The notes below the pieces were generated by a model. That model made no database searches. It was not told the origin of the DNA and was given only the letters and a program-made list of their open reading frames with translations. From Elusimicrobiota bacterium (GTDB lineage: Bacteria; Elusimicrobiota; Elusimicrobia; UBA1565; UBA9628): a stretch of DNA of 45,794 nucleotides. How positions within the stretch are numbered: the stretch's first letter is position 1; each line of letters begins with the position of its first letter. Made by a program: the position numbers and the translations under genes. The DNA is taken from the NCBI GenBank assembly GCA_016182905.1, contig JACPFR010000017.1, positions 1-45,794 of the forward strand, given 5' to 3'. Shown here one piece after another: positions 1 to 45,794 of this stretch.

Positions 1-2
1 AG

Positions 3-1301
3 GCCCGGCGCGAGGCCGCCGAGGCGGCCGCGGCGCTCGGCGCGGCGCGCCTCGAAGCGGCGCACGCCTCCGCCCGCGCCGAGGAATGGGAGCGCGACGC
101 GATGTCGCGCCTGCTCACGGCCCGCGAGCTGCAGGCGTCGCTCGACCGGGCGACGATCGATTCCGACGCGAAGGACGCCGAGGCGGGCGCCCTGCGGGCG
201 CGCCTCGACGCCGCGGTCGCCCGCGCCCTGGCCGGAGAGTCGGAGTTCGCCGCGGCGCGCGCGGAGTCCGCCTCGCGGGAGTCCCTCGCCTCGCGCCTGG
301 AGCTCGAGCGCGCCGAGGCCCAGCGCCAGGCGGAGGCCGCGGCCGGACGCACGGTCCGCGCCGAGTCCTCCGAGCGCCTCGCTCTGGCCCGCCTTTCGGC
401 GCTCGAGGCGGAGATGCGCACGATCGAGGCGGCCGCCGCCGCGCACGAGCGCGAGGCCCGCCGCCTGTCGGAGGAGAGCATCAAGGCCCGCGCGGACGCC
501 GCCGGCGCCTCGGCCCGCGAGCAGGCCTCCGCTCAGGCGCTCGCCTCCGAGCGCGCCCGCGTCCAATCGGAGAGCGCCGCGACGCTGGAGCGCGCCGAGG
601 CGCTCCGCGCCGAGGGCGAACGCGCGCCCGAGCGTGCCCGCCGGCTCGAGGCCGAGCTCCCGGTCCGCCTGGAGGCGGCCCTCCGGGAGGAGCGCGACCG
701 CCTCGCCGCCGAGCGCGAGGCCGCCGACGCCGAGATGCAGGCCGCCCGCGAGGCGCGCCGCGCCGCGGCGCAGCGCGTGGCAGATACGGAGATACTGCTC
801 GACGAGGCCCGCTCCGCCGCGATGCGCGACGCCCGCGAGCAGGGCCAGGCCGCCTACGCCCAGGGCCTGAGCGTCGCGCAGGCCCACGCCGATCACGCGG
901 AGCGCGCCCTCGAGGCCTCGCGCCGCGCCGAGGCCGCCGCCTCCGAGAAGGCCCGCATGGCGATCGCCGCGCTCGGCGAGTACCGCGACCGGATGCAGGC
1001 CGAGGTCGCGCGCCTCGCCGCCGCGACGAAGGACGAGCGCGAGCGCGCCGACGCCGCCGTCGCCGCCGCCCGCCGCTCCGAGGCGCAGTCCGCGGCGCGG
1101 CTGGCCGCCGAGCTCGCCCGCCGCGACGCCGCCCTCGAGGAGGAGCGCGCGATCCTCCGCTCCGGGTTCGAGGACACGCGCGCCAAGCTCGAGGACGAGA
1201 TGGACGCCGAGCGCCGCGCCCTGCGCGAGCGCTGGAAGGAGCAGACCGAGGCGCTCGACCGGCTGCGCAAGGACATGGAACGTGGAAGCCCCGGAGCCTA
1301 A
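3..1301 (+). CDS. Coiled-coil protein, 5' end outside window
   Basis: The reading frame is open from the first full codon (base 3) through an internal ATG at 102, so the true start lies upstream and the protein is N-terminally truncated here. What is visible (about 432 residues) is almost entirely Ala/Glu/Arg with heptad-like spacing and no glycine-rich or hydrophobic globular stretch, that is, one long coiled coil. No signal peptide, membrane segment or catalytic motif can be seen. It overlaps the next gene, also a coiled coil, by 20 bases, so the two are probably co-translated and may form one assembly. I do not recognise a family; resemblance to SMC- or myosin-like proteins would be compositional only. 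Confidence 0.75.
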   Translation, partial: ARREAAEAAAALGAARLEAAHASARAEEWERDAMSRLLTARELQASLDRATIDSDAKDAEAGALRARLDAAVARALAGESEFAAARAESASRESLASRLELERAEAQRQAEAAAGRTVRAESSERLALARLSALEAEMRTIEAAAAAHEREARRLSEESIKARADAAGASAREQASAQALASERARVQSESAATLERAEALRAEGERAPERARRLEAELPVRLEAALREERDRLAAEREAADAEMQAAREARRAAAQRVADTEILLDEARSAAMRDAREQGQAAYAQGLSVAQAHADHAERALEASRRAEAAASEKARMAIAALGEYRDRMQAEVARLAAATKDERERADAAVAAARRSEAQSAARLAAELARRDAALEEERAILRSGFEDTRAKLEDEMDAERRALRERWKEQTEALDRLRKDMERGSPGA

Positions 1302-3135
1302 GCCCCCCGTCGACGCGCCCGCGCCCCCCCCGCCTCCCGTCGAGGCGGAGGACGCGCTCGACGCCGTCCGCCTCGAGGTCCGCCTCGAGGAGTTCGAGCG
1401 CCGCCTGCGCGCCCGCTCGATCGAGCTCGAGACCGAGCTCAAGAGCAAGGAGCGCCTGCGCGAGCGCGTGCGCGAGCTGACCTCGCGCGTCGACGAGCTG
1501 CAGGACACCGCCTCCGCGCTGCACCGCGAGGCCGCGTCCGCGACCTCGCTGGCCCGCGAGCTCGACGAGACGCTGAAGGTCGCCGCCGAGGCCCGCGCCC
1601 AGCTCGGCGCCGCCCTCGAGGCCGAGCGCGGCCGCCGCTTCGAGGTCGAGGCCGAGCTGTCGGCGACCGGGGGCTCCCTCTCCGCCCGCGTCTCCGAGCT
1701 CGAGGGCGACCTGAAGCGCATCGACGCCGAGCGCGCGGCGCTCGTCGCCCGCGCCGGCTCCGCGGAGGAGAGCCTCGCCCGGGCCGAGGCGGACCTCTCC
1801 CGCGCGCGCGCGGAGTCGCGCGACCTGTCCTTGCGGACCGAGGCCCAGGCCGCGGAGCTGCGCAAGCGCGACGAGGAGCTCGTCGTCGCGCGCCGCAACC
1901 TCACTTTGCTCCGCCAGAAGACGGCCGGGCACGAGGCTCACATCGAGTCGCTGCGCGCCGACCTCGACCAGGCGGTCGCCGCGCGCGAGCACGCCGACGC
2001 CTCCGCCGTCGAGCTGAAGACCGCGCTCGAATCGACCTCGGCCCGGCTCGCCGACGCCGAGTCGTCGCTCTCCGCCGCGCGCGACCGGGTCGAGGCCCTG
2101 AGCCGCGACGTCGCCGCCGGCCAGGCGCTCTTGGAGAAGTCGGCCGCCGCGGCGCGCGTCCTCGAGGACGAAGGCAGGCGCCAGCGCTCCGAGCTCGAGT
2201 CCGCCGCGCGCCGCCGCGTCGAGCTCGAGGCCGCGCAGGCCTCCCTTCGAGCGGAGCTCGAGAAGGCCCGCTCCGACGCCGCGGCGTTCGTCTCCTCCAC
2301 CGCCGAGGCCCGCGCCGCCTACGAGGCGATGTCCGCCCGCGTGGACAAGAACGAGTCCGAGCTGCTCTCCGCGCGCGCGCGCGTCGAGGAGCTCACCCGC
2401 GGGTTGTCCGCCTCGCAGGACGCCCTGGAGCAGTCGCGCCTGCTGACCCGCCGCGGGGAGGACGACGCCCGCCGCCTGCAGGCCGTCATCGACGGGCTGC
2501 AGAAGACCTTCGACGCGCGCGTGGCCGCCGAGGAGGAGAAGTCTCGCAAGGCCGTCGAGGCCGCCGAGGAGATCCGCCGCGAGGGCGTCGAGGCCTTCGA
2601 GAAGGCGCACGAGGCGCAGCTCCGCCAGGACCTCGAGGCGGAGCGCGTCCAGAAGGAGCTCGCCGCGGGCATGCGCCGCCTCACGGCCGAGTCCGAGCAG
2701 GTGAAGGCGAAGGCCGAGAAGCTCAAGGCCGAGCTGCGCGCCCGCGCCGACCGGGAGATCGCCGAGATGCGCCTCGCCCTCGACGAGGAGCGCGCGCGCC
2801 TGTACGCCGACGTCGAGGCCGAGCGCGAGGCGCGCGGCAAGCGGGCCGCGGCGCCGCCGCCCGAGGACCAGTCCCAGAGGACCCGCGAGCTCGGCGAGGC
2901 GCGCCGTCGGGAGATCGCGAGGGAGGTCGAGGGCTACCTCACCCCGCCGCCGAGGGCCATGCCGACCCCCCCGCCCTCCGCGGCCTCGTCCGTTCCGCGG
3001 ACCGATCCGCCGGTGCGCGTCCCGCCCTCACCACCGTTCCACTGGGACGAGGAGATGCGCTTCCTCCTGTACGCGGCGATCGGCGTGTCGCTCATCGCCG
3101 CGGTCGTCGCCGGCGTCGTCCTCTTCCAGGGCTAG
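1282..3135 (+). CDS. Coiled-coil protein with C-terminal membrane anchor
   Basis: A 617-residue protein starting at a GTG inside the end of the preceding gene. After a short proline-rich N-terminus (residues 5-22) it is a coiled coil from about 25 to 535 (repeated R/E/A heptads). A low-complexity Pro/Ser linker (about 550-590) follows, then a single hydrophobic segment at the very C-terminus (about 595-614, [20 protein letters not shown]). This is a tail-anchored layout: a long rod in the cytoplasm (or periplasm) tethered to the membrane. No enzymatic motif is visible. Its 3' end overlaps the convergent gmd gene by 4 bases. Function unknown; a cell-shape, division or polarity scaffold is conceivable but not shown. 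Confidence 0.8.
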
Positions 3136-4220
3136 TCGGCGGCGCGCGGCGGGCTGTGGTAGCCCGCCTTCTTGACGAGCGCCTCGCGCTCGGCCACGGC
3201 CAGGTCCTCGCGCGCCATCTCGCGGACGAGCTCGTCGAAGCTGACGCGCGGCTTCCAGCCCAGCTCCTTGCGGGCCTTCTTCGCGTCGCCGAGCAAGGTG
3301 TCCACCTCGGTCGGGCGCAGGTAGCGCGGGTCGAGCGCCACGATGGTCTTGCCGGTCCTGCGGTCCACGCCGTGCTCGGCGCGGCCCTTCCCCTTCCACG
3401 CGAGGTCGAAGCCGAGCTCGGAGGACGCGGCCTCGACGAACTGGCGCACGGAGTTCTGGCGGCCCGTCGCGGCGACGTAGTCGCGCGGCTGCGGCTTCTG
3501 CAGCATCAGCCACATCATCTCGACGAAGTCCCGCGCGTGGCCCCAGTCGCGCTTGGCGTCGAGGTTCCCGAGCCAGATCCTCTCGTCGAGGCCGAGCTTG
3601 ATGCGCGCCAGGCCGCGCGTGATCTTGCGCGTCACGAAGGTCTCTCCGCGGCGCGGGCTCTCGTGGTTGAAGAGGATGCCGTTGCACGCGTAGATGCCGT
3701 ACGCCTCGCGGTAGTTCACCGTGATCCAGTACGCGTACAGCTTGGCCGCGCCGTAGGGCGAGCGCGGATAGAAGGGCGTCGTCTCCTTCTGCGGCGTCTC
3801 CTGGACCTTGCCGAACAGCTCGGAGGTCGAGGCCTGGTAGAACCTGGTCTTCTTCGACCATCCGAGCGTGCGGATCGCCTCGAGCAGGCGCAGGGTCCCG
3901 AGCGCGTCCACGTTCGCGGTGTACTCGGGCTCCTGGAAGCTGACGGCCACGTGGCTCTGCGCGGCGAGGTTGTAGATCTCGTCGGGCTTGACTATCTGCA
4001 GCACGCGCAGCAGGCTCGACGTGTCGGTCATGTCCCCGTAGTGCAGGAGGAATCGCAGCCCCTTCTCGTGCGGGTCCTGGAAAAGGTGGTCGATGCGGTC
4101 GGTGTTGAAGAGCGAGGCGCGGCGCTTGATGCCGTGCACCTCGTAGCCCTTCTTGAGCAGGAACTCGGCGAGATACGAGCCGTCCTGGCCGGTGATGCCC
4201 GTGATGAGCGCTTTCTTCAT
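3132..4220 (-). CDS. gmd: GDP-mannose 4,6-dehydratase
   Basis: Converts GDP-mannose to GDP-4-keto-6-deoxymannose, the entry to GDP-fucose, GDP-rhamnose and related sugars for surface polysaccharides. It is an extended short-chain dehydrogenase: NADP-binding GITGQDG at residues 8-14, a catalytic T132-S-E134 segment in TSELFG, and the Y156-x3-K160 pair in SPYGAAK. The motif spacing is that of the family, and the length (362 aa) is normal. The ATG at 4220 is preceded 7 nt upstream by TTAAAT, so the message may be leaderless. A 20-bp palindrome lies where the -35 should be. The usual partners (fucose synthase, rmd) are not adjacent; an RmlD-like reductase lies 1.5 kb away. Confidence 0.95.
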
Positions 4221-4227
4221 GGCGTCT

Positions 4228-4233
4228 ATTTAA
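4228..4233 (-). promoter_or_regulatory. Putative -10 of gmd, leaderless spacing
   Basis: On the minus strand TTAAAT ends 7 nt before the gmd ATG. No convincing -35 hexamer is seen; the -35 region falls inside the palindrome at 4244-4263, so an activator or repressor may decide promoter use. Confidence 0.4.
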
Positions 4234-4243
4234 GCAAACGCCG

Positions 4244-4263
4244 GACTGTTTCCGGAAACAGTC
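4244..4263. promoter_or_regulatory. Perfect 20-bp palindrome, LexA-box-like operator upstream of gmd
   Basis: GACTGTTTCCGGAAACAGTC reads the same on both strands. Its core is CTGT-N8-ACAG (4246-4261), the pattern of the gammaproteobacterial LexA site. It lies between the end of the lipoprotein gene and the start of gmd, over the expected -35 of gmd. There is no T-run, so a terminator is unlikely. A second CTGT-N8-ACAG site lies at 25015-25030. That it binds a LexA-type repressor is inference. Confidence 0.5.
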
Positions 4264-4298
4264 GTTGTCGGACTCGCGCCGGGGCGAGCCCGCCGAGG

Positions 4299-4682
4299 TC
4301 AGCGCGCCTTGGGGAGGTCGTAGGGCGTTCCGGGGACGAGCGCCACGGGGGCGCCGGTCGAGAGCAGGACCGTGACCGAGCCGGAGGAGACCTCGATCGA
4401 GGAGACCGCGCGGGTGGAGACGGTGAACTTGAACGAGGAGCCCTCGGCCGCGGTCACGCGGGTCTTGCCGTGGCGGAACTCCGCGGCGCCGTAGACCATC
4501 GTCACCGTCGCGTCGGACAGGACGGGCGGCTTCGGGGACTCCGAGGTCGCGCGCACGACGTCGTTCCAGCCGGCGAGCTCCATCGTGCCGTCGAGCCTGG
4601 TCACGCACAGCGAGCGCGTGCAGGGCTTGGGCCCGGCGCAGGCGGCGAGAAGAACGAGGGCGGCGAGAAGGGCGCGGCGCAT
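4299..4682 (-). CDS. Small lipoprotein, FecR-like fold possible
   Basis: A 127-residue protein with a clear lipoprotein signal: MRRALLAALVLLAAC, lipobox LAAC with the modified cysteine at residue 15. The mature part is beta-rich, with lines such as TRVTAAEGSSFKF, SSIEVSSGSVTVLL and a final GTPYDLP. This recalls the FecR domain of secreted or anti-sigma proteins, in which a repeated 'charge/structure then value' pattern forms a beta helix. That assignment is tentative. The ATG at 4682 has TAAGAT 7 nt upstream on the minus strand, again suggesting a leaderless message. The stop codon is about 80 bases from the gmd start; the palindrome lies in that gap. Likely anchored in the inner or outer membrane facing the periplasm. 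Confidence 0.7.
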   Translation of the reverse strand: MRRALLAALVLLAACAGPKPCTRSLCVTRLDGTMELAGWNDVVRATSESPKPPVLSDATVTMVYGAAEFRHGKTRVTAAEGSSFKFTVSTRAVSSIEVSSGSVTVLLSTGAPVALVPGTPYDLPKAR

Positions 4683-4692
4683 CCCGACTATC

Positions 4693-5601
4693 TTAGTACA
4701 TCGTGCCGCTCGGGGTCACGGACTCATATGACGGAAAGCCTTCCGCGCGGGGCGCGGAAGGCCGGCGGAGGTCGGTGACTTTCGAGTGGTAGAAGAGGAC
4801 GACCTTGCGGACGTAGGCGCGCGTCGACGGGTAGAGCCTCTGGCGGGTCAGGAACTTGGGGCCCGCGTGGTAGGCGGCGATCACGCGCTGCACCACCCAC
4901 ATCGGAGCGTCGGTGTAGCGCACGCCCTTGAGGTTGAAGATCCGCCACGCCGCGCGGAACAGGAGCTGGATGTAGGCCGCGCCGGCCTTCACGCCGAAGG
5001 CAGGGTCGTGGAGCTTGGCGGCGGGGACGCCCATCCCCTCCGAGGTGGCGGGCATGACCTGCATGAGGCCGCGCGCGCCGGCGGGCGAGACGGCCTCCGT
5101 CTTGAACTCGGATTCCGCGGCCATGATGGACTTGAGGAGGCGGCTGTCGAGCTTGTAGATCTTCGCGTAGCGCAGGATCTGCTCGTCCCAGCGGTCGGTC
5201 TTGTCCGGGTTGGCCAGCATGATCTTGAAGGTGCGCCGGTAGGAAGGGGTCTCCTTGGGAACGGGGACCACGAGCTCCTGATGCAGGCTGTGGGGCGCGG
5301 GGCGCTTATAAAGGGTTTCGAGCCGCTTGTTCGGCGAGCCCGCTTCTTCCAGACGCCCGAAATCCGGGGCCACGACCCCGGCGGGGCGGGCCTTGGCGGC
5401 GTCGAACATCAGGTTCAGCTGGCCGGGGGCCATCGCCGCCCCCCCCTGGTAGGCGACCGCCATATGGGCGTCGCCCATCGCAGGAGCGCGGCGGGAATGG
5501 GGTTCCTGTGCGGCCGAGGGAGCCGCGGCCAGCAGCAGCCCCCAGGCGGTCGTGGTTCCGGTCCGGCGAAGCGTTTTAATGTCGATCATCAAGTATAACA
5601 T
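4693..5601 (-). CDS. Secreted SLT-type lytic transglycosylase
   Basis: Cleaves the MurNAc-GlcNAc bond of peptidoglycan to form 1,6-anhydro products. The C-terminal SLT domain (about residues 140-270) shows the three family blocks: AAESEF with catalytic Glu163, GLMQVMP, and AYHAGP near 243 (AYNAGP in the consensus). An N-terminal signal peptide (hydrophobic AWGLLLAAAPSAA, cleavage near AAQ) sends it to the periplasm. The region between residues 35 and 120 is not recognised. I chose the ATG at 5601 (302 aa); the ATG at 5589 would give 298 aa. A TATACT hexamer lies 2 nt before the second ATG. The gene is divergent from the RmlD-like reductase, with a GC-hairpin-rich 93-bp spacer. Confidence 0.88.
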   Translation of the reverse strand: MLYLMIDIKTLRRTGTTTAWGLLLAAAPSAAQEPHSRRAPAMGDAHMAVAYQGGAAMAPGQLNLMFDAAKARPAGVVAPDFGRLEEAGSPNKRLETLYKRPAPHSLHQELVVPVPKETPSYRRTFKIMLANPDKTDRWDEQILRYAKIYKLDSRLLKSIMAAESEFKTEAVSPAGARGLMQVMPATSEGMGVPAAKLHDPAFGVKAGAAYIQLLFRAAWRIFNLKGVRYTDAPMWVVQRVIAAYHAGPKFLTRQRLYPSTRAYVRKVVLFYHSKVTDLRRPSAPRAEGFPSYESVTPSGTMY

Positions 5602-5694
5602 CGCCCTCTGAAAGCGCCTGGGCCCAAGGGCCCTCCTCCGGGGGGCCCCGAGGGGCCAAAGACGCAATATATGCGAATTTGGTACAGTTCCGTC
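5602..5694. other. Divergent intergenic region with two GC hairpins
   Basis: Two short GC inverted repeats are present: GGGCCC-AA-GGGCCC (5620-5633) and GGCCCC-GA-GGGGCC (5644-5657). They would form hairpins in a transcript reading left into the lytic transglycosylase. An AT-rich stretch at 5665-5690 can hold the -10 elements of both directions (TATATT on minus, TACAGT on plus). Confidence 0.45.
5683..5688 (+). promoter_or_regulatory. Putative -10 (TACAGT), leaderless spacing
   Basis: TACAGT ends 6 nt before the ATG at 5695, and no Shine-Dalgarno is present in the gap. Transcription starting at the usual distance would begin at or next to the A of the ATG. Confidence 0.45.
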
Positions 5695-6627
5695 ATGGAC
5701 GGCAAGATCATGGTCATCGGCGGGACCGGTCTGGTGGGCAACGCTCTCCTCCGGACCTGGACCGCCCAGGGGGCCGAGGTGGCGGCCGCCACCTATCATT
5801 GCCACGCCTCCGGGGGCTTCCTGCAGCTGGACATGCAGGACGAGGCCCAGGTCCGGGCCCTGCTGAAGGCCCATCGCCCCGCCGTGGTCGCCGTCCCCGC
5901 CGCCAACCCCTTCGTCGACTACTGCGAGTTGCACCCGGAGGAGACCCGCCGCGTGAACGTGGACGGCACCCTCAACGTGGCCCGGGCCTGCGGGGACCTG
6001 GGCGCCCGGATGATCTTCTACTCCTCCGACTACGTCTTCGACGGCCTCAAGGGAACCTATACAGAGGAAGACGTTCCGTGCCCCATCAACGAATACGGCC
6101 GGCAGAAGGCCGAAGCCGAGCGCGGAGTCCTCGCCTGCGACCCCCGGAACCTGGTCCTGAGGACCTCCGGCGCGTACGGCTGGCAATGGGAGCCGAAGAA
6201 CTTCGTCCTGCAGGTCCGGGCGAACCTGTCCCAAGGAAAGCCGATGCGCGTGTCCGACGTGCGCTACAATCCGACCTATGTCGAGAACCTGGCGGAGATC
6301 ACCGCCGCCCTCGTCGCGGCCGGCGCGGGCGGAATCTTCCACGCCGTCGGCGCCGACGAGATATCCCGCGACGAGTTCGCCCGCCGCGCGGCCCGCGCCT
6401 TCGGCCTCGACGCCGGCCTGATCCGGACCGTGCCCGCCTCCGAGTTCAAATCGCCCACCCCCCGCCCGAAGCAGAGCAGCCTCATGACGGAGAAGGTCCG
6501 GCGCCTCCTCCCGGGATGTCCCCCCGTGGGCGTCGCCGAGGGCCTGAAGCGGATGCTCGCGATGGAGCCGGAGTGGCGGACCTACGCCCGCACCTTGCCC
6601 GACCCGGCCGCCAAGGTGAAGCCTTGA
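5695..6627 (+). CDS. RmlD-like SDR family sugar nucleotide reductase
   Basis: An extended short-chain dehydrogenase of the RmlD type (dTDP-4-dehydrorhamnose reductase family; 310 aa from this start). Visible features are the NAD(P)-binding GGTGLVG near residue 10, the substrate region SSDYVFDG, and the Y-x3-K pair in NEYGRQKAEAE. RmlD family members reduce a 4-keto deoxysugar nucleotide, and some related proteins act as MAT2B-like or methionine-adenosyltransferase-binding homologues; the exact substrate cannot be told. The ATG at 5695 is preferred over the in-frame ATG at 5671 because a -10-like TACAGT lies between them and the family begins right before the glycine-rich loop. No rml operon is nearby; gmd lies 1.5 kb away. 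Confidence 0.85.
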   Translation: MDGKIMVIGGTGLVGNALLRTWTAQGAEVAAATYHCHASGGFLQLDMQDEAQVRALLKAHRPAVVAVPAANPFVDYCELHPEETRRVNVDGTLNVARACGDLGARMIFYSSDYVFDGLKGTYTEEDVPCPINEYGRQKAEAERGVLACDPRNLVLRTSGAYGWQWEPKNFVLQVRANLSQGKPMRVSDVRYNPTYVENLAEITAALVAAGAGGIFHAVGADEISRDEFARRAARAFGLDAGLIRTVPASEFKSPTPRPKQSSLMTEKVRRLLPGCPPVGVAEGLKRMLAMEPEWRTYARTLPDPAAKVKP

Positions 6628-6633
6628 ATCGGG

Positions 6634-6655
6634 GCCGGGCCGCGAGCGGCCCGGC
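6634..6655. other. Strong GC hairpin after the RmlD-like gene
   Basis: A perfect 10-bp inverted repeat, GCCGGGCCGC / GCGGCCCGGC, with a 2-nt centre begins 7 bases after the stop codon. There is no T-run, so it is not a classical intrinsic terminator, but it could protect the 3' end or assist termination before rpsB. Confidence 0.5.
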
Positions 6656-6693
6656 ACGGATGCGACGGAGGAGTGGCTATAGCAGCCAGGATT

Positions 6694-6725
6694 TGCTAGC
6701 ATTTTCCCTCGTCCATTCCCGGAGG
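6694..6725 (+). promoter_or_regulatory. rpsB promoter (extended -10) and Shine-Dalgarno
   Basis: TGC-TAGCAT (6694-6702) fits an extended -10; a convincing -35 is not seen (TGGCTA at 6674-6679 is weak). A strong ribosome binding site GGAGG (6721-6725) lies 14 nt before the ATG at 6740. Unlike many genes here, rpsB is clearly leadered. Confidence 0.5.
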
Positions 6726-6739
6726 ATTAAAACCCGCTC

Positions 6740-7561
6740 ATGATCAACGTCTCTATGAAAGCCATGTTGGAAGCCGGCGTGCACTTCGGTCATCAGACCC
6801 GCCGCTGGAATCCTAAGATGTCCCGCTTTATCTTCGGCGAGCGCAACGCCATCCACATCATCGACCTCCAGAAGACGGCCAAGGAGATCAAGAAGGTCGC
6901 GCAGTGGGTCTCCGACCAGGCCGCGGCCGGCAAGAAGTTCCTCTTCGTCGGCACGAAGAAGCAGGCCCAGGACATCCTCAAGGCCGAGGCCGAGCGCTGC
7001 GGCGCGTCCTACGTCTCCGAGAAGTGGCTCGGCGGCACGCTGACCAACTTCGCGACCTTGCGCAAGTCCGTCAAGCGCCTCGAGGAGATCGAGAAGTGGC
7101 AGACCGAGGGCATCTTCGCGGTCCTTCCGAAGAAGGAGGTCTCCCGCCTCAATAAGGAGATGAACAAGCTCAAGCGCAACCTCTCCGGCCTGCGCGGCTT
7201 GAACACGCTCCCCGACATCGTGTTCGTCGTCGACCCCGTGGAAGAGGACCTCTCGGTGCAGGAAGCCCGCAAGCTGGGCATTCCGATCGTCGCCGTCTGC
7301 GACACCGACTGCGATCCCGACCTGATCGACCACCCGATCCCGGGCAACGACGACGCCGCGCGCTCGATCAAGCTCTTCTGCCAGCTCGTCGCCGACGCCG
7401 TCCTCGAAGGGAAGGGCATCCTCGAGGCCGCGCAGAACGCCGAGTCCGTCGCCGCCGCCGAGCAGCAGATGCTCGCCGCCGCCGCCGCCGAGACGGCCGA
7501 GGTCGCCCAGACCGCGGACGTCGTGTACGCCGCCGAAGAGACGACCACCCAGGAGGCCTAG
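6740..7561 (+). CDS. rpsB: 30S ribosomal protein S2
   Basis: Small-subunit protein that binds last and helps dock S1. The N-terminal family signature is complete ([19 protein letters not shown], residues 9-27), as are [17 protein letters not shown] and the later block [13 protein letters not shown] with [14 protein letters not shown]. Length is 273 aa, longer than the usual 230-250, because of an Ala/Glu-rich C-terminal tail from about residue 230 ([13 protein letters not shown]). It opens the conserved rpsB-tsf-pyrH-frr chain; tsf follows after 4 bases and its Shine-Dalgarno lies within the last rpsB codons. Confidence 0.98.
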
Positions 7562-7565
7562 TCCC

Positions 7566-9165
<1,600 letters not shown>

Positions 9166-9168
9166 GAT

Positions 9169-9738
9169 ATGGCCACCGAAGCCGCCGCCGCCGTGCTCAC
9201 CCAGATGGAAGCCGCGATGAAGGACCGCATGGCCCGCATGCAGAAGGAGATGTCGGTCATGCGCACCGGCCGCGCCAACCCGATGATGCTCGAGTCGGTC
9301 AAGGTCGAGGCCTACGGGTCCCTCGTCCCCCTCAAGCAGGTCGCCGCCGTCTCCGTCCCCGAGGCGCGCACCCTCGAGATCCGCCCGTGGGATCCCTCGA
9401 CGCTCCAAGACATCGAGAAAGCCCTGCAGAAAGCCGAGGTCGGGGCCATGCCCCAGAACGACGGAAAGATGCTCCGCATCTCGCTGCCGATGATGACCGA
9501 GGACCGCCGCAAGGACCTCGTCAAGATGGTCAAGAAGCTCGGCGAGGAGTTCAAGGTCGGCGTGCGCAACGACCGCCAGGACGGCCTCAACAAGCTCAAG
9601 AAGTCCTTCCAGTCCAAGGAGATCACGGAGGACGTTCTCCGCGGCCTCGAGGCCCGCGTCCAGAAGCTCACCGACTCCTTCACCAAGCAGATCGACGACT
9701 CCGTCGTCATGAAGGAGAAGGAAATCACCACGATCTAG
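9169..9738 (+). CDS. frr: Ribosome recycling factor
   Basis: Works with EF-G to split post-termination ribosomes. The protein (189 aa) has the family features: the long helix region with MRTGRANPMMLESVKVEAYG, then the beta domain with the NDGKMLRISLPMMTEDRRKDLVK block and RNDRQDGLNKLKK. Shine-Dalgarno GGAG lies 7 nt before the ATG, within the end of pyrH. The gene is 4 bases upstream of uppS. Confidence 0.98.
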   Translation: MATEAAAAVLTQMEAAMKDRMARMQKEMSVMRTGRANPMMLESVKVEAYGSLVPLKQVAAVSVPEARTLEIRPWDPSTLQDIEKALQKAEVGAMPQNDGKMLRISLPMMTEDRRKDLVKMVKKLGEEFKVGVRNDRQDGLNKLKKSFQSKEITEDVLRGLEARVQKLTDSFTKQIDDSVVMKEKEITTI

Positions 9739-9742
9739 GCGC

Positions 9743-10453
9743 ATGGCCCTGGATCCCGCGAAGCTCCCCCGCCACGTCGCCGTCATCATGGACGGCAACG
9801 GCCGCTGGGCGGCGAAGAGGGGCCTGCCGCGGGTCGCGGGCCACAAGGCCGGCGTGGACTCGGTCCGCGCGATCGTGCGCGCCGCGGGCGAATTGGGGAT
9901 CGAGGCGTTGACCCTCTACTCCTTCTCGACGGAGAACTGGCTGCGCCCCAAGGAAGAGGTCGGGGAGCTGATGAAGCTCCTGTCCTGGGCCCTCAATAAA
10001 GAGACGCTCGAGCTCGACAAGAACAACGTCCGCCTCTCCGCCATCGGCCGCCTCGAGGCGCTGCCCATGTCGGTGCGCAAGGAGCTCGAGGGCGCCATCG
10101 TCCGCCTCCAGCACAACGACGGCCTCAACCTCGTCCTCGCCCTCAACTACGGCGGCCGCCAGGAGATCCTCGACGCGGCGAACCGGGCGCTCGCGGCCGG
10201 CGCCAAGGCCCTGGACGAGGACGACATCGCGGAGAACCTCTACACCGCCGGCCTCCCCGAGCTCGACCTGATGATCCGCACGTCCGGCGAGATGCGCATC
10301 TCCAACTTCCTGCTGTGGCAGGCCGCCTACGCCGAACTGCACGTGACGCCCGTCCTGTGGCCCGACTTCCGCAAGGAGCACCTGGTCGCCGCCCTCGAGG
10401 ACTACCAGAAGCGCGACCGCCGCTTCGGCGGGCTCACCGCCAAGAAACCCTGA
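9743..10453 (+). CDS. uppS: Undecaprenyl diphosphate synthase (UppS family)
   Basis: cis-Prenyltransferase that builds the C55 lipid carrier for peptidoglycan and surface polysaccharide. The FPP-binding P-loop HVAVIMDGNGRWA (catalytic Asp17) lies at the N-terminus; TLYSFSTENWLRP and the late ELDLMIRTSGEMRISNFLLWQ (IPP binding) are intact. Length is 236 aa. It is followed by a 45-bp gap before cdsA that holds a separate -10 element. Confidence 0.97.
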   Translation: MALDPAKLPRHVAVIMDGNGRWAAKRGLPRVAGHKAGVDSVRAIVRAAGELGIEALTLYSFSTENWLRPKEEVGELMKLLSWALNKETLELDKNNVRLSAIGRLEALPMSVRKELEGAIVRLQHNDGLNLVLALNYGGRQEILDAANRALAAGAKALDEDDIAENLYTAGLPELDLMIRTSGEMRISNFLLWQAAYAELHVTPVLWPDFRKEHLVAALEDYQKRDRRFGGLTAKKP

Positions 10454-10486
10454 GGATAGGCGCTCCGGCGCGCGCGTCCAATTTTG

Positions 10487-10492
10487 TAGAAT
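10487..10492 (+). promoter_or_regulatory. Putative -10 (TAGAAT) of cdsA, leaderless spacing
   Basis: TTTTG-TAGAAT ends exactly 6 nt before the cdsA ATG at 10499, and the gap has no Shine-Dalgarno. A second out-of-frame ATG lies at 10495. This would give cdsA-dxr-rseP a promoter of its own inside the rpsB chain. Confidence 0.45.
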
Positions 10493-10498
10493 CAATGG

Positions 10499-11281
10499 AT
10501 GCTTCTTCCGCGCGTCCTGACGGCCCTCGTCGGGATCCCCCTGATGCTGTACCTCGTCCACGCCGGCGGCGCGGCGTACGGGCTTTTCGTCGTCGCGATC
10601 TCGACCTTGTGCTGCTACGAGTACGCCCTCATGCTGCGGGTCGGCGGGCGCCCGGTCCAGTTCGTCCTCACGGTGGTCCTCGGCGCGGCCCTGTCCGCGT
10701 GCGCCGCGCTCGGCGGGCCGCTGCACGTCGTGCTCGCCGGGGGCGCGGCCCTCGTCGTCCTCCTCGAGATGTCCGCCAAGACGCACTCCCTCGACCGGGC
10801 GGCCTTGACCTTGTTCGGCGCCCTGTTCGCGGGCTGGATGCCCGCCCATCTCGCCCTGATCCGCGGCCTGCGCCCGCACGGGGAGGCCTTCGCCTTTCTG
10901 ACCTTCGCCGCCGTCTGGGCGATGGACACGGCCGCCTACGCCGCGGGCCGCGGCTTCGGCCGCCATGCCCTGGCCCCGACGCTCTCCCCCAAGAAGACCT
11001 GGGAGGGCGCGGCCGCGGGCTTCGCCGCGGCGATCGCCGTCAGCCTCGCCTTCCAGAAGACCATGCTCCACGAGTCGGTGTCCCCCGCCATGGCCGTCGC
11101 CGTCGGCGTGCTGATCGGCACGATGGGACAGCTCTCCGACCTCGCCGAGTCGATGGTCAAGCGCGAGGCGGGCGTCAAGGACTCCGGCGCCCTGCTTCCC
11201 GGCCACGGCGGCGTGTTCGACCGCTTCGACTCCTACATCCTCTGCGCCCCCGCGGTCTATTACGCGCTGACCCTGCGATGA
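10499..11281 (+). CDS. cdsA: Phosphatidate cytidylyltransferase
   Basis: Makes CDP-diacylglycerol from phosphatidate and CTP, the branch point of phospholipid synthesis. A polytopic membrane protein (260 aa, about seven hydrophobic segments) with the conserved C-terminal signature: SPKKTWEG near residue 162 and KREAGVKDSGALLPGHGGVFDRFDS near 221-245. The start at 10499 follows a -10-like TAGAAT by 6 nt. The stop codon overlaps the dxr start (ATGA). Confidence 0.97.
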   Translation: MLLPRVLTALVGIPLMLYLVHAGGAAYGLFVVAISTLCCYEYALMLRVGGRPVQFVLTVVLGAALSACAALGGPLHVVLAGGAALVVLLEMSAKTHSLDRAALTLFGALFAGWMPAHLALIRGLRPHGEAFAFLTFAAVWAMDTAAYAAGRGFGRHALAPTLSPKKTWEGAAAGFAAAIAVSLAFQKTMLHESVSPAMAVAVGVLIGTMGQLSDLAESMVKREAGVKDSGALLPGHGGVFDRFDSYILCAPAVYYALTLR

Positions 11282-12450
11282 AACGCATAGCGATCCTCGG
11301 CTCCACCGGCTCGATAGGAGTCAACGCCCTCAACGTGATCCGCGAGATGCCCGACGCGCTCTCCGTCTTCGGCCTGACCGCGCACTCCAACTCCGCGCTC
11401 GTGGCCGAGCAGGCCAGGGAGTTCGGCGCCTCCGCCGTGTCGATGTTCGACCCAAAGGCGGGCGCCGACCTCAAGACCCGCCTCAACGGCAAGGCCAAGC
11501 ACCTCGCCCCGGGCGTCGAGGGCCTGTGCGACCTCGCCTCCCACCCCGACGTCGACGTGGTGCTCACCTCCGTCGTCGGCGGCGTCGGCTTCGCCCCCCT
11601 GCTCGCGGCCATCCGCGCGGGCAAGATCATCGCGCTCGCCAACAAGGAGCCGATGGTGATGGCGGGCGCCCAGTTCATGCTCGAGGCCGAGCGCTGGAAC
11701 GCCAAGATCGTGCCCGTCGACTCGGAGCCCTCGGCGATCTTCCAGTGCGTCCAGGGTCTCAACCCCGACCCGCGCGCGGCCGCCCCGCTCAAGACCATCA
11801 AACGCGTCATCCTCACCGCGTCCGGCGGGGCGTTCGCCAAGTACACGGGCGACCTCTCCGCGGTCTCGCCGGCCATGGCGCTCAAGCACCCGACCTGGAA
11901 GATGGGCAAGAAGATCACGATCGACTGCGCCACCCTCATGAACAAGGGCTTCGAGATGATCGAGATCATGAACCTGTTCGGCCTGCGCCGCGACCAGGTG
12001 GAGATCGTCATCCACCCGCAGTCCATCTTCCACTCCGGCGTGGAGTTCTCCGACGGCTCGGTGCTGGCCCAGATGGGCGTGCCCGACATGAAGCTCCCGA
12101 TCCAGTACGGCATGACCTACCCCGAGCGCGGCGTCCGCGTCGTCGAGCCGCTCGACCTGGTCAAGGCCGGCACGCTCGAGTTCCGCGCTCCCGATTTCTC
12201 CCGCTTCCCCTGCCTGGCCCTCGCGCGCGAGGCGGCGCAGAAGGGCGGCGGCATGCCGGCCGTGCTCAACGCCGCCGACGAGATCGCCGTCGAAGCTTTC
12301 ATCTCCGGCCGGATCAAGTTCACCGACATCCCCCGCGTCATCGAGAAGACCATGGCCGCGTACACCCCGGACGGGGGCCTGCCGGGCTTTCAAGAGATCG
12401 TCGAAGTCGATGCCTGGGCGCGAGCCAAGGCCGAGGAACACTGCAAATGA
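11278..12450 (+). CDS. dxr: 1-deoxy-D-xylulose 5-phosphate reductoisomerase
   Basis: Second step of the MEP isoprenoid pathway, DXP to MEP with NADPH and a divalent metal. The NADPH-binding ILGSTGSIG lies at residues 5-13; the metal/substrate region VPVDSEPSAIFQ and the ASGGAF block are intact, as are HPTWKMGKKITIDCATLMNKG and the later VEIVIHPQSIFHS. The length of 390 aa is normal. The start overlaps the cdsA stop (ATGA) and the stop overlaps rseP in the same way, so translation is coupled through three genes. It supplies precursors to the neighbouring uppS. Confidence 0.98.
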   Translation: MKRIAILGSTGSIGVNALNVIREMPDALSVFGLTAHSNSALVAEQAREFGASAVSMFDPKAGADLKTRLNGKAKHLAPGVEGLCDLASHPDVDVVLTSVVGGVGFAPLLAAIRAGKIIALANKEPMVMAGAQFMLEAERWNAKIVPVDSEPSAIFQCVQGLNPDPRAAAPLKTIKRVILTASGGAFAKYTGDLSAVSPAMALKHPTWKMGKKITIDCATLMNKGFEMIEIMNLFGLRRDQVEIVIHPQSIFHSGVEFSDGSVLAQMGVPDMKLPIQYGMTYPERGVRVVEPLDLVKAGTLEFRAPDFSRFPCLALAREAAQKGGGMPAVLNAADEIAVEAFISGRIKFTDIPRVIEKTMAAYTPDGGLPGFQEIVEVDAWARAKAEEHCK

Positions 12451-13550
12451 ACTCACTCCTGTCGATACTCTACACCGTCGGCGCGAACGCCTTCGCGCTC
12501 GGCCTCGTCATCGTCCTGCACGAGTCCGGCCACTTCTTCGCCTGCCGCCGCCTCGGCGTCCGCGTCGAGAAGTTCGCTTTCGGCTTCGGCCCCGAACTGC
12601 TCGGCTTCACGGACAGAGTCGGCACCCGCTTCTCCCTTTGCGCGATCCCCTTCGGCGGCTTCGTCAAGCCCGCGGGCGAGGACCCCTCCGCGGCTGGCGC
12701 CGCGGAGCCTAAGAGCGACGAGTACTTCGGCCAGAACTGGGCCCGGCGCCTGGTCATCGTCTACGCGGGCCCCGCGATGAACTACGTCCTCGCCTTCGCG
12801 CTGTACACCGGCCTCATCTGGGGCAAGGGCATGCCCGAGGCCTCGAAGGAGCCGGTCATCGGCAACATGATGGTCGGCTTCCCGGCGGACAAGGCCGGGA
12901 TCCTGATCGGCGACAAGATCACCGCCTTCGGCGGCCGCGCCCTGACCGGCTGGGAGGACCTGGCGAGCTCGATCCACCGCTCGGCCGAGAAGGAGATATC
13001 CCTGTCCGTCGTGCGCGACGGCCGGCCGCTCGAGATCAAGGTCGTGCCCAAGAAGGACGAGACCGGCACGCGCGGCGTGATCGGCATCATGCCCAAGGCC
13101 GAGTACAAGCCCGTCGGTCCCTTCGCGGCGGGCCGCGAAGCCTTGAGATTGTGCTGGACGCAGAGCAAGCAGACGGTGACGGTCATCGCCGGCAAGCTCT
13201 GGAAGCGCGAGCGCCCCGACCTCGCCGGGCCGGTCGGCATCTTCCAGATGGTCTCCAGAGCCTCCCGCGCGGGCTGGGAGGAGTTCGTGTTCCTGATCGG
13301 CTTCATCTCGGTGGCCATCGGCTTCTTCAACCTCCTCCCCCTGCCGCTGCTCGACGGCGGCCACGCCATGTTCTACTGGTGGGAGGGGCTGCGCGGCAAG
13401 CGCGCCTCGGTCGCCGTGATGGAGAAGGCCAACACGATCGGCATCGCCTTCCTGATGAGCCTCCTCGTGTTCGCCACCTATAACGACGTCCTCCGCATCC
13501 GCACCGAACGCGCCAACAAGGCCGATAAGGCCGTCGAGCTCAAGAAATAG
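12447..13550 (+). CDS. rseP: RseP-type site-2 membrane metalloprotease
   Basis: Intramembrane zinc protease that cuts anti-sigma factors and leftover signal peptides. The HExxH motif is in VLHESGHF (His25, Glu26, His29) within the first membrane helix, and the third ligand is in LLDGGHAMFYWWEG near residue 300. One PDZ domain lies between (about 120-215, with FPADKAGILIGDKITAFGG). At 367 aa it is shorter than the two-PDZ E. coli protein, as in many bacteria with a single PDZ. ATGA overlap with dxr. Confidence 0.95.
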   Translation: MNSLLSILYTVGANAFALGLVIVLHESGHFFACRRLGVRVEKFAFGFGPELLGFTDRVGTRFSLCAIPFGGFVKPAGEDPSAAGAAEPKSDEYFGQNWARRLVIVYAGPAMNYVLAFALYTGLIWGKGMPEASKEPVIGNMMVGFPADKAGILIGDKITAFGGRALTGWEDLASSIHRSAEKEISLSVVRDGRPLEIKVVPKKDETGTRGVIGIMPKAEYKPVGPFAAGREALRLCWTQSKQTVTVIAGKLWKRERPDLAGPVGIFQMVSRASRAGWEEFVFLIGFISVAIGFFNLLPLPLLDGGHAMFYWWEGLRGKRASVAVMEKANTIGIAFLMSLLVFATYNDVLRIRTERANKADKAVELKK

Positions 13551-13555
13551 GACTC

Positions 13556-13620
13556 GGTGTCAGGCTCGCAAATTCGTTGAATTCTCTGGAAGTAATCGAC
13601 GAATTTGCGAGCCTGACACC
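13556..13620. repeat. 65-bp inverted-repeat element (REP/MITE-like) upstream of proS
   Basis: Two 22-bp arms (13556-13577 and 13599-13620) are perfect inverted copies, beginning GGTGTCAGGC and ending GCCTGACACC. The pairing extends three more bases with one G-U, leaving a 15-nt loop (13581-13595). It starts 5 bases after the rseP stop and ends 9 bases before the proS ATG. On the plus strand it is followed by A7, not T's, so it is not a rho-independent terminator for rseP. Lower GC than the flanking genes. Likely a repetitive extragenic or non-autonomous mobile element. Confidence 0.7.
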
Positions 13621-13629
13621 AAAAAAACC

Positions 13630-15360
13630 ATGAAATTATCGAAATACCTCCTTCCCACCCTTCGTGAGGCGCCGTCGGACGCGGACAACGTGTCGGCGCA
13701 GCTGATGCAGCGCGCGGGCATGATCCGCAAGGTCGCCTCGGGCATCTACGACTGGCTGCCGCTGGGGCTGCGCGTGCTGCGCAAGGTGGAGCGCATCGTG
13801 CGCGCGGAGATGGACGGGATCGGCGGGATGGAGGTCGATCTGCCCGTGATCCAGCCGAAGGCGCTTTGGGAGGAGACCGGCCGCTGGCCCGTTTACGGCA
13901 AGGAATTGCTGCGCATCAAGGACCGCAAGGACGCCGAGTTCTGCTTCGCCCCGACGGCCGAGGAGGTCGTCACCGACCTCGTGCGCCGCGAGGTCCGCTC
14001 CTGGCGCCAGCTGCCGGTGATGCTCTACCAGATCGGCCGGAAGTTCCGCGACGAGATCCGCCCCCGCTTCGGCGTGATGCGCGCGCGCGAGTTCATCATG
14101 AAGGACGCGTACTCCTTCCACGCCGACGAGGCGGACGCGAACGCGTACTACAAGACCATCTACGAGGCCTACAAGCGCGTGTTCGTCCGCTGCGGCCTGA
14201 AGTTCAAGCCCGTCCTGGCGCAGGCCGGGGCGATCGGCGGCTCGTTCTCCCACGAGTTCATGGTGCTCGCCGAGACCGGCGAGGAGACCATCGTGTCGTG
14301 CACGAAGTGCGATTACGGCGCCAACATCGAGAGGTCGGAGATCAAGGACGCGTTCAAGGCTCCCGATGCCTCCGCCTTCAAGCTCCTGACCGAGTTCGAC
14401 ACGCAGGGCAAGACCACCGTGGCCGACGTGGCGGCGCTCATAAAGCGCCCGTTGACCGAGTTCTTGAAAACCCAGCTATACATGATCGACGGCAAGACGC
14501 CCGTGATCGCTCTCATGCGCGGCGACCACGAGCTGCACGAGGCCAAGCTCGCCGCGGCCGTCGGCGCGCCGAACCTGTTCCGCGCCAACGCCGCGCAGTA
14601 CGAGCAGGTCATGGGCTGCAAGGTCGGCTACGGCGGCCCGCAGGGCCACCCCGGCGTGGCCGTCTACGCCGATTTCTCGACGAGGGCCGTGCTCAACGGC
14701 GTGAGCGGCGCGAACAAGGACGGCCTGCACACCGACAACTTCAACATCGCGCGCGAGCTGCCGGACATCAAGGGCTTCTTCGACCTGCGAACCGCCACTT
14801 TGGAGGATCCGTGCCCGAGTTGCGGTTCCAAGACCGAGTTCTTCAAGGGCATCGAGGTCGGCCACACCTTCAAGCTCGGCACGAAGTACTCGAAGTCGAT
14901 GAAGGCCGAGTACCTGGACAAGGCGCAGAAGCCCCAGGTCATGGTGATGGGCTGCTACGGCATCGGCGTTTCGCGGGTGGTGGCGGCGGCCATCGAGCAA
15001 GGCCACGACAAGGACGGCATCGTCTGGCCCTCCGAGATCGCCCCCTTCCAGTGCGCCGTCGTCGTCATCGACGAGAACGACGACGCGCGCGTGCGCCCCG
15101 CCGTGGACAAGCTCGTCAAGGAGCTCGAGGCGAAGGGCCTCGACGTCCTCGAGGACGACCGCGACGGCAAGCCCGGCGTGAAGTTCAAGGACATCGACCT
15201 GATCGGCATCCCGCACCGCTTCGTGATCTCCAAGCGCATGCTCGACGCCGGCCACGTCGAGTACAAGAAGCGCGGGGAGGCGTCCGCCTCGAACTGGAGC
15301 CTCGACGAGGCGGCCGACAAGCTCGCCGACGCGCTCAAGGGCGCGGTCGCCGTCTCCTAG
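13630..15360 (+). CDS. proS: Prolyl-tRNA synthetase, bacterial type with editing insertion
   Basis: Class II aminoacyl-tRNA synthetase charging tRNA-Pro. The N-terminus (LPTLREAPSDADNVSAQLMQRAGMIRK) and class II motif 2 region (GRKFRDEIRPRFGVMRAREFIMKDAYSF) are those of prokaryotic ProRS. A YbaK-like editing insertion covers about residues 225-390 and two CxxC pairs frame it (CTKC, CPSC). Motif 3 GCYGIGVSR is followed by the anticodon-binding domain. Length is 576 aa. No Shine-Dalgarno precedes the ATG; a large hairpin element ends 9 bases upstream. Confidence 0.97.
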   Translation: MKLSKYLLPTLREAPSDADNVSAQLMQRAGMIRKVASGIYDWLPLGLRVLRKVERIVRAEMDGIGGMEVDLPVIQPKALWEETGRWPVYGKELLRIKDRKDAEFCFAPTAEEVVTDLVRREVRSWRQLPVMLYQIGRKFRDEIRPRFGVMRAREFIMKDAYSFHADEADANAYYKTIYEAYKRVFVRCGLKFKPVLAQAGAIGGSFSHEFMVLAETGEETIVSCTKCDYGANIERSEIKDAFKAPDASAFKLLTEFDTQGKTTVADVAALIKRPLTEFLKTQLYMIDGKTPVIALMRGDHELHEAKLAAAVGAPNLFRANAAQYEQVMGCKVGYGGPQGHPGVAVYADFSTRAVLNGVSGANKDGLHTDNFNIARELPDIKGFFDLRTATLEDPCPSCGSKTEFFKGIEVGHTFKLGTKYSKSMKAEYLDKAQKPQVMVMGCYGIGVSRVVAAAIEQGHDKDGIVWPSEIAPFQCAVVVIDENDDARVRPAVDKLVKELEAKGLDVLEDDRDGKPGVKFKDIDLIGIPHRFVISKRMLDAGHVEYKKRGEASASNWSLDEAADKLADALKGAVAVS

Positions 15361-15366
15361 CGCGCG

Positions 15367-16515
15367 TTGACCCCCGAGCGCCTCTCGCGGGCCTGCCTCG
15401 TCTGCGGCCTGCCGCTCTCGGGCGCGCTGGCGGCGGCGCTGTCCCTGGCGGGCGTCAAGCGCAGCTCGCGCAACCCCAACTGCTGCACGCGCTGCAACGT
15501 GCACATCGAGGAAGGGCGGCTCGTCGAGCTGACGATGGTGTTCGCCGACCTGTCGTCGTTCACGGAGCTCACGGCGCGCCTGGGCGCGGAGGGCACCTAC
15601 GGCGTCGTGGACAAGTACCTGCGCGAGGCCGCCGGCGTGCTGACCGCCCACGGGGCCTTCATCGACAAGTACATCGGGGACTGCGTCATGGCCTTCTTCA
15701 ACGTCCCCGTCAAGCGGGCGGACCACGCCGCGGCCGCCGTCGACGCGGCGCGCGAGCTGCAGCTCCGGCTCCCGGCGCTGTCGAAGGAGCTGGGGCACGA
15801 CCTGCGCGCCTCGATCGGCATCGCGACGGGCTACGCGCGCGTCGGGCGGCTGGGCTCCGACGACGTGAAGGACTACACCGCCATCGGCGACGTGGTCAAC
15901 CAGGCGGCGCGGCTCCAGGCGCAGGCGCGCGCCGGCGAGATCCTCGTCGCCGAGAACGTCTACGCGCGCGTCGCCGGGCGCTACCCGGGCGTCGCGCGCG
16001 AGGACCTCGTGCTCAAGGGCTTCCGTGAGGCCAGCCCCGCGTACCGGCTCAAGGCCGACGGCACGGGGGGCGAGGCCGCCGCGTCCGCGCCCGCGCCGTC
16101 GGGACCCGCGCTGACCTGGGGCGGCTTCCTCCTGGCGCTGGCCGGCGGGGGCTGCCTCGGCAAGGTGTTCCTGGGGTCGTTGGCGCTCTCGCTGGGCGCC
16201 GGCTCGGGCTCCGCGCTCCTCGCCTTCGCCCTTTGGCTGGATCATTCGCCCTTCCGCGTGCCCTTGCTCATCGCGGCCGCGGCCGCCGCCGCGGCCAGCC
16301 TGACTCTCGCCGCGCGCGAGCACCGCGCCCGGCGCGCCCTGGAGGCGAAGAACGGCTGCGTCGTCGTCACGCCCTCGGAGAAGCGCCGGAACCTGCTGGT
16401 GGCCTCCCTCTCCTTCGCCGCGCTGCTCTTCGTGGGGATGGAGCTCGCGCTCCACTCTCCGGAAGGCGCGGAGTTCCGGCGGTCGGTCGATCTCCGGGCG
16501 CCCGGCGAGCGCTGA
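15367..16515 (+). CDS. Class III adenylate/guanylate cyclase with C-terminal membrane segments
   Basis: Makes a cyclic nucleotide from ATP or GTP. An N-terminal cysteine cluster (CLVC at 10-13, CCTRC at 39-43) may bind zinc. The cyclase domain spans about 52-210: metal-binding FADLSSFT (Asp61) and IGDCVMAF (Asp105), with the transition-state pair Asn178/Arg182 in DVVNQAARL. After a short linker come about three hydrophobic segments (130-nt-spaced runs between residues 255 and 372). The order, catalytic domain first and membrane last, is unusual for the class. The start is a TTG 6 bases after proS; it could begin elsewhere. Substrate choice cannot be told. Confidence 0.85.
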   Translation: MTPERLSRACLVCGLPLSGALAAALSLAGVKRSSRNPNCCTRCNVHIEEGRLVELTMVFADLSSFTELTARLGAEGTYGVVDKYLREAAGVLTAHGAFIDKYIGDCVMAFFNVPVKRADHAAAAVDAARELQLRLPALSKELGHDLRASIGIATGYARVGRLGSDDVKDYTAIGDVVNQAARLQAQARAGEILVAENVYARVAGRYPGVAREDLVLKGFREASPAYRLKADGTGGEAAASAPAPSGPALTWGGFLLALAGGGCLGKVFLGSLALSLGAGSGSALLAFALWLDHSPFRVPLLIAAAAAAAASLTLAAREHRARRALEAKNGCVVVTPSEKRRNLLVASLSFAALLFVGMELALHSPEGAEFRRSVDLRAPGER

Positions 16516-16531
16516 GGCGAGCCGCCCCCGC

Positions 16532-17716
16532 TCAGTCCGGCAGCGCGCCGGCGTCCATCTTCATGTTGAGAGGATCGTCGATGGACTTCAGGGCGGCCGC
16601 GGCCTCCCTGCGCACGAGCTCCTCCTTCTCGCTCGCGGCGAGCTTGAGCAGGGCGGGCTTGGCGCGGTCGCTGCCGATCCTCCCGAGCGCGCGCGCCGCG
16701 AGGGCGCGGGCGAGCTTGCTCTCGTCGGAGAGCGCCGGGACGAGGGCGTCGACGGCCTTGGGGCTGCCGATCAGGCCGAGGGCCTCGATGGCGCTGCCTC
16801 GCGCCTTCTGGTCGGGATCCCCGAGGGCCTTGATCAGCGGGTCGACGGCCCGCTCGTTGTCCGCGCGGCCGAGGCTCAGCGCCGCCCGCGCGCGGGCCGC
16901 GGGATCGGCGCCGGCGAGGGCGGCGAACGCCTCCGCGTCGGGGTCCGGCGGCGGGGCGGCCGCGGCGGCGGCGACGGGCCGCGGGGCGGGCCGTACGGTG
17001 CAGCCGTTCTCCATGTTCGGGGGGTGCTTCAGATTCGCCGAGAAGAAGGAGATGAACGACTCGTACTCGGCGGAGGCGTTCTGGTCGCGCGTCTCCTGGT
17101 CTGCGTAGGGGAGACGGCCGTCCGCGTCGACGTCCGTGCCGGGGCCCAGGAACATGTGGCCTCGCCAGATCTGCGCGCCGCCGGCGCTGTCGAAGAGCTG
17201 GGCGACGGCGTCCCGCTCGTAGAGCGCTCTCGTCGCGTTCGGCGTGCCGGGGGACTTCAGCCGGTCCGACAGGAAATCTCCGAGCGCCTCGCCGCCGGTC
17301 CCCCGGGAGTACTTCTCGCCGCGCCAGTCCTTCACCCAGAAGACGAGCACTCCGATCCGGGCGTCCCGGCGCGGCATGCGGGAGAGCAGTCCGGAGGTCA
17401 CCTCGCCTCCGTTGGCCCATTTGCGCGGAGACGGCGGCGACAGCAGGGCGTGGGGCAGCTTCTCCCGCGCCTCGGCGTGGCCCATCACCTGCCAGCACCC
17501 GCTCTCGCGCAGGCGCTGCTCGATGTTGCCGAGGAGCATCTCCTGGGCGGCGGAGTGCTGCGTGCTCCCGGCGACGACGACGAGATGGGTCAGCCCGCGG
17601 TAGGCGGCCGGGTCGACGGCCTCGGCCTTGGGCTTCGGGAAGAGGACGTCGAGCAGGGCCGCGCGGGCGGGCGGCGCTGCGAGCGCGAGGACGAGGACCG
17701 CGGAGAGGCGCCTCAC
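16532..17716 (-). CDS. Secreted protein with C-terminal HEAT repeats
   Basis: A 394-residue protein starting at a GTG overlapping the stop of the membrane gene upstream (GTGA). A signal peptide (LSAVLVLALAAPPARA) is present. The N-terminal region (about 20-235) is not recognised; it contains lines such as LTHLVVVAGSTQH and GVLVFWVKDWRGEKY. A Pro/Ala linker at about 245-265 leads to four PBS-lyase-type HEAT repeats (about 270-385, AVDPLIKALGDPDQKARGSA and relatives), a protein-binding solenoid. Likely periplasmic. The tight overlap suggests work with the DUF6159-like membrane protein. Confidence 0.75.
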   Translation of the reverse strand: MRRLSAVLVLALAAPPARAALLDVLFPKPKAEAVDPAAYRGLTHLVVVAGSTQHSAAQEMLLGNIEQRLRESGCWQVMGHAEAREKLPHALLSPPSPRKWANGGEVTSGLLSRMPRRDARIGVLVFWVKDWRGEKYSRGTGGEALGDFLSDRLKSPGTPNATRALYERDAVAQLFDSAGGAQIWRGHMFLGPGTDVDADGRLPYADQETRDQNASAEYESFISFFSANLKHPPNMENGCTVRPAPRPVAAAAAAPPPDPDAEAFAALAGADPAARARAALSLGRADNERAVDPLIKALGDPDQKARGSAIEALGLIGSPKAVDALVPALSDESKLARALAARALGRIGSDRAKPALLKLAASEKEELVRREAAAALKSIDDPLNMKMDAGALPD

Positions 17717-18660
17717 GCCTTCTTCGGCGTCCAGGCCGAGCCGAGCATCTCCGGCGTGTAGCCGGGAGGCACCGTGCCCGAGGTCGCGTAGCGGTAGAGC
17801 ACGCACAGGTAGATCTGCCCCGCGACGCCGAGCGCGTAGGTGAAGGCGAACGCGAAGGCGAGCCAGAACAGCAGCCCGGCGACGAAGGGCGCGAAGGACT
17901 GCGACGCCCAGCCCGCCCAGCCGGCGAGGCCGCCGACGACGAACAGGCTCGCCACGACGATCACCCCGCCGATCTGCAGGCCCGCGTAGCCGGCCAGGGC
18001 CTCCCCCCACGCCTTGCGGATCACGCCGGCGGAGAGCTTGACGGCCTCGATCGGGTTCTCCGCGCGCTCGTCGAGCACGAGCACGGGGATGACGAACACG
18101 CTCGCCACGCTCCAGGCCGCGCCGACGAAACGGATCACCCAGCGCCCGAAGAAGCCGAAGCGCTCCTCGAGCGCCTTGATCATCAGGCCGACGACGCCCG
18201 CGAACAAGGTCCACATGAGGATGGGTTTCAGCTTCGTGAGGGCGAACTGGATCCCCTCGGTGACCGAGACGGGGTTGCCGTCGAGCGCGTCGAAGATCTC
18301 GTGGACGAAGGCCACGTTGAAGAAAGTGGCGAGGAACATGGACAGGAAGTAGGCCAGGGCGAAGTAGGCGAGCGCCTGCTTGGACAGGGCGTAATGCTGT
18401 TTGCGGCCTTTCATCAGGTCGATCGCGTCGGGCTCGCTGGCGACGACCAGGCGGGAGCCGACCTCGGCCCAGTGTTCCGCCGTCTTGTAGCCGTGCTGGG
18501 ACGGCTGGAACACGATCGGGGTCAGGAACAGGCCGCCGATGACGCAGGTGAGCGCCGCCGTGGCGACCGGGAACAGGAGCAGGCGGGGGTTGGCCCGCAT
18601 CACCGAGAACGAATTGCCGAGGAGGAGGAAGCCGTTCTTGAAGCGGGCGATTATGTTCAT
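17713..18660 (-). CDS. DUF6159-like polytopic membrane protein
   Basis: A 315-residue membrane protein with about six hydrophobic segments. The pattern of a first segment after RANPRLLLFP, a loop with ALDGNPVSVTEGI, then LEERFGFFGRWVIRFVGAAWSVASVFVIPVLV and a VIRKAWGEALAGYAG block, matches what I remember of DUF6159 proteins. Function unknown. I set the start at 18660 (MNIIARF) rather than further upstream because a full promoter (TTGCGC, 17 bp, TATACT) ends 6 nt before this ATG and would leave any earlier start untranscribed. Co-transcribed with the HEAT-repeat gene. Confidence 0.8.
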   Translation of the reverse strand: MNIIARFKNGFLLLGNSFSVMRANPRLLLFPVATAALTCVIGGLFLTPIVFQPSQHGYKTAEHWAEVGSRLVVASEPDAIDLMKGRKQHYALSKQALAYFALAYFLSMFLATFFNVAFVHEIFDALDGNPVSVTEGIQFALTKLKPILMWTLFAGVVGLMIKALEERFGFFGRWVIRFVGAAWSVASVFVIPVLVLDERAENPIEAVKLSAGVIRKAWGEALAGYAGLQIGGVIVVASLFVVGGLAGWAGWASQSFAPFVAGLLFWLAFAFAFTYALGVAGQIYLCVLYRYATSGTVPPGYTPEMLGSAWTPKKA

Positions 18661-18666
18661 GGGCGC

Positions 18667-18695
18667 AGTATAACCCGTGTAATTGTAAGGCGCAA
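18667..18695 (-). promoter_or_regulatory. Promoter of the DUF6159-like gene, leaderless
   Basis: Reading the minus strand: -35 TTGCGC (18695-18690), 17-bp spacer, -10 TATACT (18672-18667), then 6 nt to the ATG. It is back to back with the rimP promoter. Confidence 0.6.
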
Positions 18696-18699
18696 GTCC

Positions 18700-18729
18700 T
18701 TGACATCGCCGCCCGATTCGTGCTATCAT
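18700..18729 (+). promoter_or_regulatory. rimP-nusA-infB operon promoter
   Basis: -35 TTGACA (18700-18705, perfect consensus), 18-bp spacer ending in TGC, and -10 TATCAT (18724-18729). This is the best sigma-70-type promoter in the window. It drives a leader of about 95 nt before the rimP ATG. Confidence 0.7.
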
Positions 18730-18738
18730 GCCTTTGTT

Positions 18739-18762
18739 CGCCTCCCAACGTCTTGGGGGGCG
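18739..18762 (+). other. rimP leader, first hairpin
   Basis: CGCCTCCC (18739-18746) pairs with GGGGGGCG (18755-18762) over 8 bp including one G-U, with an 8-nt loop. It begins within a few bases of the predicted transcription start and precedes the terminator hairpin. Confidence 0.5.
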
Positions 18763-18775
18763 CGCTTTCTTAAGG

Positions 18776-18804
18776 AGTGGCTGCCGTTATGAGCCACTTT
18801 TTTT
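18776..18804 (+). terminator. Intrinsic terminator in the rimP leader (attenuator)
   Basis: AGTGGCT (18776-18782) pairs with AGCCACT (18792-18798) around a 9-nt loop and runs into seven T's (18798-18804). No gene precedes it on this strand, so it can only end transcripts from the rimP promoter: a premature terminator. Attenuation ahead of rimP-nusA is known in some other bacteria. The left arm overlaps an AAGGAG (18772-18777), so ribosome binding there would melt the hairpin. Confidence 0.6.
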
Positions 18805-18809
18805 ATTGA
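18789..18809 (+). other. Possible six-codon leader peptide (MSHFFY)
   Basis: ATG AGC CAC TTT TTT TAT TGA lies inside the terminator, 11 nt after AAGGAG. The spacing is long and the T-run itself forces Phe codons, so this may be coincidence. Confidence 0.2.
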
Positions 18810-18828
18810 GTTTTATTGGATTAAGACC

Positions 18829-19299
18829 ATGGACGCCAAAGAGATCGAAGCGCTTCTGACCCCCCTCATCGAGCAGGAAGGCGGTGAATTGGTGGACCTG
18901 CAGTGGCGCATGGAAGGTCCGCAGTGGGTCCTGCGTCTGTTCCTGGACAAGCCGAACGGGATCACGCTCGACGACTGCGCGTACTTCTCGGACCGGGTCG
19001 GGGCGACGCTCGACGAGGGCGACAAGATCGCGCGCTCCTACGTGCTCGAGGTGTCGTCTCCCGGCCTCGACCGCGTGATCAAGAAGGACAAGGATTTCGA
19101 GCGCTTCGCGGGCAAACCCGTGAAGCTGCGTCTGAAGCTCCCGGAGAACGGCCAGCGCCGGTTCACCGGGGTCTTGAAGGGCCTGAACGAGGGCAAGGTC
19201 TCCGTCCAGGTGGAGAAGGACCTCAAGGCGTTCGCGCGCGAGAACATCGACGAGCTGCGTCTCGACGACTCCGCGGCGGTTGATTTTTCGGAGGATTGA
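18829..19299 (+). CDS. rimP: Ribosome maturation factor RimP
   Basis: Needed for assembly of the 30S subunit. The two-domain RimP layout is clear: N-terminal IEALLTPLIEQEGGELVDLQWR, the central DDCAYFSDRVGATLD and VLEVSSPGLDRVIKKDKDFERFAG (the SSPGLDRPL-type signature), then the Sm-like C-terminal domain (LRLKLPENGQRRFTGVLKG). Length is 156 aa. It follows an attenuated leader and precedes nusA by 4 bases, the common gene order. Confidence 0.97.
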   Translation: MDAKEIEALLTPLIEQEGGELVDLQWRMEGPQWVLRLFLDKPNGITLDDCAYFSDRVGATLDEGDKIARSYVLEVSSPGLDRVIKKDKDFERFAGKPVKLRLKLPENGQRRFTGVLKGLNEGKVSVQVEKDLKAFARENIDELRLDDSAAVDFSED

Positions 19300-19303
19300 T
19301 CTT

Positions 19304-20554
19304 ATGAGCAAATCCGAGCTGATGACGGCGTTGGAGCAGATCGCGCGTGAAAAGAACATCCCCGTGGACGAGATCCTGTCCATGATCGAGGGCGCCGTCG
19401 TGTCCTCCCTGCGCAAGCACGTCGGCAAGAACGCCGACATCCGCGCCTCCATCGACCGCGAGAGCGGCGTCTTCTCCGCCGTCGTGGCGAAGAAGGTCGT
19501 CGACGAGGTCGCGGACCCGGAGCTCGAGCTCACCGAGGCCGACGCCCAGAAGATCAAGAAGGGCGCCAAGGTCGGCGACGAGCTGATCTATCCCGCTCCC
19601 GCCGCCGACTTCGCCCGCATCGCCGCGCAGACCGCCAAGCAGGTTCTGACGCAGCGCGTGCGCGAGGTCGAGCGCGACAAGCTGTACGAGGAGTTCAAGC
19701 CGAAGGAGGGCGAGGTCGTCTCCGGCTCCGTCCACCGCTTCGTCGAGCGCAGCATCATCGTCGACCTCGGCAAGACCGAGGGCGTTTTGCCCCCGCGCGA
19801 GCAGATCCGCCGCGAGCGCTACAACATCGGCGGCAACGTGCGCGCCGTCATCCTGCGCGTGGACAAGTCCCAGCGCGGCCCCGCGGTCGTCCTCTCCCGC
19901 GCCGCCGATCTTTTCCTCCAGAGGCTGATGGAGATGGAAGTCCCCGAGATCGCGGACAAGACCGTCGAGATCGTGCGCATCGTGCGCGACCCCGGCTTCC
20001 GCGCCAAGGTGATCGTGAAGTCCAACGACCCTCGCGTGGACGCGATCGGCTCGTGCGTCGGTCTGCGCGGCTCGCGCATCCGCTCGATCATGAACGAGGT
20101 CGCCGGCGAGCGCATCGACCTGATCGCCTTCGCCGAGGGCGTCGAGGAGTCCCTCGCCGCGGCCCTGGCCCCGGCCAAGGTCTCGTCGGTGCAGGTCATG
20201 GATCCCGAGAACCGCATCGCCGAGGTCCTCGTCGCCGAGGAGCAGCTCGCCCTGGCCATCGGCAAGGACGGGCAGAACGTGCGCCTCGCGCAGAAGCTCA
20301 CCGGCTGGACCCTCGAGGTCAAGGCCGAGCCGGCGAAGCCCTCTAAACGCATCAGCAGCGAAGGTGCTGATGCGTCCCTGGCCACGCTCGAGGGCGTCGG
20401 CCCCAAGACGCTCGAGATCCTGGTCAAGGCCGGCATCACCGACGCGGCGAAGCTCGCCGCGGCCTCGGCCGAGGACCTGAAAACGGCCGGCATCGGCGAG
20501 AAGACCGCGGCCAAGATCATCGCGAACGCCAAGGCGGCGCTCGAGAAGGCGTAG
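19304..20554 (+). CDS. nusA: Transcription termination/antitermination factor NusA
   Basis: RNA polymerase-associated factor that modulates pausing, intrinsic termination and antitermination. Domains in order: NTD (1-120, EKNIPVDEILSMIEGAVVSSL), S1 (about 130-200, GEVVSGSVHRFVERSIIVDLG), KH1 and KH2 (about 210-345, with GSCVGLRGSRI and AIGKDGQNVRLA), then a C-terminal helix-hairpin-helix region (LEGVGPKTLEILVKAGI). The ATG at 19304 is chosen over an upstream in-frame start because of the GGAGG at 19289. Length is 416 aa. A 10-bp hairpin sequence sits in the linker at residues 349-357. Possible autoregulation through the rimP leader. Confidence 0.97.
   Translation: MSKSELMTALEQIAREKNIPVDEILSMIEGAVVSSLRKHVGKNADIRASIDRESGVFSAVVAKKVVDEVADPELELTEADAQKIKKGAKVGDELIYPAPAADFARIAAQTAKQVLTQRVREVERDKLYEEFKPKEGEVVSGSVHRFVERSIIVDLGKTEGVLPPREQIRRERYNIGGNVRAVILRVDKSQRGPAVVLSRAADLFLQRLMEMEVPEIADKTVEIVRIVRDPGFRAKVIVKSNDPRVDAIGSCVGLRGSRIRSIMNEVAGERIDLIAFAEGVEESLAAALAPAKVSSVQVMDPENRIAEVLVAEEQLALAIGKDGQNVRLAQKLTGWTLEVKAEPAKPSKRISSEGADASLATLEGVGPKTLEILVKAGITDAAKLAAASAEDLKTAGIGEKTAAKIIANAKAALEKA
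20348..20374 (+). repeat. Inverted repeat inside the nusA linker
   Basis: CGCATCAGCA (20348-20357) and TGCTGATGCG (20365-20374) are perfect 10-bp inverted copies 7 nt apart. They encode RISSEGADAS between KH2 and the C-terminal HhH region. Unexpected in coding DNA; it could be a small inserted element that kept the frame. Confidence 0.55.
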
Positions 20555-20558
20555 ACCG

Positions 20559-20719
20559 AGGAGACTGAGCAATTAATGGCGTGGCCCTCGGAGGCTTGCA
20601 ATTGACCGATGGCGTTGTTGCTCCTCGCTCAGATAGCTACAGCTATCCTCGCTCGTCGCGCCTAGCCAGCAGCCAAACCCGTTCGACCGAGGGCTACGCC
20701 ATTAATTGCTCAGTCTCCT
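20559..20719. mobile_element. 161-bp MITE-like element between nusA and infB
   Basis: Terminal inverted repeats of 33 bp (20559-20591 and 20687-20719) match at 32 positions, the one exception being G-U compatible. The ends read AGGAGACTGAGCAATTAATG. The interior (20592-20686) has no coding capacity and holds another small inverted repeat, GATAGCT-AC-AGCTATC. Its lower GC content and sharp boundaries fit a non-autonomous transposable element, though no clear target duplication is seen. It splits an operon that is usually continuous. It could also fold as a long RNA hairpin. Confidence 0.7.
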
Positions 20720-20748
20720 AGGTCCTGCCTAGGTCCCCGCCAATTTGC

Positions 20749-20754
20749 TATAAT
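20749..20754 (+). promoter_or_regulatory. Extended -10 (TGC-TATAAT) of infB
   Basis: A perfect TATAAT preceded by TGC lies 9 nt before the infB ATG, right after the MITE-like element and a direct repeat of CCTAGGTCC (20718-20735). It would restore transcription of infB onward if the element blocks read-through. The leader would be only 2-4 nt. Confidence 0.6.
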
Positions 20755-20763
20755 CGTCCGGTA

Positions 20764-23310
20764 ATGGAAAAGAAGACCACGAAAAAGACTCCGGCGAAAA
20801 AGCCCGCCGCCGCGAAGCCCGCGGCCGCCAAGGCCAAGGCCGCCCCGAAGAAAGCCGCCGCCAAGGGCACGGCCGCCGAAGTCCGCACGACGCAGGAAGA
20901 GGGCTCGATCGCGCCTCCCACCGCCAACCTGGTCTCCGCGTTCGCGATGTTCAAGAAGCGCAACGTCTCCACCGCCGGACCGACGGTGACGCGCCTCGCC
21001 GCCGGCGCCGCGCTTCCGAAGCCGCCCGCTCCGAAGCCGGTCGTTCCGCCCGCGCCCGCCGCCGCGGCGGCGGCTCCGGCCCCCGCTGCGCCGCCCTCGA
21101 TCCCGACCGCGCCCGTCGCGAAGCCGCCGGTTCCCGGCGCCCCGGTCACGATCAAGCAGCCCGCCGTCCCCGGCGCCTTGCCGCCGAAGCCGGTCCAGCC
21201 CGCCGCCGGCGCTCCGGCCGCGCCCGTCGCGCCCAAGCCCGCCGTTCCCGGGGCTCCCGTGCCGCCCGCGCAGAAGCCGCCGACGACCGGCGCGCTCCCG
21301 CCCATGCCGCCGAAGCCCGGCACCTCCGGTCCGCAGAAGCCGGTCATCCTGCGCCCCGGCGCAATCACGATCCGCCCGCAGATGACGCCGCGTCCCGGCG
21401 CCCCGCGCCCTCCGATGCCCGGCCAGCGCCCCGGCCAGCACCGCCCGGGCCAGGGAGGCGGTCACCGCCCCCAGCAGCAGAACCGGCCTGCCGCGCCCTC
21501 GGTGAAGCCCCTCGAGCCCGGCCAGAAGCCCGCGCTCAAGAAGATCAAGGTGTCCTCCATGATCACCGTCCGCGAGCTCTCCGAGAAGATGGAGATCAAG
21601 ACGAACGACGTCATCAAGAAGCTGATGGGCCTGGGCATCTTCGCCACGATCAACCAGCGTCTCGACACCGAGGCCGCGCAGGTCGTCGCCTCCGACTTCG
21701 GCTACGAGCTCGAGGTCGTCGCGATGTACAAAGAAGAGGAGCTCGCGGTCGTCAAGGCCGAGAAGGAAGACCCCGCCAAGCTCAAGAGCCGCCCCCCCGT
21801 GATCACCATCATGGGCCACGTCGACCACGGCAAGACTTCGCTGCTCGACGCGATCCGCTCGGCGAAGGTCGCCGAGGGCGAGTCCGGCGGCATCACGCAG
21901 CACATCGGCGCCTATAAGGTCCACATCGACAAGGGCGACATCGTCTTCCTCGACACGCCCGGCCACGAGGCCTTCACCGCCATGCGCGCGCGCGGCGCCA
22001 AGGTCACCGACATCGTCGTCATCGTCGTCTCGGCCACCGACGGCATCATGCCGCAGACGATCGAGGCCATCGACCACGCGAAGGCGGCCGGCGTGCCGAT
22101 CGTCGTCGCGGTCAACAAGATCGACCTCCCCGGCGCCAACCCGCAGAAGATCCGCCAGGACCTCTCCGGCCACGGCCTGCAGCCCGAGGAGTGGGGCGGC
22201 AAGAACATCTTCGTCGACGTCTCCGCGAAGAAGCGCCTCAACCTCGACAAGTTGTTGGAAAGCTTGGCTCTTCAAGCGGAAATCCTCGAGCTCAAGGCCA
22301 ACCCGGACCGCCCCGCCTACGGCACGGTCCTCGAGGCCAAGATGGACCCGAAGCGCGGCGCCGTCTCTACCGTGCTCGTCCAGGCCGGCACGCTCAAGCT
22401 CGGCGACGCGTTCGTCGCGGGCCTGGCGCACGGCAAGATCAAGGCCCTCGTCGACGACAACGGCAGGCGCATCGAGTCCGCCGGCCCCGCGACCCCCGTC
22501 GAGATCCTCGGCATCATGGGCACGCCGCAGGCCGGCGACGCGTTCACCGTCGTCGAGAACGAGAAGGCCGCGCGCGACATCGCCGAGAAGCGCCGCCTGA
22601 TCCACCGCGAGCAGACGATGGCCCACCAGAAGCACATGACGCTCGTGGGCCTGCGCTCCGCGATGAGCACCGGCGCGTCGAAGGCCAAGGACCTCAACAT
22701 CCTCCTCAAGGCCGACGTGCAGGGCTCCCTGCAGGCGCTGCGCGACTCGCTCGAGGGCCTCTCCACGACCGAGTGCCGCGTGCGCATCATCCACGGCGCC
22801 ATCGGCAACGCCAACGAGTCCGACATCCTGCTCGCCTCCGCCTCCGACGCCGTCACCTTGCTCTTCAACGCCGAGGTCGAGCCGCGCGCGGCCGAGCTCG
22901 CCGAGCGCGAGGGCGTCGAGGTCCGCAAGTACGCGGTCATCTACGACCTCATCGAGGACGTGAAGGCGGCCCTCGAGGGCCTGCTCGCGCCCGAGATCGT
23001 CGACGTCGTCGTCGGCAAGGGCGAGGTCAAGGCGCTGTTCAAGGTCAAGACCGGCGTCATCGCCGGCTCCGCGATCCGCGACGGCAAGGCCACCCGCGGC
23101 GGGCATATCCGCGTGCTCCGCGACGGCAAGACGCTCCACACCGGCAAGGTCACCACGCTGCGCCACTTCAAGGACGACGTCAAGGAGATCGAGAAGGGCC
23201 AGGAGTGCGGCATCGGCACCGAGGGCTTCAACGACTTCGCGGTCGGCGACCTGCTCGAGTTCTTCGTCAAGGAATCGCGCACGCGGCGTCTGTCCCAGTC
23301 GCCTCGGTAG
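20764..23310 (+). CDS. infB: Translation initiation factor IF-2
   Basis: GTPase that positions initiator tRNA and joins the ribosomal subunits. The N-terminal 250 residues are low complexity, first Lys/Ala then Pro/Ala, and contain no folded domain. An IF2N domain follows (about 260-310, [24 protein letters not shown]), then the GTPase domain with G1 GHVDHGKT (351-358), G3 DTPGH and G4 NKID, then domains II to IV. Length is 848 aa. It begins 9 nt after a TATAAT, with no Shine-Dalgarno, and is followed by rbfA after 14 bases. Confidence 0.97.
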
Positions 23311-23324
23311 AGGACAGACGCATC

Positions 23325-23675
23325 ATGTTCGAGCGCAACGACCGGCTTCGCGAGCTTTATAAAGAGCTCGTCTCCACGCACCTGCGCGAGGTCAAGGACC
23401 CCGGGCTCGTCGGCTTCATCACGGTCACCGACGTGGACCTGTCCCACGACCGCAAGACGCTCAAGGTCTTCTATTCGATCCTGGGCACCGACGCCGAGCG
23501 CGAGCGCGCCGCCGCCGCCCTGGAGCGGGCCGCCCCGTACCTGCGCGAGCTCATCAAGAAGAAGGTCTCGGTGAAGACCATCCCGAACCTGGTCTTCACC
23601 TACGACATCACGCCGAAGAAGGCGTCGCGCATCGACGAGCTCCTCAACAAGCTCGAGAAGGAAAAGAACCAGTGA
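23325..23675 (+). CDS. rbfA: Ribosome-binding factor A
   Basis: Small KH-fold protein for late 30S maturation. The RbfA features can be read: RNDRLRELYKELVSTHLREVKDP, FITVTDVDLSHDRKTLKVFYSILG, and the C-terminal KTIPNLVFTYDITPKKASRIDELL. Length is 116 aa. A purine-rich AGAGGA precedes the ATG at 23325 by about 11 nt. The stop overlaps the GTG of truB (GTGA). The nusA-infB-rbfA-truB order is widely conserved. Confidence 0.95.
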   Translation: MFERNDRLRELYKELVSTHLREVKDPGLVGFITVTDVDLSHDRKTLKVFYSILGTDAERERAAAALERAAPYLRELIKKKVSVKTIPNLVFTYDITPKKASRIDELLNKLEKEKNQ

Positions 23676-24409
23676 CGGGCGCGGGCTTCCCTGCGGCGGG
23701 GATGCTCCTCATCGACAAGCCCGCGGGGTGGACCTCGCACGACTGCGTCGCCGTCCTGCGCAAGCTCTTCCCCCGCGGCACCAAGGTCGGCCACACGGGC
23801 ACGCTCGACCCCCTCGCCACGGGCCTGCTGGTGGCGCTGATCGGCCCGTGCACCAAGCTCCAGGCCCGCCTGCAGGGCATGGACAAGACCTACTCGGGCA
23901 CGATCCGCCTCGGGGTGAAGACCGAGACGGGAGACGTCACCGGCAAGGTCATCGAGGAGAAGCCGCTGCCTTCCCTGGACCTCGCCCGGCTCAAGGCCGA
24001 GTGCTCCGCGCTCATCGGCACCGTGGACGCGCCCGCCCCCGCCTACTCGGCGGTCAAGCACCAGGGGCGCCCGCTGTACGAGTACGCCCGCAAAGGCCTC
24101 GAGGTCCCGGTGAAGGCCCGCCAGTCCGTGCTGCATTCCTGGGAGGCCCTGTCCTGGGAGGCCCCCGAGCTGACCCACCGCCTGAGCTGCGAGAGCGGGA
24201 CGTACGTCAGGACCCTCGCCGAAGTCCTCGGGGCGAGACTGGGCTGCGGCGGGACCGTCTCGACGCTCCGCCGCGAGTCCGTGGGCCCGTTCCTCCTCGC
24301 CGACGCCCAGCCGCTCGACGCGATCCGCGCCATGCCCGCCGTCGAGCTCGCCCAGCGCCTGGCGGCGTCGCTCCCGGTCCTCGAGAAGGCCCTCAAAGAC
24401 AAGCCATGA
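23672..24409 (+). CDS. truB: tRNA pseudouridine(55) synthase
   Basis: Isomerises U55 in the T-loop of tRNAs. Begins with MLLIDKPAGWTSHDCV; the catalytic motif GHTGTLDPLATG (Asp in TLD) and the KTYSGTIRLGVKTETGD block are complete, with SCESGTYVRTLAEVLG near residue 170. Length is 245 aa. It starts at a GTG overlapping the rbfA stop and ends in an ATGA overlap with the riboflavin kinase gene. Confidence 0.96.
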   Translation: MTGAGFPAAGMLLIDKPAGWTSHDCVAVLRKLFPRGTKVGHTGTLDPLATGLLVALIGPCTKLQARLQGMDKTYSGTIRLGVKTETGDVTGKVIEEKPLPSLDLARLKAECSALIGTVDAPAPAYSAVKHQGRPLYEYARKGLEVPVKARQSVLHSWEALSWEAPELTHRLSCESGTYVRTLAEVLGARLGCGGTVSTLRRESVGPFLLADAQPLDAIRAMPAVELAQRLAASLPVLEKALKDKP

Positions 24410-24789
24410 CCACCGTTCGCGGCCGCGTGGTCCGCGGCGAGCGCGTCGGCCGCAAGCTCGGCTTTCCGACGGCCAACGTCAAGGTCCCCGCCTCGGCCCG
24501 CCCACCGCGCGGCGTCTGGAGGGTTTCGGTTCGCGGCACGACGATCGGCGAGCGTCTCGGCGCCTGCAACGTCGGCGTCCGCCCCACCCTCGGCGGGCTG
24601 CGCCTCGTCGTTGAGGTGCATATCCCCGGCTTCCGCGGGAACCTGTACGGCCGCACCTTGACCTTGCGCTTCCTCTCCAAGATCCGCTCCGAGCGCCGCT
24701 TCCCCTCGTTGGACGCCCTGAGGAATCAGATCCGCAAGGACGTGGCGTCCTTGAACCGCAAGGCCGCTTACGGTACAATCAAACCATGA
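24406..24789 (+). CDS. Stand-alone riboflavin kinase domain
   Basis: Phosphorylates riboflavin to FMN. The 127-aa protein equals only the C-terminal half of bacterial RibF: GRKLGFPTANV (the PTAN that binds Mg-ATP), GVW, CNVGVRPTLGG, VEVHIPGFRGNLYG with the catalytic Glu, and FLSKIRSERRFPSLDALRNQIRKD. The FMN adenylyltransferase half (HxGH motif) is missing, yet this position after truB is where the bifunctional ribF usually sits. The ATG at 24406 overlaps the truB stop and there is no upstream remnant, because truB occupies that DNA. FAD synthesis must then come from another gene. Confidence 0.88.
   Translation: MTTVRGRVVRGERVGRKLGFPTANVKVPASARPPRGVWRVSVRGTTIGERLGACNVGVRPTLGGLRLVVEVHIPGFRGNLYGRTLTLRFLSKIRSERRFPSLDALRNQIRKDVASLNRKAAYGTIKP
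24774..24779 (+). promoter_or_regulatory. Putative -10 (TACAAT) before the small membrane gene
   Basis: TACAAT ends 6 nt before the ATG at 24786 and lies inside the last codons of the flavokinase gene. Same spacing as at cdsA and the ALDH gene. Confidence 0.4.
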
Positions 24790-24983
24790 GCCAGCTCAAC
24801 AGCGACGGGAACATCCTCGGGCGCCTCGGCGCCATCGCCCTTCTCGCCGCCGCCGGCTTCGGCCTGCACCGCCTGAATTGCCCGGTCGTGAAGACCGACG
24901 CGTGCTGCGGCTTCATCCAGCGCGCCGCCGCGCACCAGGCCGCCGACGAGGCCGCCAAGGCCGCGCCCGTCCCCGCGAAGTAA
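24786..24983 (+). CDS. Small single-pass membrane protein with Cys pair
   Basis: 65 residues: a short polar N-terminus, one hydrophobic segment (about 11-28, LGRLGAIALLAAAGFGLH), then NCPVVKTDACCGFIQRAAAHQAADEAA. Three cysteines follow the membrane segment, two of them adjacent. ATGA overlap with the flavokinase gene, yet also its own -10-like TACAAT. I do not recognise a family; the codon use matches its neighbours, so it is probably real. Confidence 0.55.
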   Translation: MSQLNSDGNILGRLGAIALLAAAGFGLHRLNCPVVKTDACCGFIQRAAAHQAADEAAKAAPVPAK

Positions 24984-25014
24984 CCCCCGCGATTCACCGA
25001 CGCGGCGGCAAAAA

Positions 25015-25030
25015 CTGTTGTCAACGACAG
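25015..25030. promoter_or_regulatory. LexA-box-like operator over a -35 element
   Basis: CTGT-TGTCAACG-ACAG, with symmetric extension to AAACTGT / ACAGTTT (7-bp arms). It overlaps the -35 of the promoter at 25018-25047, where a bound repressor would block transcription. It has the same CTGT-N8-ACAG core as the palindrome upstream of gmd. Confidence 0.5.
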
Positions 25031-25047
25031 TTTCGACCGGTTATAAC
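25018..25047 (+). promoter_or_regulatory. Upstream promoter of the DUF374 gene
   Basis: -35 TTGTCA (25018-25023), 18-bp spacer, -10 TATAAC (25042-25047), each one mismatch from consensus. The transcript would carry about 80 nt of leader with no open reading frame that I can support. Confidence 0.5.
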
Positions 25048-25123
25048 CTCGCTACTCTCCACGCGACGAGAAAATAGCGCCCGAAATCGCCCGTTGAGCC
25101 CGGGGCGGCGTCCGGTTAACTGG

Positions 25124-25129
25124 TACACT
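25124..25129 (+). promoter_or_regulatory. Second -10 (TGG-TACACT), leaderless spacing
   Basis: TACACT with a TGG extension ends 5 nt before the ATG at 25135 (and 2 nt before the GTG at 25132). Favours ATG 25135 as the start codon. Confidence 0.4.
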
Positions 25130-25134
25130 GAGTG

Positions 25135-25773
25135 ATGCCCGCGATCCGCTTCCTCGTCCCCTACCTCGGGTATCTGTTCTCGACCTTCATCAAGCTCACG
25201 ACGAGCCTGACCACCGTCCGCGGCGCGATCCGCGACAAGCTGCGCGCCGACGACCGGCGCTTCATCTACGCCTTCTGGCACCAGCGCCAGGTGTTCTTCA
25301 CCGTCTCGCACCGCGGCGACGCGATGTCCATGCTCATCAGCAAGTCGGTGGACGGCGAGATGATCGCCGAGACGATCCGGCGCTGCTGCGGCGTGTCCTC
25401 GGTGCGCGGCTCCTCGTCGCGCGGCGCGTCCGACGCCGTGCGCGGGCTCATCAAGGCATTGCGCTCCGGCCTCGATATCGGCATCACGCCCGACGGCCCC
25501 AAAGGCCCCAAGGAGGAGATCAAGGAAGGCGTCATGTACCTCGCCCAGAAGCTGGGCGTACCCATCCTGCCGATCACCAACGCCCAGTCGAACCGCCTGA
25601 TCCTCAGGGGCACCTGGGACCAGTTCCAGATCCCGATGCCGTTCGGGCGCTCGGTCGTGGTCTACGGCGAGCCGATCTCCGTCGGGCCGCTCGACGACCT
25701 GAAGCTCAAGGCGGCGGAGCTCAAGCGCTCGCTCGACGCCATCACCCTCGAGGCCGAAGCCCTAGTGGCGTGA
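25135..25773 (+). CDS. DUF374 lysophospholipid acyltransferase-like protein
   Basis: About 212 residues, related to the acyltransferases that transfer acyl chains to lipid A or lysophospholipids. DUF374 landmarks are visible: FIYAFWHQRQ with the active-site His, GSSSRGASDAV near residue 95, and GITPDGPKGPKEEIKEGV near 120. An N-terminal hydrophobic stretch may anchor it to the inner membrane. The substrate is unknown; DUF374 proteins are often tied to lipid A or Kdo-lipid processing. Two promoters precede it, one under a LexA-like box. Its 3' end overlaps convergent potC by 12 bases. Confidence 0.88.
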   Translation: MPAIRFLVPYLGYLFSTFIKLTTSLTTVRGAIRDKLRADDRRFIYAFWHQRQVFFTVSHRGDAMSMLISKSVDGEMIAETIRRCCGVSSVRGSSSRGASDAVRGLIKALRSGLDIGITPDGPKGPKEEIKEGVMYLAQKLGVPILPITNAQSNRLILRGTWDQFQIPMPFGRSVVVYGEPISVGPLDDLKLKAAELKRSLDAITLEAEALVA

Positions 25774-26556
25774 GGCTTCGTCGGGGCGCACGGCGAACGC
25801 GGCGTTGAGGCCGATCAGCAGGAAGGTGGCGAGCAGCAGGCACACCGAGAGCGCGTTGATCTCCGGGGTCACGCCGAACTTCATCATCGAGTAGATCTTG
25901 ATGGGCATCGTGACGATGCCGATGCCCGCGACGAAGAACGAGGTCACGAAGTCCTGGAAGCTCACCGTGAAGGAGAGCAGAGCCCCGGAGATGATGGCGG
26001 GCATGGCCAGCGGCAAGGTCACCTTCACGAAGGCCTGCCACTCGGTGGCGCCCAGGTCCATGGCCGCGTCCTCTAAAGATGATTCCTGCAAGGAAATCAG
26101 GCGGGCGCGCACGGCCGCGACCGTGTAGGGCAGGCAGATCAGGGCGTGGGAGCTGGCCAGGGCCATGAAGTCCAGCTCGTAGCCCGCCCGGACGAGGAAG
26201 GTGAGGATGCCGACGCCCAAGGCCACCTCCGGCATCATCAGCGGGACGTTGAGCAAGGCGTCGTAGGCCCCCCGCCCGCGGAAGGCCTTGTGCTTGACCA
26301 TCGCGTAGGAGGCGAGCATTCCGAGGACCGCGGCGATGCCGGCGGCGGCGAGCGCCAGCTCGAGCGAGGTCAGCATCGCGCTCATCAGTTCCGCGTCGTG
26401 GAACAGGGCCTTGTACCACTTGAGCGTGAAGCCGCGCCAGACGACGTTGCGCCGGGCGTCGTTGAAGGAGAAGACGAACATCACGCCGAGCGGCAGGTAG
26501 AGGAAGCCGAACAGCGCGGCGACGTAGGCGGCCATCCCTCCGCTTTTCCTGCTCAC
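25762..26556 (-). CDS. potC: Spermidine/putrescine ABC transporter permease PotC
   Basis: Inner-membrane channel subunit of a polyamine importer: six membrane segments and the ABC-coupling EAA loop (EDAAMDLGATEWQAFVKVTLPLAMPAI, about residues 170-196). The region FSFNDARRNVVWRGFTLKWYKALF near the N-terminus is typical of PotC. The start chosen is the GTG that overlaps the potB stop, giving 264 aa, the length of the E. coli protein; the ATG at 26535 would give 257. Last gene of the ten-gene operon. Confidence 0.93.
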   Translation of the reverse strand: MSRKSGGMAAYVAALFGFLYLPLGVMFVFSFNDARRNVVWRGFTLKWYKALFHDAELMSAMLTSLELALAAAGIAAVLGMLASYAMVKHKAFRGRGAYDALLNVPLMMPEVALGVGILTFLVRAGYELDFMALASSHALICLPYTVAAVRARLISLQESSLEDAAMDLGATEWQAFVKVTLPLAMPAIISGALLSFTVSFQDFVTSFFVAGIGIVTMPIKIYSMMKFGVTPEINALSVCLLLATFLLIGLNAAFAVRPDEASRH

Positions 26557-27413
26557 GCCTTCTCCCACGCCTGATACAGCCACAGGCCGCCGACGAGGCC
26601 GGCGAGCAGCAAGGAGGTCAGGGCGGAGCCGAAAGGCCAGTCCTGGGCCATCATGAACTGGTTGGAGATCAGGTTGCCGAGCAGGTAGTAGCGCGGGCCG
26701 CCGAGGATCTCGACGGTCAGGAAGTCGCCCAGGCAGGGGATGAAGGTGAGCACGCAGCCGGCGACGACGCCGGGCAGGGAGAGCGGGAAGGTGACCTTCC
26801 AGAAGGCCGTCCAGCGCCCGGCGCCGAGGTCGTAGGCGGCCTCCACGACGGAGCGGGGCACCTTGTCCAGGGAGGCGTACAGCGGGAGCACGGTGAACGG
26901 CAGGTAGAAGTAGACCAGGCCGAGGAGGATGGCGAAGGGCGTGTACAGGAAGCCGATGGGCTCGGAGAGGAAGCCGAAGCGGATCAGGGCGGTGTTGAGC
27001 AGGCCCTCCTTGCCCAGCACGATCATCCAGGAGTAGTAGGCGACGAGGCAGGAGCTCCAGAACGGCACCATCAGGCCGACGAGCAGCGCGTTGCGCCAGC
27101 GGCCGGCGCGGAAGGTGAGGTAGTAGGCGAGCGGGTAGCCCAGGACGAGGCAGACGATGGTCGTGGCCGCGGCGAAGGCGAAGGTCCGGAACAGGACGGG
27201 CAGGTACTTGGGGTCGAAGGCCCGGGCGTAGTTGTGGAGGCCGAACTCCCAGACGATGGCGCCGTACGGCCCGTTCTTGGCGAAGGAGAGGAGGATGAGG
27301 CCCCCCGCCGGGATGATCAGGAGGAAGATCAGCCACAGCGAGGCCGGGGCGAGCAGGAGGTGGCTGGCGAGAGGCCGGCGGCCGCCGAGGAGCCAGGAAA
27401 GAGCCTTGCCCAC
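26553..27413 (-). CDS. potB: Spermidine/putrescine ABC transporter permease PotB
   Basis: Second channel subunit (286 aa). It has an N-terminal membrane segment, the periplasmic ENGPYG-type loop (AKNGPYGAIVWEFGLHNYARAF), and the EAA loop VVEAAYDLGAGRWTAFWKVTFPLSLPGV near residue 190. The GDFLTVEILGG segment is characteristic of PotB. Stop and start codons overlap with potC; it begins 23 bases after potD. Confidence 0.93.
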   Translation of the reverse strand: MGKALSWLLGGRRPLASHLLLAPASLWLIFLLIIPAGGLILLSFAKNGPYGAIVWEFGLHNYARAFDPKYLPVLFRTFAFAAATTIVCLVLGYPLAYYLTFRAGRWRNALLVGLMVPFWSSCLVAYYSWMIVLGKEGLLNTALIRFGFLSEPIGFLYTPFAILLGLVYFYLPFTVLPLYASLDKVPRSVVEAAYDLGAGRWTAFWKVTFPLSLPGVVAGCVLTFIPCLGDFLTVEILGGPRYYLLGNLISNQFMMAQDWPFGSALTSLLLAGLVGGLWLYQAWEKA

Positions 27414-27436
27414 TTAAGCGGCTCCGATCGCGGGGC

Positions 27437-28495
27437 TCATGCGACCTTCACGTCGGCCCAGGTCTGGCTCCACAGCTCGCTCTGCTCGCTGTCGAGGACG
27501 TGGTGCAGTTGGAGCTGCTTCATGAGGGCGGGCGTGGGGTACACGCGCGGGTCCTTGAGGAGGACCTTGTCGACCTCTTTCTGGGCGGCCAGGTTGGGCG
27601 TGGCGTAGCGCACCGAGTTGGCGATGCCGGCCGCGACGGCGGGCTCGAGCAGGTAGTCGATCAGGCGCAGGGTGTCCTCGCGGTGGCGGGCGCCGCGCAT
27701 CATCGCCAGGCAGTCCACCCACATGTAGGTGCCTTCCTTGGGGATGACGTAGTCGAGGTCTGGGTTCTCGCGCGCGGTCTGGAACAGGTCGCCGGACCAG
27801 GTCATCGCCAGGTCGATCTCCCCCGCCACGAGGGAGTTCAGGTAGGAGGCGCTCGAGTACTGCTTGACCAGGGGCTTCTGCTTGACGAGCAGCTCGCGTA
27901 TTTTACGGAAATCTTCGGGATCCCTGGTCGTTTGCGGGATCCCGAGAAGTTGCATCGCCACCGAGATGCAGTCGCGCACGTTGTCGAGCATGGAGACCCG
28001 GTCCTTGTACTGCGGGTCCCACAGGTCCCACCAGGAGGTCGGCGCCTTCCTGATCTTCTTCTTGTTGTAGGCGATGCCGGTCGTGCCCCACAGGTAGGGG
28101 ACCGTCGTCTCGTCGGGATCGTAGACCGGGCGGCGGAAGCGGGGCGCTAAGTTGCCCAGGTTCTTGAGCGTGCCGGCGGGCACGGGCTCGATGAGGTTCA
28201 TCGACTTGAAGCGCGGTATTAAGTAGTCGCCGACGACGATCAGGTCGTAGCCGCGGGCGCCGGCGCGCAGCTTGGTGAACATCTCGTCTTCGTCCGCGAA
28301 CAGGTCATAGCGGACTTCCACACCGGTACGCTTGCTGAAATCCGGCAAGGTGTCCTTGCCGATGTAGTTCGACCAGTTGAAGAAGTTGACGACGCGCTTG
28401 TCGTCGGCGCGGCGGCAGGCGGCCAGCAGGGCCGGCATGAGGGGCGCCAGGACGGCGGCCTTCAGGAACGAGCGGCGGGAAACGGTCTCAGGCAT
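27437..28495 (-). CDS. potD: Polyamine-binding protein PotD, Tat-type lipoprotein
   Basis: Extracytoplasmic substrate-binding protein of the importer (352 aa). The N-terminus carries a twin-arginine motif, SRRSFLK (residues 6-12), and a lipobox LLAAC with Cys27, so it is probably exported folded and lipid-anchored. The PotD signature NFFNWSNYIGKDTLPDFSKRTG follows, with DLIVVGDYLI and YLWGTTGIAYNKKKI. In Gram-negative model species PotD is soluble and Sec-exported, so this arrangement is a small oddity. It overlaps the end of potA by 8 bases. Confidence 0.93.
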   Translation of the reverse strand: MPETVSRRSFLKAAVLAPLMPALLAACRRADDKRVVNFFNWSNYIGKDTLPDFSKRTGVEVRYDLFADEDEMFTKLRAGARGYDLIVVGDYLIPRFKSMNLIEPVPAGTLKNLGNLAPRFRRPVYDPDETTVPYLWGTTGIAYNKKKIRKAPTSWWDLWDPQYKDRVSMLDNVRDCISVAMQLLGIPQTTRDPEDFRKIRELLVKQKPLVKQYSSASYLNSLVAGEIDLAMTWSGDLFQTARENPDLDYVIPKEGTYMWVDCLAMMRGARHREDTLRLIDYLLEPAVAAGIANSVRYATPNLAAQKEVDKVLLKDPRVYPTPALMKQLQLHHVLDSEQSELWSQTWADVKVA

Positions 28496-29609
28496 TGTCC
28501 CGCTCGAGGATGTACACGTCCTCGGGGTCGACGGCCGCGATGACCGGCACGTCCATGTCGTCGTGGACGGCGTAGCGGTCGCCGCCGGCCCAGGCGATGG
28601 TCAGGCGCTCGGGGTTCTTCTTGAACATCTGCAGGTAGATCTGGCAGGCGTCGCCCAGGAACACGGTGTCCTTGAGGATCGCGTCGAAGCGGAGCAGGCC
28701 GAAGGGCAGCTCGTCCTTGTAGAAGACCTTCACGCGCTCCGGGCGGATGGCGACCTTCACGCGCGCGCCGATCCCCGGCAGGGACTCGTTGGCGTCCAGG
28801 GGGACGTTGAGCTCGTGCTCGTCCTCGAGCAGCAGGTGGGCGCGGCCGGGCTCCCCGCGCAGGACCTTGGCGGAGAAGATGTTGGCGCCGCCGATGAAGT
28901 CGGCGACGAAGGAGGTCTTGGGCGTCTCGTAGATCTCCCCGGGCGTGCCGACTTGCTCGATGCGCCCGTGATTGAAGACGGCGATGCGGTCGGACATCGT
29001 CATCGCCTCCTCCTGGTCGTGCGTGACGTAGATGAAGGCGATGCCGAGCTTGCGCTGCAGGTTCTTGAGCTCGAGCTGCATCTCCTTGCGCAGCTTGAGG
29101 TCGAGGGCGCCGAGGGGCTCGTCGAGCAGCAGCACCGCGGGGCGCCCGGCGATGGCGCGGGCGAGCGCCACGCGCTGCATCTGGCCGCCGGACATCGATT
29201 GGATGCGGCGCGCCTCGAAGCCGGAGAGCTTGACCATGGCCAGCGCCTCGGGCACGCGCCTCTTGATCTCGTCCTCGGCGACCTTGTCCATGCGCATGCC
29301 GAAGGCGATGTTGTCGGCCACCGAGAGGTGCGGGAACAGCGCGTAGTGCTGGAAGACGGTGTGGACGTCGCGGTCGTAGGCCGGCGTGTCGGTGACGTCC
29401 GCGCCGCTCAGGCGCACGCGGCCGCCGTCAGGCGACTCGAAGCCGGCGATGATGCGCAAGGTCGTGGTCTTGCCGCAGCCGGAGGGGCCGAGCAAGGTCA
29501 TGAACTCCCCCTTGCGCACGGTCAGGGAGACGTCGTGCAGGACGGTCGAGGTCCCGAAGGCCTTGTTCAGCGAGGAGACTTCCAGCAGGGCGTCGTCGGA
29601 CACGGTCAT
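28488..29609 (-). CDS. potA: Spermidine/putrescine ABC transporter ATPase PotA
   Basis: Energises polyamine uptake. Nucleotide-binding domain: Walker A LLGPSGCGKTTTLR near residue 38, Q-loop in HTVFQHYALFPHLS, signature LSGGQMQRVALARA, Walker B LLLDEPLGALD, and switch His in YVTHDQEEA. A TOBE domain occupies the C-terminus (about 270-373, RVKVAIRPERVKVF). A -10-like TATAAT lies in the 8-bp gap after rocD, 2 nt before the ATG and 8 nt before an in-frame GTG (codon 3), so the true start could be that GTG. Confidence 0.95.
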   Translation of the reverse strand: MTVSDDALLEVSSLNKAFGTSTVLHDVSLTVRKGEFMTLLGPSGCGKTTTLRIIAGFESPDGGRVRLSGADVTDTPAYDRDVHTVFQHYALFPHLSVADNIAFGMRMDKVAEDEIKRRVPEALAMVKLSGFEARRIQSMSGGQMQRVALARAIAGRPAVLLLDEPLGALDLKLRKEMQLELKNLQRKLGIAFIYVTHDQEEAMTMSDRIAVFNHGRIEQVGTPGEIYETPKTSFVADFIGGANIFSAKVLRGEPGRAHLLLEDEHELNVPLDANESLPGIGARVKVAIRPERVKVFYKDELPFGLLRFDAILKDTVFLGDACQIYLQMFKKNPERLTIAWAGGDRYAVHDDMDVPVIAAVDPEDVYILERDNA

Positions 29610-29611
29610 TG

Positions 29612-29617
29612 ATTATA
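29612..29617 (-). promoter_or_regulatory. Internal -10 (TATAAT) before potA
   Basis: A perfect TATAAT on the minus strand fills the 8-bp rocD-potA gap. It would let the transporter be transcribed apart from the upstream enzymes. No good -35 is seen within rocD. Confidence 0.35.
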
Positions 29618-30823
29618 CTACGCGGGGAAGGCCGCGACGGCCTTCTTGATCAGCGCGAAGGACTGCTTCGCCTGCGCCTCGGTGAGGTTCAGCGGCGGGG
29701 CGAAGCGGATGGTGTTCTCGTGGGTGTCCTTGGCGAGCAGGCCGAGCTTGGCGAGGCTCTCGACGAGGGGGCGCACGCGGGTCTTGAACTCGAGGGCGAG
29801 CATCAGGCCCCGCCCGCGGACGTCCTTCAGGTGCGGATGCTCGAGGGTCTCGAGCATCCGCTTGAACAGCGCGCCGGTCTTGGCCGACTTCTGCGGCAGG
29901 CGCTCGTCGAGGACGACCTTCACGGCCGCGAGGCCGACGGCGCAGGCGAGCGGGCTGCCGCCGAAGGTCGAGCCGTGGGTTCCGGGCGTGAACAGGCCCA
30001 GGACCTCGTCGTCGGCGCAGACGGCCGAGACGGGATAGAGGCCGCCCGACAAGGCCTTGCCCAGGACGTAGAGGTCGGGCGTCACCGACTCGTGCTCGCA
30101 GGCGAACATCTTCCCGGTGCGGCCGAGGCCGGTCTGGATCTCGTCGGCGCACATCAGCACGCGGCGCTCGGAGCAGATCTCGCGCACGGCCGCGAGCCAG
30201 CCCTCGGGCGGGATGATGACGCCGGCCTCTCCCTGGATCGGCTCGAAGAGGAAGCCGACGGTGTTCTGCGTGATCGCGCGGTCGAGGGCGGCGGCGTCGC
30301 CGTAGGGGATGATCTTGAAACCCGGCGTCGCGGGGCCGAACCCCTCCCGCGAGCCGCCGTCGCTCGAGAAGCCCACGATGGTCGTCGTGCGGCCGTGGAA
30401 GTTGTCGGCGCAGACGATGATCTCGGCCTTGTCCTCGGCGACGCCCTTGCGGCGGTAGCCCCACAGGCGCATCGCCTTGATCGCGGTCTCGACCGCCTCC
30501 GCACCGGAGTTCATCGGCAGGGCGCGGTCCTTGCCCGTGATCCGGCACAGCAGCTCCAGGAAGGGCCCGAGGCGCTCGTTGTGGAAGGCGCGGGAGGTCA
30601 GCGCCACGAGCCCCAGCTGCCGCTTCGCCGCGGCGACGATCTTCGGGTGGTTGTGGCCCTGGTTGAGGGCGGAGTAGGCGGACAGGAAATCGAAGTACTT
30701 CTTCCCCTCCACGTCCCAGACGAAAGGCCCCTTGGCGCGCGCGATGGCGACGGGAAGAGGATGGTAGTTGTGCGCGCCGAACTTGTCGACAAGCGCGATG
30801 ACGGCGTCGGTTTTGGTGGTCAT
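29618..30823 (-). CDS. rocD: Ornithine aminotransferase
   Basis: PLP enzyme, ornithine + 2-oxoglutarate to glutamate-5-semialdehyde + glutamate. A class III aminotransferase (401 aa) with the PLP lysine Lys256 in LGKALSGGLYPVSA, DEIQTGLGRTGK upstream of it and NSGAEAVETAIK for phosphate binding. The N-terminal AHNYHPLPV is characteristic of ornithine aminotransferases rather than of GABA or acetylornithine enzymes. The start overlaps the preceding membrane gene (ATGA). Located between two membrane proteins and potADBC, it probably handles ornithine linked to arginine and polyamine turnover. Confidence 0.9.
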   Translation of the reverse strand: MTTKTDAVIALVDKFGAHNYHPLPVAIARAKGPFVWDVEGKKYFDFLSAYSALNQGHNHPKIVAAAKRQLGLVALTSRAFHNERLGPFLELLCRITGKDRALPMNSGAEAVETAIKAMRLWGYRRKGVAEDKAEIIVCADNFHGRTTTIVGFSSDGGSREGFGPATPGFKIIPYGDAAALDRAITQNTVGFLFEPIQGEAGVIIPPEGWLAAVREICSERRVLMCADEIQTGLGRTGKMFACEHESVTPDLYVLGKALSGGLYPVSAVCADDEVLGLFTPGTHGSTFGGSPLACAVGLAAVKVVLDERLPQKSAKTGALFKRMLETLEHPHLKDVRGRGLMLALEFKTRVRPLVESLAKLGLLAKDTHENTIRFAPPLNLTEAQAKQSFALIKKAVAAFPA

Positions 30824-31182
30824 GCGAGAAGGGGACGGCCGCCGGCGAGGCGCAGGCCGAAGGCGATCAGGAACGCGCCCGGGATCCAGGCCCGGCCGAG
30901 GCTCGAGGCGATGACGAGCAGGCCCAGGCCGATGGTGAAGTCGAGCATCGGGCCGCCGTGGAACACGCGGCCTTTCGCCGTCGAGAAGAAGATGAAGCCG
31001 TAGCCGCTGACGACGAGGGCCACGAACTGGGCGTAGTAGAGGCGGCTCCAGGCCGGGGCGCCGAGCGCGACGGGGTTGGGGCCGTAGGCCGAGAGCCAGG
31101 TCATCGCCAAGGGCGCCAGCGAGAGGACGCCGAAGCCCGCGCACAGGAGGCCTAAGCGGCTGCGCTGCTCCGCGGGGCTCAC
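30820..31182 (-). CDS. Small multi-pass membrane protein in the polyamine operon
   Basis: 120 residues, mostly hydrophobic with about four membrane segments (LGLLCAGFGVLSLAPLAMTW, LYYAQFVALVVSGYGFIFF, LDFTIGLGLLVIASSLG, IPGAFLIAFGLRLAGG). No motif I recognise. Overlaps both neighbours by 4 bases (ATGA), so it is translated in step with rocD and with the proline-rich gene. Function unknown. Confidence 0.7.
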   Translation of the reverse strand: MSPAEQRSRLGLLCAGFGVLSLAPLAMTWLSAYGPNPVALGAPAWSRLYYAQFVALVVSGYGFIFFSTAKGRVFHGGPMLDFTIGLGLLVIASSLGRAWIPGAFLIAFGLRLAGGRPLLA

Positions 31183-31919
31183 AGCTCTCCCTCGGCCCGG
31201 ACGGGCGCGTCCTTGATGCCGGTGGCGTAGAACAGGTAGAGGATCCCGAGGACCATCACGACGAGGGCGGCGCCGACCTGGAGCTTGCGCTCCTTGGTCC
31301 AGAACACGACCTCGGGGGCGGTGATCTGGGCGATCGGGGCGGGCTTCAGGTGCTCCGCCTCGGCCGCGGGTCTCTCGATCAAGGCGATCCCCGACGCGCC
31401 GGCGACGGGCGCGGCTGGCTGCGGGGCCGGAGCGGCGGCCCGAGGGGCCTCCTCGGCCGCCTCGCGGCGCTTGATCCGTGAGAAGCGCCCGTCGTTGCGC
31501 ACCGCGCTCGAGGCGAAGCGCGACTCCATCGTGCGGTCCTGGAGGCGCGGCATCTCCTTCTTCCTCGCCTTCGGCTCGGGCGGCGGCGGCGGCGGTTCGT
31601 ACTTGGGCGGGGCCTCCTCGCCCGAGACGCCGACGACGGCCACGCCCGCCTTGCTGAGCCCCGGCTCGGGCTTGAGCATCATGCTCGAGGGCACGGGACC
31701 GGCCTGGCGGCGCACGCCCTGCGGCAGGGGCACGTCGAGGACGGGCTGCGGCTTGTCCGGAGCCGCCGCGGCGATCGGCGCGGGCCGCGCCGCCTCGCGC
31801 CGGAACTCGATCACGTTCTGGATGCAGAACATGGCCGCCATCCCAGCCAGGACGGCCGCGGCGACCTGGGCGAAGCGGGCCTTGGTCGGCGCGACGCGGC
31901 GCGGATTTAGCTCAGGCAT
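31179..31919 (-). CDS. Proline-rich protein with two membrane segments
   Basis: 246 residues: membrane segment one at about 17-36 (VAAAVLAGMAAMFCIQNVIEF), a long Pro/Ala-rich and charged loop (about 40-205, including seven consecutive prolines broken by one Glu), and membrane segment two at about 215-235 (VGAALVVMVLGILYLFYATG). The layout recalls TonB-type or spacer proteins only in composition. It overlaps the aminotransferase end by 8 bases and the next gene by 4. Not recognised; probably a membrane component private to this operon. Confidence 0.65.
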   Translation of the reverse strand: MPELNPRRVAPTKARFAQVAAAVLAGMAAMFCIQNVIEFRREAARPAPIAAAAPDKPQPVLDVPLPQGVRRQAGPVPSSMMLKPEPGLSKAGVAVVGVSGEEAPPKYEPPPPPPEPKARKKEMPRLQDRTMESRFASSAVRNDGRFSRIKRREAAEEAPRAAAPAPQPAAPVAGASGIALIERPAAEAEHLKPAPIAQITAPEVVFWTKERKLQVGAALVVMVLGILYLFYATGIKDAPVRAEGEL

Positions 31920-33246
31920 CCTTGAGGGCCTGCTCGAGCGCCGCCACGGTGCGGTCGGCGTCCGCGACGGTCCAGCACAGGGGCGGCTGGATGCGCAGAG
32001 TGTTCCCCTCCAGGCCGCCCTTGCCGACGAGCACGCCCTGGTCCTTCATGGACTCGACGACGCGGATGGTGAGGTCGGGCGCGAACTCCTTGGACTTGCG
32101 GTCCTTGACGAGCTCGACGCCGACCATGAGGCCCATGCCGCGCACGTCGCCGACCCGCTCGTCGCGCAACTGGAGCTTCCGCAAGCCTCCGATCAGGCGG
32201 TCGCCGACGAGCTTGGAGTTTCCGGCGAGGTCGTCCTTCTCGACGACGTCCATCACCGCGTCCGCCGCGGCGATCGCCATGGGGCCGCCGCCGAACGTGT
32301 TGTAGTGGAGCAGGCCCTTCATGGAGTCCGCGATGGCCTTGGTCGTGACGATCGCGCCGATCGGGTAGCCGTTGCCGAGGCCCTTGGCCATGACGATGAT
32401 GTCCGGCTTGGCGCCCCAGTGCTTGATGCCGAAGTAATGCTCGCCGGTGCGGCCGACGCCGGCCTGCACCTCGTCGCAGATGAACAGGCCGCCGGCCTTG
32501 TGCACGAGGTCGGCCGCGGCTTTGAAGTACTCGCGCCCGGGCGTGATCAGGCCGCCGACGCCCATGATCGTCTCGGCGTACAGCGCGGCGATCTTCCCCC
32601 CCGACGCGGACGTCTTGAGCGTCTGCTCGAGGCCCTTGATCGCGGCCGCGGTCGACTGCTCCGGCGTCCCGTCGAAGCGGTACGCGTAGTCCGTCGGGGC
32701 GAAGGCCACGCCGGCGGGGTAGGGCGCCTGGTTGCGCCAGTTGTTCTGCCCGGTCAGCGCCGTCGTCAGCAAGGTGCGGCCGTGATACGAGCGCTGGACC
32801 GCGACGAACTCGTGGCGGCCGGTGAAGGTCTTCGCGACGAACGCGGCCATCTCGTTGGCCTCGGAGCCGGAGTTCGTGAAGAAGCACACGTCCATGTCCG
32901 GGTTGACGGTCTTGGCCTTGTCGGCGAGGCGCTTGGCGAACGCGCCGACGGCGGGATGCAGGTACAGCGGCGGCTCGTGCTGGAGCTCGTCGATCTGGGC
33001 CTTGAGCTTGGAGACGAAGTGCGGGTGCGAGTGGCCGATCGACACGGTGGCGACGCCCGCGAAGCCGTCGAGGTACTCCTTGCCGTTCTCGTCGTAGAGG
33101 AACTGCATCCTGCCGGAGATGATCTGCACCGGCTTGGCGAACATCGGCCCGGGGAGCGGCATGAGGTGGGCGGCTCTCAGCGCGGCGACGTCGGTTGTCG
33201 ACGCGGCGGGCTTGGCGGCTTTGGGGGCGGCGGTCTTGGGGCTCAT
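31912..33246 (-). CDS. Class III aminotransferase (AGXT2 / beta-alanine or GABA type)
   Basis: PLP enzyme of 444 aa. Visible are FFTNSGSEANEMA (phosphate binding), CDEVQAGVGRTGEHYFG, and the PLP lysine Lys288 in VMAKGLGNGYPIGA, with HYNTFGGGP near 320. The pattern is closest, as I read it, to alanine-glyoxylate aminotransferase 2 and related omega-aminotransferases acting on beta-alanine, 3-aminoisobutyrate, GABA or putrescine. The substrate cannot be settled from sequence. The pyrimidine pathway 6 kb away makes beta-alanine and the operon imports polyamines, so either is sensible. A Shine-Dalgarno GGAGG precedes the ATG at 33246, which overlaps the preceding gene. Confidence 0.85.
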   Translation of the reverse strand: MSPKTAAPKAAKPAASTTDVAALRAAHLMPLPGPMFAKPVQIISGRMQFLYDENGKEYLDGFAGVATVSIGHSHPHFVSKLKAQIDELQHEPPLYLHPAVGAFAKRLADKAKTVNPDMDVCFFTNSGSEANEMAAFVAKTFTGRHEFVAVQRSYHGRTLLTTALTGQNNWRNQAPYPAGVAFAPTDYAYRFDGTPEQSTAAAIKGLEQTLKTSASGGKIAALYAETIMGVGGLITPGREYFKAAADLVHKAGGLFICDEVQAGVGRTGEHYFGIKHWGAKPDIIVMAKGLGNGYPIGAIVTTKAIADSMKGLLHYNTFGGGPMAIAAADAVMDVVEKDDLAGNSKLVGDRLIGGLRKLQLRDERVGDVRGMGLMVGVELVKDRKSKEFAPDLTIRVVESMKDQGVLVGKGGLEGNTLRIQPPLCWTVADADRTVAALEQALKDA

Positions 33247-33857
33247 GCGGTATTCCTCCGGATTTTGGCGTCGAGAGACAGGGCCAGGCAGATGCCGGCC
33301 CCGGACAGCAAGCCGTCCATGAGATTCACCGGCGACGGGAGAAAGGAGACCGGGCTCCAGCGCAGCTTGGCGTAGGAGGGCACGGCCCACAGGAAGAACG
33401 AGAGGACGCCGTAGGCGCTCAGGGAGCCGAGGGTCGCCGCGAGAGCGCCGCGCCATTTCGCGGTCGAGGCGCTCATCGCGCCCATGGCCGCGATCGTGCC
33501 CCAGATCGCGACGGTGTAGACCGAGGCGACGGCCAGCTGCCACTGGAAGGTCCCCGGCAGGCCGCGCGGCATGCCCCAGCCGGAGTAGCGCGTCAGCCCC
33601 GCCATGACCGCGGCGATGCCGAGCATCGGGCCGAGCAGCCCGACGAGCGCCGTCGCGGCGCGCCGCCCCGCCGCGGCGCCGATGGCGGCGTAGAACACCC
33701 CGGTATACAGGGCGATCAGGAAGAACTGCGGCCCGTACGGCCCGCGCAGGAAGCCCTCTCCGCCGGCGCGGTCGGCGAGCGTGCTCAGGACGTGCGCGAG
33801 GGCCGCGCCGAGGAATCCGGCGGCGCCGCCCCCCACCAACGCCGAGAAGGGCGTCAT
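33243..33857 (-). CDS. Hypothetical membrane protein, about six segments
   Basis: 204 residues with about six hydrophobic stretches (near 5-28, 45-65, 70-90, 105-128, 138-162, 180-196), Gly/Ala rich, no charged motif of a known transporter. Second gene of the ALDH-to-potC operon; its stop overlaps the aminotransferase ATG. Could be a transporter or sensor for the substrates of that operon, but nothing in the sequence shows this. Confidence 0.7.
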   Translation of the reverse strand: MTPFSALVGGGAAGFLGAALAHVLSTLADRAGGEGFLRGPYGPQFFLIALYTGVFYAAIGAAAGRRAATALVGLLGPMLGIAAVMAGLTRYSGWGMPRGLPGTFQWQLAVASVYTVAIWGTIAAMGAMSASTAKWRGALAATLGSLSAYGVLSFFLWAVPSYAKLRWSPVSFLPSPVNLMDGLLSGAGICLALSLDAKIRRNTA

Positions 33858-33891
33858 GCTAATGAACGTCCTGAAGCCCGGTTTCCACTTT

Positions 33892-35403
33892 TTAGTACAG
33901 GTTCGAGGCGCGGCGGGCGCCGGTGTAATCGAGGAACACCGTCTTCTGCTCGGTGAAGAAGTGCATGCCTTCCTTCGCCATCTCGCGCTCGCCGACGCCG
34001 GAGCCCTTCACGCCGCCGAAGGGCACCTGGGCCTCGCCGCCGATGGTGGGGCTGTTGAGATGCACCATCCCCGCCTCGATCTCTTCCGTGAAACGCATCG
34101 CGAGGGTCAGATCCTGGGAGTAGAACGCGCAGGTCAGGCCGAACGGGCAGTCGTTGGCCAGCTCGACGGCCTTGTCGAAGTCGTCGGTGCGCGTGACGGC
34201 CAGCACCGGGCCGAACACCTCTTCCTGCCACAGGCGCGACTTCGGGCTCACGCCGTCGAAGACGGTGGGCTCGACGAACCAGCCGTGGGCGAAGTCGCCG
34301 GTCGTGATCCGGTTCCCGCCGCACAGCAGGGTCGCCCCTTCTTTTTTGCCGATCTCGATGTATTCCAGGTCCGTCTTCATCTGGCTCTCGTCGACGGCCG
34401 GGCCCATGCCGCTGGTCTTGTCGAGGCCGGGGCCGACCTTGATCTTGGCCACCTCGGCGAGCAGCATCTTCAGGAACTGATCGGCGATCTTCGTATGAAG
34501 GATCAGCCGCGAGGTGGCCGTGCAGCGCTGGCCGGTGGAGCCGAACGCGCCCTTCATGACGCCCGCGAGCGCCAGCTCGAGGTCGGCGTCGTCCCAGATG
34601 ACGGCCGGGTTCTTGCCGCCCATCTCGCAGACGACGGGGATGCCGCGCGCGCCCGCGATCGTGTGGACGCGCTTGCCGATCTCGTTGGAGCCGGTGAACG
34701 ACACGGCCTTGATGCGCGGCTCCTCGACGAGGACGTCGCCCATGGCCGAGCCCGCGCCCATCACGAGGTTGAGCACGCCCGGCGGCAGGCCGGCGTCCTC
34801 GAACGCCTTGACGATGCCCACGGCCAGCGCGGGCACGAGCGAGGCGGGCTTGAAGACGACGGTGCAGCCGGAGATCAGGGCCGGGGCGATCTTCCACGCC
34901 GGGATCGCGAACGGGAAGTTCCAGGGCGTGATGATGGAGACGACGCCGCGCGGGTGGCGGGTGGTATAGAGGAGGTTCTTGGCGAGCTCGGAGGGCTGCG
35001 TGACGCCGCCCATGCGCAGGCCCTCGCCGGCGAACCATTCGATGAGGGTGATGCCCTTCTCCATCTCGCCGAGCGCCTCGGGCAGGATCTTGCCCTGCTC
35101 GAGCGACATCAGGCGGGCCAGCTCTTCCTTCCGCTCGCGCAGGATGAGGGCGGCCTTCATCAGGATGCGCCCGCGCGCGGGCGCGGTCGTCGCCTTCCAC
35201 GCCGGGAACGCCGCCTGAGCCGCGTCGATGGCGCGCAGGACGTCGGTCTTGTCGGCGCCCTTGAGCTTGGCCAGGACCTGGCGGTTGTCGGCGGGGTTCG
35301 TCGAGACGATCTCTTTGGAGGACGAGCCCTCCACCCATTTCCCGGCGATGTACTGCTTCAGAACGGAGACTTCGGGCGTCGTCTTGGTCGCGGTGGGGAT
35401 CAT
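33892..35403 (-). CDS. NAD(P)-dependent aldehyde dehydrogenase (semialdehyde type)
   Basis: Oxidises an aldehyde to the acid. The 503-aa protein has the full ALDH layout: ITPWNFPFAIPAWK (cofactor and Asn), FTGSNEIGKRV, the general base Glu260 in CEMGGKNP, the nucleophile Cys294 in GSTGQRCTAT, and EEVFGPVLAV. It resembles the succinate-semialdehyde / alpha-ketoglutarate-semialdehyde branch. In context it could oxidise 4-aminobutanal, succinate semialdehyde or malonate semialdehyde from the two aminotransferases. Start at 35403: TATAAT ends 6 nt before it, making a leaderless message likely and excluding the longer frame upstream. First gene of the operon. Confidence 0.92.
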   Translation of the reverse strand: MIPTATKTTPEVSVLKQYIAGKWVEGSSSKEIVSTNPADNRQVLAKLKGADKTDVLRAIDAAQAAFPAWKATTAPARGRILMKAALILRERKEELARLMSLEQGKILPEALGEMEKGITLIEWFAGEGLRMGGVTQPSELAKNLLYTTRHPRGVVSIITPWNFPFAIPAWKIAPALISGCTVVFKPASLVPALAVGIVKAFEDAGLPPGVLNLVMGAGSAMGDVLVEEPRIKAVSFTGSNEIGKRVHTIAGARGIPVVCEMGGKNPAVIWDDADLELALAGVMKGAFGSTGQRCTATSRLILHTKIADQFLKMLLAEVAKIKVGPGLDKTSGMGPAVDESQMKTDLEYIEIGKKEGATLLCGGNRITTGDFAHGWFVEPTVFDGVSPKSRLWQEEVFGPVLAVTRTDDFDKAVELANDCPFGLTCAFYSQDLTLAMRFTEEIEAGMVHLNSPTIGGEAQVPFGGVKGSGVGEREMAKEGMHFFTEQKTVFLDYTGARRASNLY

Positions 35404-35409
35404 GACGGT

Positions 35410-35415
35410 ATTATA
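35410..35415 (-). promoter_or_regulatory. -10 (TATAAT) of the ten-gene operon, leaderless spacing
   Basis: A consensus TATAAT on the minus strand ends exactly 6 nt before the ALDH ATG. No clear -35 (the region reads GCGGCC), so activation by a regulator is possible. Confidence 0.55.
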
Positions 35416-35441
35416 ACTATTCCTCGACGAGCGGCCGCCTT

Positions 35442-35460
35442 CATTTTGTGACCGAAAATG
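35442..35460. repeat. Inverted repeat CATTTT-N7-AAAATG
   Basis: A 6-bp-arm inverted repeat around GTGACCG in the divergent region between the ALDH operon and the HNH-like gene, about 27 bp upstream of the ALDH -10. It could be an operator. Confidence 0.35.
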
Positions 35461-35507
35461 GAACTTTTTGGGACCTTCGATCGTATGTTTAGGGGAGGCT
35501 TCGCCGG

Positions 35508-35526
35508 TCACTTTCGGCGAAAGTGA
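35508..35526. promoter_or_regulatory. 19-bp palindrome over the start codon of the HNH-like gene
   Basis: TCACTTTCG-G-CGAAAGTGA is a perfect 9-bp-arm palindrome and includes the GTG at 35523. A strong AGGGGAGG (35491-35498) lies 24 nt before that GTG, with the hairpin between them. As RNA the hairpin would bring the ribosome site closer to later GTGs (35532, 35541). As DNA it could bind a dimeric regulator. Confidence 0.45.
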
Positions 35527-36470
35527 ACAATGTGAATAGAGTGGATATCTTCCGGCTGAGCGACGAAGAATTATGGCGCGGTCTCAAGGCCCTCGCGGCT
35601 CGCGAGCGCGTGCTCGCGGCGGACGCCGTGGCTTACGTGGCGGAGACGCAACGGCGAAAACTCCATGAAGATCATGGATGGCGCTCGATGTTCGAGTATT
35701 GCGTCCAGTCGCTGCGCTGGAGCGAGGCGACGGCATACCGCCGAACGCGAGCCGCGAGGGCCGTGCTCGACTACCCCGCCATTCTTGAGATGCTCTATGA
35801 CGGACGGCTTCATATCGAGGGGGTCGTGATCCTTTCCGCTTTCCTCCCGGACGCCGATTTCCCGGCGCTCCTTCTCAAGGCGGTGGGCATGACCACGAAG
35901 AACATAGAGCGTCTCGTCGCCGACCGGCGCCCCGATCCGCCGGTCAGGGACTCCATACGGTTCGTCGGGGCCGCTCCGCCTCCGGTCAGGATCGAGGAGC
36001 CGCCCCCGGCGCTCGCTCTTTCGCTCAGCCGCCCACCGGACCATCCGAATCCGCCGGACGCCGCTCCCTCGCGTCAGGCAGCGGTGGCCGAGCCGCCTTC
36101 CCCGCCCATCGAGGACGCCGAGTTGCCGGCGGCATCCGATCCTCCGCCGAGCCGTCCGCCCGAAGATCTGTGCCCGCCGAGCGCCGCGCCTTTGCGGCCG
36201 GCGGAGGTTCCCGTTCGGGCGAGGCTCGTGCGAGTGGCCTTTACCGCGGACGAAGGCCTGCATCGCCTGGTCCTGCATGCCCAGCAGCTGATGCGCCACA
36301 AATATCCCGACGGCAGCCTCGAGGGCATCTTCCGCGACGCGCTGCGTCTCCTCATCGCGAAAAAGGACCTGGGCGTCCGGGCGGCGGCCGCCGCCGCCCG
36401 GCGAATGAGGCGAAAAATAATGAGGAAGCCGAAAAAATCCCCCCTTGAAACCGTCGGAAACCGGGGCTAA
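35523..36470 (+). CDS. HNH-endonuclease-family N-terminal region without the HNH domain
   Basis: 315 residues. The N-terminal part (about 8-145: ALAARERVLAADAVAYVAETQRRK, WRSMFEYCVQSLRWSEATAYRRTRAAR, GRLHIEGVVILSAFL) matches the helical region found before the nuclease domain in a large family of bacterial HNH proteins. A Pro-rich linker (about 160-235) follows, then the family's VRVAFTADEGLHRLVLHAQQLMRHKYPDGSLEGIFRDALRLLI segment (about 238-280). In relatives the HNH domain comes next; here the protein ends in basic residues and the next gene starts 9 bases later, so no HNH motif is present. Starts at a GTG; exact start uncertain. DNA binding is likely, cleavage is not. Confidence 0.7.
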   Translation: MNNVNRVDIFRLSDEELWRGLKALAARERVLAADAVAYVAETQRRKLHEDHGWRSMFEYCVQSLRWSEATAYRRTRAARAVLDYPAILEMLYDGRLHIEGVVILSAFLPDADFPALLLKAVGMTTKNIERLVADRRPDPPVRDSIRFVGAAPPPVRIEEPPPALALSLSRPPDHPNPPDAAPSRQAAVAEPPSPPIEDAELPAASDPPPSRPPEDLCPPSAAPLRPAEVPVRARLVRVAFTADEGLHRLVLHAQQLMRHKYPDGSLEGIFRDALRLLIAKKDLGVRAAAAAARRMRRKIMRKPKKSPLETVGNRG

Positions 36471-36473
36471 ACT
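36445..36473 (+). promoter_or_regulatory. Promoter of the small secreted protein, leaderless
   Basis: -35 TTGAAA (36445-36450), 17-bp spacer, -10 TAAACT (36468-36473), then 5 nt to the ATG at 36479. It lies within the last codons of the preceding gene. Confidence 0.55.
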
Positions 36474-36478
36474 GCGGC

Positions 36479-36982
36479 ATGGATAAGACTGCCCCCCTCG
36501 CCGCTCTTTTCCTGTCCTTCGCCGCGCTGCCCGCCGCCGCCGAGTTCTGCGCCTTCGACGGCAGCCGCACCGAGATCGTCGTCCGGCGCCTGAAGGGGCC
36601 GGCCTGCACGATGGAGAACGCCCTCGTCTTCAACGCCGCCGCCAACGAGAACCGCTACGGCGCCGACGAGAACAAGCGCACCTTCCTGACCGACTCCTGG
36701 CCGGGCTGGGGCGGCTCCGACAAGAAGTGCGCGGCGGCGCGCAAGAGCGCCGACAATCTCGTCTACAGCGACGAGACCTACATCCTCGGCAAGGCCGTGC
36801 TGATGGGCCCCCAGGTGTGGAGATTCAACGGCTCCTGCGACGCGTTCAAGTCGCGGTTCGAGTCGAAGAAGCGCTCGCTCGGCGACAAGCCGTCGCACGA
36901 GGACGTCTTCGAGGCCGCCGGCGCCGAGCGCATCGACATGGGCGACCTGGCCGAGCGTCTCGTCGAGGGCAAGAAGAAGTAG
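36479..36982 (+). CDS. Small secreted protein with four cysteines
   Basis: 167 residues with a signal peptide (LAALFLSFAALPAAAEF, cleavage near residue 21). The mature part has four cysteines (FCAFD, PACTM, KKCAA, GSCDAF) that could form two disulfides, and conserved-looking aromatic stretches (LTDSWPGWGGSDKKC, GPQVWRFNGSCDAFKSRFESKKR). Basic C-terminus ending KKK. No family recognised. Leaderless promoter of its own; convergent with the caspase gene, 3 bases apart. Confidence 0.65.
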   Translation: MDKTAPLAALFLSFAALPAAAEFCAFDGSRTEIVVRRLKGPACTMENALVFNAAANENRYGADENKRTFLTDSWPGWGGSDKKCAAARKSADNLVYSDETYILGKAVLMGPQVWRFNGSCDAFKSRFESKKRSLGDKPSHEDVFEAAGAERIDMGDLAERLVEGKKK

Positions 36983-36985
36983 GGG

Positions 36986-38179
36986 CTACGGCGCGAGCAG
37001 CGGCTCGCCCAGCGCGGTCCCCGCGAGCACCGGCGTCTGCTCCCGGTTCTCCCTTCGCGCGTCGTCCTGCACGCGAGGCCTCAGGTAGTCGAACAGCGAC
37101 TTCGCGCTCGCCCTAGGGTCGGCGGACAGGCCCTTGAGCAGGTGATAGGTGAACAGGCCGTGGCTCTGCTCCGCGAGCGTCCCCGTGATCTCGTCGCCGG
37201 AGGCGGCGGCGAGTATGGTCAGCCGTCCTTCCGACGGGGCGAGCTCCGCGGCCTTGGCGACGAGCGGACGCGCGCCCTGGGCGAGCACGGAGCGTTCCCC
37301 CGCCCCCGAGAAGCAGGCGTCGAGGGCGACGATGACGCGCTTGGCCTTGGTCTTCGCCAGGCTCGCGTAGAGCGTCTTCAAGGGCAGCGCTGTGGACTTC
37401 AGGAACTTGGGGTCGCCGTCCCACGGCACGAGGTACGCCTCCCCCGTCTTGGCGTCGGGGGCGCCGTGGCCGGAGTAGTAGACGAACAAAGTCGAGCTCG
37501 CCTTCACGTTGAGCGGCAGCCACTCCTCGAGATAGCTCCTGAGCTTGCTGCCCGTCGCCTGGGAGCCTTCGAGCGAGATGACGTTGCGCGCCGGGAAGCC
37601 CAGCGCCTCGAGGTGGCGGCGCATCGTCCTCGCGTCGCGCGCGCCGAAATCCGCCTTGGGCAGGCTCTGGTACTCCTCGATGCCGATCACCAGCGCGAAG
37701 TCGTCCGGGCGCTCGGCGCCGCGGCGCGCGGGCGAGTCGATGTCGGAGGTCGGCTCGGCCTTCCGGGGCGCGGGCTCGGGGGCCGGCGCGGCGGGCGCGG
37801 CGGCGTGACGGGCTTCCGGGACCTCGTCGGGCAGGCCCTGCGCCTTGCGCTCCGCCTTCTCGAGCAGCTTGGCGATGCCCCCGATGTTCCGGTGGGACAG
37901 GGCCGCCTCGCGGGGCGTGCCGTAGATGCTGGAGGCGAAGACGTCCGCGCCCCCGTCGATCAGGGCCTGGGCGGAGGCTTGGGCGCCGTTCATCGCGGCG
38001 AAATGGAGGGGCGTCAGCTTCCCGAGGCCGACGGTGCTGTTGACCTTGGCGCCCTGAGACAGCAGGGCGCGGATCCCGGAGGCGTCGTTGGTCCTGGCCG
38101 CCAGGTGCAGCCCGCGGTCGCCGGCGCAGCCCGTCGCGAGGAAGGCCGCCAGAGGAAGGATCAGAGCGATTCGGTTCAT
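36986..38179 (-). CDS. Ankyrin-caspase lipoprotein, copy 1
   Basis: 397 residues. A lipoprotein-like signal (lipobox ATGC, Cys18) places it outside the cytoplasm. Two to three ankyrin-type repeats follow (about 22-115: LLSQGAKVN, LTPLHFAAMNGAQASAQALIDGGADV), then a Pro/Ala linker (120-150) and a caspase-like peptidase C14 domain (about 158-375). The His/Cys dyad is intact: His238 in YYSGHGAP and Cys289 in ALDACFSG. Family members cut after Arg/Lys or Asp; the specificity here is unknown. It is a tandem paralogue of the next gene; the caspase halves are nearly the same, the ankyrin halves differ. Confidence 0.88.
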   Translation of the reverse strand: MNRIALILPLAAFLATGCAGDRGLHLAARTNDASGIRALLSQGAKVNSTVGLGKLTPLHFAAMNGAQASAQALIDGGADVFASSIYGTPREAALSHRNIGGIAKLLEKAERKAQGLPDEVPEARHAAAPAAPAPEPAPRKAEPTSDIDSPARRGAERPDDFALVIGIEEYQSLPKADFGARDARTMRRHLEALGFPARNVISLEGSQATGSKLRSYLEEWLPLNVKASSTLFVYYSGHGAPDAKTGEAYLVPWDGDPKFLKSTALPLKTLYASLAKTKAKRVIVALDACFSGAGERSVLAQGARPLVAKAAELAPSEGRLTILAAASGDEITGTLAEQSHGLFTYHLLKGLSADPRASAKSLFDYLRPRVQDDARRENREQTPVLAGTALGEPLLAP

Positions 38180-38189
38180 GGCATCTCCG

Positions 38190-39317
38190 TTAGAACTTCG
38201 CGTCGGCCCCGCTTCCGGCCAAGGTCGGGGACTGCTCCCGGTTCTGGCGGCGCGCGTCGTCCTGCACGCGGGGCTTCAGGTAATCATACAAGCCGCGGGG
38301 CGTCGCCGCTCCCCCCTGCAGGGCTTTAAGGAAGTGGTAGGTGAAGATCCCGTGGCCCTGCTCGTCGAGGGAGCCGGTGATCTCCGCGCCGGAGGCGGCG
38401 GCGAGCACGGTGAGGTTGGCCGCGGCGGGCACGCTCTCGTCCACCTTCGCGACGAGCGGGCGGGCGCCCTTGGCCAGCACCGAGCGGCCCCCGGAGCCGG
38501 AGAAGCAGGCGTCGAGGGCCACGAGCACGCGCTTGGCCTTGAGCTTGGACAGCTCCGCATAGAACTGCTTCAGCGGGTAGGCGGAGGTCGTCAGGAACAT
38601 GGGATCGGCGTCCCACGGCACGAGGTAGGCGTCCCCGTTCTCGGGGTCGGGGGCGCCGTGGCCGGAGTAGTACACGAACACCGTCGACTCGGGCTTGACG
38701 TTGCGCGGCAGCCACTGCTGGAGATAGTTCTTGAGCTTGCTGCCCGTGGCCTGCGAGCCCTCGAGGCTGATGATGTTGCGCGCGGGCACGCCCATGGACT
38801 CGAAGTGCCTGCGCACGGTCGCGGCGTCGCGCGCGCCGAAGTCGGCTTTGGGCAAAGACTGATAGTCCTCTATGCCGATCACGAGGGCGAAGTCGTCGGG
38901 ACGAGGGGCGCCGTGGCGCGAAGGCGAATCCACGTCGGATGACGGCGCCCGCCGCTCTGGGCCGGGGGCCTCGGCATGGGACGATGGCGCCTTGCCCAGC
39001 GCCCGTTCCAGCATCGCGATCACCGCCGCGTCGCGGTTCGCCGCCTGAGCCCTCGCCAAAGCGGTGCGGCCCGAATTGTCCGTGAGGCGAGGATCGGCTC
39101 CATGATCGAGCAGGAAGCGCACAGTGTCCGGATGGCCCTGCTCGGCCGCGAACATGAGAGCGGTGGACCCAATGAGATTCCGTTTATCGACGGGCACGCC
39201 TTTGTCCAGGACGGCTTGGATGTCCCGGTTCTTGCCGTCGTAGCCGGCTTGGTGGATGCTGATGCAGCCGGAAGCGAAGGGCAGCGCGAGAACGAGTGCT
39301 GCAAGCAAGCGGTTCAT
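38190..39317 (-). CDS. Ankyrin-caspase lipoprotein, copy 2
   Basis: 375 residues with the same plan as its neighbour: lipobox-like ASGC (Cys18), ankyrin repeats (about 25-108, IGSTALMFAAEQGHPDTVRFLLDHGADP), short linker, caspase domain (about 140-360) with His220 in YYSGHGAP and Cys271 in ALDACFSG. Shared blocks such as LVIGIE-YQSLPKADFGARDA and ISLEGSQATGSKL are almost identical between copies, so the duplication is recent or held by conversion. It starts 4 bases after the dihydropyrimidinase gene and 10 bases before copy 1, so both caspases appear to ride on the pyrimidine operon. Confidence 0.88.
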   Translation of the reverse strand: MNRLLAALVLALPFASGCISIHQAGYDGKNRDIQAVLDKGVPVDKRNLIGSTALMFAAEQGHPDTVRFLLDHGADPRLTDNSGRTALARAQAANRDAAVIAMLERALGKAPSSHAEAPGPERRAPSSDVDSPSRHGAPRPDDFALVIGIEDYQSLPKADFGARDAATVRRHFESMGVPARNIISLEGSQATGSKLKNYLQQWLPRNVKPESTVFVYYSGHGAPDPENGDAYLVPWDADPMFLTTSAYPLKQFYAELSKLKAKRVLVALDACFSGSGGRSVLAKGARPLVAKVDESVPAAANLTVLAAASGAEITGSLDEQGHGIFTYHFLKALQGGAATPRGLYDYLKPRVQDDARRQNREQSPTLAGSGADAKF

Positions 39318-39321
39318 ATTC

Positions 39322-40719
39322 TCAGTTGAACGCGCGCGGCATCCTCTTCAGGAAGCGGCCGTGCTTTGTCGATCCTGCCCACTTGCCGTCGAGGACCATC
39401 GCCTCGCCGCGGGAGAACACGTCGCGGATGCTGCCCTTGACCGTGACGCCCTCGTAGGGGTTGTAGTCGGCGGCGCTGTGGTGGCTCTTCTGCGAGAAGG
39501 TGAAGGGCTTGTTCGGGTCGATGATGACGATGTCGGCGTCGGCGCCCGGGTTGAGGTGGCCTTTGCGCGGGTGCAGTCCGAACAGCTTCGAGGGGTTGAG
39601 CGAGGTGATCTCGACGAAGCGGTTCTCGGTGATCTTCCCCTTTTGGACGGCGTCCCACAGGAGGAGCATGCGGTATTCGACGCCGGGGGCGCCGTTGGGG
39701 ATTTTGGCGAAGTTCTTCTTGCCGAGCTCCTTGCCGGGCTGATTGGTCTTGGCCTTCATGCAGAAGGAGCAGTGATCGGTGGAAACGACTTGGAGATCAT
39801 TGCGGACGAGCCCTTTCCACAAGCGCTCCGAATTTCCGCTGGGCCTCAAAGGCGGAGACATCACGAATTTCGCCCCCTCGAAGCCGGGACGGCGGTAGTC
39901 GTCCTCGGACAGATACAGGTATTGAGGACACGTCTCGGCGTAGACCGGCAAACCTCTCGCTCTTGCGGCGCGGACTTCCTCCATGGCGTCGCCGGCGGAG
40001 AGATGGACGAAGTAGATCGGAACGCCCGCCATCTCGGCCAAGGCGATGGCGCGGTGGGTGGCCTCGGCTTCGGCGGTCATGGGGCGCGTGAGCGCGTGCC
40101 ACTCGGGGGCCGTTTTACCTTCGGCGATCGCCTTCTGGATGAGAACGTCGATGACCGAACCATTTTCGGCATGCATGCAGATCATCCCGCCGTTGTCGCG
40201 GGTGCGCATGAGGGCGCGGAAGATCGTGGTGTCGTCCGACATGAAGATGCCGGGATACGCCATGAACAGTTTAAAGGAAGACACGCCCTCGTCGACGAGC
40301 TTGTCCATCTCCTTCTGCTGCTTCTCGGGGAAATCCGTCACGATCATGTGGAAGCCGTAGTCGACGGCGGACTTGCCGTCGGCGCGCTTGTGCCAGTCGT
40401 CGAGGGCGTGGCGGAAGGTCTCCCCCTTCTTCTGGATCGCGAAGTCGACGATGGAGGTGGTGCCGCCGAAGACGGCCGAGGTCGAGCCGGTCGTGAAGTC
40501 GTCGATCGTGGTGGCGCCCATGAAGGGCATGTCGAAATGGGTGTGGGCGTCGATGCCGCCGGGGATGACGACCTTGCCGCGGGCGTCGATCATGCGCTTG
40601 GCGGGCTCGGCGATCTTGCCGACGGAGACGACCTTGCCGCCGACGACGCCGATATCCGCGATGTAGGTGTCGGACGCGGAGACGAGCGTGCCGCCCTTGA
40701 CGATCAGATCATATGGCAT
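39322..40719 (-). CDS. Dihydropyrimidinase (D-hydantoinase family)
   Basis: Opens the ring of 5,6-dihydrouracil (or dihydrothymine) to N-carbamoyl-beta-alanine. Amidohydrolase of 465 aa with the complete binuclear metal site: His59-x-His61 in DAHTHFD, carboxylated Lys150 in SFKLFMAY, His183 in MHAENG, His239 in VHLSAG and Asp315 in STDHCSF. Substrate assignment as dihydropyrimidine rather than hydantoin rests on the neighbouring preTA and ureidopropionase. Good Shine-Dalgarno (GGAGAAGGAGA); the start overlaps the permease by 11 bases. Confidence 0.95.
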   Translation of the reverse strand: MPYDLIVKGGTLVSASDTYIADIGVVGGKVVSVGKIAEPAKRMIDARGKVVIPGGIDAHTHFDMPFMGATTIDDFTTGSTSAVFGGTTSIVDFAIQKKGETFRHALDDWHKRADGKSAVDYGFHMIVTDFPEKQQKEMDKLVDEGVSSFKLFMAYPGIFMSDDTTIFRALMRTRDNGGMICMHAENGSVIDVLIQKAIAEGKTAPEWHALTRPMTAEAEATHRAIALAEMAGVPIYFVHLSAGDAMEEVRAARARGLPVYAETCPQYLYLSEDDYRRPGFEGAKFVMSPPLRPSGNSERLWKGLVRNDLQVVSTDHCSFCMKAKTNQPGKELGKKNFAKIPNGAPGVEYRMLLLWDAVQKGKITENRFVEITSLNPSKLFGLHPRKGHLNPGADADIVIIDPNKPFTFSQKSHHSAADYNPYEGVTVKGSIRDVFSRGEAMVLDGKWAGSTKHGRFLKRMPRAFN

Positions 40720-42217
40720 AAGATTTCTCCTTCTCCGTCACCATGAGGAGCCAGTAGACGGCGAACGACAGGCCGAAGCTGATGAACCAGGCGTAGTGGT
40801 ACAGCGAGATCCAGAACGGCGCCACCGTCGCGAGCTTGACCGTGCCGAGGAAGCCGGGCAGGACCGGCAGGCAGGCCAGGACGAGGGCCACGAGCGCGCG
40901 GCCGTTCACGCCGCCGGCGTACCAGTAGGTGCCGTGCTTCTCGTACAGCTCGCGCACGTCGAGGTGCGCCCCTCTTAGGACGTAGTAGTCGCAGATGAGG
41001 ATGCCGCCGATCGACCCGAGCAGGGAGGAGTAGGCGACGAGCCAGGTGAAGATGTAGCCCGACGGGTCGGCGATCAGCTTCCAGGGCTGGATGAGGATGC
41101 CGATGACGCCGGTGATGTAGCCGCCCATGCGGAAGTCGATCTTCTCCGGCCAGATGTGGGAGAAGTCGTTGGCGGGGCCGACGACGTTGGCCGCGATGTT
41201 GGTGGCCAAGGTCGCGATGCACAGGGAGATCAGCGCGACCGCGAGGACGAACGGGTTCTGGAACTTCGCGATGAGGTCGACGGGGTCCCAGATGGACTGG
41301 CCGTAGATCACGACGGTGGCCGAGGTGACCGCCACGCCGATGAAGGAGTACAGGCCCATCGTCGTCGGCAGGCCCAGGGCCTGGCCCAGCATCTGGTCCC
41401 TCTGGGTCTTCGCGTAGCGCGAGAAGTCCGGGATGTTGAGCGACAAGGTCGCCCAGAAGCCGATCATCGCGGTCAGCGCCGGGAAGAAGAACGGCCAGAA
41501 CCGGCCCTCCTTGGGCTGCCCGGGCGCGAAGGCGGACGGGGTGGAGAGCATGTGGCCGAAGCCGCCCGCCTGGACGTAGGCCCAGCCGAGGAGCGCCAGG
41601 CCGAGGGCGATGAGCAGGGGAGCCTTGACGTTGAGGAGGATGCGGATGGACTCCACGCCCTTGTAGATGACGAGCATGTTGATCGCCCAGAAGAAGAGGA
41701 AGCAGGCCCATTGGCCGACGTTCAAGCCCTGTAACACCGGCTCGCCGGCCAGCATGGCGGGATGCCAGATGCCCACGAGCTTGTAGATCGCCGCCCCGCC
41801 GATCCAGGCCTGGATGCCGAACCAGCCGCAGGCCACGAGGGCGCGCAGCACGGCCGGCACGTTGGCGCCGAGTATGCCGAACGCCGGGCGGCAGTACACG
41901 GGGTACGGGATGCCGTACTTGGTGCCCGCGTGCGCGTTGAGCACCATCGGCAGCAGCACGATGCAGTTGCCGAGGAAGATGGTCAGGACGGCCTGCCACC
42001 AGTTCATCCCCTCCGAGATCAGCGACGAGGCGAGCATGTACGTCGGTATGCACGCGCTCATGCTGATCCAGAGGACGGCGATGTCCTTGGTGCCCCAGGT
42101 GCGCTCCGCCTTGCGCGTGGGAGCGATGTCCTTGTTCCAGTACGGGGACTTCTCGATGGGCTCGGAGTGGTCGTGGATCTCCTTGTCCATCAGCGCCCTG
42201 AAGATCTTATCCCTCAC
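40709..42217 (-). CDS. NCS1 family nucleobase permease
   Basis: Imports a nucleobase or hydantoin with a cation. Polytopic (about 12 membrane segments, 502 aa). NCS1 features: KDIAVLWISMSACIPTYMLASSLI, then GTKYGIPYPVYCRPAFGILGANVP, and AANVVGPANDFSHIWPEKI near residue 350. In context uracil or thymine is the likely substrate, but allantoin- and hydantoin-type members look similar. Start taken at the GTG overlapping the ureidopropionase stop; the ATG at 42190 would give 493 aa. Confidence 0.93.
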   Translation of the reverse strand: MRDKIFRALMDKEIHDHSEPIEKSPYWNKDIAPTRKAERTWGTKDIAVLWISMSACIPTYMLASSLISEGMNWWQAVLTIFLGNCIVLLPMVLNAHAGTKYGIPYPVYCRPAFGILGANVPAVLRALVACGWFGIQAWIGGAAIYKLVGIWHPAMLAGEPVLQGLNVGQWACFLFFWAINMLVIYKGVESIRILLNVKAPLLIALGLALLGWAYVQAGGFGHMLSTPSAFAPGQPKEGRFWPFFFPALTAMIGFWATLSLNIPDFSRYAKTQRDQMLGQALGLPTTMGLYSFIGVAVTSATVVIYGQSIWDPVDLIAKFQNPFVLAVALISLCIATLATNIAANVVGPANDFSHIWPEKIDFRMGGYITGVIGILIQPWKLIADPSGYIFTWLVAYSSLLGSIGGILICDYYVLRGAHLDVRELYEKHGTYWYAGGVNGRALVALVLACLPVLPGFLGTVKLATVAPFWISLYHYAWFISFGLSFAVYWLLMVTEKEKSYAI

Positions 42218-43089
42218 GGCAGCAGCTGGGTGAGGGGTCCGTAGGTCTCCGGGCGCCGGTCGCGGAAGAACTGCCACACCTTGCGCACCTCGAGGATCTG
42301 GTCGAAGTCGAGGTCGGCGATGACGGTGGCGTCCTTGTCGTGCGGGCCGACCTTGAGCATCTGGCCGCGGGGGTCGCAGAAGTAGGACTGGCCGTAGAAC
42401 TCGCCGATGTTCCACGGGCCCTCCTTGCCGACGCGGTTGCTGGCGCCGACGAAGTACTGGTTGGCGACCGCGTGCGCGGGCTGCTCGAGCTTCCAGAGGT
42501 ACTCGGAGAGGCCCTTCACCGTGGCCGACGGGTTGAATACGATCTCGGCCCCGTTCAGCCCGAGGATGCGCGCCCCGTCCGGGAAGTGCCGGTCGTAGCA
42601 GATGTACACGCCGACCTTGGCGTAGCGGGTCTGGAACACCGGATAACCCAGGTTGCCCGGCTTGAAGTAGAACTTCTCCCAGAAGCCGGGGGCGCAGTGA
42701 GGGATGTGGTTCTTCCTATAGATGCCGGCGAGCGAGCCGTCCGCGTCGATGACCGCCGCGGTGTTGTAATAGGTGCCGGTCGACGGGGTCTCGTAGATCG
42801 GGGAGACGATGACCATCTGGTGCTTCTTGGCCAGGTCCTGCATCAGCTTCGTCGTCGGGCCGGTGATGGGCTCGGCGGTGTCGTACCACTTGACGTCCTG
42901 CTCGGCGCAGAAGTACGGGCCGTAGAAGATCTCCTGGAGGCTGAGCATCTGCACGCCCTTCTTGGCGGCGGCCTCGATCATGGCCACGTGCTTGTCGATC
43001 ATCTTCGACTTGATCTGCTGAAGGGAGTACTTCGGCGGGAGCCAGTCGCACTTCGTCTGGATGAGAGCGCATTTCACGATTCGAGCCAT
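42214..43089 (-). CDS. Beta-ureidopropionase (nitrilase superfamily)
   Basis: Hydrolyses N-carbamoyl-beta-alanine to beta-alanine, CO2 and NH3, the third step of reductive pyrimidine breakdown. The catalytic triad can be read: Glu53 in LQEIFYGPYF, Lys126 in YRKNHIPH, Cys164 in YICYDRHFP. FYGPYFCAEQD and the block HCAPGFWEKFYFKPGN are typical of the N-carbamoyl-beta-alanine amidohydrolase branch. Length is 291 aa. It has its own leader with GGAGG and a -10 (TAGAAT) at 43128-43133. Confidence 0.94.
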   Translation of the reverse strand: MARIVKCALIQTKCDWLPPKYSLQQIKSKMIDKHVAMIEAAAKKGVQMLSLQEIFYGPYFCAEQDVKWYDTAEPITGPTTKLMQDLAKKHQMVIVSPIYETPSTGTYYNTAAVIDADGSLAGIYRKNHIPHCAPGFWEKFYFKPGNLGYPVFQTRYAKVGVYICYDRHFPDGARILGLNGAEIVFNPSATVKGLSEYLWKLEQPAHAVANQYFVGASNRVGKEGPWNIGEFYGQSYFCDPRGQMLKVGPHDKDATVIADLDFDQILEVRKVWQFFRDRRPETYGPLTQLLP

Positions 43090-43099
43090 CGGGATGATC

Positions 43100-43133
43100 C
43101 TCCGCGGGAAACGTCTAGATGACTGAAATTCTA
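43100..43133 (-). promoter_or_regulatory. Promoter and Shine-Dalgarno of the ureidopropionase gene
   Basis: Minus strand: TAGAAT at 43133-43128 and GGAGG (about 43102-43098) ahead of the ATG at 43089, a leader of about 32 nt. No good -35 at 17 bp; a TTGACG sits further upstream at 23 bp, too far. The rest of the 96-bp gap (43134-43185) shows nothing else. Confidence 0.4.
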
Positions 43134-43185
43134 ACAGAAAATGACCGCGGCACAGCCGTCAAAAATGGGCGGCGCGGCCCTTCGT

Positions 43186-43683
43186 TTAGGAGGAGATGCG
43201 GCGGTTGAGCTGGGCGAGGCGCTCGACGACGGGCGGCACGCCGAAGAAGCGCTTCTCGAAGTGGAGGACGGTGCTGTCGTCGATGGGTAGGCGCAGCTGG
43301 TAGGTGTTGTCCTCCTCGCTGTGCTCGAACTGGGTGCCGTAGGTCTGCGGCAGGCCGATGGACATGAGGAAGCGGTCGAGGGTCGCCGCGGCGAGCCAGC
43401 GCGACGGGCGGTGGCCGTTGATCGACGCGATCGTCGCCAGGCGGTGCGCCGTGAGGAACTCCTTGGGCTCGGTGCCGTGCAGGAAGAGGACCGCGGCGTG
43501 GTACAGGTCGTTGGAGGTGTTGACCGCGCCCTGGCCGATCATGGAGACGAGCTCGCGGCGGCGCTCGGCGTCCCGGAGCTTGAGGGCGTCGACGTCGGCG
43601 GCGGTGCCGTACACCTTCTCGCGGTCCTTCTGGTCGGTCGCGAACAGCTCGTCGAGTCTCAGGTTGTCGGTTTCGGGAGGCAT
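43186..43683 (-). CDS. Hypothetical protein in the pyrimidine operon
   Basis: 165 residues, no signal peptide or membrane segment, so cytoplasmic. Recognisable lines are DAERRRELVSMIGQGAVNTSNDLYHAAVLFLHG, AHRLATIASINGHRPSRWLAAATLDRFLMSIGLPQTYGTQ, which recall a family of uncharacterised proteins with an 'AALIFQHG / ATLDR / PQ-GTQ' pattern (perhaps DUF6624-like; not certain). It begins one base after the preA stop, so it is probably in the preT-preA transcript. Role unknown. Confidence 0.65.
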   Translation of the reverse strand: MPPETDNLRLDELFATDQKDREKVYGTAADVDALKLRDAERRRELVSMIGQGAVNTSNDLYHAAVLFLHGTEPKEFLTAHRLATIASINGHRPSRWLAAATLDRFLMSIGLPQTYGTQFEHSEEDNTYQLRLPIDDSTVLHFEKRFFGVPPVVERLAQLNRRISS

Positions 43684-43684
43684 G

Positions 43685-44990
43685 TTAATGGCGCCGGTAG
43701 ACTTCGCCGTACCCCTTCATCCCGTTCTTCGTGTAGTCCTCCCACGTCAGCGGCTTGAGTCCGGTGTCGACCGGCTTCATCGTGATGCAGCCGTCGACGG
43801 GGCAGACGAGCGAGCACAGGTTGCAGCCGACGCAGTCGTCCTGGAGGACGTGGGGCTTGCGGTTGCCCTTGCGGCGGTCGATGTCGATGCACTGATGCGT
43901 GGTGTCGTTGCAGGAGACGTAGCAGACGTCGCAGGAGATGCACGTTGCCGGGTCGATGGAGGCTACGCTCATGTAGTGGAGGTTGAGCTTCTTGCAATCC
44001 ACGATCCTGGGGGCGGTCTTGCCGATGAAGTCGGCGGTCTTGGCGAACTTCTGCCGGCGCATCCAGCCCTCGAGGCCGGCGTTCAGGTCCTCGACGATGC
44101 GGTAGCCGTGATGCATTACTGCCGTACAAAGCTGTACGGGATGAAGACCCTAAGAGCATGAATTCAACGGCATCCGACCAGATCGAAATCCCGCCGATGC
44201 CGGATATGGGAAGCCCTACCGTCTCAGGATCGGTCGCTATCTGGCTGACCATGTTCAAGGCGATGGGTTTGACCGCGGGGCCGCAGTAGCCGCCGTGGGA
44301 AATCTTGCCCTCGACGGAGAACTTGGGGATCATGGTCTCGACGTCGATGCCCATGATGGAGTTGATCGTGTTGATGAGGGACACGCCGTCGGCCCCCCCC
44401 TGCTTGGCCGCGCGCGCGGCGAAGCGCACGTCGGCGACGTTCGGGGTGAGCTTGACGAGGACGGGGATGGTGGAGACCTCTTTGACGAACTCGGTGACCA
44501 TCTTCACGTACTCGGGCACCTGCCCGACGGCCGCGCCCATGCCGCGCTCGGACATCCCGTGCGGGCAGCCGAAGTTGAGCTCGATGCCGTCGCTGCCGGC
44601 GTCGATGACCTTCTTCGTGATCTCGTGCCAGGCCTGCTTCTCGCAGGGGACCATGAGGGAGGCGATCACGGCGCGGTCTCCGAAGCGCTTCTTGACCTCG
44701 TAGATCTCCTTGAGGTTGGTCTCCAGAGGCCGGTCGGTGATCAGCTCGATGTTGTTGAATCCCGCGAGCTTCTGTGTGCCGAGGTCCATGGAGCCGTAGC
44801 GCGAGGAGACGTTGACGACGGGCGGGTCCTGTCCGAGCGTCTTCCACACCGCGCCGCCCCAGCCGTACTCGAAGGCGCGCATGATCTGCGCGCCGGAGTT
44901 CGTGGGCGGGGCCGAGGCGAGCCAGAACGGGTTGGGGGACTTGATGCCGGCGCAGTTCACAGAGAGGTCGGGCTTGAGTCGGGGCTTCAT
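43685..44990 (-). pseudogene. preA: preA, dihydropyrimidine dehydrogenase catalytic subunit, with a one-base frameshift
   Basis: PreA reduces uracil or thymine with NADH. Residues 1-283 (flavin-binding TIM barrel: FWLASAPPTNSG, ELNFGCPHGMSERGMGAA, LVKLTPNV, SGIGGISIW) read in frame from 44990. Just after EFMLLGSSS the frame is lost: dropping one C of the CCC at 44140-44138 (minus strand) restores SVQLCTAVMHHGYRIVED and the two 4Fe-4S clusters (CISCDVCYVSC, CVGCNLCSLVCPV) down to the stop at 43685. The flavin and ferredoxin parts are otherwise intact. A 7-bp hairpin, CCGTACA-GCTT-TGTACGG, starts at the CCC. The ferredoxin half also has its own ATG at 44116 (143 aa). Overlaps preT by one base (TGATG). 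Confidence 0.85.
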
Positions 44991-45794
44991 CAGGAGTGGC
45001 TCCGGGGCGTGATCGGGGCGACCTTTCGTCCGTCGATGGTGGAGATCCAGTAATCGTTGCCGGCGGGCGGGGGCGTGTTCGGGAACAGCTCGCGCAGGAT
45101 GCCCCAGGCGGCGCGCTTGCCGTCGGCGGCGGCGTTGACGACCTCCTTGCCGCCGTTGATCGCGTCGCCGCCCGCGAAGACGACGTGCTTGGAGGTGGCG
45201 AGCGTGGCGGGGTTGACCTTGAGGCGGCCGTCCTCGTGCTGGGCGAGGCCGAAGGCCTTGGCGAGGGCGAAGTGCTTGGTCTGGCCGATGGCTTTGATCA
45301 CGCGGTCGCAGGCGATGCGGGTCTTGTCCTTGAACTCGACGCCCGACACCTTCTTCTTGCCGAGTATGCGGACCGGCACCGCGTTGGTGACGATCTGCAC
45401 GCCGTCCTTGCGGGCGTGCTCGAGCTCGAAATCGTACGCCGAGAGGTCCTCGGGGCCGCGGCGGTAGGCCATGACGACCTTGGCGGCCCCGGTGCGCACC
45501 GACTGGGTCGCGCCGTCGATGGCGGTGTTGCCGCCGCCGATGACGACGGTGCAGGCGCTCTTGGGAAGGCCCTTGCCCCCTTTGGACTTGACCCGCTCGA
45601 TGAAGGAGAGCGCGTCGACGACGCCGGGCAGGTCCTCGCCCGGTATGCCGAGCGCGCGGGTGTCGGAGAGGCCGATGCCGACGAACACGGCGTCGAAGTC
45701 GCTGAGCAGGTCGGCGGCGGGCACGTCCTTGCCGATCTCCTTGCCGGTGACGACCGAGCAGCCGATCTGGAAGAGGAACTTCATCTCGGCCACG
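44990..45794 (-). CDS. preT: preT, dihydropyrimidine dehydrogenase NADH subunit, 5' end outside window
   Basis: The partner that passes electrons from NADH to PreA; related to the small subunit of glutamate synthase. The last 268 residues are present. The second Rossmann motif VVIGGGNTAIDGATQS is near visible residue 87, MAYRRGPEDLSAYDFELEHARKDGV follows, and VFAGGDAINGGKEVVNAAADGKRAA is the C-terminal FAD site. The N-terminal Fe-S cluster domain and first FAD motif lie beyond the window edge. The GTG at 45793 is almost surely internal. Translationally coupled to preA. Confidence 0.92.
   Translation of the reverse strand, partial: VAEMKFLFQIGCSVVTGKEIGKDVPAADLLSDFDAVFVGIGLSDTRALGIPGEDLPGVVDALSFIERVKSKGGKGLPKSACTVVIGGGNTAIDGATQSVRTGAAKVVMAYRRGPEDLSAYDFELEHARKDGVQIVTNAVPVRILGKKKVSGVEFKDKTRIACDRVIKAIGQTKHFALAKAFGLAQHEDGRLKVNPATLATSKHVVFAGGDAINGGKEVVNAAADGKRAAWGILRELFPNTPPPAGNDYWISTIDGRKVAPITPRSHS

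Follow-up and report, generated by a model that had tools for sequence, protein, structure and literature searches.

Among the described systems of short mobile DNA in bacteria, MITEs such as BOX, RUP and Correia-type elements are, as the accessible part of the source presents them, short and non-coding, possess inverted ends and a target duplication and reside in intergenic DNA (PMC10969869). For the IS1182 family of insertion sequences the accessible text of two papers reports palindromic targets of some members, and one member, IS1272, is reported there to target hairpins, terminators included, and to replace them without target duplication (PMC5678879, PMC4923244). A third kind of repeat are the REP/REPIN palindromes, imperfect hairpins that, according to the portion of the source at hand, occur repeatedly, in high copy in some genomes and between genes (PMC3733652).

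Here, we describe an insertion between nusA and infB of an uncultured Elusimicrobiota bacterium (Table 1). The window, i.e. the whole stretch of DNA analysed (45,794 nucleotides), is the complete contig C17 of a genome with 63 contigs and 97% completeness. The feature is very probably a non-autonomous element (MITE) of 157 bp, which an IS1182-family transposase would have inserted in trans into a CTAG just 3' of the nusA stop codon, with duplication of this CTAG. It shares with the bacterial MITEs all the properties listed above but differs from them, as far as they are described in the accessible part of the source (PMC10969869), in the cargo of its family, a hairpin that extends across the phylum, has nearly invariant mismatch boxes and occurs inside elements whose ends are of at least three kinds. 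A description of these Elusimicrobia elements was not found in the openly accessible literature and, because a conserved mismatch hairpin is combined with changing tips, the family looks new as a variant.

Table 1. Features of the nusA–infB region (positions in the window; a dot marks features without strand)
Feature	Position	Strand	Basis
nusA	19280..20554	+	TIGR01953, 372 bits; Pfam NusA_N, KH_5; stop TAG 20552-20554
Left target copy CGAG, 4 bp, one change compared with CTAG	20557..20560	.	Alignment to G003 and G007 empty sites
Non-autonomous element, 157 bp	20561..20717	.	Alignment; missing at the site in 26/26 readable relatives
Left terminal inverted repeat; tip GAGACTGAGCAATTA = 20561-20575	20561..20591	+	Tip against resident IS1182 right end, 14/15
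Hairpin module, 49 nt; TC/CT mismatch boxes on +, tandem G.A boxes on -	20617..20665	+	Covariance model match 20593-20688, 96.9 bits
Right terminal inverted repeat; tip = 20703-20717	20687..20717	-	Inverted-arm search and end pattern
Right target copy CTAG	20718..20721	.	Alignment to empty sites
Second CCTAGGTCC; ancestral	20728..20736	.	Equivalent CTAGGCCC in insert-less G003 and G007
Extended -10 TGCTATAAT of infB; ancestral	20746..20754	+	TGNTATNAT in nusA-infB gap of family genomes
infB (IF-2)	20764..23310	+	TIGR00487, 753 bits

The preliminary description had recognized a MITE-like insertion of 161 bp with inverted repeats around 95 bp, and this outline is borne out. The inverted arms (20554-20591 and 20687-20724) comprise 38 nt with 95% complementarity and are separated by 95 nt; the outermost base pairs are in part formed by the target instead of the element. 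For the 22-nt end pattern two occurrences were counted in the window, compared with 0.00 expected from 100 shuffles. No open reading frame of at least 80 amino acids from the list of reading frames is contained within the 157 bp, which are touched only by frames entering from outside, and neither a T-tail nor a U-tract of an intrinsic terminator was found on the element.

The decisive evidence comes from the relatives. NusA was found in 31 of the 38 genomes searched (own genome included), and the DNA following nusA was readable for 26 of 37 relatives; among the remaining 11, seven gave no NusA hit and four had an unparsed, cut or unfetched junction. In all 26 readable relatives the insert is absent at this site. 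The sister genome G003, with 95% NusA identity, reads TAG-GC-CTAG-GCCCC at its empty site, where the window has TAG-AC-CGAG-(157 bp)-CTAG-GTCCT, and G007 has an empty site too. Since the flanks align with the empty site of G003 on both sides, the gain of 161 bp consists of the 157-bp element and a 4-bp duplicate of CTAG, whose left copy, to judge from this alignment, later decayed by one base to CGAG. Reconstruction from the window yields a palindromic target, GACCTAGGTC. CTAG itself is scarce: the window contains 11, where base composition predicts 133 and a Markov estimate 41.

The same comparison bears on a structured regulatory RNA of the nusA–infB operon, be it an attenuator, a processing site or an autoregulatory leader. 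The insert folds very stably (z = -8.0) in an operon known for regulation, but the empty sites, that of G003 among them, strongly disfavour this explanation, as do the occurrence of the same body beside unrelated genes and an Rfam search of the element that gave no match above the curated threshold; we consider it extremely improbable. A search across the own genome yielded a single full copy. With respect to a regulatory RNA, a lack of further copies had been named as one half of an argument for it and conservation of the structure between nusA and infB as the other; the first half holds, but the second is contradicted by the empty sites. Several copies per genome are usual for MITEs though not obligatory, and relatives of the element are present in sister genomes. 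Because only one full copy exists in the own genome, the case for mobility there builds on the empty site and on the shared body.

Two sequences to the right of the element had been interpreted as possible consequences of the insertion, an extended -10 as potential promoter rescue of infB and a direct repeat as possible scar. Both sequences are real (the CCTAGGTCC pair lies at 20717-20725 and 20728-20736, one base away from the place first given), but the nusA–infB gap contains TGNTATNAT in all 20 readable genomes of the family, namely the own genome and 19 that lack an insert, and the second CCTAGG is likewise found in relatives that lack the insert. Both are thus older than the insertion, so the -10 did not arise as a rescue nor the repeat as a scar, and both proposals are rejected. 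From the extended -10 to the ATG of infB there are only ~9 nt (20746-20763) and therefore the infB mRNA may be leaderless or nearly so. With nusA left intact and the older infB promoter located downstream, the element probably acts just as a long transcribed hairpin, which may weaken read-through from nusA to infB. The presence of such elements at gene ends is probably tolerated by the host.

A transposase with matching ends, as the preliminary description had asked for, resides in the same genome. Contig C16 carries an IS1182-family element with a 512-amino-acid transposase (NF033551, 378 bits, cut-off 270), whose gene is situated between two CTAGs 1840 bp apart. Ends of the same insertion sequence lie at several contig edges, and all ten ends found adjoin CTAG. 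Its right tip GAGCCTGAGCAATTA agrees with the tip of the window element in 14 of 15 bases; the left tip is a weaker match (11/15). If the 15-base alignment is fixed and base frequencies are equal, at least 14 matches have a chance of ~4e-8. Likeness to the IS1182 family thus comprises matching tips, the adjoining CTAG of both elements and a palindromic rebuilt target; the duplicated CTAG is a difference from IS1272, for which the accessible parts of the papers cited above report no duplication. From the agreement of tip and target, the resident IS1182 transposase may itself have been the mover. A genome search revealed no similarity of the element body to the interior of the insertion sequence, and the empty site of one IS1182 copy, sought in four sister genomes, gave no match. 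IS1182 ends adjoining CTAG are found also in three further genomes (G118, G117 and G018). In the typing of IS1182 ends a matched pair was clear at five loci (L254, L256, L257, L258, L273), whereas at others just single ends were clear. One IS1182 copy (L074) has a perfect inverted repeat of 66 nt inside both ends (2920-2985 and 4609-4674) that holds a GC-rich hairpin.

Related bodies are located beside unrelated genes in sister genomes, and their tips are of a different type. In three genomes of the same genus (G018, G001, G015) elements with the inner arm GCGTGGCCCTCGG and hairpins start with CTAG-GAGYGTGTCCGAGTAAT or a near form. These tips agree with the IS1182 ends of two other genomes (G051, G052) in 12-14 of 15 bases, whereas the window tip reaches only 9-10 of 15 against the same ends. 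The body, on the other hand, is shared: the window element and L047 of G018 have the same one-module layout with 84% identity over 148 nt, and just inside the tip 19 of 20 arm bases are alike. The own IS1182 end of G018 does not match the tips of the G018 elements (7/15). As the same body carries tips of two IS1182 subtypes, it seems to keep its cargo while the tips change, and the 15-bp tips would follow whichever transposase is available. From these comparisons we read the pattern as an exchange of tips on one body, with gradual change as the alternative.

The named relatives with the same inner sequence are all MAGs of Elusimicrobia (11 stretches). In longer elements a small central hairpin is flanked by two inner hairpins of opposite orientation, and the window element is a one-module derivative of such larger two-hairpin elements. 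With E <= 0.001, a covariance model of the hairpin had hits in 62 of 147 genomes of the class, representing 34 of 60 genera; at the level of the phylum, with E <= 1e-4, hits came from 85 of the 294 genomes sampled, representing 41 of 90 genera. Several genomes have at least 28 scored places, the own genome has one. From 80 regions fetched, 69 elements were parsed after dropping regions shorter than 2400 bases, L243 (no outer repeat) and L250 (span too short). The outer ends of these 69 vary by genome. Identical 3-bp flanks, mostly TAA or TTA, are found in 43 of the 54 elements with GG...CC ends (mean 20.5 and maximum 32 in 2000 shuffles), while CTAG-type flanks occur in 11 elements, in seven of them with CTAG in both copies; four elements fit neither scheme. 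As the flanks are of the TNA type in some elements and of the CTAG type in others, the hairpin is carried by elements with different target rules. Elements without body, i.e. solo or back-to-back ends at gene boundaries, were seen at four places (L126, L128, L129, G020:C22:40089-40136) and are probably remnants after loss of the interior. At L052 a run of N lies ~200 bases beyond the element, representing a masked stretch or a gap.

At E <= 1e-40 no IS1182 hit was obtained in five genomes rich in the module (G019, G020, G030, G033, G042). Because these are the richest genomes, the family as a whole cannot owe its mobility to IS1182, and other transposases must serve there or were lost. The searches yielded no autonomous element carrying the hairpin module. 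An autonomous partner of the TNA-type elements, sought with one tip type in five genomes, was not found either; close pairs of ends were ~50-330 bp apart and some ends remained unpaired. In viral contigs the module had no exact match to one pattern.

Another candidate mover is a RAYT-type Y1 (HUH) transposase recognizing the inner hairpin of a REP/REPIN-like element. The module is indeed an imperfect hairpin with G.A mismatches, and Y1 transposase domains occur in eight of nine genomes tested, with five domains in the own genome. Y1 transposition is not known to produce a target duplication, but CTAG is duplicated at the window site and the TNA duplications match in the above majority of GG...CC-ended relatives, far beyond shuffled flanks; moreover, G042 with its at least 28 module hits gave no Y1 hit at E <= 1e-5. 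The combination of a Y1 partner with undisturbed target length was thus not found, and this explanation appears very unlikely. As far as the accessible part of the source (PMC3733652) allows comparison, the Elusimicrobia elements also differ from REP/REPIN palindromes by long outer inverted repeats together with target duplications, and a Y1 link, absent in G042 at that threshold, is not established for them. The five Y1 genes of the own genome (PF01797) are distributed over contigs C16, C12 and C25, the last of which holds three.

The hairpin module itself was analysed in 91 distinct 61-mers from 116 loci, which are not independent events. Since the pattern that gathered this set contained the TC boxes, with up to 10 substitutions allowed, conservation of the boxes is to some extent a product of the selection, which does not hold for the complementary changes at (7,38), (10,35) and (11,34). 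Of the 91 sequences, 87 have a Watson-Crick pair at (7,38) (42 GC, 39 CG, 6 AT), where shuffling gave 39.1 on average and 55 at most, and the pairs (10,35), (11,34), (18,27) and (19,26) covary likewise. Interspersed with these pairs are TC/CT mismatches that correspond to tandem G.A on the opposite strand. The two outer boxes keep them in 87-89 of 91 sequences, and the third box is less strict (87 and 54 of 91). When RNA parameters are applied, the window module reaches -21.0 kcal/mol on its GA strand and -12.4 kcal/mol on its TC strand; DNA parameters give the GA strand little folding advantage. At least one module is present in 67 of the 69 elements, the other two lacking it by the stricter pattern. 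The GA strand reads inward from the nearer end in all modules except that of L207, an orientation that the inverted-repeat nature of the elements would likewise produce. In the window the module has the reverse orientation, which would fit a hairpin that had inverted before one module was lost from the element.

In 37 of the 69 elements a predicted stop codon is found no more than 25 nt from an element end (in eight this holds for both ends), compared with 41 of 1380 random flank points. As gene calls were crude and the control points could fall outside intergenic DNA, some of this proximity reflects avoidance of coding sequence. It may be argued that elements are retained at gene ends as host terminators or 3'-end stabilizers, beyond mere tolerance. 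Both the proximity to stops and the better folding of the GA strand as RNA speak for such a role, but the limits of the control apply here too, element ends supply stop codons themselves, the GA strand of the window element is antisense to nusA and a U-tract is lacking; we regard this role as rather unlikely. A broader reading is put forward tentatively as one possibility: a modular family extending through the phylum, whose cargo hairpin with three tandem G.A boxes between covarying pairs may be selected as single-stranded RNA or DNA, is placed at 3' ends of genes and would survive by swapping its 15-bp carrier tips to ride the transposase present (IS1182 with CTAG, another one with TNA).

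The insertion between nusA and infB is itself ordinary mobile DNA, and its significance would lie in the cargo. In this hairpin mismatches are kept while the pairs covary; it is common to a phylum with few cultured members and travels on elements with different tips and targets. The family makes it possible to test directly whether a MITE body can change its transposase and whether transcript ends are shaped by tandem G.A hairpins located where genes end.

Follow-up and report, generated by a model that had tools for sequence, protein, structure and literature searches.

The window, that is, the whole 45,794-nucleotide stretch analysed, comes from a 3.98-Mb Elusimicrobiota genome assembled into 63 contigs and carries on its minus strand two adjacent genes for predicted ankyrin-caspase lipoproteins, referred to here as copy 1 (P0001) and copy 2 (P0002). 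The genes and their parts are as follows:

38190–39317, minus strand: copy 2 (P0002, 375 aa), predicted ankyrin-caspase lipoprotein, starting 4 bases past the dihydropyrimidinase
39264–39317, minus strand: P0002 signal peptide (residues 1–17) and lipobox Cys18 (FASG-C), called by motif rule alone
38988–39263, minus strand: P0002 ankyrin module, residues ~19–110 (Pfam Ank_2, E 3.4e-12; AF2 and Foldseek)
38943–39327, minus strand: replaced module of copy 2, extending from the start region through signal peptide and ankyrin module into the linker; no DNA match in the sister species G003, against 89–93% identity for the core and both flanks
38193–38894, minus strand: P0002 caspase-fold core, residues 142–375 (Pfam; fold match to T. 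brucei metacaspase 2)
38658–38660, 38505–38507, 38511–38513 and 38826–38828, minus strand: P0002 core residues His220, Cys271, Asp269 and Asp164, respectively
36986–38179, minus strand: copy 1 (P0001, 397 aa), predicted ankyrin-caspase lipoprotein, starting 10 bases past copy 2
38126–38179, minus strand: P0001 signal peptide (residues 1–17) and lipobox Cys18 (LATG-C), called by motif rule
37850–38125, minus strand: P0001 ankyrin module, residues ~19–110 (Pfam Ank, E 4.6e-9)
36989–37702, minus strand: P0001 caspase-fold core, residues 160–397 (Pfam)
37466–37468, 37313–37315, 37319–37321 and 37634–37636, minus strand: P0001 core residues His238, Cys289, Asp287 and Asp182, respectively
39322–40719, minus strand: dihydropyrimidinase, conserved upstream neighbour (TIGR02033, 596.8 bits, above cut-off; syntenic in nine genomes)
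40709–42307, minus strand: NCS1 nucleobase permease of the pyrimidine operon (TIGR00800, above cut-off)
42214–43089, minus strand: carbon-nitrogen hydrolase of the pyrimidine operon, probably a beta-ureidopropionase judging from its context (PF00795)
43659–44990, minus strand: PreA-like dihydropyrimidine dehydrogenase subunit (NF006183, above cut-off)
33892–35406, minus strand: aldehyde dehydrogenase, flanking the caspase pair on its other side and likewise conserved

Both proteins had the same layout, namely a short basic start, a hydrophobic stretch, the lipobox Cys18, ankyrin repeats, an Ala/Pro-rich linker with SDxD.P at its end, and then the Peptidase_C14 core. The Peptidase_C14 profile (PF00656) matched P0001 and P0002 with E-values of 9.5e-19 and 6.9e-16 (68.4 and 59.1 bits, respectively; cut-off 21.4), the ankyrin repeats scored above the Pfam cut-off in both, and the catalytic dyad was intact (His238/Cys289 and His220/Cys271, respectively). 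The original prediction, made from the sequence of this locus, had described the pair as caspase-like proteases with intact His/Cys dyads, ankyrin repeats at their N-termini and export as lipoproteins, and each of these points was recovered, the last through the signal peptide and lipobox Cys18 that the motif rule predicts in both copies. The 4 bases that it had placed between the dihydropyrimidinase stop and copy 2 were also found (GAAT), and 10 bases separate copy 2 from copy 1. Its description of the catalytic halves as almost identical was overstated, since their identity was only 69.7% in protein (175/251; 74% in DNA), whereas the divergence that it had noted in the ankyrin halves was real, the mature N-terminal parts being 30.5% identical. 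A segment just past the catalytic Cys of P0002 (window 38450–38510) contains a highly conserved GGRSVL..GARPL, as does the equivalent part of other copies; self-processing might take place in this segment, or it might contribute to an active-site loop.

The AF2 model of P0002 (pLDDT 74.9, pTM 0.58) was of high quality in the ankyrin part, with pLDDT values of 80–95 across residues 21–110, and of low quality in the linker; its moderate confidence leaves the relative placement of module and core unfixed. Foldseek matched the N-terminal part to the designed ankyrin 1n0q (TM 0.90 by target), and the best match of the P0002 model was T. brucei metacaspase 2 (MCA2), followed by MALT1. The ~100 residues C-terminal of the Cys formed strands and helices in the model. 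MCA2 (PDB 4afv) resembles P0002 in its caspase fold and in carrying the His in an equivalent YSGHG motif, but it is eukaryotic, has no ankyrin module and shares only 20% sequence identity.

The caspase genes of the host genome numbered 13 by profile search and 14 by protein search, most of them with other N-terminal modules, and matches to the family were present in 62 of the 295 genomes of the phylum. Many genomes in the window's order had several copies (28 in G029), in comparison with the usual 0–2 copies per genome in other families of the class. From the fetched loci, we compiled a set of 142 distinct copies, one of which came from another phylum. The catalytic His was present in all 142 copies and the Cys in 139, and the Asp two residues before the Cys (DxC) and the Asp of the ARDA motif were each present in 142 of 142. 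These two Asp residues are expected to correspond to the S1-pocket residues of MCA2, and by analogy with metacaspases and orthocaspases the core is predicted to cleave after Arg or Lys. By the measure of substitution rates, the caspase core is under purifying selection: the dN/dS ratios of the two cores between the window genome and the sister species were 0.09 and 0.20, and that of the dihydropyrimidinase was 0.11.

Regarding export, 102 of the 142 N-termini had a lipobox, 38 had another signal-like start and 2 had neither, according to a motif rule that also helps to pick the start codon; of 123 ordinary ORFs in the same loci, 8 passed the lipobox rule. One of the 102 lipobox copies has Asp at position +2, the residue that keeps lipoproteins in the inner membrane in E. 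coli, and Lgt, LspA, LolA and Omp85 proteins are encoded in the host genome. The dyad and an export signal (140 of 142 copies) are thus kept in nearly all relatives, and the exported proteases of the original prediction hold up against the possibility that orthologues had lost the signal Cys or the catalytic residues.

The only three copies without the Cys (Ser or Gly in its place) were L109:4590-6122 (G006), L150:3520-5061 (G034) and L122:1875-3251 (G027), each of them the tandem neighbour of an intact copy. One such pair is conserved in G029, G006 and G034, and in two of these three genomes its second member is degenerate, which suggests pseudo-enzyme partners. The two copies without an export signal by the motif rule, L103:3856-4677 and L103:6694-7650 (both G011), may have wrong start codons or be truncated genes.

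An ankyrin-caspase pair had originally been regarded as unusual; instead, the window pair belongs to a family that has expanded and that carries many kinds of module. Ankyrin, one of these, was found by Pfam in 44 of the 137 N-termini that were long enough to scan, followed by Sel1 (8), PDZ (6), CARDB (3) and WD40 (2). When the N-termini were clustered with the shared linker cut away, many others formed clusters without a Pfam match, such as cluster m1 with 22 members, for whose fold a PDB profile search gave nothing better than E 0.2. The AF2 model of a G006 copy with a non-ankyrin module had a pLDDT below 50 in the module. Because most modules have no Pfam match, a role in recognition is extrapolated from the ankyrin, Sel1, PDZ and WD40 examples. 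Two of the modules, searched for as stand-alone forms in 19 genomes of the genus in a non-exhaustive search, occurred almost only in caspase-sized frames.

Judging from DNA comparisons of equivalent loci, the modules are replaced in place between related species. Between the window locus and that of the sister species G003, the flank from the dihydropyrimidinase upward was 93% identical and the copy 2 core 89%, and the segment of copy 2 between them (38943–39327) had no match in G003; P0001 keeps its module in the same comparison. Similarity was already reduced over the last 60 bases of the dihydropyrimidinase, which means that no precise cassette was exchanged. Loci L059 and L095 shared 95% identity as far as the ATG, which overlaps the preceding gene's stop codon (that gene being probably purF by sequence); beyond it, an unassigned module in one faced an ankyrin module in the other, and past the module, identity returned to 88% in the core and 87–91% in the downstream flank. 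At the RpiB locus (L055 and L099), the second of two tandem caspases differed in its module, with core and flanks in agreement, and L060 and L098 provided a fourth in-place case, in which the upstream flank alone was testable.

A strict table of same-locus pairs, which demanded flank DNA identity of at least 80% over 800 bases with caspase genes masked and core identity of at least 80%, contained 16 between-species pairs; these are not independent, six of them being comparisons among four genomes of the first caspase at the window locus. In ten pairs, fewer than 25% of the positions of the shorter module were identical, one pair stood at 26%, and the remaining five had a recognisably shared module. 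For this first caspase, the cores of the four species (the window genome, G003, G016 and G006) were 87–95% identical and the four modules were all different, three being ankyrin modules that are distantly alike and the fourth, in G006, having no Pfam match or detectable similarity.

The histories of module and core also came apart when the two were traced separately. The core of P0002 was closest to the G003 copy (95%), and its module was closest to that of a G011 copy (46% over 83 residues, Z 31), which is borne on a core only 65% identical. The clearest move between loci was seen in L061 and L098, both of them gene copies close to contig ends, where the modules were 83% identical and the cores 60%; the core of L098 was 90% identical to that of L060, which carries ankyrins. 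When mapped onto a maximum-likelihood core tree, the 16 module classes that have at least two members required a minimum of 41 changes among 109 rows, compared with a mean of 57 for shuffled labels, so exchange is frequent but not random. Nor is it universal, since five of the 16 strict pairs keep their module and the classes are partly conserved on the tree. The proposal that one protease had been given different recognition modules was therefore reinforced, both by replacement in situ between species and by the presence of one module at a second locus.

Dihydropyrimidinase, NCS1 permease, carbon-nitrogen hydrolase and PreA together constitute reductive pyrimidine degradation. In the nine genomes having the locus, the caspase began −4 to +10 bases past the dihydropyrimidinase; the sole outlying spacing (165, in L010) occurred where a stop codon, which may be a sequencing error, lies within the dihydropyrimidinase reading of that contig. 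Among testable family copies in general, 53 of 125 (42%) abutted an upstream ORF, that is, started −17 to +26 bases from the stop of a long upstream ORF, often with a 4-base overlap, in comparison with 5.9% of control positions; ten of the 53 upstream ORFs were another caspase, and some are probably spurious reading frames. The upstream ORFs with Pfam matches were diverse and included RpiB, RelA/SpoT, RF-1, a BMC protein, a CoA transferase and others. The position at the operon end, noted in the original prediction, was thus found conserved in nine genomes, whereas a specific functional link to pyrimidine catabolism was weakened, because copies sit equally tightly on unrelated genes. We set such a tie aside as not specific, as the abutted ORFs mostly have no relation to pyrimidines. 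Since family genes occupy the 3' ends of operons that have nothing in common, what the caspase pair gains from the pyrimidine operon is most likely expression rather than a functional partner.

Several other features were observed at this locus. On the plus strand, the gene at window 35523–36470, which is Pro-rich in its middle and matches DUF222 weakly, aligned poorly with the sister species (59% identity; neighbours 86–96%). Window 36479–36982, also on the plus strand, encodes a small predicted secreted protein without a clear family; it is convergent with the caspase pair, and G003 and G011 have it at the same locus. In G011, the caspase that comes first at the pyrimidine locus (L070:4789-5838) exits the usual frame just past the catalytic motif and is either a pseudogene or the product of a sequencing error.

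The closest known relatives are the orthocaspases or prokaryotic metacaspases (MEROPS C14; PMC3501461, PMC5756287), which share Peptidase_C14, the His/Cys dyad, a DxC Asp from which Arg/Lys specificity is expected, further interaction domains, several copies in one genome and, in some members, probable signal peptides. In contrast, nearly all the Elusimicrobiota copies have an export signal and most have a lipobox, and their modules are N-terminal and exchanged in place; additional orthocaspase domains are commonly C-terminal (reviewed in PMC5756287). A 2012 survey reported prokaryotic caspase homologues in 18% of genomes, with a maximum of 28 per genome in Haliscomenobacter and none in the few Elusimicrobia then available; it noted that N-terminal helices may be signal peptides, raised extracellular roles, and does not contain the word 'ankyrin' (PMC3501461). 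Given these probable signal peptides, a non-cytoplasmic location of caspase homologues is not new in itself. Our search of the open-licence literature returned no paper that describes an Elusimicrobiota caspase family or reports that bacterial caspases exchange modules.

EACC1-associated caspases (NF047832) and the caspases of conflict systems (PMC7159879, PMC8195603) have a bacterial caspase domain related by profile, but the window pair differs in its predicted export and has no such partner recognised adjacent to it. Membership among the EACC1-associated caspases was rejected on the NF047832 scores (88.2 and 71.5 bits, cut-off 140), as was a known anti-phage system, for which PADLOC gave generic caspase and ankyrin similarity only. 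In type I restriction HsdS subunits and polymorphic toxin systems, a constant part stays and the recognition or effector part is exchanged. The likeness lies in the logic of exchange only; the proteins are unrelated, and here it is the N-terminal module of a predicted exported protease that is swapped.

With respect to how the differing modules arose, very fast divergence in place, with no replacement, is very unlikely. The retained module of P0001 does outpace its core in the comparison with G003 (dN/dS of 0.34 and 0.20, respectively), and several of the non-matching pairs set ankyrin against ankyrin, but dN/dS was below 1 throughout, several pairs differ in the kind of module, DNA identity fell abruptly from 95% at a start codon, and the L061 and L098 modules are far more alike than the cores that bear them. 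Chimeric assembly of metagenome bins, by which unrelated N-termini would have been joined to similar cores, seems more improbable still: similar cores do recur as repeats inside one genome, and the L061 and L098 contigs end close to the gene, as such an artefact would have it, but L059/L095, L055/L099 and window/L064 are syntenic on both flanks in contigs of 30–70 kb, and the pattern recurs across assemblies with different isolate names and projects.

As for function, the explanation that we rank first, and hold with moderate confidence, is that of recognition-directed envelope proteases with an exchangeable targeting module. The window pair would belong to an Elusimicrobiota family of caspase-type cysteine proteases that are exported and for the most part anchored by lipid, and in which a constant catalytic core is combined with an exchangeable N-terminal module through a flexible Ala/Pro-rich linker with a conserved SDxD.P motif at its end. 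From the periplasm or the outer membrane, such a protein would bind a particular partner or ligand through its module, which would bring or unleash the core on that target to cut after Arg or Lys; modules would be swapped by recombination, among paralogues as well as related strains, and this would alter what the protease recognises. Ranked next, though rather unlikely, are general envelope or nutritional proteases whose exported cores degrade periplasmic or environmental protein and whose modules are anchors or spacers; siting beside pyrimidine, polyamine and aminotransferase genes would then reflect nitrogen scavenging. The nitrogen catabolism genes beside the window pair, the purifying selection on the core and the extracellular protein degradation suggested for bacterial metacaspases (PMC4933709) are all in keeping with this, but mere anchors need neither many unrelated folds nor repeated in-place replacement, and the nitrogen theme is absent from the copies behind RpiB, RelA/SpoT, RF-1 and BMC genes. 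Death or defence effectors, in which phage, toxin or contact with a neighbour is sensed at the envelope by the module and the caspase damages the cell's own envelope (abortive response) or the attacker, are possible but carry a lower probability. Diversification by module exchange would be typical of conflict systems, and the core is moderately similar to a PADLOC caspase model and, below the cut-off, to the EACC1-associated caspase model; against this, no defence genes were recognised beside the window pair, the upstream partners are housekeeping genes, and the PADLOC match amounts to generic caspase homology.

If recognition-directed envelope proteolysis is the function, a wider picture can be put forward tentatively, as a possibility rather than an expectation: a bacterial repertoire of envelope caspases, ~10–30 per genome, with modules continually reshuffled on a fixed core, may alter what is detected or cut at the cell surface. 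Such a repertoire would be comparable in logic to the exchange of specificity subunits or immune receptors. Bacterial caspase homologues have mostly been discussed as intracellular enzymes of death or stress, whereas in this Elusimicrobiota lineage the caspases are numerous, almost without exception have a predicted export signal, and carry a front-end domain that changes in place between sister species over a strongly constrained core. If the modules set the target, then the loci described here would hold natural matched chimeras, in which a single protease is paired at one locus with one recognition domain or another, so that the role of the extra domains in bacterial caspases would be directly testable.
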